A stretch of 64,000 nt of DNA from Lachnospiraceae bacterium (GTDB lineage Bacteria > Bacillota > Clostridia > Lachnospirales > Lachnospiraceae), in contig JAGBHK010000025.1 of the NCBI GenBank assembly GCA_017935565.1, positions 1 to 64,000 on the forward strand. The letters run 5' to 3'. This document shows, one piece after another, positions 1-64,000 of the stretch. Numbering within the stretch: position 1 is the first letter of the stretch; every line of letters starts with the position of its first letter. The notes beneath the pieces were generated by a model that had not been told where the DNA came from, searched no databases, and worked only from the letters and a program-made list of their open reading frames with translations. The position numbers and the translations under genes are program-made.

Positions 1-10
1 TAAATTTTTC

Positions 11-161
11 AACTATTTAGCCTTGCAGTAGTTCATATATGTATTGTGCATGTGAGCTAGCTCGCAAAGCATAATACATATATGAACTACTATATGGCGT
101 TTAGCCAAAAGTCCTCACACACAATTTATTGTGTGTGGGGACTTTTTATGGCTAAATAGTT
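11..161. repeat. nested inverted-repeat cluster downstream of the GH43 gene
   Basis: A 12-base arm at 11-22 (AACTATTTAGCC) is perfectly complementary to 150-161. Inside it sit two further hairpins: a 23-bp stem (27-49 with 69-91, one G/T wobble) closing a 19-base loop, and a second hairpin at 107-146. The 19-base loop holds GTGAGCTAGCTCGCA, which recurs in the loop of a hairpin at 46111-46175. The cluster lies directly after the stop codon of the GH43 gene. It may be a compound terminator or an inserted palindromic element. Confidence 0.75.
107..146 (-). terminator. hairpin terminator after the GH43 gene
   Basis: Bases 107-125 pair with 128-146 over 19 positions with one wobble. The stem is flanked by A and T runs on both sides, so it could act in both directions. 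It sits 25 bases past the stop of the GH43 gene on the minus strand. Confidence 0.65.
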
Positions 162-170
162 ACTTTTTTA

Positions 171-2408
171 TTAATTTTCTAATTCCTTAACACCCCAAAT
201 TGTCACATTGCTACCCAATGCAGTAAATGTCATTGTAATATCTCTTGTTGATAATTCATTCTGTTGTTTTAAGAACACACCTTTGTACTCTACATTATCA
301 ATTTTAAGAGTAACATTTATATTATCTTTTGATTCCCATGTTCCAGTATAATCACCTGTAATATTACCATTTTCATTCAACTTAATTGTTTCAGTACCAG
401 TTTTAGTAAAATCAACTCTAATTTTTACTTTATTAACAGTTGCTCCTACATTAAATTCTTGAGAAACAATTATATTATTTGATACAGCTGAACCACCTGC
501 AACACCTACTTGCTTACCGTTATTATAATTATATACTAAAGCTGGTTTATGCATAATAAATTCATAAGTTCCACATATATCTTCCTTTGAATATCCTGTT
601 GTTGATAAACTTTCCTTACCATATTCATAAGGAGCAGCAATTAACCAATCATTTTCATTTATAAACATCTGATGCACTCTAAGCTGATGTCCTTCTGAAT
701 TTCCAGCAAATCTTGTATGATAAATAAGATAAATCTTTCCATCATCATCTACAAATGCCGAGTTATGTCCCTGTGCTGCCTGTACTTGGCTTATACCATA
801 CATTCTATATGAACCAAAAAGTTTAACACCTATCTTAGTATTGTATTTTGACGTAGTAGCCATCTGTTGAAAACCTATTTCAGGGAACCAAGCTTTAAAT
901 ATAGCTGACTTTCCATTTTCATCAACATATGGACCATTAATACTTTCAGAACGATAAACTCTCATATTGTAACCGCCACTTGTTTCCAAATTACCGAGAG
1001 AAATAAACAAGTAATAGTAATCTCCTGCTTTAAAAATATATGGACCTTCGCCTGAGTTATAATGACCACCTGCAATCTTATATCCTAAATATGCATCTGA
1101 TTCATTTATCTTTGTTTCATATTTCATGTTGTAATCTCTAAGACCTGTTGTCTTATCAATTTTTAACTGATAAATACCAGCAGACCAAGAGCCGTATGTC
1201 ATCCAATGATCACCATTATCATCAATTGTTACACAAGGATCGATACAGTTAATAAGACTCTGACCAGTCTTTGAATATCTTGATAAATCAGCACCTTCGC
1301 CAAGAACCTTATATACGTCTGTATAATTCACTCTCTTTTCGTTGAGTTTAGCATTACTTTTATCACCATTATCAAAAAAACCTGAGAAGACAACTTCGTC
1401 TACATAAGTATATGGGCCTTCAATATTATCAGCTGTTAAAAGAACGATTGCTGACTGCCAGTTACCATTATTAATACTCATGTACATACACCACTTGTTC
1501 ATAACATCGTTCCAAACAACATCTGGTGCCCACATATTACCATTAAGATTTCCGCCTACACCTACTGAACAATAATTATTCCATACATCACCAAATAATG
1601 TTCCACTTTGTGTATTAATGTTTGTTGTAAAATTCTGCCAATTAACTAAATCTGTTGATTTTGCCCATGCTAAATGCGAACCAAATACATAATATGTACC
1701 AGTTTTTGGATCCTTAACTATAGAAGGGTCATGAACTGAAACTCTCTTGAAGTCAGAATTTGAAACCATAGTTTCTTCTGACACTTCTGCATTTACTGTG
1801 TTTACAGGTGCAACACCAGCAACGCTACCAGCTGCAAGGGCAACAACCAAAAGAAGTGCTTCTGCATTTCTACCTTTTTTCTTAACAATAATAATAACTA
1901 CTGCAACTAAAACTAAAATAACAGCAACTAAAGCAACAATAATAATGATACCAGTTGAAGATAACTTTGTAACTGTTGTAGTTGTACCAGCAGCTTCATC
2001 AACTATAGTTTCTGTTTCAAGGAAAACATCCTTGATTTTACCAAAGAAACCGCCTTCACTTTCTGTCGCTGTAGGAGTTCCATTTGCAACACCTTTAACT
2101 TCAAACTTATGGAATTCACCTGCTTTAAGCTTTGGAATTTTACTTTCCATTGTTTTCTTATCAAATTCAACATCAGTTGGTAAACCAGGATATTTGATAG
2201 AAACATTTGTAACATCATAATCATTGTCGTTCTTAATAGAAACCGACATTGTTACTGTTTCTCCCGGTTCATAAGATTCCTTATCAAGAGAAACTTTCAC
2301 TTTAATACCGTCAACTGATTTTTCATTATCAGCTGCAAAAACTGATACTGTTGACATAATAAGTACAACTAGACTTAATAATAATGTTAATATTCTCTTA
2401 TTTTTCAT
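171..2408 (-). CDS. membrane-tethered GH43 endo-arabinanase
   Basis: Glycoside hydrolase family 43 enzyme, most like endo-1,5-alpha-L-arabinanases. Residues 1-25 are a signal peptide (ends VSVFA). Residues 30-150 form a beta-rich domain resembling surface-protein repeat or NEW3-like domains. A transmembrane helix follows at 153-175, then KKKGR, then a second hydrophobic stretch at 184-200 that itself reads like a signal peptide (ends TVNA). The GH43 blade fold starts near 220: HDPS gives the catalytic base Asp227, IDPC the pKa-modulating Asp390 and SGEGP the acid Glu454. The last ~110 residues are the beta-barrel domain typical of arabinanases (ITGDYTGTW, YKGVFLKQ). The start has a GGAGG site. 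It lies 19 bases after alaS. The unusual part is the surface-protein-like N-terminal half joined to a complete secreted enzyme. Enzyme family is secure; substrate is inferred. Confidence 0.9.
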   Translation of the reverse strand: MKNKRILTLLLSLVVLIMSTVSVFAADNEKSVDGIKVKVSLDKESYEPGETVTMSVSIKNDNDYDVTNVSIKYPGLPTDVEFDKKTMESKIPKLKAGEFHKFEVKGVANGTPTATESEGGFFGKIKDVFLETETIVDEAAGTTTTVTKLSSTGIIIIVALVAVILVLVAVVIIIVKKKGRNAEALLLVVALAAGSVAGVAPVNTVNAEVSEETMVSNSDFKRVSVHDPSIVKDPKTGTYYVFGSHLAWAKSTDLVNWQNFTTNINTQSGTLFGDVWNNYCSVGVGGNLNGNMWAPDVVWNDVMNKWCMYMSINNGNWQSAIVLLTADNIEGPYTYVDEVVFSGFFDNGDKSNAKLNEKRVNYTDVYKVLGEGADLSRYSKTGQSLINCIDPCVTIDDNGDHWMTYGSWSAGIYQLKIDKTTGLRDYNMKYETKINESDAYLGYKIAGGHYNSGEGPYIFKAGDYYYLFISLGNLETSGGYNMRVYRSESINGPYVDENGKSAIFKAWFPEIGFQQMATTSKYNTKIGVKLFGSYRMYGISQVQAAQGHNSAFVDDDGKIYLIYHTRFAGNSEGHQLRVHQMFINENDWLIAAPYEYGKESLSTTGYSKEDICGTYEFIMHKPALVYNYNNGKQVGVAGGSAVSNNIIVSQEFNVGATVNKVKIRVDFTKTGTETIKLNENGNITGDYTGTWESKDNINVTLKIDNVEYKGVFLKQQNELSTRDITMTFTALGSNVTIWGVKELEN

Positions 2409-2427
2409 ACATTATACCTCCATATTG

Positions 2428-5085
2428 TTATTTAATTTGTTCTGACAATACTGTTTTAGCATATTCTAAAGCTTCACCAATCTTTTCAGGTTGTTTACCA
2501 CCTGCCTGAGCCATATTCGGACGACCACCACCGCCGCCGCCAACTATTGCTGCTAAAGCTTTAATAATATTACCTGCATGGGCGCCCATTCCCATTGCAC
2601 TATCAGTTGCCATCGCAATAAGGTTCACCTTGTCACTACCCATAGATGATGCAATTACAACAACACCATCAACAAGTTTAGTCTTTAACTGGTCACCGAG
2701 GTTTCTAAGTTCGTTCATATCAACATCCTTAACCTCTACTGCTAAAAGTTTAACACCTTTAACCTCTGTAACCTGATTCATAACATCACCTAATGAATCG
2801 TTTGCGATTTTACTCTTTAACTTATCATTTTCACTATGCAATGCTTTAATTTCTTCCTGCATCGCTTCTATTTTTCTAACAAGCTGGTTAACATCTGCTT
2901 TTGCAACCTTTGCAATTTCATTAAGAGTATTTTCCATATCTTTGTAATAAGCTGTAACACCTTCACCTGTAAGCGCTTCAATTCTTCTTACACCTGCAGC
3001 AATACCTGCTTCAGAAACAATCTTAAATGTAGCAATATTTGATGTATTAGCAACATGTGTACCACCACAAAGTTCAACTGAAAAATCACCCATAGATACA
3101 ACTCTAACTGTATCACCATATTTTTCACCAAACAATGCCATAGCACCAGTCTTTTTAGCTTCTTCTGCTGACATTACCTCAGTCTTAACTTCAAGACCAC
3201 GAGATATTTCGTCATTAACCATTTTTTCAACCTGTTCAATTTCTTCGGCAGTCAACGCCTGGAAATGCGAAAAGTCAAATCTAAGTCTATCTTTTGTTAC
3301 TAAAGAACCTGCCTGTTCAACATGTGAACCCAAAACTGTTCTTAATGCTTTCTGTAAAAGATGTGTTGCACTATGATTCTTACATGTAGCTTTTCTAATG
3401 TCTTCGTTAACCTTTAATGTAACTGTATCACCAGTTTTAATCATACCTGATTTAACCTGACCTACATGTCCAATCTTACCACCTAAAAGTTTGATTGTAT
3501 CAACAACTTCAAATACAAATCCATCTGCCTCGATAGTACCCTTATCAGCATCCTGACCACCCATTGTAGCATAGAAAGGTGTCTTTTCTACAATAATTGT
3601 ACCATTTTGACCATCTGTAAGAGCCTGAACTATTTCAGTTTCAGTAGTCATAACTAAAACCTTTGATGAAAGTTCTAATTTATCATAACCATCAAATTCA
3701 GATGTAATGCTTGGATCAATTTCTTCATAAATTGTAGCATCTGCACCCATATAGTTTGTAGTCTTACGAGCATCTCTTGCTGCTTTACGCTGAATTTCCA
3801 TACATTCCTTAAATCCAGCCTCATCAAGAGCATAACCTTTTTCACTTAAAATTTCTTCTGTTAAATCAACAGGGAAACCATATGTGTCATAAAGTTTAAA
3901 TGTATTTTCACCATTTAAAATTTTCTCGCCATTTGCCTCCATATCAGCCATCATAGTTGCTAAAATATTAAGACCCTGGTCAATTGTTTTATTAAATTTA
4001 TTCTCTTCTTCTGTAAGAACCTTGAAGATGAAATCCTTTTTCTCATCAAGTTCCTTATATCCATCTTTACTTTCATTGATAACAGTTTCTGAAAGTTTAG
4101 CTAAAAACTGTCCATCAATACCAAGAAGTCTACCATGTCTTGCAGCTCTTCTTATAAGTCTTCTAAGAACATATCCTCTACCTTCATTTGATGGCATAAC
4201 ACCATCTGAAATCATAAATGTAGATGAACGAATATGGTCTGTTATAAGTCTAATAGAAACATCTTTTGCTTCATCCTGCATATATGTAACACCTGCAAGT
4301 TCACAAATCTTATCTCTAATAGCCTTCATAGTATCAATATCAAATACAGAATCAACATCCTGAATAACTACTGCAAGTCTTTCAAGACCCATACCTGTAT
4401 CAATATTTTTCTGGCTAAGTTCTGTATAATTGCCATGGCCATCGCCTTCAAACTGTGTAAATACATTGTTCCAAACTTCCATAAATCTGTCACATTCACA
4501 GCCAACCTTACAATCAGGCTTACCGCAACCGTATTTAACACCTCTATCATAATAAATTTCCGAACATGGACCACATGGACCTGCACCATGTTCCCAGAAA
4601 TTATCACATTTACCGTTTTCATCTCTGTAGAATCTTGTAATTCTACTTCCATCAACACCTATCTCTTTTGTCCAGATATCATATGCTTCGTCATCTTCGC
4701 AATAGATAGATGGATATAATCTGTCTTCTTCAAGACCTATAACCTTTGTTAAAAATTCCCAAGACCAAGCAATTGCCTCATGCTTAAAATAATCACCAAA
4801 TGAGAAATTTCCAAGCATTTCAAAAAATGTTAAATGTCTTGCAGTCTTACCAACATTTTCAATATCACCTGTTCTAATACACTTTTGGCAAGTTGTAACT
4901 CTTTTTCTAGGTGGAATTTCCTGACCTGTAAAATATGGCTTAAGTGGTGCCATACCTGAGTTAATCAATAACAAACTGTTATCATTGTGTGGTACCAATG
5001 AAAAGCTGTTGAGTCTTAAATGTTCCTTGCTTTCAAAAAACTCAAGATACATTCTTCTTAAATCGTTTACACCGTAGTTCTTCAT
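2428..5085 (-). CDS. alaS: alanyl-tRNA synthetase
   Basis: Cytoplasmic class II synthetase that charges tRNA-Ala. The 885-residue length is that of bacterial AlaRS. The N-terminal aminoacylation domain starts with LRRMYLEFFESKEH and contains the GDYFKHEAI and HGAGPCGPCSEIYYD motifs. The editing domain has the zinc-binding HSATHLLQ and CGGTH signatures. A coiled coil and the Gly-rich DHHA1 C-Ala domain (GGGGGGRPNMAQAGG) finish the protein. The start follows a GGAGGAC site 7 bases upstream. A 44-residue membrane peptide is encoded just upstream on the same strand, and the GH43 gene follows 19 bases downstream, so the three may share a transcript. Confidence 0.98.
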   Translation of the reverse strand: MKNYGVNDLRRMYLEFFESKEHLRLNSFSLVPHNDNSLLLINSGMAPLKPYFTGQEIPPRKRVTTCQKCIRTGDIENVGKTARHLTFFEMLGNFSFGDYFKHEAIAWSWEFLTKVIGLEEDRLYPSIYCEDDEAYDIWTKEIGVDGSRITRFYRDENGKCDNFWEHGAGPCGPCSEIYYDRGVKYGCGKPDCKVGCECDRFMEVWNNVFTQFEGDGHGNYTELSQKNIDTGMGLERLAVVIQDVDSVFDIDTMKAIRDKICELAGVTYMQDEAKDVSIRLITDHIRSSTFMISDGVMPSNEGRGYVLRRLIRRAARHGRLLGIDGQFLAKLSETVINESKDGYKELDEKKDFIFKVLTEEENKFNKTIDQGLNILATMMADMEANGEKILNGENTFKLYDTYGFPVDLTEEILSEKGYALDEAGFKECMEIQRKAARDARKTTNYMGADATIYEEIDPSITSEFDGYDKLELSSKVLVMTTETEIVQALTDGQNGTIIVEKTPFYATMGGQDADKGTIEADGFVFEVVDTIKLLGGKIGHVGQVKSGMIKTGDTVTLKVNEDIRKATCKNHSATHLLQKALRTVLGSHVEQAGSLVTKDRLRFDFSHFQALTAEEIEQVEKMVNDEISRGLEVKTEVMSAEEAKKTGAMALFGEKYGDTVRVVSMGDFSVELCGGTHVANTSNIATFKIVSEAGIAAGVRRIEALTGEGVTAYYKDMENTLNEIAKVAKADVNQLVRKIEAMQEEIKALHSENDKLKSKIANDSLGDVMNQVTEVKGVKLLAVEVKDVDMNELRNLGDQLKTKLVDGVVVIASSMGSDKVNLIAMATDSAMGMGAHAGNIIKALAAIVGGGGGGRPNMAQAGGKQPEKIGEALEYAKTVLSEQIK

Positions 5086-5117
5086 GTCGTCCTCCGAAAT
5101 ATTAATTGGCTTTAATA

Positions 5118-5252
5118 TTATTTTTCTTCATCTTGTACTTTTGCATCTTTTTTATCACGAAGTTTTTTTCCAACCATAACACCCGCGACCATTACAGCAC
5201 ATAAAGCTACAAATTCAACAGAATTAAATAATAACATTTTTAAAAATTCCAT
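5118..5252 (-). CDS. 44-residue single-span membrane peptide
   Basis: A short open frame upstream of alaS that begins MEFLKMLLFNSVEFVALC. It reads as one hydrophobic helix (about residues 4-27, with Ala/Val/Gly), then a basic and charged tail (GKKLRDKKDAKVQDEEK). A strong AAGGAGTG ribosome binding site lies 8 bases before the ATG, which supports real translation. The stop is 32 bases from the alaS start. Topology by the positive-inside rule would put the tail in the cytoplasm. I do not recognise the family; it could be one of the small membrane proteins common in Clostridia that regulate partner membrane proteins. Confidence 0.7.
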   Translation of the reverse strand: MEFLKMLLFNSVEFVALCAVMVAGVMVGKKLRDKKDAKVQDEEK

Positions 5253-5314
5253 AGCCAACACTCCTTTTTGTGTTTAGTCTTCCAGTACTCTATAAACCTT
5301 TGACAACTTAAAGA

Positions 5315-5350
5315 AGTTTATCATAAGAGTACCTAAAATTCAAGTTAATC
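5315..5350 (-). promoter_or_regulatory. candidate sigma-A promoter for the 44-aa peptide and alaS
   Basis: On the minus strand TTGAAT (5338-5343) and TAAACT (5315-5320) are separated by 17 bases. An alternative pair, TTAACT and TATGAT, overlaps and also has 17-base spacing. An imperfect hairpin (TACTCT with AGAGTA, 5285-5332) lies in the leader. The match is moderate. Confidence 0.4.
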
Positions 5351-5410
5351 CCTAAAATATTAGAAAGTTAATTAAATTTTTATATTTATAATAATTATAT
5401 AATATATAAA

Positions 5411-7096
5411 CTAGTTCCATACTCCCTTTTCAAGGAAATACTCTGATTTACCATTAGCCGCTTCAATTATCGAATCATCAAATCCCATAATTTTCAATAA
5501 TTTAATTGCATTTCTGGTTCTTGCTCTGCCCTCATTTAACTTATAATTAAACAATACATCATCATTTTCAACAGTTTCTTCAAAATGATAATTTGCATAA
5601 TACCCTTCCAAAATATGTGTTAATTCAATATCATGCGTTGCAGCAAAACACATCACACCATTAGTTGCAAGATGCTTTAAAATTTCTGACGAAGCTGCAA
5701 TTCGTTCAACCGTATTGGTTCCTCGTAAAACCTCATCAACAAAACATATAACATTCTTGTCCACTTTAACTCTATCAATAATTCTCTTAAGACTTTTAAT
5801 TTCAACAATGTAATAACTTTCATTTTCACTAAGGTTATCCTTTAAAGCCATAGACGAAAATACAGAATACATCTTTGCAACATATTTTCTAGAAACACTT
5901 GTGTATATAGTTTGCGATAATATTGCATTTATAGATACAGTCTTTAAAAATGTTGACTTTCCTGAAGCATTTGAACCTGTAAGCAATACTGATTTATCTG
6001 TTGAAATGCTATTTTTAACAGGATTAACAATAAGGGGATGATATCCTTCTTCAATAATCAATTCATCACCTGAAAAATCTGGAATTGCATAAAATCCATA
6101 CTCATTCTCAAGCATATTTCTATACGATGCAACTGCATATGCACTTTCAATTTTTCCCATAATTTCAAACAATTCATCAACAACCGACAACCTGTCCAAT
6201 GTATGTTTAAGCATTGAATTAAACTTAATCAAGTCAACATGAAACAACATTCTGATGTATTCCATAATCATTTCACCAATTGACTCTTTCACACTGTTCG
6301 AAGGCAATAAAAATATACCTTTTTCAATATTTTTTAAATCTTTTGTCAGTTCAACTAGTCTTTTGTTGTACTGTTCAAATTCAGGCACAGACAGTTTCGC
6401 TAAATTCTTACCATCAACAATAAGTCTAACCAAATAACTAAAGCATATTACATAATTATCAATTTCAGCTTTAGTTCTATAATATTGGATAACATTAATC
6501 ACAACAAATGTTATCAAAAACAAAACACCGATAGCAGGTTCAATTAGTAAAGCAACAAAGGATGCAAGCAATGCACCTGCCATCAAATAATGTTTCAAAT
6601 TACTTCTCTTACCCAAATCTCCCAGTCTATGAATAAAATCAAAGATTGATATAGATTTGGTTTTTCCCATATCAGCATATATTCTTGCGACTTTTTCTCT
6701 TATAGTTTCATTATTTTCAAAAACTTTAACCAGTCTATCAAATTCAACTAATTCTTCCTTAGAATTCTTTCCTTTTCTCAACATAAAATACAGATATTCT
6801 TCACCAACAGACGAATATGTGTTATTCATCTGTTTAAAAACTCTATCCATATCTACATCATTCCATGTAATTTCATCTATATAATCTTCTAAAATACCAT
6901 TTTCTACAAGGTATTCAAAATAATGTCTGATTTTTTCGAATTCACCAGGTTTGTAATCCTTTTCGCACCTTTTTCCATAAGAATTCTTGATTCTTTTCAT
7001 CAACTGTTGCTCTTTTTCTCTTGAGTATCTAACACTATTCACCGCAAAAAAAACAACTAATACAGCCACTATAATTAAATAACCTATTAATTCCAT
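5411..7096 (-). CDS. membrane-associated MutS-like ATPase
   Basis: A 561-residue member of the MutS-related proteins, carrying the C-terminal MutS ATPase but none of the mismatch-recognition N-terminal domains. A helix at residues 5-24 and two more around 175-215 suggest membrane attachment. The ATPase has the Walker A TGSNASGKSTF near residue 370, the Walker B plus signature FVDEVLRGTN and the switch AATHDIELT. Related proteins in Firmicutes have no clear repair role. I chose ATG at 7096 because GGAGA lies 5 bases upstream; the frame extends to a GTG at 7120 without a usable site. It stands alone, with a palindromic repeat upstream. Function in DNA transactions is not established. Confidence 0.85.
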   Translation of the reverse strand: MELIGYLIIVAVLVVFFAVNSVRYSREKEQQLMKRIKNSYGKRCEKDYKPGEFEKIRHYFEYLVENGILEDYIDEITWNDVDMDRVFKQMNNTYSSVGEEYLYFMLRKGKNSKEELVEFDRLVKVFENNETIREKVARIYADMGKTKSISIFDFIHRLGDLGKRSNLKHYLMAGALLASFVALLIEPAIGVLFLITFVVINVIQYYRTKAEIDNYVICFSYLVRLIVDGKNLAKLSVPEFEQYNKRLVELTKDLKNIEKGIFLLPSNSVKESIGEMIMEYIRMLFHVDLIKFNSMLKHTLDRLSVVDELFEIMGKIESAYAVASYRNMLENEYGFYAIPDFSGDELIIEEGYHPLIVNPVKNSISTDKSVLLTGSNASGKSTFLKTVSINAILSQTIYTSVSRKYVAKMYSVFSSMALKDNLSENESYYIVEIKSLKRIIDRVKVDKNVICFVDEVLRGTNTVERIAASSEILKHLATNGVMCFAATHDIELTHILEGYYANYHFEETVENDDVLFNYKLNEGRARTRNAIKLLKIMGFDDSIIEAANGKSEYFLEKGVWN

Positions 7097-7183
7097 ATAT
7101 TTATCTCCATTCCGAATCACTCATCATCGAAATATAATTATAGCAGAAATTTTCAAATTCCGCAAGGCTAATAATAATCTTCT

Positions 7184-7475
7184 CTTCAATTCGCAAAGTA
7201 TGTTTTTTATTTGTTAACAGATTTTTATTTGTTTTAATAACACTCCCGTATTACTAGAAGATTATTATTTTCCTAATCACAGCAAGAGAAAAATGATATT
7301 AAACTTCGCATACACAAACTCGTAGGCTTTGCCTACTCAAACAGTGTGTATCGCGAAGTTACATTAATTCTCTTGCTGCGATTGGAAAATTACATAATCT
7401 TCCAGATATACGTACGTGTTATTAAAACAAATAAAAATCTATCAACACTTTAAAAACATACTTTGCGAACTGAAG
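7184..7475. mobile_element. long palindromic element, copy 1 (full length, 292 bp)
   Basis: The outer arms start CTTCAATTCGCAAAG and end CTTTGCGAACTGAAG. The whole element folds into nested arms: the AT-rich outer stem, a middle stem around AGCAAGAGAA/TTCTCTTGCT, and a core stem AACTTCGC/GCGAAGTT with an inner GTAGGC/GCCTAC hairpin. The 9-base direct repeat TAATCTTCT flanks it at 7175-7183 and 7476-7484, as expected of a target-site duplication. It has no open reading frame. It fills most of the 400-base gap between the MutS-like gene and spoIVA. This is best described as a MITE-like element; a related full-length copy is at 44273 and a shortened inverted copy at 26133. Confidence 0.8.
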
Positions 7476-7497
7476 TAATCTTCTCTATTATCCAAAA

Positions 7498-9000
7498 CTA
7501 AATTATTATGCAAATCACCCCGCCTTTGCTATCATTTGTGATTTTTTGCAAGGTTTCTTGCATTTTTCCCTGTGTTTCGACAGACATTTTGTCGATTTTG
7601 GTCTTTATTCCGTCATTTACAATCTGTTCTATCGATTTTCCAAAGATATTAGCATTCCAAATTCCTTCTTCGGAAGTTTCATTTTGTTTAATAAATGAAA
7701 TCAAATCATTTGCCTGTTCTTCACTTCCTACAATCGGAGCAATTTCAGTTAAAACATTGGTCTTTATCATGTGAATCGAAGGTGCTTGAGCCTTAATTTT
7801 GACTCCAAATTTATTTCCATTTCTAATAACTTCTGGTTCTTCTAAAATTATCTCCTCTTTTACAGGCAATACAACACCATAACCAGAGTTTTTCACTTCT
7901 TTTATCGCATCTTTTACATTTTCAAATTCATTTTTCATAGTAGATAAATACTTAATGGTGTGAACTAACTCGTATTCATTTTCAATACTTTCGCCCGTAA
8001 GTTCACTTAAAATATTATAATACAGGCTATCAAGCATATTTACGCCTAGTTCTATACTACCATTTGATAAATTCTTATTTTTTATCTTGATACTTTCAAA
8101 AACATTCTTTTCATTATTATATTCATCAACTGCAACAGAATAGTCATTAATATCTTTCATTACCCTTGCATCTTTAATGATGTTTTTTGCAATTTTTACA
8201 ATAAAATCCTTTAACCAATGACCAGTTTCCAAAATTTCAATCCATTTTGGAACATTAAATGTAACCTCGCTTAACGGAAATTCAAACAAAATATTATTAA
8301 TAATATTAAGAATATCTTCTTTTTTTAGTTGTTCGCAATTAACTGGCATAACTCTTACCTGATGCTTATTTTCAATGTCATTTGCAATCTTTAATGTTTC
8401 CTCTGAATATGGTTTATTTGAATTAAGCAATACAATAAACGGCTTTCCAATATTTTTCAACTCGTTAATTGTCTTTTCCTCAGCTTCTATGTAATCATCT
8501 CTATTTAAATCACTAAAACTTCCATCACAAGTCACCACAAGACCGATTGTTGAGTGGTCATTAATAACCTTTTTAGTACCAATTTCGGCAGCTTTTGTAA
8601 ATGGAATTTCATAATCAAACCATGGTGTTTTAACCATTCTCTCATTGTCATTTTCAATATGTCCTGTCGCGCCATTTACCATATATCCAACACAATCTAT
8701 CAATCTTACAGCGACCTGCGCATCATCATCTAATTTAATCTTAGCAGCATCCTTTGGCACAAATTTAGGTTCAGTTGTCATAATTGTCTTTCCAGCGCTA
8801 GATTGCGGTAATTCATCGCTAGTTCTTCTTCTTGCATGTTCATCTTCCATATTAGGAATAACTAATAAATCCATAAATCTTTTAATAAATGTTGATTTTC
8901 CTGTTCTAACAGGACCAACAATTCCTATGTAAATTTCTCCATTTGTTCTTATCTTTATATCATTGTATATTCCAACATTATCGGTCTTTACCTGACTCAT
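7498..9000 (-). CDS. spoIVA: stage IV sporulation protein A, spore coat ATPase
   Basis: SpoIVA polymerises on the forespore outer membrane using ATP and forms the platform on which the coat is built. The 500-residue length fits. The N-terminus is typical (IYNDIKIRTNGEIYIG), with Walker A GPVRTGKST near residue 30 and a Sensor-like threonine region (LPQSSAGKTIMTTEP). The hydrophobic C-terminus (GGVICIII) matches the membrane-anchoring tail that binds SpoVM in Bacillus. The ATG at 9000 is preceded by AGGAGG 4 bases upstream; the reading frame runs further but without a better site. A sigma-E-like promoter lies 34-60 bases upstream. It shows that the organism can sporulate. Confidence 0.97.
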   Translation of the reverse strand: MSQVKTDNVGIYNDIKIRTNGEIYIGIVGPVRTGKSTFIKRFMDLLVIPNMEDEHARRRTSDELPQSSAGKTIMTTEPKFVPKDAAKIKLDDDAQVAVRLIDCVGYMVNGATGHIENDNERMVKTPWFDYEIPFTKAAEIGTKKVINDHSTIGLVVTCDGSFSDLNRDDYIEAEEKTINELKNIGKPFIVLLNSNKPYSEETLKIANDIENKHQVRVMPVNCEQLKKEDILNIINNILFEFPLSEVTFNVPKWIEILETGHWLKDFIVKIAKNIIKDARVMKDINDYSVAVDEYNNEKNVFESIKIKNKNLSNGSIELGVNMLDSLYYNILSELTGESIENEYELVHTIKYLSTMKNEFENVKDAIKEVKNSGYGVVLPVKEEIILEEPEVIRNGNKFGVKIKAQAPSIHMIKTNVLTEIAPIVGSEEQANDLISFIKQNETSEEGIWNANIFGKSIEQIVNDGIKTKIDKMSVETQGKMQETLQKITNDSKGGVICIII

Positions 9001-9033
9001 AAATCCTCCTGTTACAATCAATATATATTGCTA

Positions 9034-9060
9034 TAATATATGAACAAATCTTCAAAATAT
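9034..9060 (-). promoter_or_regulatory. candidate sigma-E (mother-cell) promoter for spoIVA
   Basis: On the minus strand CATATATT (9034-9041) is one base from the sigma-E -10 consensus CATACANT, and ATATTT lies 13 bases upstream of it. In Bacillus spoIVA is transcribed by sigma-E, which supports the reading. Confidence 0.45.
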
Positions 9061-9124
9061 AACACAAATATATATTACAAAGCATTAAATATCATTTTTA
9101 GCAGAATACATCAAAAAAAAGCAA

Positions 9125-9153
9125 TTGAGATATTTGTAAAAAAATAGTATAAT
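9125..9153 (+). promoter_or_regulatory. sigma-A promoter of the GH51 gene
   Basis: TTGAGA (9125-9130) and a perfect TATAAT (9148-9153) are separated by 17 bases, and the start codon lies 46 bases downstream behind AAAGGAGAT. The near-consensus form fits the codon bias of the gene, which looks like that of a highly expressed protein. No obvious operator was seen. Confidence 0.75.
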
Positions 9154-9199
9154 ATCTATAACTTTATATAAAATTTAATAAAGAAAAGGAGATTACTAT

Positions 9200-12100
9200 A
9201 TGTCAGAAATGGTAAACAATGTTAGAAATGACGCTTTAATAGCTCATTACAAGTTTGACGATGTTTCAAACATTGGTAAAGACAGCTCAGCAAATGGTAT
9301 GGATGCCGTATGCATGGGTAACGTTTTACCTACTATTAAGGAGGTTGATGGACGTTTAGCATTACACCTTGAAGGTGGCCCTCACGGCACATGTTATATG
9401 AAACTTCCTGAGAATTTATTATCAGAAGTTGATGATAACGGTGGTTTAACTATCGCTGCTTGGGTTAATTTAGACACTGGACATAATGTTTGGGAAAGAA
9501 TTATTGACTTCGGTTCTGCACCTGGTCAGCCAAATATTTTCTTAACAAGAGGTATGCGTGGTGTAGTATTTGCGGAAGGCGATATTGCTGCTGATCCAGC
9601 AAAAGCATTACCTGTTTCTGAATGGGTACATATAGCTTTCACTATTGCTGGTACAAGAACTGGTACATTAAGTAGTGCTGGTCCTGTTGTTTATGTTAAC
9701 GGCGAAGTTGTTAACAGCGGACTTATCAGCCAGACAACAAGTGGTACATATGGAAGACTTAGAAGATTCTTTGAAACATTCAAAGATGCCGCAAACTATC
9801 CAACAAACACTATCGGTTGCTCAAAATTTGATGCTGATGGTGATTTACACGGTAACATTTCAGATATGAGAATTTACAAAACTGACTTATCTGAAGATGA
9901 AATTATTGACGTTATGTGCGGTTCTCTTTCAGATGAAGAGATTGTTAACCTTGCACTTAACAAATATCTTATTGCACCAAACAAGCTTATTAGCGATGAC
10001 ATTACATTAGATACTTCTATTATGAAGGGTAAGGTTAATGTTGTTTGGACAACTGACAGACCAGACGTATTATCAGAAACTGGTAAGATGATGGACATTA
10101 AAGAAGCTTATGTTGCTACTCTTACTGCTACAGTTAAGGTTGGCGATGCAAGCGCTAGTCGTTCATTCAAGATCACAGTAGTTCCAAAGTCAATTGCACC
10201 TTACGAACTTACTATTAATGCAAACGAAAAGGTTTGTGACATCAGCGAAACATTATGGGGTCTCTTCTACGAAGATATCAACAATGCTGCTGATGGTGGT
10301 ATTTATGCAGAACTTATCCAGAACCGTTCATTCGAGGCATTCTACTTCGACACATATGATAGACGTTCTGGTGAAAATGGTACTTCAACTGGCAGAGTAC
10401 ACACACCACTCTTTAGATGGTTTGGTGACACAGATAAGATGACACCTGTTTGTGAAGGTGGTTTAAATGATTTCTTTGGTATTGATGACAAAGAAGCAAA
10501 TGGCTACTATGTAAATGTTGCAAGTGGCGCTACTATCATCAACAAAGGTTTCTGTGATAATAACAACTATTGCTCTATTAAGATTGATGAAAATGATAAA
10601 TATGATTTCACAATCTGGGCTAAATCAGCTAACGGCGGTACAATTACAGTTTCTCTTACAGACGAAGATGGAAATGCTGTTTCAGACAGCGCTACTATTA
10701 CAGTTGAAGCTGGCAACACATGGAAGAAATACGGCGTAGACTCTAAGGTTGTATTAACAGCAACAAAGAGCTTACTTGGTCAGTTTAAGATGGTATTTGA
10801 TGGTGACATTTCTATTGATATGGTTTCACTTTATCCAGAAAAGGTTTGGGGTGCAACAGCTGAAAGCACTTCTGCTACTGCAAATGCAAACTATAACGGC
10901 AACCCTAACTATAGACTTAGAAAAGACCTTGTTGAAGCACTTGTAGGCTTACATCCTACATTCCTTAGATTCCCAGGTGGATGTATTTCAGAAGGTTCTT
11001 ATATTTGGGACAACGTTTATGATTGGAAAGATTCTGTAGGTGATGTTGAAATTCGTAAAGAAAACTTCAACGTTTGGGGCTACAATATGACAATGGGTCT
11101 TGGTTACATGGAATACTTCCAGTTAGCAGAAGACTTAAATGCTACTCCACTTCCAGTTATGGCTTGTGGTGTGCTTTGCCAGGCTCGTTCAGACTATGCT
11201 AATCCAGCTGGTGGCGCATTACAGGAAAAATACATCAAGAACTTTACAGATTTAATTGATTTTGCAATCAATACTGATTTTGAAAATAATGAATGGGCAG
11301 CTCTTCGTAAAAAGATGGGCCACGAAGCTCCATTTGACCTTCACTATTTAGGTGTTGGTAACGAAAACTGGGGACCAGAATTCATGGCAAGTTTTGAAAT
11401 CTTCTATGAAAGAATTACAAAATATGTTAAGGAAAACTACCCAGGATACCCACTTTACATCATCTCTACAGTTGGTGCTCAGGCCGATGATGATGCTTAC
11501 AAATTTGGTTGGAAGTTCCTTGCCGGCGATATGAAAGGCACAGCAAAAGTTGCTTTCACTGATGGTGTTACAAGCACTGAAGAAGAAGTTTCTTGGTACA
11601 AGTATCAGAAGCACTTCATGGAAACAATTGCTGACGAACATTACTACAGACCAAATCATTACTTATTAAATAATGCAGACAGATACAACTACTACTACAG
11701 AGCTTACAATGCAGACGGTACAATCGATGACAATGAAAGTTCAAAAGTATTCGTAGGTGAATATGCATCAAATGAAAAGAACACACTTGCAGGTGCTGTT
11801 GCTGAAGCTGCTGTTATGACAGGCTTCGAAAACAACTCAGACGTTGTTAGACTTGCAGCTACTGCTCCACTTTTCAATAAGGTTCTTACAGACAACCTTT
11901 ACAGATGGACACCTGACTGTATCTGGTTCGATAACGAAACAGTTTGGTACACACCAACATACTATGTACAGCAGTTATTTGCTAAATACATTGGTAAAAA
12001 GGCCGTTCAGACATCATTCAAGGTATATCAGGATGGCGTACTTACAGATTTAATTCCTCGTGGTGGTATCGAAATCGCTACAGGTAATGCTGAAATTTTA

Positions 12101-12946
12101 GTTAAGAGCGTTAAGGTTACAAGCAATGTTGACAACTCAGTTCTTTTAGAGCATGACTTTGCAAACGGAATGATTTCAGGATTTGAAGTTCTTTCTCACG
12201 GCGAAGTTACATTCTCAGCTGAAGGTATGACAATTAAGGGCGACAGTTCTGAAAAACTTGCAGGTATCTACTGCATTAAGCCAGAATGGACAAACTACAA
12301 GGTTGAAGTTGTTGCTAAGAAATTATCAGGCTTTGACGGATTCTATGTAGGTGCTCTTGTTACAAATATGACAAATGCTAAGAACTGCATCGAATACTCT
12401 ATCGGCTTTGCTTCAGATCAGACAGGTGTTAAGGTTTACAAAGAAGGTATTGAAGGCTACAAGCTTGGCGACTTCGCTTCAAGCCATATGGCAGGTAACT
12501 TAAGAAATGCTGCTTACGAAAATGTTGAACTTAACAAGGATTACACAATCACAGTTGATTGCGGTGCTGCTACTGGTAAAAACCTTGTTTGCTCATACAC
12601 AGACGGTTCATGGAATAGCAAAGTTCTTGATTACAAACTTGAAGCATACAACAAAGAAGTATTCAACTCAGTAACAGTTGACGATAATGCAGCTTACATC
12701 AAACTTGTTAACGCTGATACTTATACTAAGAACACAAAACTTATCGTTAAGGATATGGACATTGCTTCAGAAGCTAAGGTTGTTACAATCACAGCTGCTC
12801 CTGAATACGCAAATGTTCAAAACGTAAACAAGCGTGGCAACGAAGTTGTTGTTCCTGTAGAAAGCACAGTAACATTTGAAAACGGCGAAGCTGTTGTAAC
12901 ATTACCAGCTCATTCAGTTGTAGCAGTTATTGTTAATAAGAAATAA
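9200..12946 (+). CDS. multidomain GH51 alpha-L-arabinofuranosidase
   Basis: Exo-enzyme that removes terminal arabinofuranose from arabinan, arabinoxylan or oligosaccharides. Residues 10-235 are a LamG/concanavalin-like domain (LIAHYKFDD, ISDMRIY), residues 250-330 an immunoglobulin-like domain (VVWTTDRPDVLS), and the rest is GH51: the barrel start LWGLFYEDINNAADGG, acid/base Glu722 in GNENWG and nucleophile Glu854 in FVGEYAS. A second LamG-like domain (LEHDFANG to about residue 1200) is inserted into the C-terminal sandwich, which ends in the GH51-typical LPAHSVVAVIV. At 1248 residues it is over twice the length of classical GH51 enzymes. No signal peptide is visible, so it should be cytoplasmic despite domains usual in secreted proteins. 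Probably acts after the GH43 enzyme at 171-2408. Confidence 0.92.
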   Translation: MSEMVNNVRNDALIAHYKFDDVSNIGKDSSANGMDAVCMGNVLPTIKEVDGRLALHLEGGPHGTCYMKLPENLLSEVDDNGGLTIAAWVNLDTGHNVWERIIDFGSAPGQPNIFLTRGMRGVVFAEGDIAADPAKALPVSEWVHIAFTIAGTRTGTLSSAGPVVYVNGEVVNSGLISQTTSGTYGRLRRFFETFKDAANYPTNTIGCSKFDADGDLHGNISDMRIYKTDLSEDEIIDVMCGSLSDEEIVNLALNKYLIAPNKLISDDITLDTSIMKGKVNVVWTTDRPDVLSETGKMMDIKEAYVATLTATVKVGDASASRSFKITVVPKSIAPYELTINANEKVCDISETLWGLFYEDINNAADGGIYAELIQNRSFEAFYFDTYDRRSGENGTSTGRVHTPLFRWFGDTDKMTPVCEGGLNDFFGIDDKEANGYYVNVASGATIINKGFCDNNNYCSIKIDENDKYDFTIWAKSANGGTITVSLTDEDGNAVSDSATITVEAGNTWKKYGVDSKVVLTATKSLLGQFKMVFDGDISIDMVSLYPEKVWGATAESTSATANANYNGNPNYRLRKDLVEALVGLHPTFLRFPGGCISEGSYIWDNVYDWKDSVGDVEIRKENFNVWGYNMTMGLGYMEYFQLAEDLNATPLPVMACGVLCQARSDYANPAGGALQEKYIKNFTDLIDFAINTDFENNEWAALRKKMGHEAPFDLHYLGVGNENWGPEFMASFEIFYERITKYVKENYPGYPLYIISTVGAQADDDAYKFGWKFLAGDMKGTAKVAFTDGVTSTEEEVSWYKYQKHFMETIADEHYYRPNHYLLNNADRYNYYYRAYNADGTIDDNESSKVFVGEYASNEKNTLAGAVAEAAVMTGFENNSDVVRLAATAPLFNKVLTDNLYRWTPDCIWFDNETVWYTPTYYVQQLFAKYIGKKAVQTSFKVYQDGVLTDLIPRGGIEIATGNAEILVKSVKVTSNVDNSVLLEHDFANGMISGFEVLSHGEVTFSAEGMTIKGDSSEKLAGIYCIKPEWTNYKVEVVAKKLSGFDGFYVGALVTNMTNAKNCIEYSIGFASDQTGVKVYKEGIEGYKLGDFASSHMAGNLRNAAYENVELNKDYTITVDCGAATGKNLVCSYTDGSWNSKVLDYKLEAYNKEVFNSVTVDDNAAYIKLVNADTYTKNTKLIVKDMDIASEAKVVTITAAPEYANVQNVNKRGNEVVVPVESTVTFENGEAVVTLPAHSVVAVIVNKK

Positions 12947-12981
12947 TCAAAAAATTTCTTTCTCATATTTCCTAATTTCAA

Positions 12982-13012
12982 GAAAGCCCCAGCGCAATGC
13001 GCTGGGGCTTTC
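12982..13012 (+). terminator. terminator after the GH51 gene
   Basis: A perfect 14-bp stem (12982-12995 with 12999-13012, GC-rich core AGCCCCAGCGC) closes a 3-base loop 36 bases after the stop codon. The T tract following it is weak, so strength is uncertain. Confidence 0.7.
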
Positions 13013-13128
13013 AATGTTTAATATTATTTTTGTAATTTGTGTATAATTTTTTGTTTTCTTTTTCTATATACTTTTATTCAAAATTATGTTAAAGTTATTT
13101 TATCATTTTACTAAGGAGGCATACTACT

Positions 13129-14811
13129 ATGTATTATTGTACTAATTGCGGATTTCAAATCGTTGATGATTTAGATATCTGTCCAAAATGCGGTTCTGTA
13201 AAACCAGCTTGTTTAAATAATCAACCAGAAGGTAATTCTACGGTTAATTTATTAGAAAATGAACCTAGTTCAGAGCATGTAACACAAATAAATGGAGCAA
13301 AAGTTTCTGATTCTGATACTGATGCTGAACCTACTCCAGTTCCAATTCCAGTTGTTGAACCAACACCAGAAGAACAAACATTATATAATCAACAGATTAT
13401 GTACCAGCCACAGGCTCAACCTGTACAGCCACAATTCACCCCTCAATCTGCTCCACAGCCTATGCAAATGCAACAACCTATGGGACAGCCTGCATTTGCT
13501 CCTCAACCAATGCAGATGCAGCAGCCAATATATGGCAATAGTCAGCAATTTACTAAACCAAAAACAAATATTGCTAAATTAATTTTCGAGTTAGCGGCGC
13601 TTCTTTGCTCGATTTTGGTTATTGCACAGTTATTTATGCCACTTGTTGCAGTTGAACGCGGTAAAAACGATGAAGAAATCTCAGTTTATGAAGCAATAAT
13701 GAATTCAATAGATTCTATTGATGATATTGATTTTGATAAAGATGATACAAGCACTATATTTGCTATAATTGCTTCACTATCATCATTGCTCGGATTATTT
13801 GCAATTATTTCTGCTATTATAGTTTTTATTTCAAAAATAATTGCATTAGTAAATATAAAAAAATCAAATAAAATTAAATTAGGCGGAATATATTCATTAT
13901 TCTCGTTACAATTAGCATATTTATTATTTGGCAATTTATTGTTGTTTACTCATTCAGACACTGTTGAAAATTATTTATTCACTGATATGGAATTTTCAAT
14001 GCTAGTTGGATGGATGGTACCTACAATTATTATTGGTGCAACAACTTTATATGGTGTTATTATTGGATTTTTATTTAATAAAAATGATAACGAAAAATTA
14101 TCCTCACCAAAAAATATTATTAACGCTCTTTTCGGTTTAGTATCAGCTATTATTGCTGTTATTGGGGTTTTTACTGCTACTTCTGTATGGTATAAACTTG
14201 TAGAAGTTGAAATGACAACAACAGGTACTGTATATTCAATTTACTTATTATTCTACGAAGCAGCTAAAAAATATGTAGAATTTGAAGAAATTCTCCCTGT
14301 TATCAGCATGATGATTGGTGGATTTTTATTTACAATATTAGCATTTACAATGTTTGATTGTACTGTTAAAAATTCACTTATCGCAATTGCAAACAAAAAA
14401 TTCAGTAGTATCAGTTGTTGTATAATGTCAATTTTCTCAATTTTAAGCATATATATAAACCAGACATTATTCAATATGCTTGATGAATATAAAATTGAAT
14501 ATGAATCTGGCGCAGAAATTACATTTACTACAAAGACAAAATCAATTGTAACGACTCTTTTAATCCTTGCAATTGTACTTCTTATCTTAAGCATTATACA
14601 TATTATATTGAACAACACTGTATTTGCAAAAAAATCAGTTCCTATGCAGAATATGAACCCATATATGCAGATGAACGGTATGAACAATATGAACGGCATG
14701 CCAAATATGCAGTACGGCAATATGCCAATGAATAACATGAATGGATTTAACAATGTTCCTAACGGACAATTCCAAAATCCAAATCAAAATCAACCAATGA
14801 ATTATAAATAA
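13129..14811 (+). CDS. zinc-ribbon multi-span membrane protein
   Basis: Unrecognised 560-residue protein. A zinc ribbon opens it (CTNCGFQ...CPKCGS, residues 4-24). Residues 60-145 are disordered and rich in Pro, Gln and Met (repeats of QPMQMQQP). From about residue 148 there are seven or so hydrophobic helices, with an acidic extracellular-looking loop (SIDSIDDIDFDKDD). The tail is again Met/Asn-rich (MNGMNNMNGMPNMQ). Clostridia have many zinc-ribbon plus membrane proteins of unknown job. The ribosome binding site AAGGAGG lies 11 bases before the ATG. It stands between the GH51 terminator and a small ferredoxin-like gene that has its own promoter. Confidence 0.8.
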   Translation: MYYCTNCGFQIVDDLDICPKCGSVKPACLNNQPEGNSTVNLLENEPSSEHVTQINGAKVSDSDTDAEPTPVPIPVVEPTPEEQTLYNQQIMYQPQAQPVQPQFTPQSAPQPMQMQQPMGQPAFAPQPMQMQQPIYGNSQQFTKPKTNIAKLIFELAALLCSILVIAQLFMPLVAVERGKNDEEISVYEAIMNSIDSIDDIDFDKDDTSTIFAIIASLSSLLGLFAIISAIIVFISKIIALVNIKKSNKIKLGGIYSLFSLQLAYLLFGNLLLFTHSDTVENYLFTDMEFSMLVGWMVPTIIIGATTLYGVIIGFLFNKNDNEKLSSPKNIINALFGLVSAIIAVIGVFTATSVWYKLVEVEMTTTGTVYSIYLLFYEAAKKYVEFEEILPVISMMIGGFLFTILAFTMFDCTVKNSLIAIANKKFSSISCCIMSIFSILSIYINQTLFNMLDEYKIEYESGAEITFTTKTKSIVTTLLILAIVLLILSIIHIILNNTVFAKKSVPMQNMNPYMQMNGMNNMNGMPNMQYGNMPMNNMNGFNNVPNGQFQNPNQNQPMNYK

Positions 14812-14845
14812 AGACATTTGCCAATCATTGCCAGCTATCATAACC

Positions 14846-14874
14846 TTGTATAACCTCAAACAAACTATTATAAT
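14846..14874 (+). promoter_or_regulatory. sigma-A promoter of the BFD-like gene
   Basis: TTGTAT (14846-14851) and TATAAT (14869-14874) are spaced by exactly 17 bases, 31 bases before the start codon. Confidence 0.6.
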
Positions 14875-14905
14875 TATAAGGTAAATAATTATGGAGGATA
14901 AGGCA

Positions 14906-15130
14906 ATGAGCGACAACACGTTTTTTGACAATAATTCTTTTAGCAACTACAAAGTATGTAATTGTAATAATGTAAGTTATTTCGAAATACTTGATGCTTT
15001 AGAAAAACAGAAGCACTTTGATGCAGTGCTTGAAGCTTATGAAAAGGTAAGAGACACTACAAAATGCTCTACCGGTTGCGGCGGATGCTATGATAAAGTT
15101 ATTGAAATTATATCTGAAGCTATGAGTTAA
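14906..15130 (+). CDS. BFD-like [2Fe-2S] protein
   Basis: A 74-residue protein with the four-cysteine arrangement of bacterioferritin-associated ferredoxin domains: CNC near residue 19 and CSTGCGGC near residue 58, separated by a helical segment (FEILDALEKQKHFDAVLEAYEKV). Such domains bind one [2Fe-2S] cluster and serve iron release from ferritin or as electron-transfer modules. A start at 14906 is preferred, because GGAGG lies 8 bases upstream; an in-frame ATG at 14891 overlaps that site. The gene has its own promoter and terminator and so is a single-gene unit. No ferritin gene is in the window. Confidence 0.75.
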   Translation: MSDNTFFDNNSFSNYKVCNCNNVSYFEILDALEKQKHFDAVLEAYEKVRDTTKCSTGCGGCYDKVIEIISEAMS

Positions 15131-15137
15131 AAAAACA

Positions 15138-15168
15138 ACCAGCGCACTGATGTGCGCTGGTGTTTTTT
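15138..15168 (+). terminator. terminator after the BFD-like gene
   Basis: A 10-bp stem (ACCAGCGCAC with GTGCGCTGGT) with a 4-base loop, followed by TTTTTT; A-rich sequence on the other side means it may also end transcripts coming from the minus strand. Confidence 0.85.
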
Positions 15169-15171
15169 AGT

Positions 15172-15723
15172 TTATTTTTGTAATTCATATATAATTTTGT
15201 CAACATCACAGTCAACTTCATTCCTTATGGCGATATTATATATTCGCTCAATATATTCAATATTTTCTTCAAGTTCTTGGGCTATAATATCAAATGATTT
15301 GCCTTTTTTTATTTTCTTTACAATTTGTGATACTAAAAGCTTTATTCTACCAATTTCTTCACCTTCAAGCCTAACATCCATATCATGAAGTAATGTTTTC
15401 ATATATTCCAACCTCCATTCCTTATTTTGACGTGCTTTATTTACTGCTATATCTATTTTATCTGTAAATGTATTTGTAGATTTTTTGGTTTCTATATAAT
15501 CTAAAAACTCTTTTACTTTATCAGGTACATTTACATATTTTCCTTTTGTATTAAAGATAAGTATTTTCCTTCCATCTTCCAACGAAAACATCTCATCTTT
15601 TATACTATAATTTTCAAATTCGTAATAACATAGTCCTTTACCAAATGGATCAAATGTACAAATAAACATTATGTAGCAATTCTTTAAATCCTTATAAGAA
15701 CCACCACTTTTTGAGTTTAGCAT
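15172..15723 (-). pseudogene. N-terminally truncated Rpn/PD-(D/E)XK nuclease-transposase relic
   Basis: The 183 residues match the second half of the Rpn family of recombination-promoting nucleases (about 300 residues): YIMFICTFDPFGKGLCYYEFEN, then FNTKGKYVNVPDKVKEFLDY, then a charged helical tail. The conserved nuclease core with the catalytic DVRLDV and E-x-Q motifs, which should come first, is missing. Nothing resembling it lies upstream before the terminator of the next gene. The apparent start is MLNSKSGGSYKDLKN, without a clear ribosome binding site. This is therefore a decayed copy and should be catalytically dead. Confidence 0.75.
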
Positions 15724-15743
15724 AATATGACGGGTAATGCAAG

Positions 15744-15770
15744 AAAAAAGGACCTAAAAAAGGTCCTTTT
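15744..15770 (-). terminator. terminator of the ABC-lipoprotein operon
   Basis: A 10-bp stem (15746-15755 with 15761-15770, core AAGGACCT) followed on the minus strand by TTTTTTC. It lies 20 bases past the stop of the last lipoprotein gene and marks the end of the operon. Confidence 0.85.
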
Positions 15771-15790
15771 CAAACTAATATTCACAACCA

Positions 15791-16471
15791 TTAATCTGGA
15801 GTAGCAATATTCAATACTCTCCACTCACTATCATATTTACCAACAAAGATAACCTGTTCATTTTCCTGAACTTCGTCTAAAGATAAATCTTCTTCCACAT
15901 ATTGTCTAAAGTATTCGTCAAAAGGCATGCCATACTCTTTTTCTAATTCTTTAAGCTGGTCTTTACCCAAACCTGTTTCCTCAATATCAACTCTTGTATC
16001 TAGTACTTTTGTTTCAAGTTTCATAACAGTATCAAATCCAAAGATTGTATCTTCATCAACATCATCAATATACTCTAATTCCTTTGCATCCTCTCCTGCA
16101 AAACTTGCCTTAAGATCTTCTTTAGAGTATTCTTTTTTGTCACCGATTTCAAGTGTAACATTTGCCTTCAATGTAACATAACAGCCTTTTGAAAGCATCA
16201 TTTCAGTTTTACCATCTGAATATAGTTTATAAAATTCCTCATCCAATAAATCTTTAAGGTCAATTATATAGTATTTAGATGCTAAATCCATATTCTTATC
16301 TTCAAAGGCTTTTGCAAACTTTTTGACAACATCTTCTTCATCCTTCGCAGCAACATACTTTCCTTCTTTATCATCGTTGCTGTCATCTTCATCATCAGAG
16401 CAGGCTATTAATGCAGACATTGATAATAACGCAATAATCACAAGCAAACACTTCTTCATTTTTTTAATCAT
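15791..16471 (-). CDS. surface lipoprotein, paralog of the next gene
   Basis: A 226-residue predicted lipoprotein with a basic start, hydrophobic helix and lipobox SALIAC (Cys24), followed by an acidic linker (SDDEDDSNDDKEG). The mature part (DEEDVVKKFAKAFEDKNMDLASKYYIIDLKDLLDEEFY) is paralogous to its upstream neighbour at 16474-17172 and ends in a short strand containing FVGKYDSEWRVLNI. The fold resembles DUF4878/DUF5105-type lipoproteins, but I do not recognise it firmly. Its GGGAGGAAG ribosome binding site lies in the end of the upstream gene, only 2 bases of spacer separating the frames, so translation is coupled. Last gene of the three-ABC operon. Confidence 0.8.
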   Translation of the reverse strand: MIKKMKKCLLVIIALLSMSALIACSDDEDDSNDDKEGKYVAAKDEEDVVKKFAKAFEDKNMDLASKYYIIDLKDLLDEEFYKLYSDGKTEMMLSKGCYVTLKANVTLEIGDKKEYSKEDLKASFAGEDAKELEYIDDVDEDTIFGFDTVMKLETKVLDTRVDIEETGLGKDQLKELEKEYGMPFDEYFRQYVEEDLSLDEVQENEQVIFVGKYDSEWRVLNIATPD

Positions 16472-16473
16472 AA

Positions 16474-17172
16474 CTAATCTTCCTCCCTTTCGTTGTTTTC
16501 AAGCCCTAAAACCTTCCACTCACCTTTATACTTTCCAACAAACATATATCCTGTATCATCTTCATTTTCAACTTTAAAGGATTCTTGAAAAACTGCCATC
16601 ATATAATCTTCAATTGACATTCCTACCTGATTTTCAAATGTAAAAATTTGTTCTTCAGAAAGCCCCATAGCCTCAATGTCAATTTCAATATCCTTAACAG
16701 TAAAATTCATATTAAGAGTTAAATCGCAACGATATATCGGTTCTTCAATATCATCTATTTTACCATATTCTTTGGATTCATCATTGCAATACTCTTTAAT
16801 TTCGTCTATGCTTGATTCAACGAAGTTTTTAAATTCCATAGATATGTCGCTATCTACAACAATTTTGGCACCTTCCTCCTCAATTGTTGCATTTTCACCA
16901 TCAAGAAGTATGTATAAATCTTCATCCAAAGATTCCTTCATATCAATGATGTAATATTTTGAAGCCTTTGTCAAATCATTGGCCTCCATAGCATCACAGA
17001 AAGCTTTTGCTGTTTCCTTTGCCATATCTAAATCAGATAATGGTTCCTCACTTGATGCTTCTTTGTCATCATCCTTACTATCATTTTCTTTATCATCAGA
17101 GCATGCAATAAATGCAAACATAACAAACAACAGCAAAACTATCAACATAAGTTTTTTTAATATTTTTTCCAT
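16474..17172 (-). CDS. surface lipoprotein, paralog of its downstream neighbour
   Basis: A 232-residue predicted lipoprotein with lipobox AFIAC and an acidic Ser/Asp/Glu linker. The mature domain (ETAKAFCDAMEANDLTKASKYYIID) is clearly related to the gene at 15791-16471, including the C-terminal FVGKYKGEWKVLGL. ATG at 17172 is preferred because GGAGTG precedes it at 5 bases; the frame extends to a TTG at 17199. A 14-bp hairpin lies just upstream, between this gene and the ABC gene. Tandem duplication of a lipoprotein after ABC-FtsX genes suggests extracytoplasmic partners of the transporters; that is inference. Confidence 0.8.
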   Translation of the reverse strand: MEKILKKLMLIVLLLFVMFAFIACSDDKENDSKDDDKEASSEEPLSDLDMAKETAKAFCDAMEANDLTKASKYYIIDMKESLDEDLYILLDGENATIEEEGAKIVVDSDISMEFKNFVESSIDEIKEYCNDESKEYGKIDDIEEPIYRCDLTLNMNFTVKDIEIDIEAMGLSEEQIFTFENQVGMSIEDYMMAVFQESFKVENEDDTGYMFVGKYKGEWKVLGLENNEREED

Positions 17173-17193
17173 AAACACTCCATTTATAAGTAC

Positions 17194-17228
17194 AAGCAAG
17201 AAATCACTATTAATGTGATTTCTTGCTT
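17194..17228 (-). promoter_or_regulatory. intra-operon hairpin between ABC and lipoprotein genes
   Basis: A perfect 14-bp stem (17194-17207 with 17215-17228) with a 7-base loop. No T tract follows on the minus strand, so it is more likely an mRNA processing or stability element, or a weak attenuator, than a full terminator. Confidence 0.55.
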
Positions 17229-17236
17229 AAAACTCC

Positions 17237-19615
17237 TTATTTTATAATTTTTCTTAAGTACTTATTAAACAATCTACTTGTAAGGTTAGCCATTGATATT
17301 GCAATTACAAACAACAATAAATAGTAATACCATCTATAGTATTTGTAAATATTTACAATAATTTCAACCTTATTCGCATACAATATAGCTGCTGCTATTA
17401 TTACAACAATAACAGAAACTACAGCATTTATAAGTAAATCCTTTTTGATTATGTTATATCTAACGCCATTATCCATACCAAGACAATCATATACAACAAA
17501 ATCTTTCTTCTTAAGTTTCATCATCATATTAATGATTAATATTCCCACAAAGAACAATGCAATAGTCGCAGCCAAAGAAATAACTATTAACTGCAATTTT
17601 TCGTATACTGTTTCTTCGTCGTATTCCTTTGCTCCAACGCGGAAAACATTAAAGTTTTCGTATCCCTTTGAAGTAAGTTCGCTTAATACATCATCTGCAT
17701 ATGCATAATCTTCAAGATAAACAACCAACTGATTTGTGTTTCTTTCAGGGAACATCTGGTTAAATAATTCTTCACTCACTTCAATTACCTGGTCAGATGA
17801 TTTTCCTGCTTCAGGATTAAGTGTCGCTATAATTGCTTTTCTTTCCTCTAATCCCTCATCATTTACAAAAACATACGAAAACGAAGCTAAATTATAACAA
17901 TAATACTGATGAATAAATCCTCTGTTGTCCTGTTCAAATGTTCTTGAATAGAATTGGCTAGACATCTTTATCTCACAACCAGATAACTCTTCATTAACTA
18001 TAAAAGTTCCTTGGTAATGATGCCAACTTTTAACACCCTCTAGTTCATTTCCCATTGCTAATTCATATATTAAATTATCATACTGCTCTCTTTTTACAGA
18101 AGACATTGATTCGTATTTTTCTAATGGGTAAACACCTGCACCAAGTTCATTATTCAATGTATCAACTCTTGAATTTACTTCAAGGAAATTAACTGAAAAA
18201 TCTCTACAAATATCTTCAGAGAAGAAACACTGATTTTCTTCAATATCGGTAACACCAACGACTGTTAACTCCATATAAGCTGTAACATCCTTACCTTTCC
18301 ATCTCTCAGAGCACTCAAAATAGAATGGTAAAGTTTTGCCAAGTAAATCCTTGTCCTTTTCTGACACAACCACCTCATATCTTGAAGTTGCATTTCTACC
18401 TTCGATGATATCTTTATTAGTAAGGCATGTAACAGATTTCATGAATTTATCCTGCTCAAGCAAAATAATATTTTCCTTATCTGGACTGTCTGTTTCGCTA
18501 GTTTGCTTATTAAACTCAATTCTATAATCTTCGTTTAGATTATAGTAATAGTTTATATCGCCAACATAATCATATCTATCCATATACTTGATATGTGCTA
18601 CATTTTTTATAGTTTCAATATCTTCCTCAGTAAATGCTCCACCGTCAGTTCGCATAACTAAAACTCTGGTTTTATCGTCATTAGACATAGTTGCACTCGA
18701 ATAGATTCTTGATGTGGCATCATCTGAATTTGCAATAACAGTACCAATAAATACATAAATGGCAAACATCATTGCAAGATATACACTAAACATTAATAAA
18801 TTTCTTTTAGGCTGAGCCTTTTTGTTAATCATAACAAAACGATTAACAGTCTTTCGTTTCTTTTTCTCCCTGGCCTTTTTATCAAGTCCTTCATCTGGAT
18901 CAACCTTTGTAACAACATTTTCAATGTCATTTTTAGGTTTCAAAACTTCATCTTCAGCCAATTCGTTATTGTAAAGTCGAATTTTTCTTGTTGCAAGGTC
19001 TTTAACCTGGTCGTAGTTATGTGTAACCATAATTACAAGATGGTCTTCTGCAAGTTCTTTAAACAATGCAGATATTGCACGACCATTTTCTTCATCCAAG
19101 TTTCCAGTTGGTTCGTCCGCAACAATAACATCTGTTTCCTTTGCAAGCGCTCTCGCTATAGAAAGTCTCTGCTTTTGACCGCTTGAAAGGTTAGTTGCTC
19201 TATTATTTATTTGTTCAGTAAGACCAACCTTATCAATATACTTAACCGCTTTCTCATACGCTTCTTCCTTCGATACACCTGCAATAAGTAGCGCAGTTTC
19301 AACATTTTGAAGAACCGTATAACTATCAATCAAATTATAATCCTGATATACAACACTTATGTAGTTTCTTCTGTATGCTTCCCATTCTTCCTTGCCATAA
19401 TACGAAGTTTCCTTGCCGCAAAAATACAATTCACCCTCTTCGTAAGGAAGCATACCACTAATAATATTCAAAAGAGTAGATTTACCACTGCCGCTTTCAC
19501 CTGAAATTACGACAAATTCACCCTTTTCAAATTCCATACTTACCTTTTTTATACCGGTAGTGATATTGTTTTCACTATCTTTATAAAATTTGGATATGTT
19601 CTTTATCTTTATCAT
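17237..19615 (-). CDS. ABC transporter, ATPase fused to FtsX-type permease (1)
   Basis: MacB-like type VII ABC protein, 792 residues. The N-terminal ATPase has Walker A GESGSGKST, signature LSSGQKQRLS and Walker B VIVADEPTGNLDEENG. A helix follows near residue 275 (MFSVYLAMMFAIYVFIG), then a large extracytoplasmic domain of about 370 residues and three C-terminal helices. Such half-transporters dimerise and couple ATP hydrolysis to movements outside the membrane rather than to transport through it. Start at 19615 has GGAGG 4 bases upstream; an in-frame upstream ATG at 19645 lacks a site. It is closest to the protein at 22304-24589, sharing LSSGQKQRL and the DDKTRVLV/NVDKTRILV strand. The substrate is unknown. 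Confidence 0.9.
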   Translation of the reverse strand: MIKIKNISKFYKDSENNITTGIKKVSMEFEKGEFVVISGESGSGKSTLLNIISGMLPYEEGELYFCGKETSYYGKEEWEAYRRNYISVVYQDYNLIDSYTVLQNVETALLIAGVSKEEAYEKAVKYIDKVGLTEQINNRATNLSSGQKQRLSIARALAKETDVIVADEPTGNLDEENGRAISALFKELAEDHLVIMVTHNYDQVKDLATRKIRLYNNELAEDEVLKPKNDIENVVTKVDPDEGLDKKAREKKKRKTVNRFVMINKKAQPKRNLLMFSVYLAMMFAIYVFIGTVIANSDDATSRIYSSATMSNDDKTRVLVMRTDGGAFTEEDIETIKNVAHIKYMDRYDYVGDINYYYNLNEDYRIEFNKQTSETDSPDKENIILLEQDKFMKSVTCLTNKDIIEGRNATSRYEVVVSEKDKDLLGKTLPFYFECSERWKGKDVTAYMELTVVGVTDIEENQCFFSEDICRDFSVNFLEVNSRVDTLNNELGAGVYPLEKYESMSSVKREQYDNLIYELAMGNELEGVKSWHHYQGTFIVNEELSGCEIKMSSQFYSRTFEQDNRGFIHQYYCYNLASFSYVFVNDEGLEERKAIIATLNPEAGKSSDQVIEVSEELFNQMFPERNTNQLVVYLEDYAYADDVLSELTSKGYENFNVFRVGAKEYDEETVYEKLQLIVISLAATIALFFVGILIINMMMKLKKKDFVVYDCLGMDNGVRYNIIKKDLLINAVVSVIVVIIAAAILYANKVEIIVNIYKYYRWYYYLLLFVIAISMANLTSRLFNKYLRKIIK

Positions 19616-19654
19616 AGTTCCTCCAATCTGCCGCTTAAATGTCATATTTTGCAG

Positions 19655-22276
19655 CTAAAGCAGCTGGTGGAAGTTTAAGTAACTTAATAACTGGTAAATA
19701 CCAATAATTACATTTGCAACATAGATAAATACAATAGTTCCAACAAATGCATACCATGGATAAATAATCTCAATTCCAAGCGATGGAATATTTCCAAGGA
19801 AGTTTGTGACAACTGTTGTAAGAATAACTGCCACAAGTGATGTATATGTTGTAATAATCAAACTTTCAAGAGCAAACAAACCAATAATACTGTTCTTTGA
19901 AATACCTAAAAGTCTGTATACACCAAGGTCTGTAATCTTTGATACTGCATTTGATTTCATCATAAAGTACAAAATAACCATAGATACAATGAAAATTGAC
20001 GCAGTAACAATAATTCTACCACTAAATGTTTCGCGCATTTCTTTCTTGTACGCTTCCAATGCGTCTGTATGAGTATCTGTTATAACAATATTTACAGAAG
20101 ACTTAATCTCATCTGATAAATTTTTAAGTACATCTTCTGTAAGGAATTTAATTGCACCCTGCTTATCTTCGCTATAAACAACAAACTTCTTAGTTCTCTT
20201 TGCTAATGCAACATTCACTTCATCATACATTTCATCAGAAATAACCATATTAATGCCGTATTCATCAGGCACTTCACCTACTGGCTTAAATTCAACGCCA
20301 TAATCTGTAGATATTGTAAACTCAACTTTTGTATAGTTTTCCTTAAGGTCAAGGAATTCTGCATATGTAAGACCATATTCAGGTGCATATTTTTCTTCTA
20401 CACCTCTAATATATTCCTGTATTTCTTCTTCTGATGGCTCATAGCCCCAACCGCCTTGTCCTCTAAGGGCTCTACGTGCATCACTTTCAACATTGTCATA
20501 TTTACCGTATTTAGCCTTCAAGTATTCAGCAGCCTTTTCAGCATACTTACTTTGAGAAAGTAATACTTCATTGTCTTTAAGTTCAACATCTGTATATTTA
20601 TCATCACTTAAATCATTCAATGCATCTAAACTATGCATTGGTTCAACATTGTTTGATGTTGAAAGAATAAGGAATTTATCCATATACATTGAATTTTCTC
20701 CGCTATCGCAAATACCTGAAATAACGTATCTCGCCTTATTCTTACCCCATACTAATTCTTTACCAAGGAAATGCTCAATATTATTTACAATATTTGAAAT
20801 TTCACTTTTATTACCAAGGTAATTTTCCAAAACTCGCTTGTCCACAACAATTTCATTAAATTCATCAGGCATTTCACCCATTATCAATGTGTCTTCTGAC
20901 AAGAATTCTAATGGAATTAAAGAATAATTTTTAAATACTTCCTTAATCTGTGCCAACTGCCAAAATGCATTGTATTCATAAGAAATCGAAGGTTCAACTC
21001 TTGGAATAAATGTCAAATTATCACTTTCATTTACTGCATCAACGTACTTATTATAAAATTCATTAAAAGTATCACCCTTCATGGCAACTTTTTCATTTAC
21101 TTCAACTGAAACAACATGTGAATCCACCGAAACGATTGACTTTTCATCAATATTTGTTACAGCTAAAATATCCTGTACAGTAAGAACCATAAGAATAGCC
21201 ATTGCAATAAATGATACAATAAGGAAAATCTGCTTTTTACCCATCAATGCAATGTTTTCCTTAGCCATCTTCCACATATCTTTAAACTTAAGTTTAGGAA
21301 TCTTTGAAGTTGAAATAGTATCAAGTTCGTATTCCATCTCAACGTCCTTAAGTTCAACAACTGGCTTCTTGCCTTCAAATACCTTCTTTTCATTGTCATC
21401 TGTTAAAATTTCAACAGAAATATCAGATTCAGGACAAATGTATAATTTATTATTTGTGTAAATCATCTTGAAATTAATTTTTGGAATTTCATCATTTGAG
21501 TACGTTGAAACCTCAATTGAATCATTAACAAACTCTTTCTTTTCAAATTCACCTAAATAAATATTTGTATTGTCTGAATATTCATAAGAAGCATTAACTT
21601 CTACCTTTTTATCGCTGATAATTTTACCATCACTAATGTTAATAATTCTATCCGCAAATAAGTCTGCAATTGAACGCTCATGTGTAACAACAATTACAAG
21701 ACAATTTTTAGACAAATTCTTTAAAATACTCATAATTCTAAGAGTATTCTGCTCATCAAGGTTACCTGTTGGTTCGTCGGCAAAAATAACTTTTGGAGTT
21801 TTTGCCAATGCTCTTGCAATTGCAACTCTTTGCTGCTGACCACCAGAAAGCTGTGAAACAAGTCTCTTCTTATATCTTGTCATATCAACAGCCTTTAAAA
21901 CATAATCAATACGTTTTTCCTTATCTTCATCACTTACATCATAAAGACTCAATGCAAGCATAATATTATATTCAACTGTCTGATCCATTAAGAGATAGTA
22001 ATTTTGGAAAATGTAACCAAACTTCTCATTACGTATTCTTTCCTGTGTTTCAGAACCAAATTTAGTAACAACTTCGCCGTCCACATCAATTGTACCACTC
22101 TTGAAATCATCAAGACCGCTGATTGTATTCATAAGAGTTGTCTTACCAGAACCACTCTCACCAAGAATACAAACCAAGCCTGTATCATCAAGTACAAGGT
22201 CTGTTTCGTTAATTACATGAACTTCATTCGATTTACCTTTATTATAATACTTATTAAGTTTCTCAATTTTTATCAT
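19655..22276 (-). CDS. ABC transporter, ATPase fused to FtsX-type permease (2)
   Basis: Second of three ABC-FtsX fusions, 873 residues. ATPase motifs: [25 protein letters not shown] and VIFADEPTGNLDEQ. A linker of about 100 residues with beta-strand character separates the ATPase from the first helix (KQIFLIVSFIAMAILMV), and a large outside domain and three helices follow. Its canonical LSGGQQQR signature and longer linker set it apart from its two neighbours, which resemble each other. The start at 22276 follows GGAGAAA; the reading frame opens 21 bases earlier. This protein may be the common partner for the other two, which is a guess based on sequence classes only. Confidence 0.9.
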   Translation of the reverse strand: MIKIEKLNKYYNKGKSNEVHVINETDLVLDDTGLVCILGESGSGKTTLMNTISGLDDFKSGTIDVDGEVVTKFGSETQERIRNEKFGYIFQNYYLLMDQTVEYNIMLALSLYDVSDEDKEKRIDYVLKAVDMTRYKKRLVSQLSGGQQQRVAIARALAKTPKVIFADEPTGNLDEQNTLRIMSILKNLSKNCLVIVVTHERSIADLFADRIINISDGKIISDKKVEVNASYEYSDNTNIYLGEFEKKEFVNDSIEVSTYSNDEIPKINFKMIYTNNKLYICPESDISVEILTDDNEKKVFEGKKPVVELKDVEMEYELDTISTSKIPKLKFKDMWKMAKENIALMGKKQIFLIVSFIAMAILMVLTVQDILAVTNIDEKSIVSVDSHVVSVEVNEKVAMKGDTFNEFYNKYVDAVNESDNLTFIPRVEPSISYEYNAFWQLAQIKEVFKNYSLIPLEFLSEDTLIMGEMPDEFNEIVVDKRVLENYLGNKSEISNIVNNIEHFLGKELVWGKNKARYVISGICDSGENSMYMDKFLILSTSNNVEPMHSLDALNDLSDDKYTDVELKDNEVLLSQSKYAEKAAEYLKAKYGKYDNVESDARRALRGQGGWGYEPSEEEIQEYIRGVEEKYAPEYGLTYAEFLDLKENYTKVEFTISTDYGVEFKPVGEVPDEYGINMVISDEMYDEVNVALAKRTKKFVVYSEDKQGAIKFLTEDVLKNLSDEIKSSVNIVITDTHTDALEAYKKEMRETFSGRIIVTASIFIVSMVILYFMMKSNAVSKITDLGVYRLLGISKNSIIGLFALESLIITTYTSLVAVILTTVVTNFLGNIPSLGIEIIYPWYAFVGTIVFIYVANVIIGIYQLLSYLNFHQLL

Positions 22277-22303
22277 ATTTTCTCCATTCCATTCCAATAC
22301 ATC

Positions 22304-24589
22304 TTAGTTATATTTTTTATCTAATGATCTGTTAAACAATTTTGCTGATAATGTACTAACCAACACTGTTAATGCACCCCACACTAAATAATAAGTGATT
22401 GTCATATATTTCGTGCTATTTCGTATAACTTCAATTCCTATATTAGCCATAACATTCATCGCAATAACTACAACAATTGCAGCAAATATAGCTAAAATAT
22501 AATTATACAAATAGTTAGAACGATTAATGATAGCCTTCTTTACACCCAAGCCTTTCATTATAAGCAAATCTTTTGTTTTCATTTTCAACATTGCAAATAT
22601 AACAAATATTGAAAGAACAAATACTACAACAAGTGCTACACCAGTAAGCAACAATGTTCTCATTCTCTCGGTTAATAATTCTTCATTATATTCAAGAGCA
22701 CTGATATTAAATATGCTTACGCCTTCGTATCCATAATCATATAACGAATCCAATACTCTACTCACATATGCATAATCATCAACATAAATGCTACACTGAG
22801 TATGGTCTGCCTGCAATATAACTTTATTAAATGTGTTTGTATTTACTTCAATAATTCCATCTGATGAACCTGAACCCGCCTGTGAAAGTTTAAGTTCCAT
22901 CTCCTTAGTTTCATATTCTTTATCCCTTGAACTAATTGTCATCTTAGTAATAAGGAATGAGTCTTCATCATATCCTTCGGAAATATTACTCTGATCACCA
23001 TTATACAATCTATAAAAATAGTTCTGGCTAATTCTAACTTCATTATCCGCTAAATCATCATTGATAATCAAATCACCATAAACAGTTTCGTCCGAAGATG
23101 ATATATAATCATCAACAGTAGGGTCATCATAATCAACGACCTTTGTTTTTACAATATCAAGAGTAACATCTAAATCTGTTAAATTTGTATTTAAACTATA
23201 TACAAGTTCTTTAGCAAAATAAATCTGTTCAGTCTCTTCTTTTAATATACCAACGATTTTCGCATTAATATAACCATAATCAGATCTACCCCATTTAGTA
23301 TTGCTAAAATAGATTTCTAAATCCTTATCAAGTCTGTCATCACCAGTATCGTAAATAACAATTTCATCATATTTTTCAGGAAGTCTACCGTATGCCAAAT
23401 CATCTTCTGAAATACAGTATGAAGATTTTACAAAATTGTCAGTTTCCATAAAAGTAACTACTTTTTCATTTTTCTTAGTATGTTTCTTATATTCTACATT
23501 TGCAACATAATCAATATTTGCTTGATAATGGAAACTAATATCTGCAGAATTATCATACATATCAACTTCATTTATGTACTTAATATCCGATAAAGCCTTT
23601 ATGTCATCCTCTGTAATAACTTCACCGTCTACTCTTTTTACAAGAATTCTGGTTTTATCAACATTGCTAAAATGTTCTTTACTGATAAATTTTGTCATAG
23701 TATCATCAACAGAACCAGCCAATGTACCAAGGAACAAGAAACTAGCAAATGCAAAGAAAAATATTAATACAAAGTTAAAGAACATTCTTCTTGGTTGCGC
23801 AAATACATTCTTTCTAGCTAATAAAACGCTTTTCTTTAAAATAGATGATTTCTTTTCTTCATCTTGCTTTAAAAGCAATTTATCTTCCTCAAGTTTCTTA
23901 TCTTCAAGACTGTTAATAGTAACGTCTTCAGCAATCTTACCATCAAATAATCGAATCTTTCTATCACAAAATTCTTCCGCCTGTTCATAGTTGTGAGTAA
24001 CTACAACAACCAATCTATCCTTTGACAACTCGTGTAATATCGCCATAACAGCTTTACCATTTTCAACGTCAAGGTTACCAGTTGGCTCATCGGCAATAAT
24101 AATATTTGTATCCTTCGCTAATGCTCTAGCGATACCAAGTCTTTGCTTCTGTCCACTTGATAAATGACAAGCTTTTTTTCTTGCCTGTTTTAAAATACCA
24201 ACCTTATCTAAAGCCTCTTTTGTTCTCTTATCAATCTCCTCGTCAGATAAATCACCATTCATCTTTAAAATCGTAGCAATGTTATCATAAACCGAATAAC
24301 TGTCAATCAGATTGTACAACTGGTAAATAATACTAACATTATTTCTCCTGTAATTTTCCCAATCCAACTCGTCAAAATACGAAGTTTCCTGTTCGCCATA
24401 ATAAACCTCGCCTTCTTCGTAAGTATCCATACCACTAATTACATTAAGCAATGTTGACTTACCACTACCACTTTCACCTGTAATAGCAACAAATCCCACA
24501 TCATCAAGCGTCAAATTGATGTTATTTAACGCCATTGTAACCTTGTCCCCACTGGTATAATACTTTGATACATTTTTTAAACTTATCAT
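22304..24589 (-). CDS. ABC transporter, ATPase fused to FtsX-type permease (3)
   Basis: Third ABC-FtsX fusion, 761 residues, first of the three to be transcribed. It shows GESGSGKST, LSSGQKQRLGIARALA and IIIADEPTGNLDVENG, a first helix near residue 265 (FFNFVLIFFFAFASFLFLGT), a large outer domain and three C-terminal helices. It is a paralog of the protein at 17237-19615 along the whole length (both contain MIKIKNISKFY/MISLKNVSKYY and YNLIDSYSV-type segments). A GGAGACAGGT site precedes the ATG. It follows the rhomboid-like gene by 18 bases, making a five- or six-gene operon. Confidence 0.9.
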   Translation of the reverse strand: MISLKNVSKYYTSGDKVTMALNNINLTLDDVGFVAITGESGSGKSTLLNVISGMDTYEEGEVYYGEQETSYFDELDWENYRRNNVSIIYQLYNLIDSYSVYDNIATILKMNGDLSDEEIDKRTKEALDKVGILKQARKKACHLSSGQKQRLGIARALAKDTNIIIADEPTGNLDVENGKAVMAILHELSKDRLVVVVTHNYEQAEEFCDRKIRLFDGKIAEDVTINSLEDKKLEEDKLLLKQDEEKKSSILKKSVLLARKNVFAQPRRMFFNFVLIFFFAFASFLFLGTLAGSVDDTMTKFISKEHFSNVDKTRILVKRVDGEVITEDDIKALSDIKYINEVDMYDNSADISFHYQANIDYVANVEYKKHTKKNEKVVTFMETDNFVKSSYCISEDDLAYGRLPEKYDEIVIYDTGDDRLDKDLEIYFSNTKWGRSDYGYINAKIVGILKEETEQIYFAKELVYSLNTNLTDLDVTLDIVKTKVVDYDDPTVDDYISSSDETVYGDLIINDDLADNEVRISQNYFYRLYNGDQSNISEGYDEDSFLITKMTISSRDKEYETKEMELKLSQAGSGSSDGIIEVNTNTFNKVILQADHTQCSIYVDDYAYVSRVLDSLYDYGYEGVSIFNISALEYNEELLTERMRTLLLTGVALVVVFVLSIFVIFAMLKMKTKDLLIMKGLGVKKAIINRSNYLYNYILAIFAAIVVVIAMNVMANIGIEVIRNSTKYMTITYYLVWGALTVLVSTLSAKLFNRSLDKKYN

Positions 24590-24607
24590 ACCTGTCTCCT
24601 ATTTTTA

Positions 24608-25519
24608 CTAATCCTTTTTTAGTCCTACATGCTCATGTGTAAACAAATGGTCTTGGCAATATTCATAATTACCTTCACATTTTGAACAAAATCTAAAAGA
24701 AAGATTTGGGTCATCTTCTTCACTTCTGCCACATATTGCACATTTATGCTTTGTAATCCCCATTCTAGGGCTAACAGCCTTTTTAAATTCGCGTTTTCTC
24801 TTGATTTCTGCTGGAGAAATCTTGCGATAATTTCTTGTTGCAAGGAAAAATATCAAGAAATTAAGCAATGCCATCACAATTGAGAAAATCCCCGCCCAAG
24901 CAGCACTCTTGTAATCTACACCAGAAAGCTTATAAATAATTTCAAATTCTTCGTTACTGTATTTTGTTAAAATACTTACATACTGCAATAATTCAATACC
25001 TATGAATATACAGTCAACAATAGCAAGCCACTTAATTCTCAATGGAATAATCATATACAACATAACCTGAACATTTGAAAACAGTGTTGCAAATGCCAAA
25101 AACGATGCCAAGTTGATATAATATGTGCTGACAGACATATTTATCGGACTTCCCATTGCTTCTGTTATAACATAAGTTAAAATAGCACCGAATGTCATGA
25201 AGAAATATCCAGAAAACATGTATAAATTATACTTAAATGTTCCCCAATGTCTTTCTAAAGTTGTTCCAATCCAATAGTAGAAAAAGAACATAAATATTAA
25301 AAATATACCCATATCCTGTGGATTTGTACAAACCCATGTAAACAAACGCCATACTTGTCCTTTCATAACAAGCGCCGGATTAAGTTCTAACATTGCATAA
25401 AGATTAGGATTCAATATATAAATCACATAACCGATAGCATATGCAATCATCAGATATAATGTTAGGTTGTTTATCGCGTATTTTCCATACTTTCTTTCAA
25501 GTTTATTTATAAAATTCAT
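24608..25519 (-). CDS. rhomboid-like membrane protein without protease motif, C-terminal zinc finger
   Basis: A 303-residue protein with about six membrane helices. The segment LELNPALVMKGQVWRLFTWVCTNP and the WIGTTLERHWG loop resemble rhomboid proteases. However, the catalytic GxSG motif is absent where it should lie (GAILTYVITEAMGSP), and no matching membrane histidine is evident, so it looks like an inactive rhomboid or derlin-like protein. The C-terminal tail binds zinc by appearance: CAIC, CSKC, then CQDHLFTHEH. It may act as a membrane chaperone or adaptor. It is probably the first gene of the ABC-lipoprotein operon, which hints at a role in assembling those membrane proteins. Confidence 0.75.
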   Translation of the reverse strand: MNFINKLERKYGKYAINNLTLYLMIAYAIGYVIYILNPNLYAMLELNPALVMKGQVWRLFTWVCTNPQDMGIFLIFMFFFYYWIGTTLERHWGTFKYNLYMFSGYFFMTFGAILTYVITEAMGSPINMSVSTYYINLASFLAFATLFSNVQVMLYMIIPLRIKWLAIVDCIFIGIELLQYVSILTKYSNEEFEIIYKLSGVDYKSAAWAGIFSIVMALLNFLIFFLATRNYRKISPAEIKRKREFKKAVSPRMGITKHKCAICGRSEEDDPNLSFRFCSKCEGNYEYCQDHLFTHEHVGLKKD

Positions 25520-25554
25520 AGTAAAATTTGTCCCCTTTCACTTATTAAGTTATC

Positions 25555-25575
25555 GTTGGGAAATTCATTCCCAAC
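25555..25575 (-). terminator. hairpin after the LysM gene
   Basis: An 8-bp stem (GTTGGGAA with TTCCCAAC) with a 5-base loop between the LysM stop and the rhomboid-like start. The following T tract is poor, so termination may be partial. Confidence 0.4.
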
Positions 25576-25616
25576 AACAACTATTAACGCATAAAATAAG
25601 TATAAAATCATACTAA

Positions 25617-26051
25617 TTATTTGTCAAATTCTTTCAATTTCTTCGCTAATTCACTAAATGTCATAGATTCCAAGTAATCCTTGATTTTCTCATCCTTTAT
25701 TTCGTCAACTTGACTTATGTTTACAAAATTTTCATATTTGTTTATAATTTCATCATCATTTTTAATATTTTCTTTCGATTCTACGATATTATCAACACTC
25801 ATAATCTCCATATCATCATTATAAACATTTTCTCTAGGATTAATCATGTTTTCATTTCTATTAACAGGGATACAGATTTCATCACCAATTCTTAAATTGT
25901 AGATATTAATATTTCTGTTGGCATTCATAATATCATTTACTGATACCTTATAATGCCTGCTAAGTAAGTATAATGTATCTCCTCTTCTAATAGTGTGCAC
26001 AATACCGTTGCATCTTGTGCAAGTGCATATGTTTCCATACATATTTGCCAT
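25617..26051 (-). CDS. LysM-domain protein
   Basis: A 144-residue protein. The Cys-containing N-terminus (GNICTCTRCNG) is followed by one LysM domain, residues 17-63 (HTIRRGDTLYLLSRHYKVSVNDIMNAN to IGDEICIPV). The rest is charged and mostly helical. LysM binds peptidoglycan or spore cortex glycan. No signal peptide is seen. In spore formers, leaderless LysM proteins include coat proteins such as SafA, so a spore role is possible but unproven. A GGAGAG site supports ATG at 26051 rather than the in-frame TTG 12 bases upstream. Confidence 0.75.
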   Translation of the reverse strand: MANMYGNICTCTRCNGIVHTIRRGDTLYLLSRHYKVSVNDIMNANRNINIYNLRIGDEICIPVNRNENMINPRENVYNDDMEIMSVDNIVESKENIKNDDEIINKYENFVNISQVDEIKDEKIKDYLESMTFSELAKKLKEFDK

Positions 26052-26132
26052 AATACTCTCCAAAAATACTTTCGTATTATAATATACAAATATGAAAACT
26101 ATGTGACAAAATTATAAATTTATTATTTATAA

Positions 26133-26332
26133 ATTCAATTCGCAATATACACTTTTCATGTAGTGACAGATTTTTATTAGTTTTAATAACTCGTACGTAT
26201 ATCTGGAAGATTATGTGATTTTTCAATCGTCGCACGATGATTAGAAAAATAATAATCTTCTAGTAATACGGGAGAGTTATTAAAACTAATAAAAATCTGT
26301 CACTCATTAAAAACCTATATTGCGAATTGAAG
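26133..26332. mobile_element. long palindromic element, copy 2 (inverted, internally deleted)
   Basis: About 200 bp. The ends (TTCAATTCGCAATATA and TATATTGCGAATTGAAG) match those of copy 1 at 7184. The inner blocks occur as the reverse complement of copies 1 and 3: CGTACGTATATCTGGAAGATT comes first here but last there. The central hairpin of about 130 bases is missing and replaced by a short AATCGTCGCACGATGATT loop. A 7-base direct repeat TTATAAA borders it (26127-26133 and 26333-26339). It fills most of the 384-base gap before the BadF-type gene and ends 17 bases before that promoter. Confidence 0.75.
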
Positions 26333-26349
26333 TTATAAAAATTGATGTA

Positions 26350-26378
26350 TTGTAATTTTAGATTTTTTATATTATAAT
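26350..26378 (+). promoter_or_regulatory. sigma-A promoter of the BadF-type gene
   Basis: TTGTAA (26350-26355) and TATAAT (26373-26378) with 17-base spacing, 57 bases before the chosen start. It begins right after palindromic element copy 2, whose insertion could have altered upstream control. Confidence 0.6.
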
Positions 26379-26435
26379 AAACTGTTGTACTTTGTCGAAA
26401 TGACGCAAAATGTACACAATGAAAGGATAAGTTTT

Positions 26436-29400
26436 ATGAATACGATTAAACGATTAGGTGTTGATATCGGTTCAACAACAGTTAAAATAGCGGTTTTGGA
26501 TGAAGATAACAATATCCTGTTCTCTGATTACGAAAGACACTATGCCAATATTCAGGAAACATTGGCAAGATTATTAATTAAATCAAAAGACACATTAAAA
26601 GATATTACTTTAGCCCCTGTAATCACAGGTTCTGGTGGACTTTCACTTTCTAAACACATGGATTTCCCATTTGTTCAGGAAGTTGTTTCTGTTACTACTG
26701 CATTGGAATATTATGCACCACATACAGATGTAACTATCGAACTTGGTGGCGAGGATGCTAAAATCATTTATTTTACAAATGGTGTTGAACAGCGTATGAA
26801 TGGTATCTGTGCTGGTGGTACAGGTTCATTTATTGATCAGATGGCTTCACTTTTACAGACTGATGCTTCTGGTCTTAATGAGTATGCAAAAAATTATCAG
26901 GCGATTTACCCAATTGCCGCTCGTTGTGGTGTATTCGCAAAAACAGATATTCAGCCACTTATCAATGAAGGAGCTACAAAGGAAGATTTATCTGCATCTA
27001 TTTTCCAGGCAGTTGTAAATCAGACAATCAGCGGTCTTGCATGCGGTAAGCCAATTCGTGGTAATGTAGCATTTTTAGGTGGTCCACTTCATTTCCTTTC
27101 AGAATTAAAGAATGCATTTATTCGTACATTGAAATTAACAGACGAACAAATTATAGCTCCAGATAATTCACACCTTTTTGCTGCAATTGGTGCTGCTATG
27201 AACTACAAGGATGGTAATTCTATTGCAATAGATGAATTAATCAAGAAATTATCTGAAGGTGTACAGCTTCAGGCTGAAGTAAAACGTATGGAGCCATTAT
27301 TTGAATCACAAGACGATTTTGACGAATTTATCGATAGACATAATGCTCACTGCGTAAAAACAAAAGATTTGTCTACATATAAAGGTAACTGCTTCTTGGG
27401 TATTGACGCAGGTTCTACAACAACAAAGGCAGCTTTAGTTGGTGAAGACGGTTCATTGCTATACTCTTTCTATAGCAGTAACAATGGTAGCCCATTAGCA
27501 ACAACTATTCGCGCTATCAATGAAATTGACGCACAACTTCCTGCTGACGCAAAAATTGCTTACTCATGTTCAACAGGTTATGGCGAGCACTTAATCAAGG
27601 CTGCGCTTATGCTTGATGAAGGTGAAGTTGAAACAGTTTCTCACTATTATGCTGCGGCTTTCTTTGAGCCAGAGGTTGACTGTATCCTTGACATCGGTGG
27701 TCAGGATATGAAATGTATCAAAATCAAGAATAACACAGTAGATAGCGTTCAGCTTAATGAAGCTTGTTCTTCAGGTTGTGGTTCATTTATTGAAACATTC
27801 GCAAAATCACTTAACTACTCTATCGTTGATTTTGCCAACGCTGCACTTTTTGCAAAGAATCCAATAGATTTAGGTACTCGTTGTACAGTATTTATGAACT
27901 CAAATGTTAAGCAGGCTCAGAAGGAAGGCGCAACTGTTGATGATATTTCAGCAGGACTTGCTTACTCTGTTATCAAGAATGCTTTATACAAAGTTATCAA
28001 GATTACTGACCCAGAAGACCTTGGTAAAAAGGTTGTAGTTCAGGGTGGTACTTTCTATAACAATGCAGTATTACGTAGTTTTGAAAAGATTTCAGGTTGT
28101 AATGCAGTTCGTCCTGACATCGCAGGTATTATGGGTGCATTCGGTGCTGCCCTTATTGCCCGTGAAAGATATGATTCTTCAAAAGAAACTACAATGCTTT
28201 CATTAGATAAGATTAAGGAATTGCAGTTTGATACATCTATGACACATTGTAAAGGATGTACAAATAACTGTTTACTTACTGTAAATAAGTTTTCTGGTGG
28301 ACGTAATTACATCACAGGTAACAGATGTGAACGCGGTATCGGTAAAACTAAAAATAAAGAAAATATACCAAACCTTTTTGAATATAAAAACAAACTTCTC
28401 TTTGGTTATGAATCATTGCCTGAAGACGAAGCACCTCGCGGAATTGTTGGTATTCCAAGAGTTTTAAATATGTATGAAAACTATCCTTTCTGGGCTACAT
28501 TCTTTAAGGAATTAGGTTTTAAAGTTGTATTATCACCTGAATCTAGCAGAAAGATTTACGAATTAGGTATTGAATCAATCCCTAGTGAATCAGAATGTTA
28601 TCCAGCAAAATTAGCTCATGGACACATTTCATGGCTCATTAAGAAAGGTATTAAGTTCATCTTCTACCCTTGTATTCCATACGAGAGAAATGAACATCCG
28701 GATGCACCAAATCACTACAATTGTCCAATTGTAACTTCTTATCCGGAAAATATTAAGAATAATGTTGAAGAACTTAAAACGGAAAACATTAAATTTATGA
28801 ATCCGTTTATGTCGATGACAGACATAAATGCAATTGAATATCGTCTTATCGAAGAATTTACAGAAAACTTCAACATTCCTAAGTCTGAAATCAAGGCTGC
28901 TTGTGCAAAGGCATGGAATGAGATGGCAAATGTACATAAAAAGATTCAGAAAAAAGGTGAAGAAACCATTAAATACTTAAATGAAACTGGTAAACGCGGT
29001 ATTGTTCTTGCTGGTCGTCCATATCATGTTGACCCAGAAATCAACCACGGTATACCAGAACTCATTACATCGTATGGTATCGCTGTTTTCACTGAAGATT
29101 CTGTATCTCATTTAGCAGAGGTTGAACGTCCTCTTATTGTTATGGACCAGTGGATGTATCACTCTAGATTATACAAAGCTGCAAACTTTGTAAAAACAAC
29201 AGATAATATTGATTTAATTCAGTTAAATTCATTTGGTTGCGGTCTTGATGCCGTTACAACTGACCAGGTAAGTGACATTCTTACAAAATCAGGTAAGATT
29301 TATACTGTATTAAAGATTGATGAAGTTAATAACTTAGGTGCTGCAAGAATTCGTATTCGTTCTCTTATTTCAGCTCTCAAGGTTAGAGAGAAGAAAAATG

Positions 29401-30698
29401 CAAAACGCACTATTGTTCCTTCAAACATTGAAAGAGTTGAATTTACAGAAGAAATGGCAAAAGATGGTTACACTATTTTAGTTCCACAGATGACTCCAAT
29501 TCATTTCGAACTAATTCAGCCTGCAATGCGTTCAGAAGGTTTAAATATTGAAGTTTTACAAAGTGATGTTACTGCACCAGACTACAAAGAACGTTGCAAA
29601 TCTGCAGTAGACATTGGATTAAAATATGTAAATAATGATGCCTGCTACCCTTCTCTTATCGTTGTTGGTATGATGATGGAAGCACTCCTTTCAGGAAGAT
29701 ACGATACAAATAAAGTTGCTGTCCTTATGACTCAAACAGGTGGTGGTTGTCGTGCTTCAAACTATGTTGGTTTTATCCGCCGTGCTTTAGAAAAAGCAGG
29801 TTTAAGCCATATTCCAGTTATCGGACTTAGTTTCCAGCAGTTTGAAAAGAACAGTGGTATTAAATATACACCAAAACTTCTTCTCAAGGCATTTTACTCA
29901 CTTATGTACGGCGACTTATTTATGAGATGCTTATACAGAATGAGACCTTATGAAGTAACTCCAGGAAGCGCTGATGCTCTTCACAGAAAATGGGCAGAAA
30001 TATGTAAAGAACAACTCTCTGGCAAGTTTTCTAGAAAAGTATTTAAGAAAACTGTAAAACAGATTGTAAAAGAATTTGATGAACTTCCAATCCACGAAGA
30101 TATGGTTAAACCTCGTGTTGGTATCGTTGGTGAAATTCTTGTTAAATTCCTTCCTTCAGCAAACAACTATCTCGTTGAATTGCTTGAATCAGAAGGTGCC
30201 GAAGCTGTGATGCCTGACTTAATTGACTTCTTCTTATACAGCTTCTACAATGTAAAATTCAAAGCTAAATACATGGGCTTCAAAAAGTCCGGCTTTGTTG
30301 TATCAGGCGCAGGTATGAAAATATTTGAATATATGAGAAGCCCTATTTCAAAGGCTCTTAAAGCAAGTAAGCATTTTGATGCACCTTCAGACATCAGAGA
30401 ATTAGCTAAAATGGCAGCTCCAATCGCTTCTAACTGTAACCAAACAGGTGAGGGTTGGTTCCTTACCGCCGAAATGCTTGAACTCATCCACGGTGGCGCT
30501 AAAAACATTGTATGTGCTCAGCCATTTGGTTGTCTTCCAAACCATGTTGTTGGTAAAGGTGTTATCAAAGAACTTAGAAACCAGCATCCTGAAGCAAACA
30601 TCGTAGCCGTCGACTACGACCCAGGTGCCAGCGAGGTAAATCAGCTTAACAGAATCAAACTTATGCTCGCTACTGCTAATAAGAATTTGAAGAAGTAA
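26436..30698 (+). CDS. double BadF-type ATPase, 2-hydroxyacyl-CoA dehydratase activase-related
   Basis: A 1420-residue protein. Two BadF/BadG/BcrA ATPase domains lie in tandem (start motifs [16 protein letters not shown] and [16 protein letters not shown]). Each has the cluster-binding loop of HgdC-type activators: [13 protein letters not shown] and [15 protein letters not shown] Cys-rich segment near residue 615 (CKGCTNNC...GNRCERG) and a long DUF2229/HgdB-like C-terminal region follow ([40 protein letters not shown]). Proteins of this layout occur widely in anaerobes, usually without an adjacent dehydratase; their substrate is not known. The start at 26436 follows AAAGGAT; the frame runs back to 26385. 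Codon use suggests strong expression. Confidence 0.9.
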
Positions 30699-30720
30699 AG
30701 ATATACACGAATGTAAATAA

Positions 30721-30762
30721 GAAAACTGGTAGAAATGCATTTATGGATTTCTACCAGTTTTC
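30721..30762. terminator. bidirectional terminator between convergent genes
   Basis: A 16-bp stem (30721-30736 with 30747-30762; core CTGGTAGAAAT) flanked by A and T tracts, 23 bases after the BadF-type stop and 35 bases before the stop of the convergent gene. Confidence 0.8.
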
Positions 30763-30796
30763 TTATTTTAATTTGTATAGGGCAATCCTCTCCCCT

Positions 30797-31444
30797 CTAC
30801 TTCTCCTTCCCCATCTTCACCAATTCACTAGTATTCACCACAATCGCTCCAATTCCGCAAACAAGCAACCCTGAAAGTGCGCCTGAAACAAATACAATAA
30901 ACGCAACCAAAAGTCCATAGGAAAAAAGCATTGCAAGACTTGCCAAGACCGCTAATACAGTGAGAATACTTCCTAATGTGATAAGTGTTCTGCCAAGCCA
31001 GAAGAAATCATAAACTGTGTTTTTCTTTTCCTTTACAATCTTGTCTTTACATTGAACCCCAAGAACTTCTTCAAATTTTTGGCTCACCAATCTAGCCTGT
31101 TGTTCATGAGCCATTGAGAGCCTAATATGCTTATTGATTATCACATTCCATCCACCATTCATATTGCATACATCCAATGAAAATGCGGATGTAATTTTTC
31201 TGACTAAATGTTTCAATAAACCATTTTGTTTTCCGCAAATATATATTGCGCAATCTGTAACAACAATTGCAACATTTTTAGCAAAAGATGTTGAATTTTC
31301 TGTAAAAAATGCGGATGTGAATGCAAATTTTACCTGCTCATTATTACCAATATGCTTTTCCAACTTTCCAAAACATTCAATGGTTTCATCGTCAATTCGT
31401 GGCGCGTATAATTTAGCCATGTTCACAATTTCTTCTGTTGTCAT
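30797..31444 (-). CDS. PH-like domain membrane protein
   Basis: A 215-residue protein. Residues 1-125 form a predicted bacterial PH/GRAM-like domain (VKFAFTSAFFT, VAIVVTDCAIYICG, ISTLDV-like strand SAFSLDV, NKHIRLSM). A charged linker leads to two C-terminal helices (LITLGSILTVLAVLASLAML and LVAFIVFVSGALSGLLV). Such proteins are common in Firmicutes and are of unknown role, perhaps in envelope stress. GGAGAAAG precedes the ATG; the gene is 14 bases behind the upstream frame and so probably cotranscribed with it. Confidence 0.75.
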   Translation of the reverse strand: MTTEEIVNMAKLYAPRIDDETIECFGKLEKHIGNNEQVKFAFTSAFFTENSTSFAKNVAIVVTDCAIYICGKQNGLLKHLVRKITSAFSLDVCNMNGGWNVIINKHIRLSMAHEQQARLVSQKFEEVLGVQCKDKIVKEKKNTVYDFFWLGRTLITLGSILTVLAVLASLAMLFSYGLLVAFIVFVSGALSGLLVCGIGAIVVNTSELVKMGKEK

Positions 31445-31458
31445 ATCTTTCTCCTGTT

Positions 31459-32424
31459 TTATTGTAATGATAATATTTTTAATTGTATAGCAGCCTCTAT
31501 TGTATGGAATTCTAAAGCATCATCCAAAAATGCTAATAATTCTTCTTTCGTTGACCCACTTATTTGCGGCATCTTAAGACTTTCACACAATTCTTTCAAT
31601 TCTTTAAATTCGGTTTTATTAACACTATTACACAATGAACTAATTTCTTTATAATATTTCATGGATTTCTTATAAAATAAAGAAGCATTTGAAAAGTAGT
31701 CATACATGTCATCATAACTAGTTATGTTTTCAGCTAATTGCACCTCATCATTGGCATATTTTGAATATATTTTAGCAGACTCAGCATGTTCACTTATCTC
31801 ATCAATAAGTTTATCTATAATATTTTCGGTTGTTTCTGCATCTACACGTTCAGGCTCTTGTTTATTATCATTTTCAATATATGTTGTTTTAGTTGATTCT
31901 GTTTTATATGTAATTAGATAAACACCACCAATTACTAAACCAAATATTAATGTAATCACTATTGATAAAGTGATTATTAATGGCGCATTGCTTTGTTTTT
32001 TAACGGGTTTTCTCTTAACAGAATTCTTAATATCTTTCTCTTTTTTAATGATATTACCATCAAAAAAGACTATTTTCCCATCTTCGTACATTACCTTATC
32101 AATAGTTATCTCAATTTTAGAAGTTGAAACATCCATAATTTCTATAGGCGCTTGTTGACCAAACGATTTGTTTTTTCCAGCCATCAAATCCAAATAATTA
32201 TATTCAACGACATTTTCTTTTTTACCATTTTTACTGTAACAAGCAATCTTTACAGCTATAGCTTTTATCTTTTTTTCACCCAAATTTTTATATATACAAC
32301 GTGCGTAGATTTTACCATTGTCATTATCTCTGATTAAAGCTACATCTTCTAGTAAAATTTGAATATTGCTAAAAATAATATGCTCTAAATTATGATATAT
32401 ATTATAATATCTTTTATTATTCAT
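31459..32424 (-). CDS. single-span membrane protein of unknown function
   Basis: Unrecognised 321-residue protein. The first 120 residues look like a beta domain on the cytoplasmic side (ARCIYKNLGEKKIKAIAVKIACYS). A basic stretch (KRKPVKKQ) leads to one membrane helix near 150-175 (LIITLSIVITLIFGLVIGGVYLI), and the outside half is helical and acidic, probably coiled coil (DKLIDEISEHAESAKIYSKY). The start lacks a clear Shine-Dalgarno site, so the true start may differ. It precedes the PH-like gene by 14 bases. Confidence 0.65.
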   Translation of the reverse strand: MNNKRYYNIYHNLEHIIFSNIQILLEDVALIRDNDNGKIYARCIYKNLGEKKIKAIAVKIACYSKNGKKENVVEYNYLDLMAGKNKSFGQQAPIEIMDVSTSKIEITIDKVMYEDGKIVFFDGNIIKKEKDIKNSVKRKPVKKQSNAPLIITLSIVITLIFGLVIGGVYLITYKTESTKTTYIENDNKQEPERVDAETTENIIDKLIDEISEHAESAKIYSKYANDEVQLAENITSYDDMYDYFSNASLFYKKSMKYYKEISSLCNSVNKTEFKELKELCESLKMPQISGSTKEELLAFLDDALEFHTIEAAIQLKILSLQ

Positions 32425-32470
32425 AAATCATTTACAATTAGCGTTTTATCTAATTTTCTCCTTATATAAT

Positions 32471-32995
32471 TTACTGGTTATTTGGATTTTTCGCACTAAA
32501 AAAATCTGCGTATTCATTTTCTTTAGGCTTAACCTCTGAATTCACCGAACAATTCGCAATAAAATCACTCATATTTCTTGACATATCACGCATTATACTA
32601 AGCATTTCTTTTTCTTCAAATTTTTCGTCATCGTTCATACAATACGCTCCAAGCAAAATAGCTAATACGCCTAAGCAACAAACAACCACGCCAAAACCAA
32701 TTGCTACTATTTGTGCCAATTCCGTTTGATTTCTTGATACAGTTTCTACACCATCCATTAATTCATTCATTTCATCTGTCATTACATCAAGTTCTTCCAC
32801 AATCGTGTTTGACGCCTCATACATGTATGTGTAAAAATCTGCGCCAAATTTTGCATCGTCAACATAAAACTTTTTATCAGTTATAAATGCTGCTCCAAAA
32901 TTCTCCAAATGATTTCCCATAAAGCACATCACAATCCCAACAATAATCATAATAACCCCCATAATTATTGACATAGTTCCTAAACCTTTTTTCAT
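32471..32995 (-). CDS. small two-span membrane protein of unknown function
   Basis: A 174-residue protein with a helix at residues 7-26 (MSIIMGVIMIIVGIVMCFMG), an outer helical segment (TYMYEASNTIVEELDVMTDEMNELMDGV, coiled-coil-like) and a second helix near 100-122 (IVAIGFGVVVCCLGVLAILLGAY), then a polar tail. GGAGGAAATT precedes ATG at 32995; the frame extends 27 bases upstream without a site. Family not recognised. It could be cotranscribed with the two genes downstream. Confidence 0.65.
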   Translation of the reverse strand: MKKGLGTMSIIMGVIMIIVGIVMCFMGNHLENFGAAFITDKKFYVDDAKFGADFYTYMYEASNTIVEELDVMTDEMNELMDGVETVSRNQTELAQIVAIGFGVVVCCLGVLAILLGAYCMNDDEKFEEKEMLSIMRDMSRNMSDFIANCSVNSEVKPKENEYADFFSAKNPNNQ

Positions 32996-33150
32996 AATTT
33001 CCTCCATTCTAAAACGTAACAATCCCTATAATTACCGCATTTTGTTTTATTTAATTTTTCACAATTGAAACTATCTATAATTATACTACATATTATGAAA
33101 TTGAATTTTAAACTGTAACAAAAGGACTATTTTATGTAAAAATTAGCATA

Positions 33151-33178
33151 AAAAATAGCGGCTATAACCGCTATTTTT
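33151..33178 (-). terminator. terminator of the LytTR-kinase operon
   Basis: An 11-bp stem (AAAAATAGCGG with CCGCTATTTTT) with a 6-base loop that overlaps the last codon of the kinase-LRR gene. The A/T-rich arms would serve as the T tract in either direction. Confidence 0.75.
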
Positions 33179-36056
33179 AAAAACTTCTTCTACAATTATT
33201 TCTATATATCTCAAATCCTACAATGGCAAAAAGAACCATTAATACCGAGCCAACAATTATAATAACTTTAACTTTAACTTTCTTCACCTTTTGTTTTTCA
33301 TCCTTTTCATCAGAAACTATTGGTTCCGTATCATCACCACTCTTTGGTATATCCTTCTGTTCTTCTAATTTCTCTTCTTTTTCTGTTTCATTTATAATAA
33401 CATCTGAAGTCATTTCTTCAAAAATTTCTTCAAAACTTTCCTTTGATTCAGTATTATTATCTTCAATAAAACCAGCATTATCTTCTGATTCTGTATCTAT
33501 ATCATCATTTTCGCTTTCACCAAGCATATTTGTTATCACCAATGTAAATATACTAAAATGGTCTGACTGAAATGAAATTACCTGTCCCACTCTGGAACAT
33601 CTTAATTCTGTGAGACTTCCATCATCTTCTTGTCTAAACACATAATATCCCATACCATCTATATAATCTGTTACTGTGATTGATACTTTAACGCTTTCAT
33701 CAGGTTGAACCTTAATTTTAACAGTTACTCCATTCTCACTAACATCCTTAAATAATGAAATATCATACACATGGTATTTATATATATTCTCCACGTTATT
33801 TGTGATATTATTTAACATATCTTTGTAATTATCTAAATTCTTCAATTCTACAGCTTCTAAATATGTATTTTCATCAAATTTACCAATTACATTAATACTC
33901 GAATCCAAAATAGACTCTAATGTTCTATCAGTTTCATTGTCATTAATATTATCATCAACATCTGGTATAGGTGTTTCACCAACAATAAAACTTCCTGTAT
34001 CATGCATAACAGTAACTCCATCATTTAGTTTCATCATAACATCATATAAATTCAAACTAGAATTTGGTATACATATCATATACAAATCCGACAAATGTTT
34101 TAAATCCGGTATTACTGTTAAATTTTTCAAATCAATAAATGAAAATGTACTTAACTTAGTTAAGTCTGACAAAAAAGACGCATCTGACATATTACATGAG
34201 GTTATATAAAGTTCCTTTAATGTTGCACATTCACCAATAATCGAATAATCTTCTATATCATACGAATTCAATATACTAAAAGCTTCTATTTTCTCGTAGT
34301 TTTTCAAAAAACTTATATCTTTTACATTTGATACATGTAGTCTTATAGGAGAAATACTTTGTAATTGCGAATAATCACTAATTTCACAATTAGTTAATGC
34401 AAGTTCGTCAATATTTTTCCCATTGAGAAAACTTATATCTGTAAGCCCCGAACCACTGGCATCCAACCATCTTAATTTATCGCAATAATCTATATATGAA
34501 TAATCCACAATATTTACACAATAGGCTATATCCAACCACTCAATATTTGGCATATTAATAAGAAAATCCAAATTATCAATATTAGTATTGCGCAACCCTA
34601 AATACACAATATTATCTAACTCATATAATATCGAATAATCACTAATTGACTTACAATCTGTAAACGATAATTCATTCATATTTTCAAAAAATGATAAACC
34701 TTCTATATTTACAACTCCATCAGGCACGTATACGCTGCTTATTGCTAATGCATCGCTTTGGGTAAACATACCATCTTGATTATAATCATAATTGCTTATA
34801 CAATGTTCATAAAACACTTCATCCCCAACATCTGTTAAGTCTATTATTTCATCAGCATACGCAGACATCGAATCCACAAAACTAAATCCTGCAATAAAAA
34901 ACATTAATAAAATACTTTTTATACATACACTGAAAATACCATTTTTTGCTGTTACAATTAATTCTTTTCCAATATTAAAAAGTGCCTTTTTGGCATTGTT
35001 GAGTCCGAAGCCATGACCTTCCTCTGTTTTTTTAGTTTGAATTTTATCATCTACTATTAACAACTCTCCAGAATATGCATTTTCAATTATTATTTTCTCC
35101 TTTGAAATATCAACCTTTATAACATTATTCGTTGCACATTTCGAAGCCGCTTCAATGGCATTATCTAACAAATTTCCAATAATAGTAACATAATCAAATG
35201 CCTTTATATCGCAAAATACTTCATCAATATTTCCTGTAATTATTATTTTGCATCCATTTTCCTTCGCTTTTATACATTTTTTATCAAATAACAATCTGTA
35301 TACATTAGTATTTGCGGTTTCTTTATATAATTCTTCAATTTTATTCCTTACACATTCAATATTTGAATTTTCAGTTTGAGCAGCTTCATTCAATTTATCA
35401 ACAATATTTTTTATATTATTATTAATTGCAGATACTACTTTTTGCTGTCTGGTTATCATTTCATTCATTCTGATTTTCTCGCAAATAACCAGAAGTTCAT
35501 AAATAGCCACAATGCAATACACAAAACACAAATATACGATGAACGCATTTATTTTATTCAAATTTTCTATTGCAATTCCTGTTATATATAGATAACAAAG
35601 TAAAGATATTGATAAAATAATAGCTATTATTTTCCCAGCAAAACTTTTTATTTTCTTATCTTTATTTCTGTTATGCCAGCAAATAAAGATATAACACATA
35701 ATTGCTCCAACAGCTAGGGTCGTCAGCAAATATGCTATTTTTTCATCTTTTAAATAATTACCCAATATGGCTGCCATTCCGAATGCTATGTTCAATTCAA
35801 CATACATTATTAATTTATTCATTAGTGTATTATCTATAACAAATACTATTATTAGCAATTCTACAACAATCTGAATAACATCGAGTAGCATCTTATATTC
35901 TTCATATTCAGGAAGCAAAATAATCATGTGACTAATGAATATCATTAATGCCATCTTGAACTTAGGCTCATTTTTATTGCTGTACATTGTATAAAATGAT
36001 GCACTAATTAAGGATGCAGCTAAACAAAATATAATCTGTAAGCTTAAATTATACAT
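33177..36056 (-). CDS. AgrC-like GHKL protein lacking the His, fused to an extracellular LRR domain
   Basis: A 959-residue protein. Six or so helices (residues 1-190) lead to a GHKL kinase region. Where AgrC-type kinases have HDxxNH, this one has NNNIKNI (about residue 210), so it lacks a phosphoacceptor. The ATPase is intact by motif: N box NLLDNAIEAA near 297 and G box GHGFGL near 347. Immediately after the usual kinase end (GIFSVCI, residue 375) comes a signal-peptide-like helix (ILLMFFIAGFSFVDSMSAYA), an EF-hand or dockerin-like loop (DYNQDGMFTQSDA), leucine-rich repeats to about residue 680, a further beta domain, an acidic spacer and a terminal helix near 930-952. ATG at 36056 overlaps the previous stop by 8 bases. 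The fusion is read directly; the signalling role is inferred. Confidence 0.85.
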   Translation of the reverse strand: MYNLSLQIIFCLAASLISASFYTMYSNKNEPKFKMALMIFISHMIILLPEYEEYKMLLDVIQIVVELLIIVFVIDNTLMNKLIMYVELNIAFGMAAILGNYLKDEKIAYLLTTLAVGAIMCYIFICWHNRNKDKKIKSFAGKIIAIILSISLLCYLYITGIAIENLNKINAFIVYLCFVYCIVAIYELLVICEKIRMNEMITRQQKVVSAINNNIKNIVDKLNEAAQTENSNIECVRNKIEELYKETANTNVYRLLFDKKCIKAKENGCKIIITGNIDEVFCDIKAFDYVTIIGNLLDNAIEAASKCATNNVIKVDISKEKIIIENAYSGELLIVDDKIQTKKTEEGHGFGLNNAKKALFNIGKELIVTAKNGIFSVCIKSILLMFFIAGFSFVDSMSAYADEIIDLTDVGDEVFYEHCISNYDYNQDGMFTQSDALAISSVYVPDGVVNIEGLSFFENMNELSFTDCKSISDYSILYELDNIVYLGLRNTNIDNLDFLINMPNIEWLDIAYCVNIVDYSYIDYCDKLRWLDASGSGLTDISFLNGKNIDELALTNCEISDYSQLQSISPIRLHVSNVKDISFLKNYEKIEAFSILNSYDIEDYSIIGECATLKELYITSCNMSDASFLSDLTKLSTFSFIDLKNLTVIPDLKHLSDLYMICIPNSSLNLYDVMMKLNDGVTVMHDTGSFIVGETPIPDVDDNINDNETDRTLESILDSSINVIGKFDENTYLEAVELKNLDNYKDMLNNITNNVENIYKYHVYDISLFKDVSENGVTVKIKVQPDESVKVSITVTDYIDGMGYYVFRQEDDGSLTELRCSRVGQVISFQSDHFSIFTLVITNMLGESENDDIDTESEDNAGFIEDNNTESKESFEEIFEEMTSDVIINETEKEEKLEEQKDIPKSGDDTEPIVSDEKDEKQKVKKVKVKVIIIVGSVLMVLFAIVGFEIYRNNCRRSF

Positions 36057-36828
36057 TTTGCTCCACCTCCATCCAACCAGCAATTATTTTCTCATCTTTG
36101 CCATTTTCAAATATTAATGTACCATCAATATCTTCTATTATTTCTTTAAATAATTTTAATTCCTGGCTACATTTTCTTTTATTTGCAATACTTGAAAAGT
36201 CTTTACCCACCACACTGTAGGCAATAACATTGCTATTTTTTGTTCTATCTTTTACATACATTTTAACCTCCACATTTGAGGCTAAATACATTTCTTTTTC
36301 AATGACATTAAATAAAAGCATTATTATGTAATAAAAATCAAAAGACTGCACATCTTTCAAGCCATACAACGAAATATTATATTCAAAATTTGTAAACTCT
36401 TTTTCTAATTTTTCAATATTAAATATAAAAATATGATTAAGCATATCATTATCACTAAAATTCACAACATCTTCTCCATAAAGTAATGTTCTGATATCAT
36501 TAATTATTGCAGATTTTTCAGGATACTTCTCTGCATCCATCAACTCCACAAGCACTTGCGAATGATTGGCAAAATCGTGCTTTAATTCGGCTCTTTTTTT
36601 CATAGCATTTTTCATATTAGAATAATATTCATTAAAATTCTCACAAACTATAGTTTTATCAATAGAAGCCTTACTTTCTCTTATTATCAAAACACCCCCA
36701 TAAAGCACAAATATCACACCAATTAACATTGGTGTGATATTTAATACATCGCTTTCATATACTGTTTGCGCCATAAATATCATCATAAATAAATATACAA
36801 TTACTATACTTACAGCTATTTTTTTCAT
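36049..36828 (-). CDS. AgrC-like protein with phosphoacceptor His but degenerate ATPase
   Basis: A 259-residue protein with two helices at residues 3-22 and 30-50. It then has the dimerisation and phosphoacceptor motif LKHDFANHSQVLVELM with His84, as in AgrC/GHKL kinases. The following domain has the length of a GHKL ATPase, but the N box is altered (MLLFNVIEKEM) and the glycine-rich G box is gone (region SIANKRKCSQELKLFKEIIE). It should not bind ATP well alone. It lies 12 bases after a LytTR regulator and overlaps the next kinase-like gene by 8 bases (ATGTATAA), which implies coupled translation of the two. I infer they form a hetero-oligomeric kinase. Confidence 0.8.
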   Translation of the reverse strand: MKKIAVSIVIVYLFMMIFMAQTVYESDVLNITPMLIGVIFVLYGGVLIIRESKASIDKTIVCENFNEYYSNMKNAMKKRAELKHDFANHSQVLVELMDAEKYPEKSAIINDIRTLLYGEDVVNFSDNDMLNHIFIFNIEKLEKEFTNFEYNISLYGLKDVQSFDFYYIIMLLFNVIEKEMYLASNVEVKMYVKDRTKNSNVIAYSVVGKDFSSIANKRKCSQELKLFKEIIEDIDGTLIFENGKDEKIIAGWMEVEQNV

Positions 36829-36840
36829 TTGAATTACCTA

Positions 36841-37557
36841 CTAAATTCTATTTAACAAATTATCTTTAATGCCCTTTTTGTAATATCGGCTCACTTGTAT
36901 TTTAGTACCATCAAAAAGAGTTATCTTTGTTTCTTCATACTTTTTAATCATATTATAGTTAACCACGAAACTTTTGTGGCACTGTAAAAAGTCTTTGCCG
37001 AACATATTCTTTAAATTCTCAAGTTTGTTAATCGTAACAATCTCTTCATCCTTGATATGTATCTTCACATATCTGCCTTGAGATTCCAAATATTTTATCT
37101 CAGACATTTTCAATCTATGAATACCCTTTACAGCCTTAATTGTAACACATCTGTTTTTAGCATCCATAATATGATAATATAATTTTTCCATCACATCAGC
37201 TAATTTTTTGTTTTCAATCGGCTTAAATAAAACCGATAAAGGGTCAACTTCAAATACATCTTCAATTGCATTTTTATTTCCTGTGCAAAAAATAATATTG
37301 ATATCTTTATATTCTTTTTTTATCTTCTTTGCAACATCGATGCCATTATTCTCCTTGCCTTCACCTAAAAATATATCCATAATTATGGCATCTGGAAGGA
37401 TTTTGCTATCATAGATATAATCATATAAACCATTAGCATCACAAAATGTATCTATTATCACCGTATTATCCTTGGATAATGATGAAAAAATCTTTGTAAT
37501 TTTCTTTTTTAAATCGTCTAATATTGTTTGATTGTCATCGCAAATTAGTATCTTCAT
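36841..37557 (-). CDS. LytTR-family response regulator
   Basis: A 238-residue AgrA-like regulator. The receiver domain starts MKILICDDNQTI, has the phosphorylatable Asp in IIMDIFLG and the conserved Lys in VLFKPI. The LytTR DNA-binding domain covers the last 100 residues (GIHRLKMSEIKYLESQGRYVKIH-type strands, then FLQCHKSFVVNYNMI). It is the first gene of the operon with the two kinase-like genes. Upstream, TATAAT on the minus strand (37583-37588) lacks a good -35 element, as is usual where a LytTR protein activates its own promoter. Confidence 0.92.
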   Translation of the reverse strand: MKILICDDNQTILDDLKKKITKIFSSLSKDNTVIIDTFCDANGLYDYIYDSKILPDAIIMDIFLGEGKENNGIDVAKKIKKEYKDINIIFCTGNKNAIEDVFEVDPLSVLFKPIENKKLADVMEKLYYHIMDAKNRCVTIKAVKGIHRLKMSEIKYLESQGRYVKIHIKDEEIVTINKLENLKNMFGKDFLQCHKSFVVNYNMIKKYEETKITLFDGTKIQVSRYYKKGIKDNLLNRI

Positions 37558-37618
37558 ATGTAAACTCTCCTATTTACATATGATTATACTAATTTTTCTT
37601 GAAAATTTTCCCAATCTG

Positions 37619-38332
37619 TCATAAATGGTCTTTTTTATGTAATAAATGGTTTTGCAGTTCCTTTCTTTTTCTTCTTGATAAAGGAACATACTCTTTTGAT
37701 ATTAAATTCACTTCATAAGTACCAATTGACATGATTTTTTCAACATTGACTAAAAAACTTCTGTGGCACCAAAACATCACATCTTTTGTCTTTTCATACC
37801 ATTCAGTTAAATTGCCATTCAAATAGTATTCTTCATTTTGAGTATATACAATTATCTGCCTACCTCTGGCTTCAATATAATATATATCCTTTATATTTAA
37901 ACAATAAACTACATTATCATACTTAAATGTAACAGTCTGATTTCCTACTTCCATCCATTCTTCTTCAATTCGCTCCAAAACGGAGTAAACATCCTCTTTT
38001 GTAATAGGTTTCACAAGAAAATGTGATGGTTTTGCTTTGAAAATTTGTTTTGCATAAGATATAAAACCTGTAATAAATACAACCTTCAAATTCTTATCTG
38101 CCTTTTGCAATTTTACAGCAATATCAATCCCATTACATCTCTTAAGCTTAATATCTAGAAATATCAAATCCGCTTTATTACCATTTTCAATGTAATCAAA
38201 CAGTTGAAGTTCGCTATCCATTTTTATTATTTCAGTTCTATGCTCTTTTGGATTATCGGCATAATAATCTAAAATATGCCTTTCCAACGCTTCACATATA
38301 ACTACTTCATCATCTACAATCAGTATATTCAT
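37619..38332 (-). CDS. LytTR-family response regulator
   Basis: A 237-residue regulator of the same class: receiver MNILIVDDEVVICEA with Asp in LIFLDIKL and Lys in FLVKPI, then LytTR (YYIEARGRQIIVYT, FWCHRSFLVNVEKI, VPLSRRKRKEL). It starts directly after the ung stop codon, so it is translationally coupled to ung, although it lies only 61 bases before the regulator of the kinase operon. Two LytTR regulators in a row next to one kinase pair suggests either branching output or an orphan. It is transcribed in the same direction as the kinase operon. Confidence 0.92.
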   Translation of the reverse strand: MNILIVDDEVVICEALERHILDYYADNPKEHRTEIIKMDSELQLFDYIENGNKADLIFLDIKLKRCNGIDIAVKLQKADKNLKVVFITGFISYAKQIFKAKPSHFLVKPITKEDVYSVLERIEEEWMEVGNQTVTFKYDNVVYCLNIKDIYYIEARGRQIIVYTQNEEYYLNGNLTEWYEKTKDVMFWCHRSFLVNVEKIMSIGTYEVNLISKEYVPLSRRKRKELQNHLLHKKDHL

Positions 38333-39007
38333 CTATACATCCTCTATTTGCCAATCAATTGGAGCTAGTCCATTTTTAACTAAAAACTCGTTTGCCTGGC
38401 TAAAATGCTTGCAACCTAAAAAACCTCTATATGCGGACAATGGGCTTGGATGTGGTGCTTTTAAAAGCAAATGTTTTGGATTATTTACACATTTTGCCTT
38501 ATCCTGTGCAGGCTTACCCCAGAGCAAGTATACAATCGGTCTGTCCTGTTTATTTAACGCTTCTATCGTTGCATCAGTGAATTTCTCCCATCCAAATCCT
38601 TTATGTGAATTTGCCATATGCGCACGCACTGTCAACACCGAATTAAGCATCAAAGCACCTTGTTTTGCCCATTTTACAAGATAACCATTATTTGGTATCT
38701 TGCAACCTAAATCATCATTCAATTCCTTATAAATATTGACCAAAGAAGGTGGTATATCAACCTTAGGTTTAACTGAAAAACATAAACCATGAGCTTGACC
38801 CACATTGTGATATGGGTCCTGTCCAATGATAACGACCTTAACCTTAGACAATGGAGTCAAATGATATGCGTTAAAAATATCATCAGCAGGTGGATAAATT
38901 ACCTGCTGACTGTATTCATTATTAACCTTTGTATATAATTCTTTATAATATGGCTTTTTAAATTCATCATTTAAATAATCAAGCCAATCATTATTTATTG
39001 CTGCCAT
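38333..39007 (-). CDS. ung: uracil-DNA glycosylase
   Basis: Family 1 UDG that removes uracil from DNA as the first step of base excision repair. The 224-residue length is standard. Motif [19 protein letters not shown] contains the catalytic Asp; the C-terminal [17 protein letters not shown] contains the catalytic His and the DNA-intercalating loop. The start overlaps the end of hisF by 13 bases and the stop abuts the start of a LytTR regulator. Confidence 0.97.
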
Positions 39008-39765
39008 AATCTAACAGAAACTCCTTTATCATTTAAGTATGATTTTAAATCCATAATTTCAAGTTCCTTATAATGGAATAAGGACGCCGCCAATACTGCA
39101 TCTGCCTTTCCATCAGTTAATGCATCATAAAAATGTTCTTTTGTTCCTGCTCCACCTGACGCAATAACAGGAATAGACACATTTTCAGAAATAGTTCTTG
39201 TAAGTTCAATATCATATCCGGCTTTTGTACCATCACAATCCATACTTGTAAGAAGAATCTCACCAGCTCCTCTTCTTTCCATTTCAATGGCCCATTCCAC
39301 AGCATCAATTCCCATATCGATTCGACCACCGTTCTTGTAAATAGTCCAACCATCTGAGTCCTGACGTCTTTTTGCATCAATTGCTACAACCACACACTGT
39401 GAACCGAATTTATCAGCCGCTTCAGAGACAAGATTTGGATTCATTATTGCAGCTGAATTAACTGATATCTTATCAGCACCTTCTCTTAACAACTCTTTAA
39501 AATCATCAACAGTTCTAATACCTCCACCAACAGTAAAAGGTATAAAAACGTTTGCTGCAACATCTCTTACCAAATCAACAACTGTCTTTCTAGCATCGCT
39601 AGAAGCTGTAATATCAAGAAATACTAATTCGTCTGCACCAGCCTTATCGTATGCCTTTGCAACTTCAACAGGATCACCTGCATCGCGCAAATTAACGAAA
39701 TTAGTACCTTTAACAACTCTATTATTATTAATATCCAAACATGGAATAATTCTCTTTGTGTACAT
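38995..39765 (-). CDS. hisF: imidazole glycerol phosphate synthase, cyclase subunit
   Basis: TIM-barrel subunit that uses ammonia from HisH to make imidazole glycerol phosphate and AICAR in histidine synthesis. Signature segments: [51 protein letters not shown] and [16 protein letters not shown] at 39765 is preferred over the one 18 bases upstream, since it aligns with the family start and AAAGGA precedes it. It follows hisH by 18 bases. No other his genes are in the window, so the pathway is split in this genome. Confidence 0.96.
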
Positions 39766-39783
39766 ATGTAATATTCCTTTCAT

Positions 39784-40389
39784 TTATAAACTAGCAAAAT
39801 TCTTCAACATCTTAAGCCCTGCATCACTACTCTTTTCTGGATGATACTGACATGCAAATACATTGCCCTGCTCAACAGATGCATGTATATGAACGCCATA
39901 TTCTGTAGATGCTTTTACAATGTTCTCATCTTCGGCCTCAAGATAATATGAATGCACAAAATATACATATTCTCCATCATTTATTCCATCGAATAATCTG
40001 CCATTACCCGATAATTTCAATGAATTCCATCCCATATGTGGAACTTTCATATCACCGATTTTTGGAATTCGCTTGATTTTACCTTTTAAGATACCCAAAC
40101 CTTCCACACCTGGTGTTTCATCACTTTCCTCAAATAATAATTGTAAACCAAGACAAATGCCAATAAAAGGGGTATTATTTGCAACTACAGCCTTAATTGT
40201 ATCTACCAAATCATATTTATGAAGTTTTTCCATAGCATCACCAAAACTTCCAACACCTGGTAAAACAACCTTATCTGCCTTTAAAATAACATCTTTATCC
40301 CTTGTAACAATACATTCTGCGCCGATAAAATCAAATGCCTTCTCAACACTTTTTAAGTTACCTGCATCGTAATCAATAATCGCAATCAT
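39784..40389 (-). CDS. hisH: imidazole glycerol phosphate synthase, glutaminase subunit
   Basis: Class I glutamine amidotransferase that supplies ammonia to HisF. Residues: IIDYDAGNLKSVEKA at the start, LPGVGSFGDAM, the nucleophile Cys in GICLGLQLLFEES, and the His/Glu pair in CQYHPEKSS. The 201-residue length is normal. Its ATG shares one base with the stop codon of the preceding Lys-rich membrane gene (TAATG), so the two are coupled in translation. Confidence 0.97.
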   Translation of the reverse strand: MIAIIDYDAGNLKSVEKAFDFIGAECIVTRDKDVILKADKVVLPGVGSFGDAMEKLHKYDLVDTIKAVVANNTPFIGICLGLQLLFEESDETPGVEGLGILKGKIKRIPKIGDMKVPHMGWNSLKLSGNGRLFDGINDGEYVYFVHSYYLEAEDENIVKASTEYGVHIHASVEQGNVFACQYHPEKSSDAGLKMLKNFASL

Positions 40390-41036
40390 TATTCTTTATC
40401 CTCATTCTCTTTTTCTAACTTTTCTGCTTCTTCTAAAGCCTTCGCTTCAGCTTCAGCTTTTTCTCTAGCTTCTTGTGCAATAACACAAACTTCGTAAGCA
40501 AGTTTATCATCATTTTTAATAAAATTCAATTCTCTTGCCTGACTTTCTGTCAACCCATAAGTTTCCATCAAGCCTCTATCAATCCAGCCTAAAACCGTTT
40601 GCATATCATCATAACAATTTAAATCTCTACCGTCATTTTGATATTTATCAAACATTTTTACGCCTTTTAACAAAGAATACAAGCCTTGTTCGTATTCATC
40701 CATTTTAATTAAACTCTCATATGCTTCATAATGTCTGTTAACAAACATAACTGTCTGAATCTGGTTGAACAACTCTTGGTCGTCATCTTTCTTCATTTTA
40801 ACACCAAATAACGTATCATAAGCAACAGTATAATTTTTGTCTACAAACTCTTTTGTAGCTTTTGACATCTTTTTATTATATATATAATAATCACCGCCAA
40901 AAACAACACTAAAAATCAAAATAAAAGCAATAGAGAACCAAAAAATAATAAAATGCTTTGAAATCTTAATTATTTCATCTGGTTGTTTAACTCTTTTTTC
41001 CTTTTCTTTTTTCTTCTTTGCTGGTTTAACCTTCTT
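40389..41036 (-). CDS. Lys-rich single-span membrane protein without a recognisable start
   Basis: From 41036 to 40389 the frame reads KKVKPAKKKKEKEKRVKQP, then a helix (HFIIFWFSIAFILIFSVVF) and an outside helical domain (KNYTVAYDTLFGVKMKKDDDQELF) ending in a charged coil. No ATG or GTG is available; the only usual start, TTG at 40919, falls inside the membrane helix and would remove its positive flank. The same frame continues upstream across TAA at 41037-41039 into KKKKVKKEK, then across TAA at 41067-41069 into the acidic protein at 41067-42035. Either the gene starts at an unusual codon, or it is the broken second half of that protein. Coupling to hisH suggests it is translated. Confidence 0.5.
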   Translation of the reverse strand, partial: KKVKPAKKKKEKEKRVKQPDEIIKISKHFIIFWFSIAFILIFSVVFGGDYYIYNKKMSKATKEFVDKNYTVAYDTLFGVKMKKDDDQELFNQIQTVMFVNRHYEAYESLIKMDEYEQGLYSLLKGVKMFDKYQNDGRDLNCYDDMQTVLGWIDRGLMETYGLTESQARELNFIKNDDKLAYEVCVIAQEAREKAEAEAKALEEAEKLEKENEDKE

Positions 41037-41066
41037 TTACTTTTCCTTTTTTACTTTTTTCTTTTT

Positions 41067-42035
41067 TTATTTTTTTCCTTTTTTAGATTTTTTGTCAGAA
41101 TCATCATTATCTAAATCTTCATCATCTGCATCTAAATCAAAGTCAAAATCGTCTTTAGGTGAGGATGCGTTATTATTTGATGACATATCTAAATTAAAGT
41201 CGTCTAAATCATTTAAGCCCATAGACATTAAATCATCATCCACAGGTTTTTCTTCATTTTCCTCATCATTTGACAATAAATCCATACTAGAAAAATCTAA
41301 TGAATGTACTTCTTCTGTTGCTCCTGAAAACATATCACTCAAGCTTGATAAATCAAGCATATCTTCATTAACAGGCGCTTCCTCATCCACATCATTTTCA
41401 CTTTGTACTTCTTTATCTTTTTTCTTTTTACCAAAAAGTTTTTTCTTCTCTTTTTTCTCTTTCTTTTTCTTTTTAGGTAAATCAATAGCGACATCTTGAC
41501 TATTATCTTCAATGCCCATTACATCAAGTAATCCCTGCAAATCATCATCTGCAGCACTGTCATTTACTGCAATAGCCTCTTCAATATCATCATCCTTTAT
41601 CACTTCATGAATTTTTACAGCGTCTTCTTCGGCAACTTGTGGTTCTTCCTTAACCTTTTCATTTTCAGGTTCTTCGTTGTATTCAACAGGTGATTCTGGC
41701 ATATTTTCCGCTGTTTTTTCTTTGACATCTGGAATATTATTAACAACTGATAAAATGTCATCATCTAAATCAAACAACTCAGCTGTTGAAATCTCCTTTT
41801 CAAAGAAATCATCGTCATCATCAATAAGTTCAACATCCGTATCGTCAAATCCACCAAAAAGTTCATCTTCTAAATCCAATACATCATCAAACTTATCTTT
41901 AGAATCACCAAACAGACCCAAATCATCTGAATTAATATCAGAATCTGAGTCTGTTGTATCATTATTCATAATAGAATTTAAAAGACTATCAAGGTAGTCT
42001 TCACTGGTAGTATCCTTACTCACTCTAGTTTCCAT
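41067..42035 (-). CDS. acidic, low-complexity protein with poly-Lys segments
   Basis: An unrecognised, predicted disordered protein of 322 residues, dominated by Asp, Glu, Ser and Leu (for instance LFGDSKDKFDDVLDLEDELFGG and short repeats such as MLDLSSLSDMF and SLDFSSMDLLS) and containing a Lys run (PKKKKKEKKEKKKLFGKKKK). It ends KKSKKGKK before TAA. The start is uncertain: ATG at 42053, ATG at 42035 or GTG at 42023 are possible and none has a well-spaced site; all overlap or abut the end of the upstream gene. The downstream Lys-rich membrane gene is in the same frame, so the two may once have formed one protein with a cytoplasmic acidic domain. Confidence 0.6.
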   Translation of the reverse strand: METRVSKDTTSEDYLDSLLNSIMNNDTTDSDSDINSDDLGLFGDSKDKFDDVLDLEDELFGGFDDTDVELIDDDDDFFEKEISTAELFDLDDDILSVVNNIPDVKEKTAENMPESPVEYNEEPENEKVKEEPQVAEEDAVKIHEVIKDDDIEEAIAVNDSAADDDLQGLLDVMGIEDNSQDVAIDLPKKKKKEKKEKKKLFGKKKKDKEVQSENDVDEEAPVNEDMLDLSSLSDMFSGATEEVHSLDFSSMDLLSNDEENEEKPVDDDLMSMGLNDLDDFNLDMSSNNNASSPKDDFDFDLDADDEDLDNDDSDKKSKKGKK

Positions 42036-42531
42036 ACCTTTCTTCAAATACATCGTTTATAAAATCTATTGGAGAAATTTTATATGACTCTCCCTTTTGA
42101 CCTATATCATCAGGCAATTGTGGAAATTTATCATTAACTCTGTATAAGAACGCTTTATTGTTGAGTGTGGCAATTTTTTCAAATGGCCATCTCACAAGTG
42201 TCGGCATATCAAAACCAACACCCAGTTCAATAAGAACCATATCTCTATTTAATGTAGTTTGTAACCAATTTGTATATGCATTCCATTTATTTTCATTCTC
42301 CTCTATAGGTATAGAATCATCTAATGGAATTGCAACATTGTCAAGGTTAATGGGACTTTGTTTAATGTTATTATCTGTAGATAAATTAACTATAAAATAA
42401 TCCTTACCCTCAATCAATTTTGAAAGTTTTTCGTAGAAATCTTGAGAGTTTGAAATATCTATTCCACTTCCAATACCTATCAACACTTTGTTTGCATTAT
42501 CTAATTTGTTATAAAATTCTGCGTAACTCAT
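42025..42531 (-). CDS. sirtuin-like (DHS-fold) protein
   Basis: A 168-residue protein. It resembles the small Firmicutes proteins annotated as SIR2-like: start VLIGIGSGIDISNS in place of the GAGxS NAD-binding motif, and VLIELGVGFDMPTLVRWPFEKIA near the end. The catalytic His region and zinc cysteines of true sirtuins are not visible, so deacetylase activity is doubtful. It may bind a nucleotide. It starts the cluster leading to hisH and hisF, and lies 18 bases after cheV. Confidence 0.55.
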   Translation of the reverse strand: MSYAEFYNKLDNANKVLIGIGSGIDISNSQDFYEKLSKLIEGKDYFIVNLSTDNNIKQSPINLDNVAIPLDDSIPIEENENKWNAYTNWLQTTLNRDMVLIELGVGFDMPTLVRWPFEKIATLNNKAFLYRVNDKFPQLPDDIGQKGESYKISPIDFINDVFEERYGN

Positions 42532-42549
42532 GATTTAACCGCCTATGTA

Positions 42550-43449
42550 TTATTTTATAAGACCATCAATCAACTCAACCAACTGGCCGATTTCTGGTTT
42601 AGACAACTGCGCATTAGCACCAAGAGCTTCACCTTTAAGTCTCATTTCACTATTTACAAGTGATGAGAAAATAATAAGAGGAATGCTTTCTAATACACTG
42701 TCTGTTTTTACTAATTTTGTAAGTCGATGGCCATCCATTATTGGCATCTCAATGTCAGTAATAATACACTTAACCTTGTTAAGTACATTTCCTTCTTCTT
42801 TCATCTTTGAAAGCATGTCCCAAGCCTGCTGACCATTTGATGCAGTCAAAATATTTGTATAACCTGCTTTTATTAATGAATCTCTAATCAATTTGCCAAG
42901 TAATGGCGAATCTTCAACTGTTAAAATAGGCGATTCACTTCTGTTTCTAACTCCTAATTTATCAATATCAGATACCTTAAGACCTGTTTCAGGACTAATA
43001 TCTGTAACAATCTTTTCAAAATCCAAGATGATAATAAGTTTTCCATCAATCTTAATAACACCTGTTGAAATACTTGAATCTGCTGTATTTATAGTATTAT
43101 CAGGAGTAATAATATCTGCCCATGAAACTCTATGAATGCCTAAAACCTTATCAACATGGAAACTAATATCCAATTTATTGAAATTAGTAATAATCATCAT
43201 ATCATTTTTAACATCAGCATTCTCTCTAAGATGCAAATATCTTGGAAGATTTATGGCCGTAATCATAACATCTCTAGGCATAAAAATTCCTTCTATACAT
43301 GTATGAGAATTTGGCACAGGTGTCACTGGATGATATGGTATGATTTCACGAACCTTTGCAACATTAATACCATAACTGTTTCCATCAATTGTAAACTCTA
43401 ACACCTCTAATTCATTAGTACCATTTTCAAGTAAAATATTTGTATCCAT
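42550..43449 (-). CDS. cheV: chemotaxis coupling protein CheV
   Basis: A 299-residue protein with an N-terminal CheW-like domain (LEFTIDGNSYGINVAKVREII, GVIKIDGKLIIILDFEKI) and a C-terminal receiver domain with the phosphorylatable Asp in CIITDIEMPIMDGH and the acidic start TVEDSPLL. CheV links chemoreceptors to CheA and takes part in adaptation. No other chemotaxis genes are nearby. It implies flagellar motility. Confidence 0.95.
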   Translation of the reverse strand: MDTNILLENGTNELEVLEFTIDGNSYGINVAKVREIIPYHPVTPVPNSHTCIEGIFMPRDVMITAINLPRYLHLRENADVKNDMMIITNFNKLDISFHVDKVLGIHRVSWADIITPDNTINTADSSISTGVIKIDGKLIIILDFEKIVTDISPETGLKVSDIDKLGVRNRSESPILTVEDSPLLGKLIRDSLIKAGYTNILTASNGQQAWDMLSKMKEEGNVLNKVKCIITDIEMPIMDGHRLTKLVKTDSVLESIPLIIFSSLVNSEMRLKGEALGANAQLSKPEIGQLVELIDGLIK

Positions 43450-43470
43450 AATACGTCCTCCTTGAGTTTT

Positions 43471-44211
43471 TTATTTAACATTAACGTTGTATGTATTATC
43501 ATCTCTTGTAACAGATACAACCACTTTGTTCACTTCTGGAACTCGTTCACTGTTCAATTCAAAAATCAATGCCAATTTCTTAGTCTCACCCGCCGCAAAA
43601 CTATGTTTTGAACCATTTAATGAATAATCAAGCGCCATCAAAGCATTAGTTCTCACGACACCATTAATAATACCCTTAAATGAGTAATTATCCGTAGTAT
43701 CTAGTGTAATAGCATTCTTTGATGTGTTTGTCATCTCAAGTTCAGCAACAACTAATCTGCTTCCTGTAGATGCAGTAATAACAAAGGCCAATTCTTCACC
43801 GCTTTCAGGATAAGACTTACATTCCTTGATACCACTAAGTTTTACAGAAAAGTTATCATTACCTAAAGCCTTTGAAAAATCAACATATGTAGCAGTATCT
43901 TGCACACTATCACCTTGGTTAGGTTTTGTCGAAGAATCAGTCGAATCTCCACTTCCATCCGCAACTATATCGTCATCAGAAATCCAGATAGTTTCTTTCT
44001 CATTGTCGATTTCAACTCGTTCCATCTTTAACATATTATTCTTGTCATGATTAACAACAGCATTAACAGCATATTCAACATAAGCCTTTTTTGTATCTTC
44101 ATCAAGATTAATACGCTTACTTGCCGGCAAACCAATAATCAATACTAAAACCACTAGTATTAACGCCAATGCTTCTATGACAATAGCAAATATCATAGAT
44201 TCTTTTCTCAT
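43471..44211 (-). CDS. signal-anchored protein with DUF4352/DUF5067-like domain
   Basis: A 246-residue protein with an N-terminal uncleaved-looking anchor (FAIVIEALALILVVLVLIIGL). A linker rich in Ser, Thr and Asp follows (GSGDSTDSSTKPNQGD), then an immunoglobulin-like beta domain (VVAELEMTNTSKNAITLD, FAAGETKKLALIFELN) as in DUF4352-type extracellular proteins. Function unknown. It precedes cheV by 21 bases and may be cotranscribed with it; palindromic element copy 3 lies just upstream. Confidence 0.7.
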   Translation of the reverse strand: MRKESMIFAIVIEALALILVVLVLIIGLPASKRINLDEDTKKAYVEYAVNAVVNHDKNNMLKMERVEIDNEKETIWISDDDIVADGSGDSTDSSTKPNQGDSVQDTATYVDFSKALGNDNFSVKLSGIKECKSYPESGEELAFVITASTGSRLVVAELEMTNTSKNAITLDTTDNYSFKGIINGVVRTNALMALDYSLNGSKHSFAAGETKKLALIFELNSERVPEVNKVVVSVTRDDNTYNVNVK

Positions 44212-44272
44212 CGCTTAGTCCTTTCACATACAACCAAAATTTATATATATATTCTACCATTTTTGCGTAAAA

Positions 44273-44534
44273 ACTTCAATAGATATTTATTGGTTTTAAT
44301 AACTCTCCCGTATTACTAAAAGATTATTATTTTCCTAATCACAGCAAGATAAAAATGATATTAAACTTCGCATACACAAACTCGTAGGCTTCGCCTACTC
44401 AAACAGTGTGTATTGCGAAGTTACATTAATTATCTTGCTGTGATTGGAAAATTACATAATCTTCCAGATATACGTACGTGTTATTAAAACCAATAAATAT
44501 CTGTCACTTCCAAAATATACATTGCAAATTAAAG
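44273..44534. mobile_element. long palindromic element, copy 3
   Basis: Near-identical to the inner 230 bases of copy 1 at 7184 (same orientation), including TCGTAGGC/GCCTACT and the AACTTCGC/GCGAAGTT core. The left end keeps CTTCAAT but has lost about 30 bases of the outer arm. The right arm keeps the full TGCAAATTAAAG end, which touches the stop codon of the histidine kinase gene. Differences from copy 1 occur in complementary pairs. No clear direct repeat borders this copy. It fills the 323-base gap between the kinase gene and the next gene. Confidence 0.75.
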
Positions 44535-46013
44535 TTAAGTAACTTCTCTTTCCATCTCAATATAAAACTCTACGCCGTCTTCTACATTTTGGACGCCACA
44601 TTGCATATTTAAACTTTCACAAATCGCCTTTACAATGGACAATCCAATGCCACTTCCACCATATTCTCTAGTTCTTGCTTTATCCACTTTATAGAATTTA
44701 TCCCAAATTTTGTCAATGTCTTCTTCTGGAATGTGTGCTCCACTATTATAAACATTGATTCTTACGGTCTTTTCATGTAATATCGTTGTAATTTTAATAT
44801 TTTTATCACCATCTAAATGATTTATAGCATTGCTTAAGTAATTTGTAATAATTTCCTGAATTTGAAATTCATCAGTCCACACAAACACACTCTTTGTATT
44901 ATCAAAAAATACATTTGCGCCTTTTTCTTTAAGTAAAATTGACGCAGAATTGAGTACAGTATCAATAAGCGTAATAATATCAAATCTTTCCATTTCAATC
45001 TTGCTATTGCCCGACTCAATTTGATTTAATGTAATGAGTTTCATAACCATTTTATTCATTTTATTGGCTTCATCAATGATAACATCACAATAAAACGCCT
45101 TACTCTCTTCATCTTCAATGACGCCTTCCTTTAAACCTTCTGCGTAGCCTTGAATTAAAGCAATAGGTGTCTTTAATTCATGTGAAACATTGGATACAAA
45201 CTCTTTTCTCATCTTATCAATTTCATTTTTTTCTTCAATATCCTTCTGTAACTCTAAGTTCGCAGCCTTTAATTCAGAAATGGTACTCTCAAGTTTTTCA
45301 GACAATTTATTCATACTATTTCCAAGTACTGCTAATTCGTCGTTAGATTTTGTTTTGTACTTAACGTCAAATTCAAGATTTGACATACGTTCTGAAATAT
45401 GCACTAAATCAAGAATTGGCTTCGTTGTATTAATTGTAATAATGATTGTAATTACAATAGAAAGCAATAATACAAGAAGAACAACATTTACATAAAAATC
45501 ATTTGCAACTTTAACAACCTGCTTAATACTGTCAACATTGGAACGCATAACATAAACATTACCATTTGACATATCGCCCCACATTTCAATATACTCAACT
45601 TCATTCTCATCATCATTAACTATCTGAACTGTGTACTCATCATTTTCAATGATAACACGCTCAGCATCTTCACCTTCCTCAAACATAATATCACCCACAC
45701 GTTTTTGAAGGCTTGTATCATCAAGGTCATAACCTGCAAGGAACTGAACATGTAAAGAATAGTCAACAACAATCAATGATACGTTTTTTGTTTCGCACAA
45801 CGAGAATAAATCCTCTCTTTTCTCTACACTTATATGACCATCATCTAAAAACGACGAAGAGACTTGATTATAAATATAAACCAAGTCTTCAATCTTTTTT
45901 TCAGTATAAAATCTTTCCAAAAATGCCACATTAACAAACCAACTAATGAGCATTCCTGTTGTTGATAAAACACAGAAAATGAGTGTTAATTTCGTACGCA
46001 ATGATAGTTTCAT
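44535..46013 (-). CDS. sensor histidine kinase
   Basis: A 492-residue OmpR-class partner kinase. Helices at residues 8-30 and 172-195 enclose a sensory domain of about 140 residues (acidic, no known fold recognised). HAMP follows, then HisKA with His278 in VSNVSHELKTPIALIQGY, then HATPase_c with DKIWDKFYKVDKAR and GGSGIGLSIVKAI. It is encoded downstream of its likely partner regulator at 46189-46863, but the two are separated by a 175-base hairpin cluster, which is unusual for such a pair. The signal is unknown. Confidence 0.93.
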   Translation of the reverse strand: MKLSLRTKLTLIFCVLSTTGMLISWFVNVAFLERFYTEKKIEDLVYIYNQVSSSFLDDGHISVEKREDLFSLCETKNVSLIVVDYSLHVQFLAGYDLDDTSLQKRVGDIMFEEGEDAERVIIENDEYTVQIVNDDENEVEYIEMWGDMSNGNVYVMRSNVDSIKQVVKVANDFYVNVVLLVLLLSIVITIIITINTTKPILDLVHISERMSNLEFDVKYKTKSNDELAVLGNSMNKLSEKLESTISELKAANLELQKDIEEKNEIDKMRKEFVSNVSHELKTPIALIQGYAEGLKEGVIEDEESKAFYCDVIIDEANKMNKMVMKLITLNQIESGNSKIEMERFDIITLIDTVLNSASILLKEKGANVFFDNTKSVFVWTDEFQIQEIITNYLSNAINHLDGDKNIKITTILHEKTVRINVYNSGAHIPEEDIDKIWDKFYKVDKARTREYGGSGIGLSIVKAICESLNMQCGVQNVEDGVEFYIEMEREVT

Positions 46014-46041
46014 AAGTATTCCTTCCTAGCATCATATGCTC

Positions 46042-46175
46042 TAAACCTTCGGTTCAACGCAACACATCGCTCTAAACCGAAGGTTTATCGCTATCTGGCT
46101 GTCGCCAGATTGAAACATAGTAACCAATATTGCTTCGTGAGCAAGCTCCCACGCAATATTGGTTACTATGTTTCA
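46042..46175. repeat. cluster of three consecutive hairpins between a regulator and its kinase
   Basis: Three inverted repeats follow each other: a 13-bp stem (46042-46054 with 46075-46087, TAAACCTTCGGTT), a 7-bp stem (46093-46099 with 46104-46110, ATCTGGC) and a perfect 23-bp stem (46111-46133 with 46153-46175) with a 19-base loop containing GTGAGCAAGCTCCCA. The last has the same stem length, loop length and loop core as the hairpin at 27-91. It lies between the stop of the regulator and the start of the kinase on the minus strand. Confidence 0.8.
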
Positions 46176-46188
46176 GTGTTGCTCGTAG

Positions 46189-46863
46189 CTAACACATAAA
46201 TTTATACCCCATGCCCCAGATGGTTTTGATGTAATCTGCGTCAGGGCCTAGTTTTGCACGAAGTTTTTTCACATGTGTGTCTATAGTTCTTGCATCACCA
46301 AAATAGTCGTAATTCCATACATTATTAAGGATTTTCTCTCTAGATAATGCAATTCCCTGATTTTCAATAAAATATAATAATAGCTCAAACTCTTTATAGC
46401 TTAATTCGACAACTTCTCCACAAACTTTAACAACATGGGCAGCCTTATCAACTTCAATATTTCCAGCAGAAATGCTACTTTCCATATCAAGACTATTTGT
46501 TCTTCTAAGTATGGCATCAACTCGTGCCACTAAAATCTTTGGATTAAAAGGCTTTGTAATGTATTCGTCAACTCCTAGTTCAAAACCTAACAACTCATCC
46601 TGTTCTTCACTTTTAGCAGTCAGCATAATAATCGGAACCTTAGATTCCTTTCTAATCTCACGGCAAACCTGCCAACCGTCTAATTTTGGCATCATTACAT
46701 CAAGCAAAATCATATTAATATCATTTTGCTCGTAAAATATATCTAATGCTTCTTCACCATCTGCCGCTTCAATGACAACATAATCCTTTTTCACAAGAAA
46801 GTCCTTAACAAGCTTTCTCATTCTGCTTTCATCATCAACTACTAAAATCTTTAAAACACCCAT
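46189..46863 (-). CDS. OmpR/PhoB-family response regulator
   Basis: A 224-residue regulator. Receiver: LKILVVDDESRM, Asp in MILLDVMMP, Lys in YITKPF. C-terminal winged helix: SYKEFELLLYFIENQG, SREKILNNVWNYDY and RTIDTHVKKLRAKLG. It precedes the kinase gene at 44535-46013 and follows a small membrane gene by 29 bases. Target genes are not apparent. Confidence 0.94.
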   Translation of the reverse strand: MGVLKILVVDDESRMRKLVKDFLVKKDYVVIEAADGEEALDIFYEQNDINMILLDVMMPKLDGWQVCREIRKESKVPIIMLTAKSEEQDELLGFELGVDEYITKPFNPKILVARVDAILRRTNSLDMESSISAGNIEVDKAAHVVKVCGEVVELSYKEFELLLYFIENQGIALSREKILNNVWNYDYFGDARTIDTHVKKLRAKLGPDADYIKTIWGMGYKFMC

Positions 46864-46892
46864 ACTACCCGTGCCTCCTTAGTTAAAAAGTT

Positions 46893-47456
46893 TTACTCTT
46901 CACTCTCTAACATTTTCTCTCTTTCTTCCAACTCTTCTTCCCACTCGGCCAAATCGTCTTCTTTTGAAGTATATTCAGCATCTAATCTATTTTTATAATT
47001 CAATATATTAGTATTCTTACTATTCATAGTTATTACAATAATTACAATAATCACGATAATAAGCGCAACATTTAAGAAAATAGAATTAAAAAACTTGTTC
47101 TTGTAATCAGCCTCGATATTTTTAATTCGTTCCCTAAGCTGCTTATTAGTTTCAAGAGTTCTCTTGTCTTCTCTACCTTCTACTGGAATATTTTTAATTT
47201 CTTCAGCACTAACAAGGCTACTTTTCATGAGAACTTCCTGTAATTCTCTCATAAAATTATAACCAATCTGTGTCTTAAATATGTTTTTTTCAAGAACTTT
47301 TTCGTAAACTTCTTTTACATTTTGAACATTATTCATATTAGTTCTACTTTTCATATAATCAACGCCCTTCTTTTCGTTAAGTGCATCCTTATACTCTGCT
47401 TCAGTAGAAAAAACATAACCATCCACAACATATTTTTCATCAATTGTTTTGTTCAT
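46893..47456 (-). CDS. membrane protein with coiled coil, unknown function
   Basis: A 187-residue protein with a cytoplasmic-looking polar first half (YVFSTEAEYKDALNEKKGVDYM), one helix near residues 125-143 (SIFLNVALIIVIIVIIVITM) and a highly charged coiled-coil tail (LAEWEEELEEREKMLE). The N-terminal sequence suggests a short repeat seen in other proteins that sense or modify envelope. Family not recognised. It lies between the cyclophilin gene (13 bases) and the response regulator gene. Confidence 0.65.
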   Translation of the reverse strand: MNKTIDEKYVVDGYVFSTEAEYKDALNEKKGVDYMKSRTNMNNVQNVKEVYEKVLEKNIFKTQIGYNFMRELQEVLMKSSLVSAEEIKNIPVEGREDKRTLETNKQLRERIKNIEADYKNKFFNSIFLNVALIIVIIVIIVITMNSKNTNILNYKNRLDAEYTSKEDDLAEWEEELEEREKMLESEE

Positions 47457-47469
47457 ACATTACTCCATA

Positions 47470-48216
47470 TTAGTCTTTGTACTGATATATTTTAATAGTT
47501 TCTATTACAATTTCTTCATCTGGCATATCATTGCTATCGCATGAAACTGCAGCAATCTTATCAACAACATCCATACCTTCATACACCTGACCAAATACTG
47601 TATGAGCACCATAAAGATGTCCTGCACCACCAACTTCCTTGAAGTGTTCAACAAGTTCAAAATCTACATCTTTGTTTCTCATATCAATAACATACTGGAT
47701 GTCATACTGGTCTCTCTGTACTATAAAAAACTGCGAGCCATTTGTATTTGCACCTGCATTAGCCATGCAAAGTGCACCTCTCATAGGAACCAAATCCTTT
47801 GTGATTTCATCTTCAAAATCTTTACCCCAAATACTCTCACCACCAGTACCATCGCCTTTAGGGTCACCGCCTTGAATCATAAAATCATCAATAACTCTAT
47901 GGAAAGTTACACCATCATAATATCCTTCTTTCGAATGAGTAATAAAGTTCTCACATGCCAATGGTGCTTTACTCTTAAATAACTGAATCTTAATAGAGCC
48001 AAAGCCTTTTACAACTATTTCTGCACATGTAGCGCCTTCCTCAACCGGTGCGTACTGTGAAACAAAATCAGGATCAGGTAACACTTCATCCTCTTTTAAA
48101 ACAAATGCAACAATAGCCACTATGATAACTGCCAAAACTGCCATTATCACTATAATTATTTTATACTCTGCCCAAAAACTTTTTTTATCTTCATTGTTCT
48201 CTAAAATTGTGCTCAT
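47470..48216 (-). CDS. membrane-anchored cyclophilin-type peptidyl-prolyl isomerase
   Basis: A 248-residue protein. An N-terminal anchor helix (IIIVIMAVLAVIIVAIVAFVL, near residues 19-40) places a cyclophilin domain outside the cell membrane. Family motifs: FHRVIDDFMIQGGDPKGDGTGG, CMANAGANTNGSQFFIV and HTVFGQVYEGMDVVDKIA. It would assist folding of exported proteins at proline bonds. The ATG at 48216 follows GGAATGGGA; the frame opens 24 bases earlier. It lies 36 bases after asnB. Confidence 0.93.
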   Translation of the reverse strand: MSTILENNEDKKSFWAEYKIIIVIMAVLAVIIVAIVAFVLKEDEVLPDPDFVSQYAPVEEGATCAEIVVKGFGSIKIQLFKSKAPLACENFITHSKEGYYDGVTFHRVIDDFMIQGGDPKGDGTGGESIWGKDFEDEITKDLVPMRGALCMANAGANTNGSQFFIVQRDQYDIQYVIDMRNKDVDFELVEHFKEVGGAGHLYGAHTVFGQVYEGMDVVDKIAAVSCDSNDMPDEEIVIETIKIYQYKD

Positions 48217-48252
48217 TTTTTCCCATTCCTTTCGTATCATACAATGTAAATT

Positions 48253-50106
48253 TTACACCGATATACCATATTTTTCAAGCCAAAATTCAATCTGGATAAT
48301 ATATGCAAGCATCTGAGGTGCTGCCATTAATTGACCAAACCATGGTCTTCCATATTCAGCTGGCTTTTTAACAAATTCGTAAACCTTGTTTTTATCAATA
48401 ATACTGTTAATTTTCGCATTCGAATTATCCATTATTTCAATAATCTTATCACTCAATAATTTCTCATACACAGGATTATATGTCTTTGGATAAGGGCTCT
48501 TCTTTCTATACAACAATTCCTTAGGAAGCACATCCTTCATAGCCTCACGGAGCAATGATTTTTCTACACCATCCTTATATTTCATAGACCATGGTACATT
48601 GTATAAATAATCAATGATTCTATGGTCCGCAAATGGAACTCTAGCCTCAAGTCCGCTATACATACTTGTTCTATCCATTCTATCAAGTAATGTCTGCATA
48701 AACCATTTTATATTTAAATACGATATTTCTCGTCTTCTGTAATCTTCATCACTTTCCCCGTCAAGATGCTCAATTTCCTTAACTGAGGCTTCATATTTTG
48801 CCATCACATAATCATTTAAGTTCAACTCATTTATAAATTCATCCTTTAAAAGAACAGTTCTTGCACTTATATCGCTAGACCAAGGAAATCCTTTCGCATT
48901 AAGTAAATCTTCTCTGTAAAACCATGGATAACCACCAAAAATCTCGTCCGCACATTCACCCGTAAGTGCCACTTTATTGTACTTTTTAACCTGTTTACAA
49001 AAATATAACAACGAACTTTCAACATCTGCCATACACGGCAAATCCTTCGCAATGACAGCCGAATACAAGTTTTCAAACAAATCTTCCTGAGTACACTCAA
49101 GATAAGTGTGATTTGTTTCATATTCCTTCACCATAATATCAACGTATGGCTTATCTCTTTCGGGCTGAAATGCATTTGATTTGAAATACACATCATTGTC
49201 CGTATAATCAAAGGAGAATGTGTTTAATATCTTGCCTTTTTTCATAAGAAACTTCTGAGCAACCGCTGTTACGATGCTTGAATCAATGCCCCCTGACAAG
49301 AAACTACATACTGGAACATCCGAAACCATCTGTCTTTCAATCGCGTCAGTTACAAGATATTTTACCGTATCAACTGTATCCTCATAATCGTCCTCATGTT
49401 CCTTTGGAATTAAGTTCCAATATACTCTATCATATAATTGTTTATTTTTTGTGAACACGAGATAATGACCAGGTTTCACTTCCTTAACATTCATAAACCC
49501 CCCGCATCCAGCACTTCTAGCAGGACCAATACCAAATATTTCTCTCAAACCCTCGATATCAATTTCCGCCTTAAAATCAGGATATTTAAACAATGCTTTT
49601 ATCTCCGAGCCAAACAATAAAGTATTATCCTCTGTAAATGCATAAAACAAAGGCTTAATACCCACTCTATCCCTGTACAACAACAATTTTTGTTCTGTTT
49701 CATCCCATATTGCAAAAGCAAAAATACCATTCAATTTACTTACAAATTCTTCACCGTAATGTATATATGCATACAAAATCACTTCTGTATCCGTTGTAGT
49801 TTTAAACTCATAATCAGCATTAATAAGTTCTCTTTTTAAATCATCCGCATTGTAAATCTCACCGTTATAACAAATAGCGTATTCTCTGCCCTCTACTTTT
49901 CTGTAAATTGGTTGTACGCCATTGGAAATATCTCTAATGGCCAATCTTGTGTGACTAAGCCCCACATGACTTCTAATAAATGCCCCTGAATCATCAGCTC
50001 CACGATGAGCAATTACCCTTCTCATATCCAATAAAATCTTATCCCAATAACCGCATTTCTTGTGATAATCCTGTTCAAAATTACAAATACCTGCTATACC
50101 ACACAT
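48253..50106 (-). CDS. asnB: asparagine synthase (glutamine-hydrolysing)
   Basis: Makes asparagine from aspartate, glutamine and ATP. The N-terminal glutaminase has Cys2 (MCGIAGICNF) and the RHRGADDSG-type loop (IAHRGADDSGAF). The synthetase domain carries the PP-loop SGGIDSSIV and the later LTGECADEIFGGYPWF. The 617-residue length is usual for AsnB. A leader of 150 bases lacks a T-box-like structure but ends in a hairpin at 50235-50260, above which lie tandem 52-bp repeats and a candidate promoter, so control through that leader is possible. Confidence 0.97.
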   Translation of the reverse strand: MCGIAGICNFEQDYHKKCGYWDKILLDMRRVIAHRGADDSGAFIRSHVGLSHTRLAIRDISNGVQPIYRKVEGREYAICYNGEIYNADDLKRELINADYEFKTTTDTEVILYAYIHYGEEFVSKLNGIFAFAIWDETEQKLLLYRDRVGIKPLFYAFTEDNTLLFGSEIKALFKYPDFKAEIDIEGLREIFGIGPARSAGCGGFMNVKEVKPGHYLVFTKNKQLYDRVYWNLIPKEHEDDYEDTVDTVKYLVTDAIERQMVSDVPVCSFLSGGIDSSIVTAVAQKFLMKKGKILNTFSFDYTDNDVYFKSNAFQPERDKPYVDIMVKEYETNHTYLECTQEDLFENLYSAVIAKDLPCMADVESSLLYFCKQVKKYNKVALTGECADEIFGGYPWFYREDLLNAKGFPWSSDISARTVLLKDEFINELNLNDYVMAKYEASVKEIEHLDGESDEDYRRREISYLNIKWFMQTLLDRMDRTSMYSGLEARVPFADHRIIDYLYNVPWSMKYKDGVEKSLLREAMKDVLPKELLYRKKSPYPKTYNPVYEKLLSDKIIEIMDNSNAKINSIIDKNKVYEFVKKPAEYGRPWFGQLMAAPQMLAYIIQIEFWLEKYGISV

Positions 50107-50234
50107 ACAAACCGCCTATGGCTAAATATTCCATACAGTATATGTGGTATGCAGGTTTTATATCCCTAATTCTTTATGAAAATATTTAAGTGTAGAATAT
50201 TGATATCGTCTTTTATATTCCTTCGTATAACATA

Positions 50235-50260
50235 AACGAGAGGCTATAATGCCTCTCGTT
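50235..50260 (-). terminator. hairpin between the tandem repeats and asnB
   Basis: A perfect 10-bp stem (AACGAGAGGC with GCCTCTCGTT) and a 6-base loop, followed on the minus strand by TTTATGTT. It could end the tmRNA/repeat transcript or serve as an attenuator in the asnB leader. Confidence 0.5.
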
Positions 50261-50268
50261 ATTTAACT

Positions 50269-50380
50269 TCATCACTCGGTCAGTTTTTATTTTACCGTCC
50301 TGTCTTTACCGTCACAGGACTCATCACTCGGTCAATTTTTATTTTACCGTCCTGTCTTTACCGTCACAGGACTCATCACT
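50269..50380 (-). repeat. two tandem 52-bp structured repeats
   Basis: Units at 50269-50320 and 50321-50372 differ at one base, and an 8-base start of a third unit follows. On the minus strand each unit folds into a 7-bp stem (GTCCTGT with ACAGGAC) whose loop holds GACGGTAAAG, then a weaker CGGT/ACCG stem, then GTGATGA. GACGGTAAA occurs twice in each unit. A candidate minus-strand promoter lies just upstream. Family not recognised; I compared it by eye with hammerhead, guanidine-II and T-box elements and none fitted. Confidence 0.7.
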
Positions 50381-50408
50381 GATGAAGGAGAATTATCTTC
50401 TCACTTAT

Positions 50409-50436
50409 ATTATACACCAATGTACAAATTTGTAAA
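50409..50436 (-). promoter_or_regulatory. candidate promoter reading into the tandem repeats and asnB
   Basis: On the minus strand TTTACA (50431-50436) and TATAAT (50409-50414) are 16 bases apart. Transcription would start just before the tandem repeats. Confidence 0.45.
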
Positions 50437-50455
50437 CACATTTTGTGTAAAATAA

Positions 50456-50796
50456 TGGAGATGACGGGAGTTGAACCCGTGTCCAAAAGCCCATTCAATG
50501 TTCTTCTACTATCATAGTCAGTTATTGTGGTTGCCCCATTCCCTTCACATATCGGAAACTAACAGCCGATATATGTCAGTAGCTTCTAAATCTATTTAAG
50601 GCTAGTAGCTTCACCTTAAATGTTCCCTACAAGGTCGATGCCTGAACTTAAGTTGTAGGACGCTTAAGCCAGACAGCTGCAACTAGGCAGCGTATGCTAA
50701 ATTATTGTTAGCGTTTATATTTAATTTGCCATTTAACGCATTGCATGCGGATAGCTTCACCACCTGCAAGACCCCTGTCGAAACCAGTACATCCCC
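50456..50796 (-). ncRNA. ssrA: transfer-messenger RNA
   Basis: Rescues stalled ribosomes. The 5' end GGGGATG pairs with CATCTCC at the 3' end to form the acceptor stem with one G-U pair, and CCA is encoded. The T arm (GTTCAACTC) precedes the 3' end, and the 5' half contains the typical CTGGTTTCGACAGGGG. The tag reading frame ends GCTAACAATAATTTAGCATA, then Ala-Ala and TAG, giving a C-terminal ANNNLAYAA; by analogy with Bacillus the tag may be GKLNINANNNLAYAA. The terminal Ala-Ala fits recognition by ClpXP. smpB is the next gene upstream on the same strand. Confidence 0.95.
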
Positions 50797-50823
50797 GGAT
50801 AGATAGCCATAAAGACTATCGTT

Positions 50824-50852
50824 AGTATATTACATACAATTTTTTTTGTCAA
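50824..50852 (-). promoter_or_regulatory. sigma-A promoter of tmRNA
   Basis: Perfect TTGACA (50847-50852) and TATACT (50824-50829) with 17-base spacing, 28 bases before the mature tmRNA 5' end. Confidence 0.85.
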
Positions 50853-50899
50853 TAAACTGCTGGTTTAATTTTTTTCTAATTATTGACACTTTTAAAGAA

Positions 50900-51361
50900 T
50901 TAAACATTTTTAATCTTAAAGTCTCTCTCATGTTCTCTTCTCTGGTCCTTTTTAGCAATATCCTGGCGCTTGTCGTACAACTTCTTACCTCTTGCAAGAC
51001 CTATACTCATCTTTACAAGGCTTCCCTTAAAGTATACCTCCAAAGGCACAATTGTATACCCTTTTGTTGCAAGCTGACCATTAAGTTTATTGATTTCACC
51101 CTTATGAAGCATCAACTTTTTAGGTCTTAATGGATCTTTATTGAAAATATTGCCTTTTTCGTAAGGGCTGATGTGCATATTATAAACATACACCTCACCC
51201 TTTTCAATACGAATAAAGGACTCTTTAATGCTACATTTGCCCATTCTAAGAGATTTCACTTCAGTTCCGTGTAATACAACACCTGCTTCATATGTGTCCT
51301 CAATGAAATAGTCAAATCTCGCTTTTTTATTATTTGCTATTAATTTTCTAGATTCACTCAT
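50900..51361 (-). CDS. smpB: SsrA-binding protein SmpB
   Basis: Delivers tmRNA to stalled ribosomes and mimics the anticodon stem. The 153 residues include [37 protein letters not shown] and [22 protein letters not shown]. The start overlaps the end of rnr by 8 bases, and tmRNA lies downstream with its own promoter; the three act in the same pathway. Confidence 0.98.
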
Positions 51362-53498
51362 TTTCTTCTTCCTCTAACTCAAGTTCAAAATCTATTGTTC
51401 TCATAATCTTATCGGTAGCAGCCACTCTTATTTTAATTCTCTGACCAAGTTTAAAACTATTGCCTGTATTTTGACCAATCATCTCATACTTTTCTTCGTC
51501 ATAGAAGTAATAATCACCTGGCAAAGATGCTACTCTAATCATACCCTCAACTGTATTATTTAATTCAACATACAAGCCATACTGAGTAATGCCCGAAACA
51601 ACACCATCATACACCTCTCCAATGCGCTTACTCATATACTGAACCTTCTTTAATTTTTCAGTATCTCTTTCCGCATCTTCAGCTCTTCTTTCTGTATAAC
51701 TTGAATGTTCTGCAACTTCTGACAATATGGAATCAAAATGTTTAACTCCCTTTTCACCTAAGCCACCATGCAAGTTTTGTTTAATAATTCTATGAATCTG
51801 AAGGTCTGGATATCTTCTGATTGGCGAAGTAAAGTGACAATAATACTGAGTTGCCAAACCAAAATGTCCTGAATTAACAGTTGTATACTTAGCCTGCTTC
51901 ATAGAACGAAGTGTAAGTCTACTAATCAATGCTTCTTCATCAGTGCCACTGATTCTACCAAGCAATTTCTGCAATTCCTTTGGATGGATATCATAATCAG
52001 TTGTCTTTATACCATAGCCAAAATTGCTGATAAACATAGCAAGTTTAACCATTTTTTCCGGGTCAGGATTATCATGAGTTCTGTATACAAATGGTAACTC
52101 CTGCCAGAAGAAATCTTCTGCTACGGTTTCATTTGCAATAAGCATAAAATCCTCAATAATCTTTGTGGCTTCATTTCTCTCATAAGGCTTAATTTCAATA
52201 GGTTCACCCTTTTCATCAAGGATAATCTTACTTTCCTTAAAATCGAAATCAATAGCGCCTCTATCCATACGCTTCTTTCTAAGAAGACCAGCAAGTTCAT
52301 TCATCAAATGGAAAAATCCAACAATATCTTTGTATCTTTCACATTCCTGTGTATCGCCGTCAAGAATCTTCTTAACACTTGTATAACTCATTCTTTCATT
52401 AACATTTATGACTGTCTCTGCAATTTTATGACCAACAACCTTACCCTTACTATCAATTTCCATAATACAGCTAAGAGCGAGTCTGTCACACCCTGCATTC
52501 AATGAGCAAATACCGTTTGAAAGCTTATGTGGAAGCATAGGTATAACTCTATCAACAAGATATACGCTGGTTCCTCTTTTTAAAGCCTCTCTATCAAGCG
52601 GACTCTTCTCTGTAACATAGTTGGTTACATCGGCAATATGAACGCCAAGAATGTACTTGTCCCCTTCTTTTTTTAGAGTAATGGCATCATCTAAATCTTT
52701 TGCATCTTCACCATCAATTGTAACCGTAAGTTCGTCTCTATAATCAAGTCGACCACCTATATCTTTTGAAGATACTTCATCAGGCATAGCAGCCACCTGT
52801 TCCATAACATCATCAGGGTAATCAGTTGGTATACCGTACGCCTTCACTATAGCCAAAATATCAGTTTTAGGATCATTTACATGACCAATGATTTCTTTTA
52901 CAATACCTTCTGGTTTTCTCTCATCATCACCAAAGAAAGTTAATTCAACAACAACCTTGTGACCTGTCATAGCACCATTGCAATGGCTTTTTGGAATAAA
53001 TATGTCTCTATTAAACTTCTTATTATCAGGCACAACAAAACCAAAGCTGGTATTTTTAGTAAATGTACCAACTATTTCTGTTGAATTGTGTGCAATAATT
53101 CTAATAATTTCGCCTTCTCTACGCTTCTTATCATCTGTAGCACCTTTTCTAATAGCTACCATAACTGTATCTTTATGCAAAGCATTCAGAGTTTTTCCTC
53201 CTGGGATAAATATATCATCATCCTCACCTTCAATGGTAACAAAGCCGTAGCCATTCTGATTAGCCACAAATTCCCCTACAACAAGATTTCCGCCTAATTT
53301 ATCATATTTGCCCTTTTTAGATACACTAATCTTGCCTTCAGCAAGTAATTCATTAAGCACATAATCCAAATCCCCACGTTCCTCTCGAGGGACATTTAAA
53401 AGCATGGCCAACTCTTTAGCCTTCATAGGCGTATAGTTTGGACTATTAATAATATCTAATATAATGTTTTTTCTATTTTCTAAAAGTTCTTTTTCCAT
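51354..53498 (-). CDS. rnr: ribonuclease R
   Basis: 3'-5' exoribonuclease of the RNB family that degrades structured and non-stop mRNA. The 714-residue length is typical. N-terminal winged helix and cold-shock domains ([34 protein letters not shown]) precede the RNB domain with catalytic Asp residues in [14 protein letters not shown] and the [11 protein letters not shown]-type end, followed by an S1 domain ([20 protein letters not shown]). It is followed by smpB and lies downstream of secG, whose terminator separates them. Confidence 0.97.
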
Positions 53499-53532
53499 AA
53501 TTTTATGCCCCTTTCTTTTTTATAATTATACC

Positions 53533-53569
53533 ACAAAAAAATCCTCTCTTACAACAGTAAGAGAGGATT
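53533..53569 (-). terminator. terminator after secG
   Basis: A perfect 12-bp stem (AATCCTCTCTTA with TAAGAGAGGATT) with a 6-base loop, then TTTTTTT on the minus strand, 15 bases after the secG stop. Confidence 0.9.
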
Positions 53570-53583
53570 AATTCCATTAATAA

Positions 53584-53811
53584 CTATGAAGGTATATTGA
53601 TAACTACTGCGAGTACAAAGAATGCAATAACTAATACTTTAGTTATCTTCTCAAGTGTTCCTTCCATAGAACGGCCCTTGTTCTTTCCCCAGTATGTTTC
53701 AGCTGCACCACTGATTGTACCAAGACCAGCTGACTTACCTTCCTGCATTAATACTACTATTGTTAAAATTATCGCAATTATTACAAATAAAATTGTTAAA
53801 AAAGTTCTCAA
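53584..53811 (-). CDS. secG: preprotein translocase subunit SecG
   Basis: A 75-residue subunit that assists SecYE/SecA translocation. Two helices (LTILFVIIAIILTIVVLMQ and KVLVIAFFVLAVVINI) enclose the conserved loop LMQEGKSAGLGTISGAAETYWGK. Its strong terminator makes it the last gene of its transcript, as is frequent in Firmicutes, where secG precedes rnr and smpB. Confidence 0.95.
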   Translation of the reverse strand: MRTFLTILFVIIAIILTIVVLMQEGKSAGLGTISGAAETYWGKNKGRSMEGTLEKITKVLVIAFFVLAVVINIPS

Positions 53812-53866
53812 AATTTACACCTCCTACAATCAAGCCAAATAATCTTATCACATATTTTTATTAAAA

Positions 53867-55903
53867 TCAATAGTTTTCGTCAAATATTACCATTACATTT
53901 TCAGATAACGAATCAGCATCTGAAATAGTATTACCAACACACCAAACATATTCAAGATTTGATAAACCTGAAAGTGTCTTTAATGCTGATATATTATTAT
54001 TGCTAATATCTAACTTTTCAAGTTTTGACATTGATTTTGCAAAATCAAGATTATCCAAATCAAGTTCTGCAACATATAATTCCTTTAATCCCGAAAATTT
54101 AGCTAATGCTTTTTCAATATCATCTCCAGTTAATTCAGTATCATCATAATATGAATAATACTCCATCTCAACTAATTTATAAACCTTAAGTCTAGCCTTG
54201 TTCAAATCAAGAATCTCTATATTTGAGTTATCACTCATCTTACTAACATCAATACCTACTGATGCGTCTCTTAAGTAAAATTCCTTAAGATTTTTCATAG
54301 TAAAGAGTTTTTCAATATTACCATAAATATTGGCTTCACTCATATCTAATACCTGAAGATTTTCTAACTTAACTAAATCATCCAAGGATTCTACATATGA
54401 ATTCGGAGAATCAATCTTTAAATACTTTAAATTAGTCAACCCTGTCAATGGTGCAATATCATCAAATCCACATCTGTCTAATGTAAGATTTTCGATTTGT
54501 GTTGCCCCTGTAAGACATTTAAGGTCACGAGCACCATATATATACAAGGTTTTTAAATCTGTTATTTTTGAAAAATTAGGTAATACAGAATCATAATTAG
54601 CATCAATCTTTAATTCTTTAATTTTCTTTAATTCTTCAACTGTCGAATAATCATCCAAACTATAATTATCGATAAGACTCAAATTTGTCATAGTATCTGA
54701 ATATTTTTTTAACTGTGACAAATCTGTTACCTGCGAACTAGAAAGTGTAAATGTTTTTAACCCATTTATATTTTCTAAAAATCCAAGGTTTTTTATACTA
54801 TTCGAATCAATGTGTAATATTTCCAATTTTGTAAGTTTGCTTAACTCTGTAAAATTGTTAATATTACTTGCATAATCAATCTCTAGTTCTTTAAGGTTTG
54901 TAAGTTTATCAAGTCCCTTTAAATCTTTAAGGTATCCTGCATAAATATATAATTTTGTCACATTTGGAAAATTTTCTATTCCCTCCAATGTGGTAAAATC
55001 TGTATAGTCATCATTGATACCTAAAATTTTTATCTTTTCAGGATTCTCTACCATATTTGAAATTTCTGCTGGATCATTTCCTACCCACAACTCTTCAAGT
55101 TCAGTAAGACCTGCAAGAGAATCATCATAATAAAATCTTGACTCCTTAAGATTTAACACTTTAAGTCCAGTAAAGCATTTGATGTCATTATCAATACTTG
55201 CATATAAACTTTCATCATGATAATATGTCACGATTTCGCCATCATCAATTGCGTAATCAATTCTATCCTCATAAGAATCATAGCAAAGGTATGTCACTGA
55301 TGCATATTGTTCTTTAGAAACATCTTCATATTCCTTGCCAAAGACATCCTTAACAAATGTTCTAAACACAGATGAACTTGGATAATTCTGTTCTACCTTT
55401 TCATAATCCTCATCAAACAAATCTTCATATTTTGGTATATCAAAATCATATGAAGGAATCTCATAATCAATGTCAGGAATACTAACTTCAGTATATGTCT
55501 TACTAAATTCTTCCACTTCATTTTTTGTATTAACAAAGTTTACCATCATAAAGATAAAAGGAAGTATAAAACTTGCCACAACAACTATAACAATGAAATT
55601 TCTTATAAATTTAATACTTTTAGTTGTGTCTTTAACATTACTACTTGTATTAGTAAACATTTGGTTTCCACTAGTATTTGTACTGCTATTCATACTAGCA
55701 TTATTTGTTCCACCATTTCCATATGGATTGTATGATGTATTATTATAACTTTGTGAATCAGACACCTTTGCTTCACTATAACCACTAGTTTGTCCGGATA
55801 CATTAATAATGTACCCACAATCCTTACATATTCTTTTGCCATTTGATTCATCCATCTTGCTTTTGCAAATCGGACATTTATCAATATTTCTTGAATCGTA
55901 CAT
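53867..55903 (-). CDS. zinc-ribbon membrane protein with extracellular leucine-rich repeats
   Basis: A 678-residue protein. Zinc ribbon at the start (CPICKSK...CKDCGY), an Asn/Ser/Thr-rich linker, a helix near residues 98-122 (FIVIVVVASFILPFIFMMV) and a stretch of acidic Tyr-rich sequence follow. From about residue 225 to the end there are some fifteen LRR units of the internalin/SDS22 type (for instance LTNLKELEIDYASNI, LTKLEILHIDSNSI, LSNLEYVWCVGNTI). It should present the repeats outside with the ribbon inside. A ligand cannot be read from sequence. It follows gpmI by 11 bases. It shares the LRR style with the kinase fusion at 33177-36056. Confidence 0.85.
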   Translation of the reverse strand: MYDSRNIDKCPICKSKMDESNGKRICKDCGYIINVSGQTSGYSEAKVSDSQSYNNTSYNPYGNGGTNNASMNSSTNTSGNQMFTNTSSNVKDTTKSIKFIRNFIVIVVVASFILPFIFMMVNFVNTKNEVEEFSKTYTEVSIPDIDYEIPSYDFDIPKYEDLFDEDYEKVEQNYPSSSVFRTFVKDVFGKEYEDVSKEQYASVTYLCYDSYEDRIDYAIDDGEIVTYYHDESLYASIDNDIKCFTGLKVLNLKESRFYYDDSLAGLTELEELWVGNDPAEISNMVENPEKIKILGINDDYTDFTTLEGIENFPNVTKLYIYAGYLKDLKGLDKLTNLKELEIDYASNINNFTELSKLTKLEILHIDSNSIKNLGFLENINGLKTFTLSSSQVTDLSQLKKYSDTMTNLSLIDNYSLDDYSTVEELKKIKELKIDANYDSVLPNFSKITDLKTLYIYGARDLKCLTGATQIENLTLDRCGFDDIAPLTGLTNLKYLKIDSPNSYVESLDDLVKLENLQVLDMSEANIYGNIEKLFTMKNLKEFYLRDASVGIDVSKMSDNSNIEILDLNKARLKVYKLVEMEYYSYYDDTELTGDDIEKALAKFSGLKELYVAELDLDNLDFAKSMSKLEKLDISNNNISALKTLSGLSNLEYVWCVGNTISDADSLSENVMVIFDENY

Positions 55904-55914
55904 TTTATCTTCCC

Positions 55915-57453
55915 TTATTTAACTAATAATGATTTACCTGTCATTTCTACTGGCTGTTCAAGTCCCATAATCTCAATTAATGTTGGGATAATATCTGCAA
56001 GACAGCCACCTTCTCTTAATGTATAACCATTCTTATCATTTACAAGAATGAATGGAACTTCATTTGTTGTATGAGCTGTAAAGCTTTCGCCTGTTTCATA
56101 ATCAACTAACTGTTCTGCATTACCATGGTCAGCACAGATAAACATTGTACCATCAACACTCTTTAATGCTTCTACAGCCTTACCCACGCATTCATCAACT
56201 GCTTCTACAGCCTTAACTGCTGCTGCTTCAATACCTGTATGACCAACCATATCAGGATTTGCAAAGTTACAGATAATTACATCATACTTATCAGATGTAA
56301 TAGCCTCTGTCAATTTATCACAAACTTCATAAGCGCTCATTTCTGGCTTTAAGTCATATGTTGCTACCTTTGGAGACTTAACAAGAATTCTGTCTTCACC
56401 TGCATTTGGTTCTTCAACACCACCGTTAAAGAAGAATGTTACGTGAGCATACTTTTCTGTTTCAGCAATTCTAGCCTGTGTAAGACCTTTAGCTGCTAAA
56501 AATTCACCAAATGTATTTGTAATAGAAACCTTCTTGAATGCGATTTCCTTATTTGGAATAGTCACATCATATTCTGTGAAGCATACATATGTTGTATTAA
56601 GTCTTGCTCCTCTATCAAAACCGTCAAAATCATCAGCACAAAATGCTCTTGTGATTTCTCTTGCTCTATCTGGTCTAAAATTAAAGAATACTACTGAATC
56701 ACCATCTTTGATTGTTGCAACAGGTGCATCATTTTGAACGATAACTGTAGGTAAAACAAATTCATCTGTTACATCAGCTGCATATGAATCAGAGATAGCC
56801 TTTACAGGGTCTGTTGCTTTAGCACCTTCGCCCAATGTAGTAGCCTTGTATGCCTGTTCAACTCTATCCCATCTGTTATCTCTATCCATTGCATAGTAAC
56901 GACCTGTTACAGATGCAACTTTACCAACACCGATTTCAGCCATCTTTGCAACTAAATCAGCCATAAAACCTTCACCTGATGTAGGCGCTGTATCTCTACC
57001 ATCTAAGAATGCATGTACATAAACCTTGTCAAGGCCTTCTCTCTTAGCCATTTCAAGTAAACCATATAAATGTGTATTATGGCTGTGAACACCACCATCT
57101 GATAATAAACCAAATGTATGAAGTGCGCTGCCATTCTTCTTGCAATTGTTCATTGCATTAAGTAAAGCTTCATTCTTAAAGAAATCGCCATCATTTATCT
57201 CTTTAGTAATTCTTGTAAGTTCCTGGTACACAATTCTTCCGGCACCCATGTTAAGATGACCTACTTCTGAATTACCCATCTGTCCATCAGGAAGACCTAC
57301 TGCCATACCACTTGCATTACCTTTTACAAATGGATATTCCTTCATAAGACCATCCATAACAGGTGTGTTAGCGATAGCAACTGCATTGCCTTCTGTCTTT
57401 TCATTTAATCCGTATCCGTCAAGTATCATTAATACTACTGGTTTCTTACTCAT
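55915..57453 (-). CDS. gpmI: 2,3-bisphosphoglycerate-independent phosphoglycerate mutase
   Basis: Glycolytic enzyme that interconverts 3- and 2-phosphoglycerate with two manganese ions. The 512-residue length fits. Residues: [11 protein letters not shown] with a metal Asp, [12 protein letters not shown] with the catalytic Ser, [11 protein letters not shown], and the second metal cluster [12 protein letters not shown] and [15 protein letters not shown] precedes the ATG. A terminator separates it from phoR upstream. Confidence 0.98.
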
Positions 57454-57481
57454 TACTAATTTCTCCTTAATAAAAAATATT

Positions 57482-57520
57482 CAGGTGGCAAATAGCCACC
57501 ATAGGCTATTTTACCACCTG
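57482..57520 (-). terminator. terminator after phoR
   Basis: A long stem (CAGGTGG plus AAATAGCC with GGCTATTT plus CCACCTG, one bulge) followed on the minus strand by an A/T run ending TTTTTT. It ends the pst-pho transcript. Confidence 0.8.
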
Positions 57521-57548
57521 TTTTAGTTAATGTAAAGTTATTTTATAC

Positions 57549-59198
57549 TTAAAACACCACAGTTATCTTTGTACCTTTTTCAGGTTCACTAACAAGTTCA
57601 ATATTTCCATTATGCGTTGCCGCACCATGTTTTACAATAGAAAGACCAAGTCCTGTACCACCGATTTCTTTTGAATGGCTTTTATCAACTCGATAAAAAC
57701 GTTCAAATACTCGAGGTTGCTCACCATATGGAATACCAATTCCAGTATCTTCAACTGAAAACTTGATTTTTCCATCAGTTTCTTTCAATATAACTATAAC
57801 TTTACCGTCCTCTTTGTTATATTTAATAGCATTTTCGATAAGGTTGTAGACCATCTCATCAATAACAGATGGTATTCCTTTCATAATAACATCATCACAT
57901 TCAGATTCTATAACCACCGATTTTTCGCTGGCAACCTGTGTAAGTCTTCTAATATTATCGTTTACAATTCCAGTAAAATCAATATCCTCAAACTCAGTAT
58001 TTCCACTGTTTTCATCAAATTTAGATAACTTAATAATATCTCCAACTAAAGTTATTAGTCTTTTTGCCTCGTTATATATATTTCCAGCAAATTTTTTCAT
58101 ATCCTCTTCTGGAACTATACCACTTTTCATAATTTCTGCAAAACCGGAAATGGACGTAAGTGGCGTTTTCAATTCATGGGATACATTTGCACTAAACTCT
58201 CTACGCAAATTCTCACGTTCTTCTTTTTCAGTAACATCAACGATAATAATGATTCCACCTGCAAGGTGATTTTCATTATATACTGGATTTGCAATTATTT
58301 GATAAATTCGCTCATCCAATTTAATATTACATTCACTATGTTCACCTGATAAAGCTAAATTTACAGCATTTACAAAAGCCTCGCTGCGATTAAGAACATA
58401 TACACTTTGTTTCCCTAAAACATCGTCTGCTCCAAGTAATTTTAATGCGCTTGTATTATAAAAAATTACATCTGTGTTTTTGTCAAAAACCAATAAACCC
58501 TCACTCATATTTTCAGTGATTGTATCAAATTCCTGTTGTTTTTGTCTAAGTTCGTTAACTTGAGACTGAATCTTCTTATTCTGATGAGCAATCTTCCTAA
58601 TAAACGGCGTTAATTCTTCGTATGTGTCCACTTTATCGATATTTCTTAAATCAATCTCATTAATAGGGCGAGTAATATTTTCAGAAATCTTCCTTGAAAC
58701 AAATATAGATATAATAAATGCGATTGATAAAACAAGAAGAAATGGAGTTGTAAGTCCCATCAACAATGAAATAACTGTATACCTTGTTCCTGATATACGA
58801 AGAACACTGTTATCTTCCAACAGTGTTGCATAATAATAACTCATTTTTCCCATTGTATTGGAAAATCTGTAACTTTCACCACTTCCGGCCTTTAACGCTT
58901 CAATAACTTCCTGTCTATCCTTATGATTTTCCATTTCGTCTTCATTCATTTCACTGTCGTAGATAATATCACCATTTTCTTGAATCCACGTGATTCTACT
59001 ATCGACTTTTCCCAGTTTTTCAAGGTATTCTTTACCATTTTGCTCAACACCAGCAGAAATAAACGTAAGTTCATTTTTTATTTCATTCATAGTAATTTTG
59101 GAGAAATATTTATATAACATACCCATAATTATTATTACAGACAAGCACAAAATAAAGCACGATTGCAAGAACATTCCTCTAAATATTCTTTTTTTCAT
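57549..59198 (-). CDS. phoR: phosphate-responsive sensor histidine kinase PhoR
   Basis: A 549-residue kinase with helices near 9-30 and 165-190 around an extracellular region, a HAMP-like linker, a PAS domain (ITENMSEGLLVFDKNTDVIFYNTSA), HisKA with His341 in FSANVSHELKTPLTSISGF, and HATPase_c with VFERFYRVDKSHS and GGTGLGLSIVKH. The extracellular loop and PAS match the Firmicutes PhoR. It is the last gene of the pst-pho operon, 26 bases after phoB. Confidence 0.93.
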   Translation of the reverse strand: MKKRIFRGMFLQSCFILCLSVIIIMGMLYKYFSKITMNEIKNELTFISAGVEQNGKEYLEKLGKVDSRITWIQENGDIIYDSEMNEDEMENHKDRQEVIEALKAGSGESYRFSNTMGKMSYYYATLLEDNSVLRISGTRYTVISLLMGLTTPFLLVLSIAFIISIFVSRKISENITRPINEIDLRNIDKVDTYEELTPFIRKIAHQNKKIQSQVNELRQKQQEFDTITENMSEGLLVFDKNTDVIFYNTSALKLLGADDVLGKQSVYVLNRSEAFVNAVNLALSGEHSECNIKLDERIYQIIANPVYNENHLAGGIIIIVDVTEKEERENLRREFSANVSHELKTPLTSISGFAEIMKSGIVPEEDMKKFAGNIYNEAKRLITLVGDIIKLSKFDENSGNTEFEDIDFTGIVNDNIRRLTQVASEKSVVIESECDDVIMKGIPSVIDEMVYNLIENAIKYNKEDGKVIVILKETDGKIKFSVEDTGIGIPYGEQPRVFERFYRVDKSHSKEIGGTGLGLSIVKHGAATHNGNIELVSEPEKGTKITVVF

Positions 59199-59224
59199 AA
59201 TGTATAATCACCAAAACCTTTCAA

Positions 59225-59893
59225 CTAGCCAATTTTATATCCAAAGCCTCTAATTGTTTCAATATAATTGCCACAATCTCCCAATTTTTGTCTAAGAGTT
59301 CTTATATGAACATCAACCGTTCTACTTTCTCCATCAAAAGAATATCCCCAAATCTCATTTAGCAATGTATCTCTAGACAAAACAGTTCCCATATTTTCTA
59401 ATAAAAGGCACAATAACTCATACTCTTTTGCAGTAAGAACAACCTCATTACCACAAGCTATAACTTTATGTTTTGTAGTATTCACAGTTAATTCATTAAA
59501 TACATACTCATTAACCGATTCCCTTACATCTTCGGTTCTTCTAAGCAATGCTTTAATTCTAGCCATAAGTTCCATAATACCAAATGGTTTTGCAATATAG
59601 TCATCAGCGCCTTGTTCAAGTCCAATAACCTTATCGTACTCGCTTGACTTTGCAGTAAGCATAATTACAGGTATTTTTTTAGTATCAGCACCACTTCTTA
59701 ATTTCTTAAGAATAGATAAACCATCCTCTTCTGGCAACATTATATCAAGTATTATTAGTTTTGGCTTTTTCTTATCAATCGCCTTCCAAAATGCAGATGG
59801 ATACTCAAAACCTTCATTTTCATAGCCATTTGCTCTTAACGTATATAACACTAACTCTCTTATACTATTATCATCTTCAACTAAGTAAATCAT
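59225..59893 (-). CDS. phoB: phosphate regulon response regulator PhoB/PhoP
   Basis: A 222-residue OmpR-type regulator. Receiver: MIYLVEDDNSIREL, Asp in LIILDIMLPEEDG, Lys in YIAKPF. Winged helix: LTAKEYELLCLLLENMG and RTVDVHIRTLRQKLG. The start overlaps phoU by 17 bases. Likely binds the Pho-type repeats before pstS. Confidence 0.93.
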   Translation of the reverse strand: MIYLVEDDNSIRELVLYTLRANGYENEGFEYPSAFWKAIDKKKPKLIILDIMLPEEDGLSILKKLRSGADTKKIPVIMLTAKSSEYDKVIGLEQGADDYIAKPFGIMELMARIKALLRRTEDVRESVNEYVFNELTVNTTKHKVIACGNEVVLTAKEYELLCLLLENMGTVLSRDTLLNEIWGYSFDGESRTVDVHIRTLRQKLGDCGNYIETIRGFGYKIG

Positions 59894-60542
59894 CTGTATT
59901 CCCTTTCTTATGCATACCAGTTATAGAATATTCAACCCATTCTGCTATATTCACAGCATGGTCACCTATTCTTTCTAAATATTTTGCAATCATAAGCAAA
60001 TCAACATAATATTCACTTTCATAAGAATTATTACGTAGTATGCTTATAATTTCATCTTTAATCTCGTCAAACAGTTCATCAACAATATCATCATCTTCCA
60101 TCACTTTATAAGCAATATCTAAATCCTTTTTGACAAATGAATCAATACTTTCTGTGACCATCTTAACTGTTGCCAATGCCATTTCCTTAATATGAATTTT
60201 ACTTTTGACATCACTGTTTCCAATATATCTTGTTATTTCAACAATGTCAAGTGCTTGGTCCCCAATTCTTTCCATATCCGATATCATTTTTAATGCCGAT
60301 GAAATAGTTCTCAAATCCTTGGCAACTGGCTGTTGCTGCAACAATAGTTTCATGCACAAGTTTTCAACATCTTTTTCCTTTGCATCTATTTGTTTTTCAA
60401 TTTCTTTAACCCTGTTTCTAACTTTTTCATCATCCTTATCCATAGCCTCAACTGCACCCATTATGCCTTCTTCACATAAAGAGCCCATTGTAATTAATTC
60501 TACATTTAAACTTTCTAATTGCTCATCAAATCTTGTTCGCAT
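59877..60542 (-). CDS. phoU: phosphate transport regulator PhoU
   Basis: A 221-residue all-helical protein that links the Pst transporter to PhoR and limits phosphate uptake. Two PhoU repeats are visible (LCMKLLLQQQPVAKDLRTI and LLMIAKYLERIGDHAVNIAEW), both with the metal-binding E/DxxxD pattern. Its ATG shares one base with the pstB stop (TAATG). Confidence 0.96.
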   Translation of the reverse strand: MRTRFDEQLESLNVELITMGSLCEEGIMGAVEAMDKDDEKVRNRVKEIEKQIDAKEKDVENLCMKLLLQQQPVAKDLRTISSALKMISDMERIGDQALDIVEITRYIGNSDVKSKIHIKEMALATVKMVTESIDSFVKKDLDIAYKVMEDDDIVDELFDEIKDEIISILRNNSYESEYYVDLLMIAKYLERIGDHAVNIAEWVEYSITGMHKKGNTDDLLS

Positions 60543-61291
60543 TATCCAAACCTCCCTGTAATATAGTCTTCTGTTCGTTTATCACTAGGAACAGAGAATA
60601 ATTTATCAGTTTTATCATATTCTATGACTTCTCCCATTAAAAAGAACGCCGTATTATCTGAAATTCTAACAGCTTGTTGCATATTATGTGTAACCATAAT
60701 AATTGAATACTTTTCCTTTAACTCCATTGCTAATTCTTCAATTTTCATTGTAGAAATTGGATCCAATGCGCTAGTAGGCTCATCCATAAGCAATATTTCC
60801 GGTTCTACCGCCAAAGCTCTTGCAATGCACAACCTTTGTTGCTGACCACCACTTAACCCCAACGCACTTTTCTTAAGCCTATCTTTAACTTCATCCCAAA
60901 TTGCCGCATCTCTCAATGATTTTTCAACTATGTCATCCAATTTAGCCTTTGATTTTATTCTATGTGTTTTTGGTCCAAAAGCAATATTATCATATATACT
61001 CATTGGAAATGGATTTGGCTTTTGAAATACCATTCCTACCCTCTTTCTCAACACATTTACATCCATTTTTTCATAAATATCTTCACCATCAAGTAATATC
61101 TTCCCTGTTATTTTACAGCCTTCAACCAAATCATTCATTCTATTAAGAGTCTTTAATAATGTTGATTTCCCGCATCCTGACGGACCAATAAATGCTGTTA
61201 TTTCCTTATTATCCAATGACAGATTAATGTTCTTTAAAGCATGGAATTCTCCATAATACAAATCCAAATTACTAATTGAAATACTTGCCAT
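60542..61291 (-). CDS. pstB: phosphate ABC transporter ATPase PstB
   Basis: A 249-residue ATPase. Walker [10 protein letters not shown], the PstB segment [20 protein letters not shown], signature [16 protein letters not shown] and Walker [14 protein letters not shown]. It energises PstCA. Stop and phoU start overlap. Confidence 0.98.
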
Positions 61292-61293
61292 TT

Positions 61294-62130
61294 CTATATT
61301 CCTTTCTTTGACAATTTTCCTGCAAGTCTTGCAGATATTGTATTAATAATAATAACAACCACTAATAATATAACCGCTGTTGCATATGCTTCTTCAGCAT
61401 TTATACCTTCATTCCATAATGCATACATATGTATTGACAGCGTTCTTCCTGACGAAAGCAGGTTATCAGGTATGCCAGTAACTGTTCCTGCAGTATAAAT
61501 AAGAGCTGCCGTTTCTCCTACAATTCGTCCTATTGATAGTATCACACCAGACAAAACACCAGGTAATGCAAATGGTAATACAACCTTAAACACCGTTCTC
61601 AATTTTCCTGCACCCAATCCAAAACTTCCTTCTCTAAAAGAATCAGGAACTGAAATCAAAGCTTCTTCTGTTGTTCTCATAACTATTGGCAATATCATAA
61701 TTGACATAGTAAGCGCACCTGCCAAAATAGATTTTCCCATATGAAAATATTCTACAAAAATCAACGCTCCAAATAAACCATATACAATAGATGGTATTCC
61801 TGATAATGTTTCTGTTGTTATTCTTACCAATGAAACAAACTTATTTCCTCTTTTAGCATATTCCACCAAATATATCGCTGAAAATACACCAATCGGAACT
61901 GCTATAAGCAATGATACTATTGTCATTATTACAGTATTAATAATTGCTGGCATCATTGACACATTATCAGAATTATATTCCCACTCAAACAACCTTAGAT
62001 TCAATACAGGAACTCCTTTAATTAAAATATATCCAACAATACTAAATAATACCGCAATTGTAACTAATGCAGATAAATATACTAAAATTTTAAGAAATAA
62101 TGATAAAAAATTTTTCTTTATTTTTTTCAT
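61294..62130 (-). CDS. pstA: phosphate ABC transporter permease PstA
   Basis: A 278-residue permease with six helices. Family segments: [40 protein letters not shown] (the EAA coupling loop) and [15 protein letters not shown]. Its start overlaps the pstC stop in ATGA, implying coupled translation; pstB follows by 2 bases. Confidence 0.97.
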
Positions 62131-62999
62131 GCTTTATTCCTGCCTTTCAAAAGTGAAAATGACAAATTAATTATCAAAATAAATACAAATAGTACAACAC
62201 CTGTTGCAATAAGTGCCTCCCTATGTAAATCCGCTGCATATCCCATTTCAATTACAATATTTGCAGTCATGGTTCTCACACCTTTATGTATACTTTCAGG
62301 CACAACTGGTTGATTTCCTGCAATCATAATAACGGCCATAGTTTCTCCAATTGCACGACCCACCCCGAGTATTATAGCCGCCAAAATACCAGACTTTGCA
62401 GCTGGTAGCACTACAAAGAAGATACTTTTTTCATGAGTTGCACCTAATGCCAATGCTCCTTCATAATAACTGCTTGGAACCGCTCTAAGCGCTGCTTCAG
62501 ATACATTTATGATTGTCGGAAGTATCATAATACCCAAAAGTATCGAAGCTGTTAAAACACTTTTACCACTTCCGCCATATAATTCCATCATCAATGGAAC
62601 TATAACCATTAATCCAAAAAATCCATAAACAATAGAAGGAATTCCTGCCATTAAATCAATGGATGGCTTTATTATTTTATAAAGTTTTTCAGGACAATAT
62701 TTAGCTAAAAATATCGCACACAGTATTCCAATAGGCACGCCCACAACAATGGCTCCTGCAGTAACATAAAGACTTCCAATAATCATTGGATAAATACCAT
62801 ATATATTATTACTAGGCTGCCAAATTTTTCCTAATAAAAAATCTTTTACTCCGATATCAAATATTGCTGGAATACCATTCGAAAACAAAAATATGCATAT
62901 TAGCAGGACTGCAAGTATTGATACAGCCCCGCAAATAAGAAATATTGTTTTCATGAGTTTTTCTTTAAAATCTCTCATTTTTTTCACGTCAATCACCAT
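62127..62999 (-). CDS. pstC: phosphate ABC transporter permease PstC
   Basis: A 290-residue permease partner of PstA. It has the family segments [39 protein letters not shown] and GRAIGETMAVIMIAGN. The start at 62999 follows pstS by 2 bases without a clear site; an ATG at 62978 (MRDFKEKLMK) is an alternative and follows GGTGAT. Confidence 0.96.
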   Translation of the reverse strand: MVIDVKKMRDFKEKLMKTIFLICGAVSILAVLLICIFLFSNGIPAIFDIGVKDFLLGKIWQPSNNIYGIYPMIIGSLYVTAGAIVVGVPIGILCAIFLAKYCPEKLYKIIKPSIDLMAGIPSIVYGFFGLMVIVPLMMELYGGSGKSVLTASILLGIMILPTIINVSEAALRAVPSSYYEGALALGATHEKSIFFVVLPAAKSGILAAIILGVGRAIGETMAVIMIAGNQPVVPESIHKGVRTMTANIVIEMGYAADLHREALIATGVVLFVFILIINLSFSLLKGRNKA

Positions 63000-63001
63000 A
63001 A

Positions 63002-63868
63002 TTATTCAATTTCTGTCCAATCAGTTAATTTTCCTGTGTAAATATCTTTAACCTGGTCACTTGTAAGCGAATCAATATTTGATTCTTTATTTACTATTAT
63101 AGCAATTCCATCAATTGCAATAGCCTTTGCGCTTACACCAGTTTCAGAACTTTTAAGTTCTCTTGATGCCATTCCGATATCACATGTACCAGAAATTGTA
63201 GACTTAACACCTGTTGAAGAATCATTCTGTTGCAATTCAATTGTTGCATTTTCATTTATCTTCTTATATTTTTCAACTAGCTTTTCCATGACAGGTGTTA
63301 CAGAAGATGAACCTTCAATAACAATTTTGCCTTCAACCATTGTGCTTTCATATGCTCCATTATTACCTTCACTTATATAACCATTTTCTTCAACAACTTT
63401 CTGTCCTTCTTCGCTTAAAATAAAATTGATGAAATCCTGCGCAACATCTGAAACTTCATTTTTTGTTACGATGTTAAATGGGCGAGATACTTTATACGAT
63501 CCATTTTTTATATTTTCCACAGTAGCTTCTGCACCATCAATTTCTACTGCCTTTACTTTTTCATTCAAAGAACCTAACGAAACATATCCGATTGCATTTT
63601 TATTTCCCTCAACTGTTGTCATCATTACATTTGTGCTATTTGTTATTTCAGCTGTTGCTATTGTTTTATCTACTTTATTTCCGTCAGAATCTTTTTCTTC
63701 AATACCAAAAAGTTCAACAAATGCACCTCGTGTTCCCGAGCCATCTTCTCTTGAAATAACAGTTATCTCATTGCTTGATTCTTTATTATTTTTACATCCT
63801 GTAAATCCCATCATTCCTACTATCGCTACTAAACCCAACACTACAATTTTACTAATTTTCTTTTTCAT
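63002..63868 (-). CDS. pstS: phosphate-binding lipoprotein PstS with circularly permuted halves
   Basis: A 288-residue lipoprotein with lipobox GFTGC (Cys at about residue 26) that delivers phosphate to PstCAB. The motif order is reversed relative to classical PstS. The mature chain starts ITVISREDGSGTRGAF, followed by NAIGYVSLGSL, VSRPFNIVTK and FILSEEGQKVVEENGYI, which normally form the second half. Only then come IEGSSSVTPVMEKLVEKYKK, DIGMASRELK, IAIDGIAIIVNKE and DQVKDIYTGKLTDW, which normally open the protein. The chain ends at TDWTEIE, exactly where the classical protein continues into VVSREDGSGTR. All phosphate-loop motifs are retained, so it should work. AGGAAGGAT precedes the ATG. 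Confidence 0.95.
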   Translation of the reverse strand: MKKKISKIVVLGLVAIVGMMGFTGCKNNKESSNEITVISREDGSGTRGAFVELFGIEEKDSDGNKVDKTIATAEITNSTNVMMTTVEGNKNAIGYVSLGSLNEKVKAVEIDGAEATVENIKNGSYKVSRPFNIVTKNEVSDVAQDFINFILSEEGQKVVEENGYISEGNNGAYESTMVEGKIVIEGSSSVTPVMEKLVEKYKKINENATIELQQNDSSTGVKSTISGTCDIGMASRELKSSETGVSAKAIAIDGIAIIVNKESNIDSLTSDQVKDIYTGKLTDWTEIE

Positions 63869-63928
63869 TTTTTCATCCTTCCTGTCACGACTGTGACTTT
63901 AAACATTTATTTCTTCGTTACAAGATGT

Positions 63929-63982
63929 ATTATAAAAATATAATGTTAAAGATAAAATCATAAAAAAGTTAAGAATATGTAA
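63929..63982 (-). promoter_or_regulatory. candidate Pho-regulated promoter of pstS
   Basis: On the minus strand TATAAT (63929-63934) has no proper -35 element, as in activator-dependent promoters. Upstream lie TTAACA (63944-63949), TTAACT (63967-63972) and TTACAT (63977-63982), similar to the TT(A/T)ACA half-sites of PhoP in Bacillus, at intervals near multiples of 11 bases. Expected where PhoB controls the operon that encodes it. Confidence 0.45.
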
Positions 63983-64000
63983 AAAAAAACTATTGCTTAA

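What the first reader, a model, noticed from the sequence alone, without database searches (positions are those of the whole stretch)
33177..36828. Coupled pair of AgrC-like proteins that look like complementary halves of one histidine kinase
The gene at 36049-36828 keeps the phosphoacceptor motif KHDFANH (His84), but its ATPase domain has an altered N box (FNVIEKEM) and no Gly-rich G box. The next gene keeps the N box (LLDNAIEAA) and G box (GHGFGL) but has NNNIKNI where HDxxNH should be. Each is inactive by motif where the other is intact. Their frames overlap by 8 bases, which favours equal synthesis. Kinases of this class are dimers that phosphorylate in trans, so a natural obligate heterodimer is plausible. 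A LytTR regulator opens the operon.
Basis: partly seen in the sequence, partly recalled or inferred. Interest (0 to 1): 0.82.

Follow-up and report, generated by a model that had tools for sequence, protein, structure and literature searches.

The report
Histidine kinase split into complementary halves
Two neighbouring genes each carry only half of the chemistry of a bacterial signal receptor, one keeping the phosphate-accepting site and the other the ATP-using site, and the same division of labour turns up in several related bacteria, so the two proteins probably work as a pair.

Summary
The 36049-36828 protein keeps HDFANH but lacks a usable ATP site. The protein at 33177-36056 keeps the N and G boxes but has NNNIKNI instead of HDxxNH. 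One same-genus genome (G001) has the same module in order: two LytTR regulators, H-half, ATP-half, LRR protein. Its halves are 22% and 31% identical to the window's, yet the H box stays intact in one and the N and G boxes in the other. The LRR protein is a separate gene there, fused to the ATP-half here.

Beyond the genus, five genomes have the halves side by side; a sixth has them on separate contigs. Of 269 uncut AgrC-like kinases, 9 lack the phosphoacceptor: 7 abut a His-only protein, 1 shares such an operon, 1 has a His-only paralogue on another contig. None of 260 His-bearing kinases abuts one (not a random sample).

Best reading: a natural split AgrC-type kinase; the ATP-half phosphorylates the H-half in trans and the H-half feeds the regulators. 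Split kinases were known for CheA; my searches showed no AgrC-type one.

The parts
37619..38332 (-). LytTR response regulator 1
   Evidence: Pfam Response_reg 1.8e-14 and LytTR 3.2e-22; 41% identical to regulator 1 of G001
36841..37557 (-). LytTR response regulator 2
   Evidence: Pfam Response_reg 2.6e-11 and LytTR 1.4e-20; 41% identical to regulator 2 of G001
36049..36828 (-). H-half: two hydrophobic (TM-like) segments, DHp domain with HDFANH, degenerate CA-like domain
36562..36579 (-). H box HDFANH of the H-half (phosphoacceptor His84 at 36577-36579)
   Evidence: sequence; identical in G001
36049..36056 (-). 8-base overlap of the H-half stop with the ATP-half start (ATGTATAA); GGAGGTGG just upstream
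   Evidence: sequence
34917..36056 (-). ATP-half, kinase part: several TM-like segments, DHp-like region without the His, intact HATPase_c_5 domain
35403..35423 (-). NNNIKNI in place of HDxxNH (Asn213 of the ATG-start protein at the His position)
   Evidence: HMM alignment
35145..35177 (-). N box GNLLDNAIEAA
   Evidence: sequence; conserved in G001
35001..35018 (-). G box GHGFGL
   Evidence: sequence; GEHGLGV in G001
34848..34916 (-). internal hydrophobic stretch that resembles the signal peptide of the separate LRR protein of G001 (ends ..SAYADE; G001 ..SVYADE)
   Evidence: by eye and hydropathy; no signal-peptide program was run
33177..34847 (-). LRR surface part fused to the ATP-half, with a C-terminal TM-like segment; a separate downstream gene in G001
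   Evidence: LRR_4 1.1e-5 and LRR_EndoS 1.6e-5, both under their cut-offs; stretches of 35% and 39% identity to the G001 LRR protein

Best explanation
The two genes encode one AgrC-type receptor histidine kinase divided over two membrane proteins. The ATP-half binds ATP but has no histidine to phosphorylate. The H-half has the histidine but cannot bind ATP. They pair through their DHp helices; the CA domain of the ATP-half phosphorylates His84 of the H-half in trans, and His84~P passes the phosphate to one or both LytTR regulators of the operon. The ATP-half, with its multi-TM sensor and attached LRR ectodomain, is probably the signal-receiving arm. Such pairs probably arise by duplication of a homodimeric kinase gene followed by complementary losses. 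Shown: the complementary motifs, the conserved gene order in G001, the recurrence of the pattern, and the paralogy of the halves in four other genomes (G142, G271, G099, G033). Inferred: heterodimer, trans phosphorylation, regulator phosphorylation, the role of the LRR, and the duplication origin of this very pair.
For: Motifs. Same five-part module in G001 with both losses conserved at 22% and 31% identity. Seven loci in seven genomes (window, G001, G271, G142, G181, G099, G605) in which a His-less N+G+ kinase lies beside a His-only protein and a LytTR regulator (regulators by Pfam). Of 269 kinases counted, 9 lack the His: 7 abut a His-only ORF, 1 is in the same operon; of 260 with the His 0 abut one, 152 of them with at least 1 kb of sequence on both sides. 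The ninth, G033, has a His-only paralogue on another contig: 30% over 158 aa, FRHDLANH against FRDEILDY. Halves are paralogues in G142 (26% over 291 aa), G271 (33% over 136) and G099 (23% over 238). AgrC trans-autophosphorylation (passage). Natural split kinases exist in the CheA class.
Against: No contact or activity was measured or modelled. The halves of the window, G001, G181 and G605 show no BLAST similarity to their partners, so paralogy is not shown for this pair. Window and G001 keep one Asn of the N box in the H-half. Two tandem His-only proteins in G857 have no AgrC-type kinase within about 4.5 kb, and all 9 HATPase_c_5 matches of that genome were classified without finding a His-less AgrC-type kinase, so His-only proteins need not always be halves. 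Sampling was not random: several loci were fetched because the H-half query hit them, and for 108 of the 260 His-bearing kinases less than 1 kb is in view on one side. The tree does not reject a single origin of the His-less kinases (AU p 0.41). The window genome is an 81% complete draft.
Confidence: 0.77

Rival explanations
1. The H-half is a Spo0B-like phosphotransferase or a phosphatase: a homodimer that takes phosphate from one LytTR regulator and gives it to the other, while the ATP-half acts separately as a regulator.
For: The H-half has a DHp plus degenerate CA domain, and Pfam SPOB_a is its best family hit. Two receiver-bearing regulators are in the operon.
Against: SPOB_a is far under its cut-off (16.8 against 28.1 bits). 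Both regulators carry DNA-binding domains, unlike the single-domain donor of the Spo0 relay (recalled). In the five other loci I saw one LytTR regulator in the stretch read (in G181 the contig ends just upstream of it). This reading does not explain the loss of the His in the neighbour.
Confidence: 0.09
2. Each half pairs with an intact AgrC-like kinase elsewhere in the cell and modulates it, as RetS modulates GacS; the two halves do not form a kinase with each other.
For: The genome has further GHKL kinases (12 HATPase_c_5 matches in all). Heterodimeric modulation between sensor kinases is known (GacS/RetS, passages of PMC12189002). G857 has His-only proteins without a His-less partner in sight.
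Against: Neither half would need the other's exact complement; the two complementary losses side by side in seven loci against 0 of 260 are then unexplained.
Confidence: 0.09
3. The pair is decaying: two kinases losing function.
For: High divergence; the CA of the H-half is degenerate.
Against: Both frames are open in both orthologues with GGAGG-like sites before the ATP-half, and the complementary boxes are kept while the rest diverged to 22% and 31% identity.
Confidence: 0.03
4. The pattern is an artefact of frameshifts in draft assemblies that cut one kinase into two ORFs.
For: Such cases exist in the data: L175, L207, L236, L335.
Against: In the window and the other accepted pairs each protein has its own hydrophobic membrane part (except the flagellin-fused ATP-half of G181) and its own DHp region, so they are not pieces of one ORF.
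Confidence: 0.02

Closest known systems
CheA3/CheA4 of Rhodobacter sphaeroides
   Same: A natural histidine kinase divided over two proteins, one with the phosphorylatable His domain and one with the catalytic domain; neither autophosphorylates alone (PMC3591291, passages seen).
   Different: CheA class, His on a separate P1 domain; here membrane receptors of the AgrC type with the His in the dimerisation domain, beside LytTR regulators.
Hik36/Hik43 (PilL-N/PilL-C) of Synechocystis
   Same: Reported as a split histidine kinase serving one regulator (PMC7656254, passages seen).
   Different: A cheA homologue cut into two genes; not two DHp-bearing membrane kinases with complementary losses.
AgrC of Staphylococcus aureus
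   Same: DHp with the phosphorylated His, CA domain with G box; dimer with trans-autophosphorylation (passages). Its structures 6e52 and 6e95 are the best PDB sequence hits of a profile of the H-half with AgrC-like kinases.
   Different: AgrC has both sites in each chain; here each chain has one.
GacS/RetS and DivL/CckA
   Same: Sensor kinases that work by contact with a second kinase-like protein (PMC12189002, passages).
   Different: There an intact kinase is modulated by another; here neither protein is complete.
Spo0B
   Same: DHp plus CA-like domain that does not use ATP (recalled); weak SPOB_a match.
   Different: Spo0B is a soluble relay protein (recalled); the H-half has TM-like segments and lies beside a His-less kinase.

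Membership tests
AgrC-type (GHKL, HATPase_c_5) histidine kinase | HATPase_c_5 CA domain with N and G boxes | tested here: met
   ATP-half: PF14501 57.2 bits against cut-off 22. The H-half has no PF14501 hit up to E 1.
AgrC-type (GHKL, HATPase_c_5) histidine kinase | HDxxNH phosphoacceptor in the same chain as the CA domain | tested here: not met
   ATP-half has NNNIKNI; H-half has HDFANH without an intact N box or any G box. Neither protein alone is a member; the pair together would be.
AgrC-type (GHKL, HATPase_c_5) histidine kinase | LytTR regulator beside it | tested here: met
   Two LytTR regulators upstream.
Split histidine kinase (CheA3/CheA4 kind) | Phosphoacceptor and catalytic domain on different proteins | tested here: met
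   by motif and profile:
Split histidine kinase (CheA3/CheA4 kind) | Neither half autophosphorylates alone; the mixture does | not testable with these tools
   needs purified proteins
Split histidine kinase (CheA3/CheA4 kind) | CheA domain set (P1, P3, P4, P5) | tested here: not met
   No CheA family among the Pfam hits of either protein; it works like a split CheA but is not one.
Spo0B phosphotransferase | SPOB_a domain over its curated cut-off | tested here: not met
   16.8 bits against 28.1
Pseudokinase partner (RetS or DivL kind) | An intact partner kinase with both His and CA | tested here: inconclusive
   The immediate partner is not intact; a distant partner elsewhere in the genome was not tested.

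The most novel reading that the evidence does not exclude
AgrC-type receptor kinases in the window's family and order have turned, perhaps several times, from homodimers into obligate heterodimers by duplication and complementary loss. The result is a receptor that can read two inputs at once (two different membrane sensors, one with an LRR ectodomain, one fused to a flagellin domain in G181) and fires only when both subunits are present.
Probability: 0.58. Interest if true: 0.82.

Novelty: new variant of a known kind. Interest (0 to 1): 0.7.

Why it matters
Whether a sensor kinase phosphorylates in cis or trans is tested with engineered pairs in which one chain lacks the His and the other the ATP site (for example the MtrB mutants in PMC5956149, passages). 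Here nature seems to have fixed that experiment in operons. It offers ready-made heterodimers for structural work, a test of how homodimers become heterodimers after duplication, and a candidate for the switch-like behaviour that modelling predicts for split bifunctional kinases (PMC3591291, passages). It also warns annotation that a kinase without its His may be half of a working enzyme.

Tried and rejected
Structure prediction of each half: switched off; replaced by profile-profile comparison (the alignment made) and a PDB sequence search. The tool takes single chains, so the heterodimer could not have been modelled directly.

True orthologues beyond G001: in the 8 genomes of the genus only G000 and G001 match the ATP-half strongly (E 8e-194 and 6e-238). 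The best other match is E 2.6e-11; one nearly full-length match (G004, E 2.6e-8, L118) is a kinase that has its His.

Independent origins: the CA-domain tree needs 3 changes of the His-less label, but the AU test does not reject one clade (p 0.41). Not claimed.

His-only candidates (one search lists 26 non-redundant ORFs of this class; the triage is mine, by reading the classifications). Four are kinases broken by a frame change (L175, L207, L236, L335). Four have a His and an N box and only an unusual G box (L061, L216, L309_1024, L318). Seven are cut by an end of the stretch held (L231, L235, L252, L309_1, L328, L344, L360). L231 and L252 (G400) end at contig ends and two other contigs of G400 begin inside a CA domain, so I take them for truncated whole kinases. 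That leaves 11: window, G001, G271, G142 (two), G181, G099, G605, G033, G857 (two). Of these, 8 abut a His-less kinase, G033 has one on another contig, G857's two have none found.

Rows dropped before the kinase count: 17 of 286, cut by an end or with too little room for a DHp. Three of them (L175_7971, L236_1068, L335_5090) are the catalytic pieces of the broken kinases just named and do lie beside a His-only piece. An earlier form of the count left out the window and G001 H-halves because they keep one Asn of the N box; the rule was changed to 'no G box' and kept after that.

G033: no 18-base word is shared between the ends of contig C35 and the start of C14, so neighbourhood there is unproven. 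Of the 19 HATPase_c_5 matches in G033, 11 were fetched and classified.

PHROGs: no hit up to E 0.01. NCBIfam: nothing over its cut-off for either half.
Full report
Observation. The two proteins are as described. The H-half (36049-36828, minus strand, 259 aa) has two hydrophobic segments (simple hydropathy), then KHDFANH, then a region that aligns with the AgrC-type CA domain in profile comparison (hhalign 98.1%, E 1.3e-13, aligned residues 62-246) but has lost the first Asn and the Asp of the N box and the whole G box. The ATP-half begins at ATG 36056, eight bases before the end of the H-half, with GGAGGTGG upstream. It has several hydrophobic segments, a DHp-like stretch with NNNIKNI at the HDxxNH place (HMM alignment), and an intact HATPase_c_5 domain (E 1.7e-15; hhalign 99.8%). 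N295, N299, N326, G349 and G351 are invariant in an alignment of 56 sequences that includes the seven His-less kinases known to me at that point. The frame continues through a signal-peptide-like segment into an LRR surface protein with a C-terminal TM-like segment. Two LytTR regulators lie upstream, not one.

Orthologous locus. In G001, one of seven other genomes of the genus that could be searched, the same order occurs: regulator 1, regulator 2, H-half, ATP-half, LRR protein. Both G001 regulators have receiver and LytTR domains and are 41% identical to their counterparts in order. The H-halves are 22% identical and the ATP-halves 31%. The longest identical run of the H-halves is HDFANH (347 of 20000 column shuffles reach 6). 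The longest run of the ATP-halves, DNAI, is no more than chance (18433 of 20000), but their best-conserved 12-column windows fall on the N box, the G box and one transmembrane stretch. So the complementary boxes have been kept while most of the rest changed. The G001 LRR protein is a separate gene, 72 bases downstream of the ATP-half. That explains the fusion in the window and ties the LRR protein to the kinase. Neighbours outside the module differ (by eye: uracil-DNA glycosylase and his genes in the window, a GGDEF protein in G001), so the five parts appear to be a unit.

Recurrence. Searches with the H-half pair (299 genomes of the family), the ATP-half pair, and alignments of further halves (392 genomes of the order, 391 of the class) gave loci that were classified; each search returns DNA for at most 30 matches, so only part of the matches was read. 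Besides the window and G001, five loci have the two halves side by side with a LytTR regulator (Pfam): G271 (148-aa His-only protein, then two kinases with RQELSDQ and KQDLSDQ); G142 (292-aa His-only, kinase with KQYYFSQ, second 292-aa His-only 72% identical to the first); G181 (165-aa His-only, then a Flagellin_N-GHKL fusion with QQEFSGK); G099 (kinase with VNEFENY, then a 259-aa His-only with RHDMKHY); G605 (305-aa His-only with many hydrophobic segments and NHDIENH, then a kinase with two hydrophobic segments and no His). In G605 the large membrane part is on the His-only protein, the reverse of the window.

Count. In all 367 sources held: 286 non-redundant kinase ORFs with N and G boxes; 17 dropped because cut by an end or too short to hold a DHp; 269 kept. 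Nine lack the His. Seven of these lie within 250 bases, same strand, of a His-only ORF. The eighth (second kinase of G271) is in the same operon. The ninth (G033, contig C14) begins about 250 bases from its contig end, and G033 has a His-only protein on contig C35 that is its paralogue (30% over 158 aa, E 1e-22; FRHDLANH against FRDEILDY). Of 260 kinases with the His, none abuts a His-only ORF; 234 of them have at least 500 bases and 152 at least 1 kb in view on both sides. Fisher p is 1.9e-12, but it is not a fair probability: G142, G181 and G099 were fetched because the H-half query hit them. G001 and G605 came from queries with the long or the catalytic protein, and G271 was hit by both kinds.

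Against the reading. Of the 11 His-only proteins that survive inspection, two in tandem in G857 have no AgrC-type kinase within about 4.5 kb, and none of the nine HATPase_c_5 matches of that genome is a His-less AgrC-type kinase. The halves of the window, G001, G181 and G605 are not recognisably paralogous by BLAST, although those of G142, G271, G099 and G033 are. A tree of the CA domain needs three changes of the His-less label, but one clade is not rejected. The genome of the window is a draft of 81% estimated completeness.

Mechanism. AgrC is reported to autophosphorylate in trans, each His by the opposite kinase domain (passage in PMC6066662 citing George Cisar et al. 2009; the original was not held). 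With that geometry a dimer of one H-half and one ATP-half has exactly one productive site. The H-half then is the phosphodonor, and perhaps phosphatase, for the LytTR regulators.

Known relatives. Split kinases are known in the CheA class: CheA3/CheA4 (passages of PMC3591291) and Hik36/Hik43 (passages of PMC7656254). Modulating heterodimers such as GacS/RetS and the pseudokinase DivL are known (passages of PMC12189002). My text searches (openly licensed PubMed Central papers only, listings read) showed no AgrC-type split kinase. I file it as a new variant of a known kind: it works like a split CheA but is not one, and neither chain alone meets the definition of an AgrC-type kinase.

Noticed in passing
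window 33177-36056; L051 4429-7383: Kinase half and LRR surface protein are one frame in the window and two genes in G001; the former signal peptide has become an internal hydrophobic segment, so the LRR part may sit outside the cell at the C-terminus of a kinase.
   Followed up: partly
L204 4339-5631 (G181): A flagellin N-terminal domain (Flagellin_N E 7.4e-42) fused to a His-less GHKL kinase domain, next to a His-only membrane protein.
   Followed up: partly
L254, L261, L262, L207, L259: A second kind of pair: a small kinase ORF with a His and N and G boxes near a longer protein of the same family that lacks the His and the G box and has a degenerate N box (for example QKLIDSQ in place of HDxxNH). 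In L254, L261 and L262 the two ORFs overlap; L254 has two such pseudokinases in a row; in L207 the small kinase is broken by a frame change.
   Followed up: partly
L327 5534-7459 (G857): Two tandem His-only membrane proteins (RHDYNNH) without an AgrC-type kinase next door or any His-less AgrC-type kinase seen in that genome.
   Followed up: partly
L203 and L202: Subunit numbers vary: G142 has two His-only proteins around one catalytic protein, G271 has one His-only and two catalytic proteins.
   Followed up: no
window 36708-36743, minus strand: A 16-pair inverted repeat (listed as terminator-like) inside the coding sequence of the H-half.
   Followed up: no
window about 33150-33175, minus strand: By eye, a short hairpin with a T run right after the stop of the long protein, possibly the operon's terminator; the scan did not list it.
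   Followed up: no
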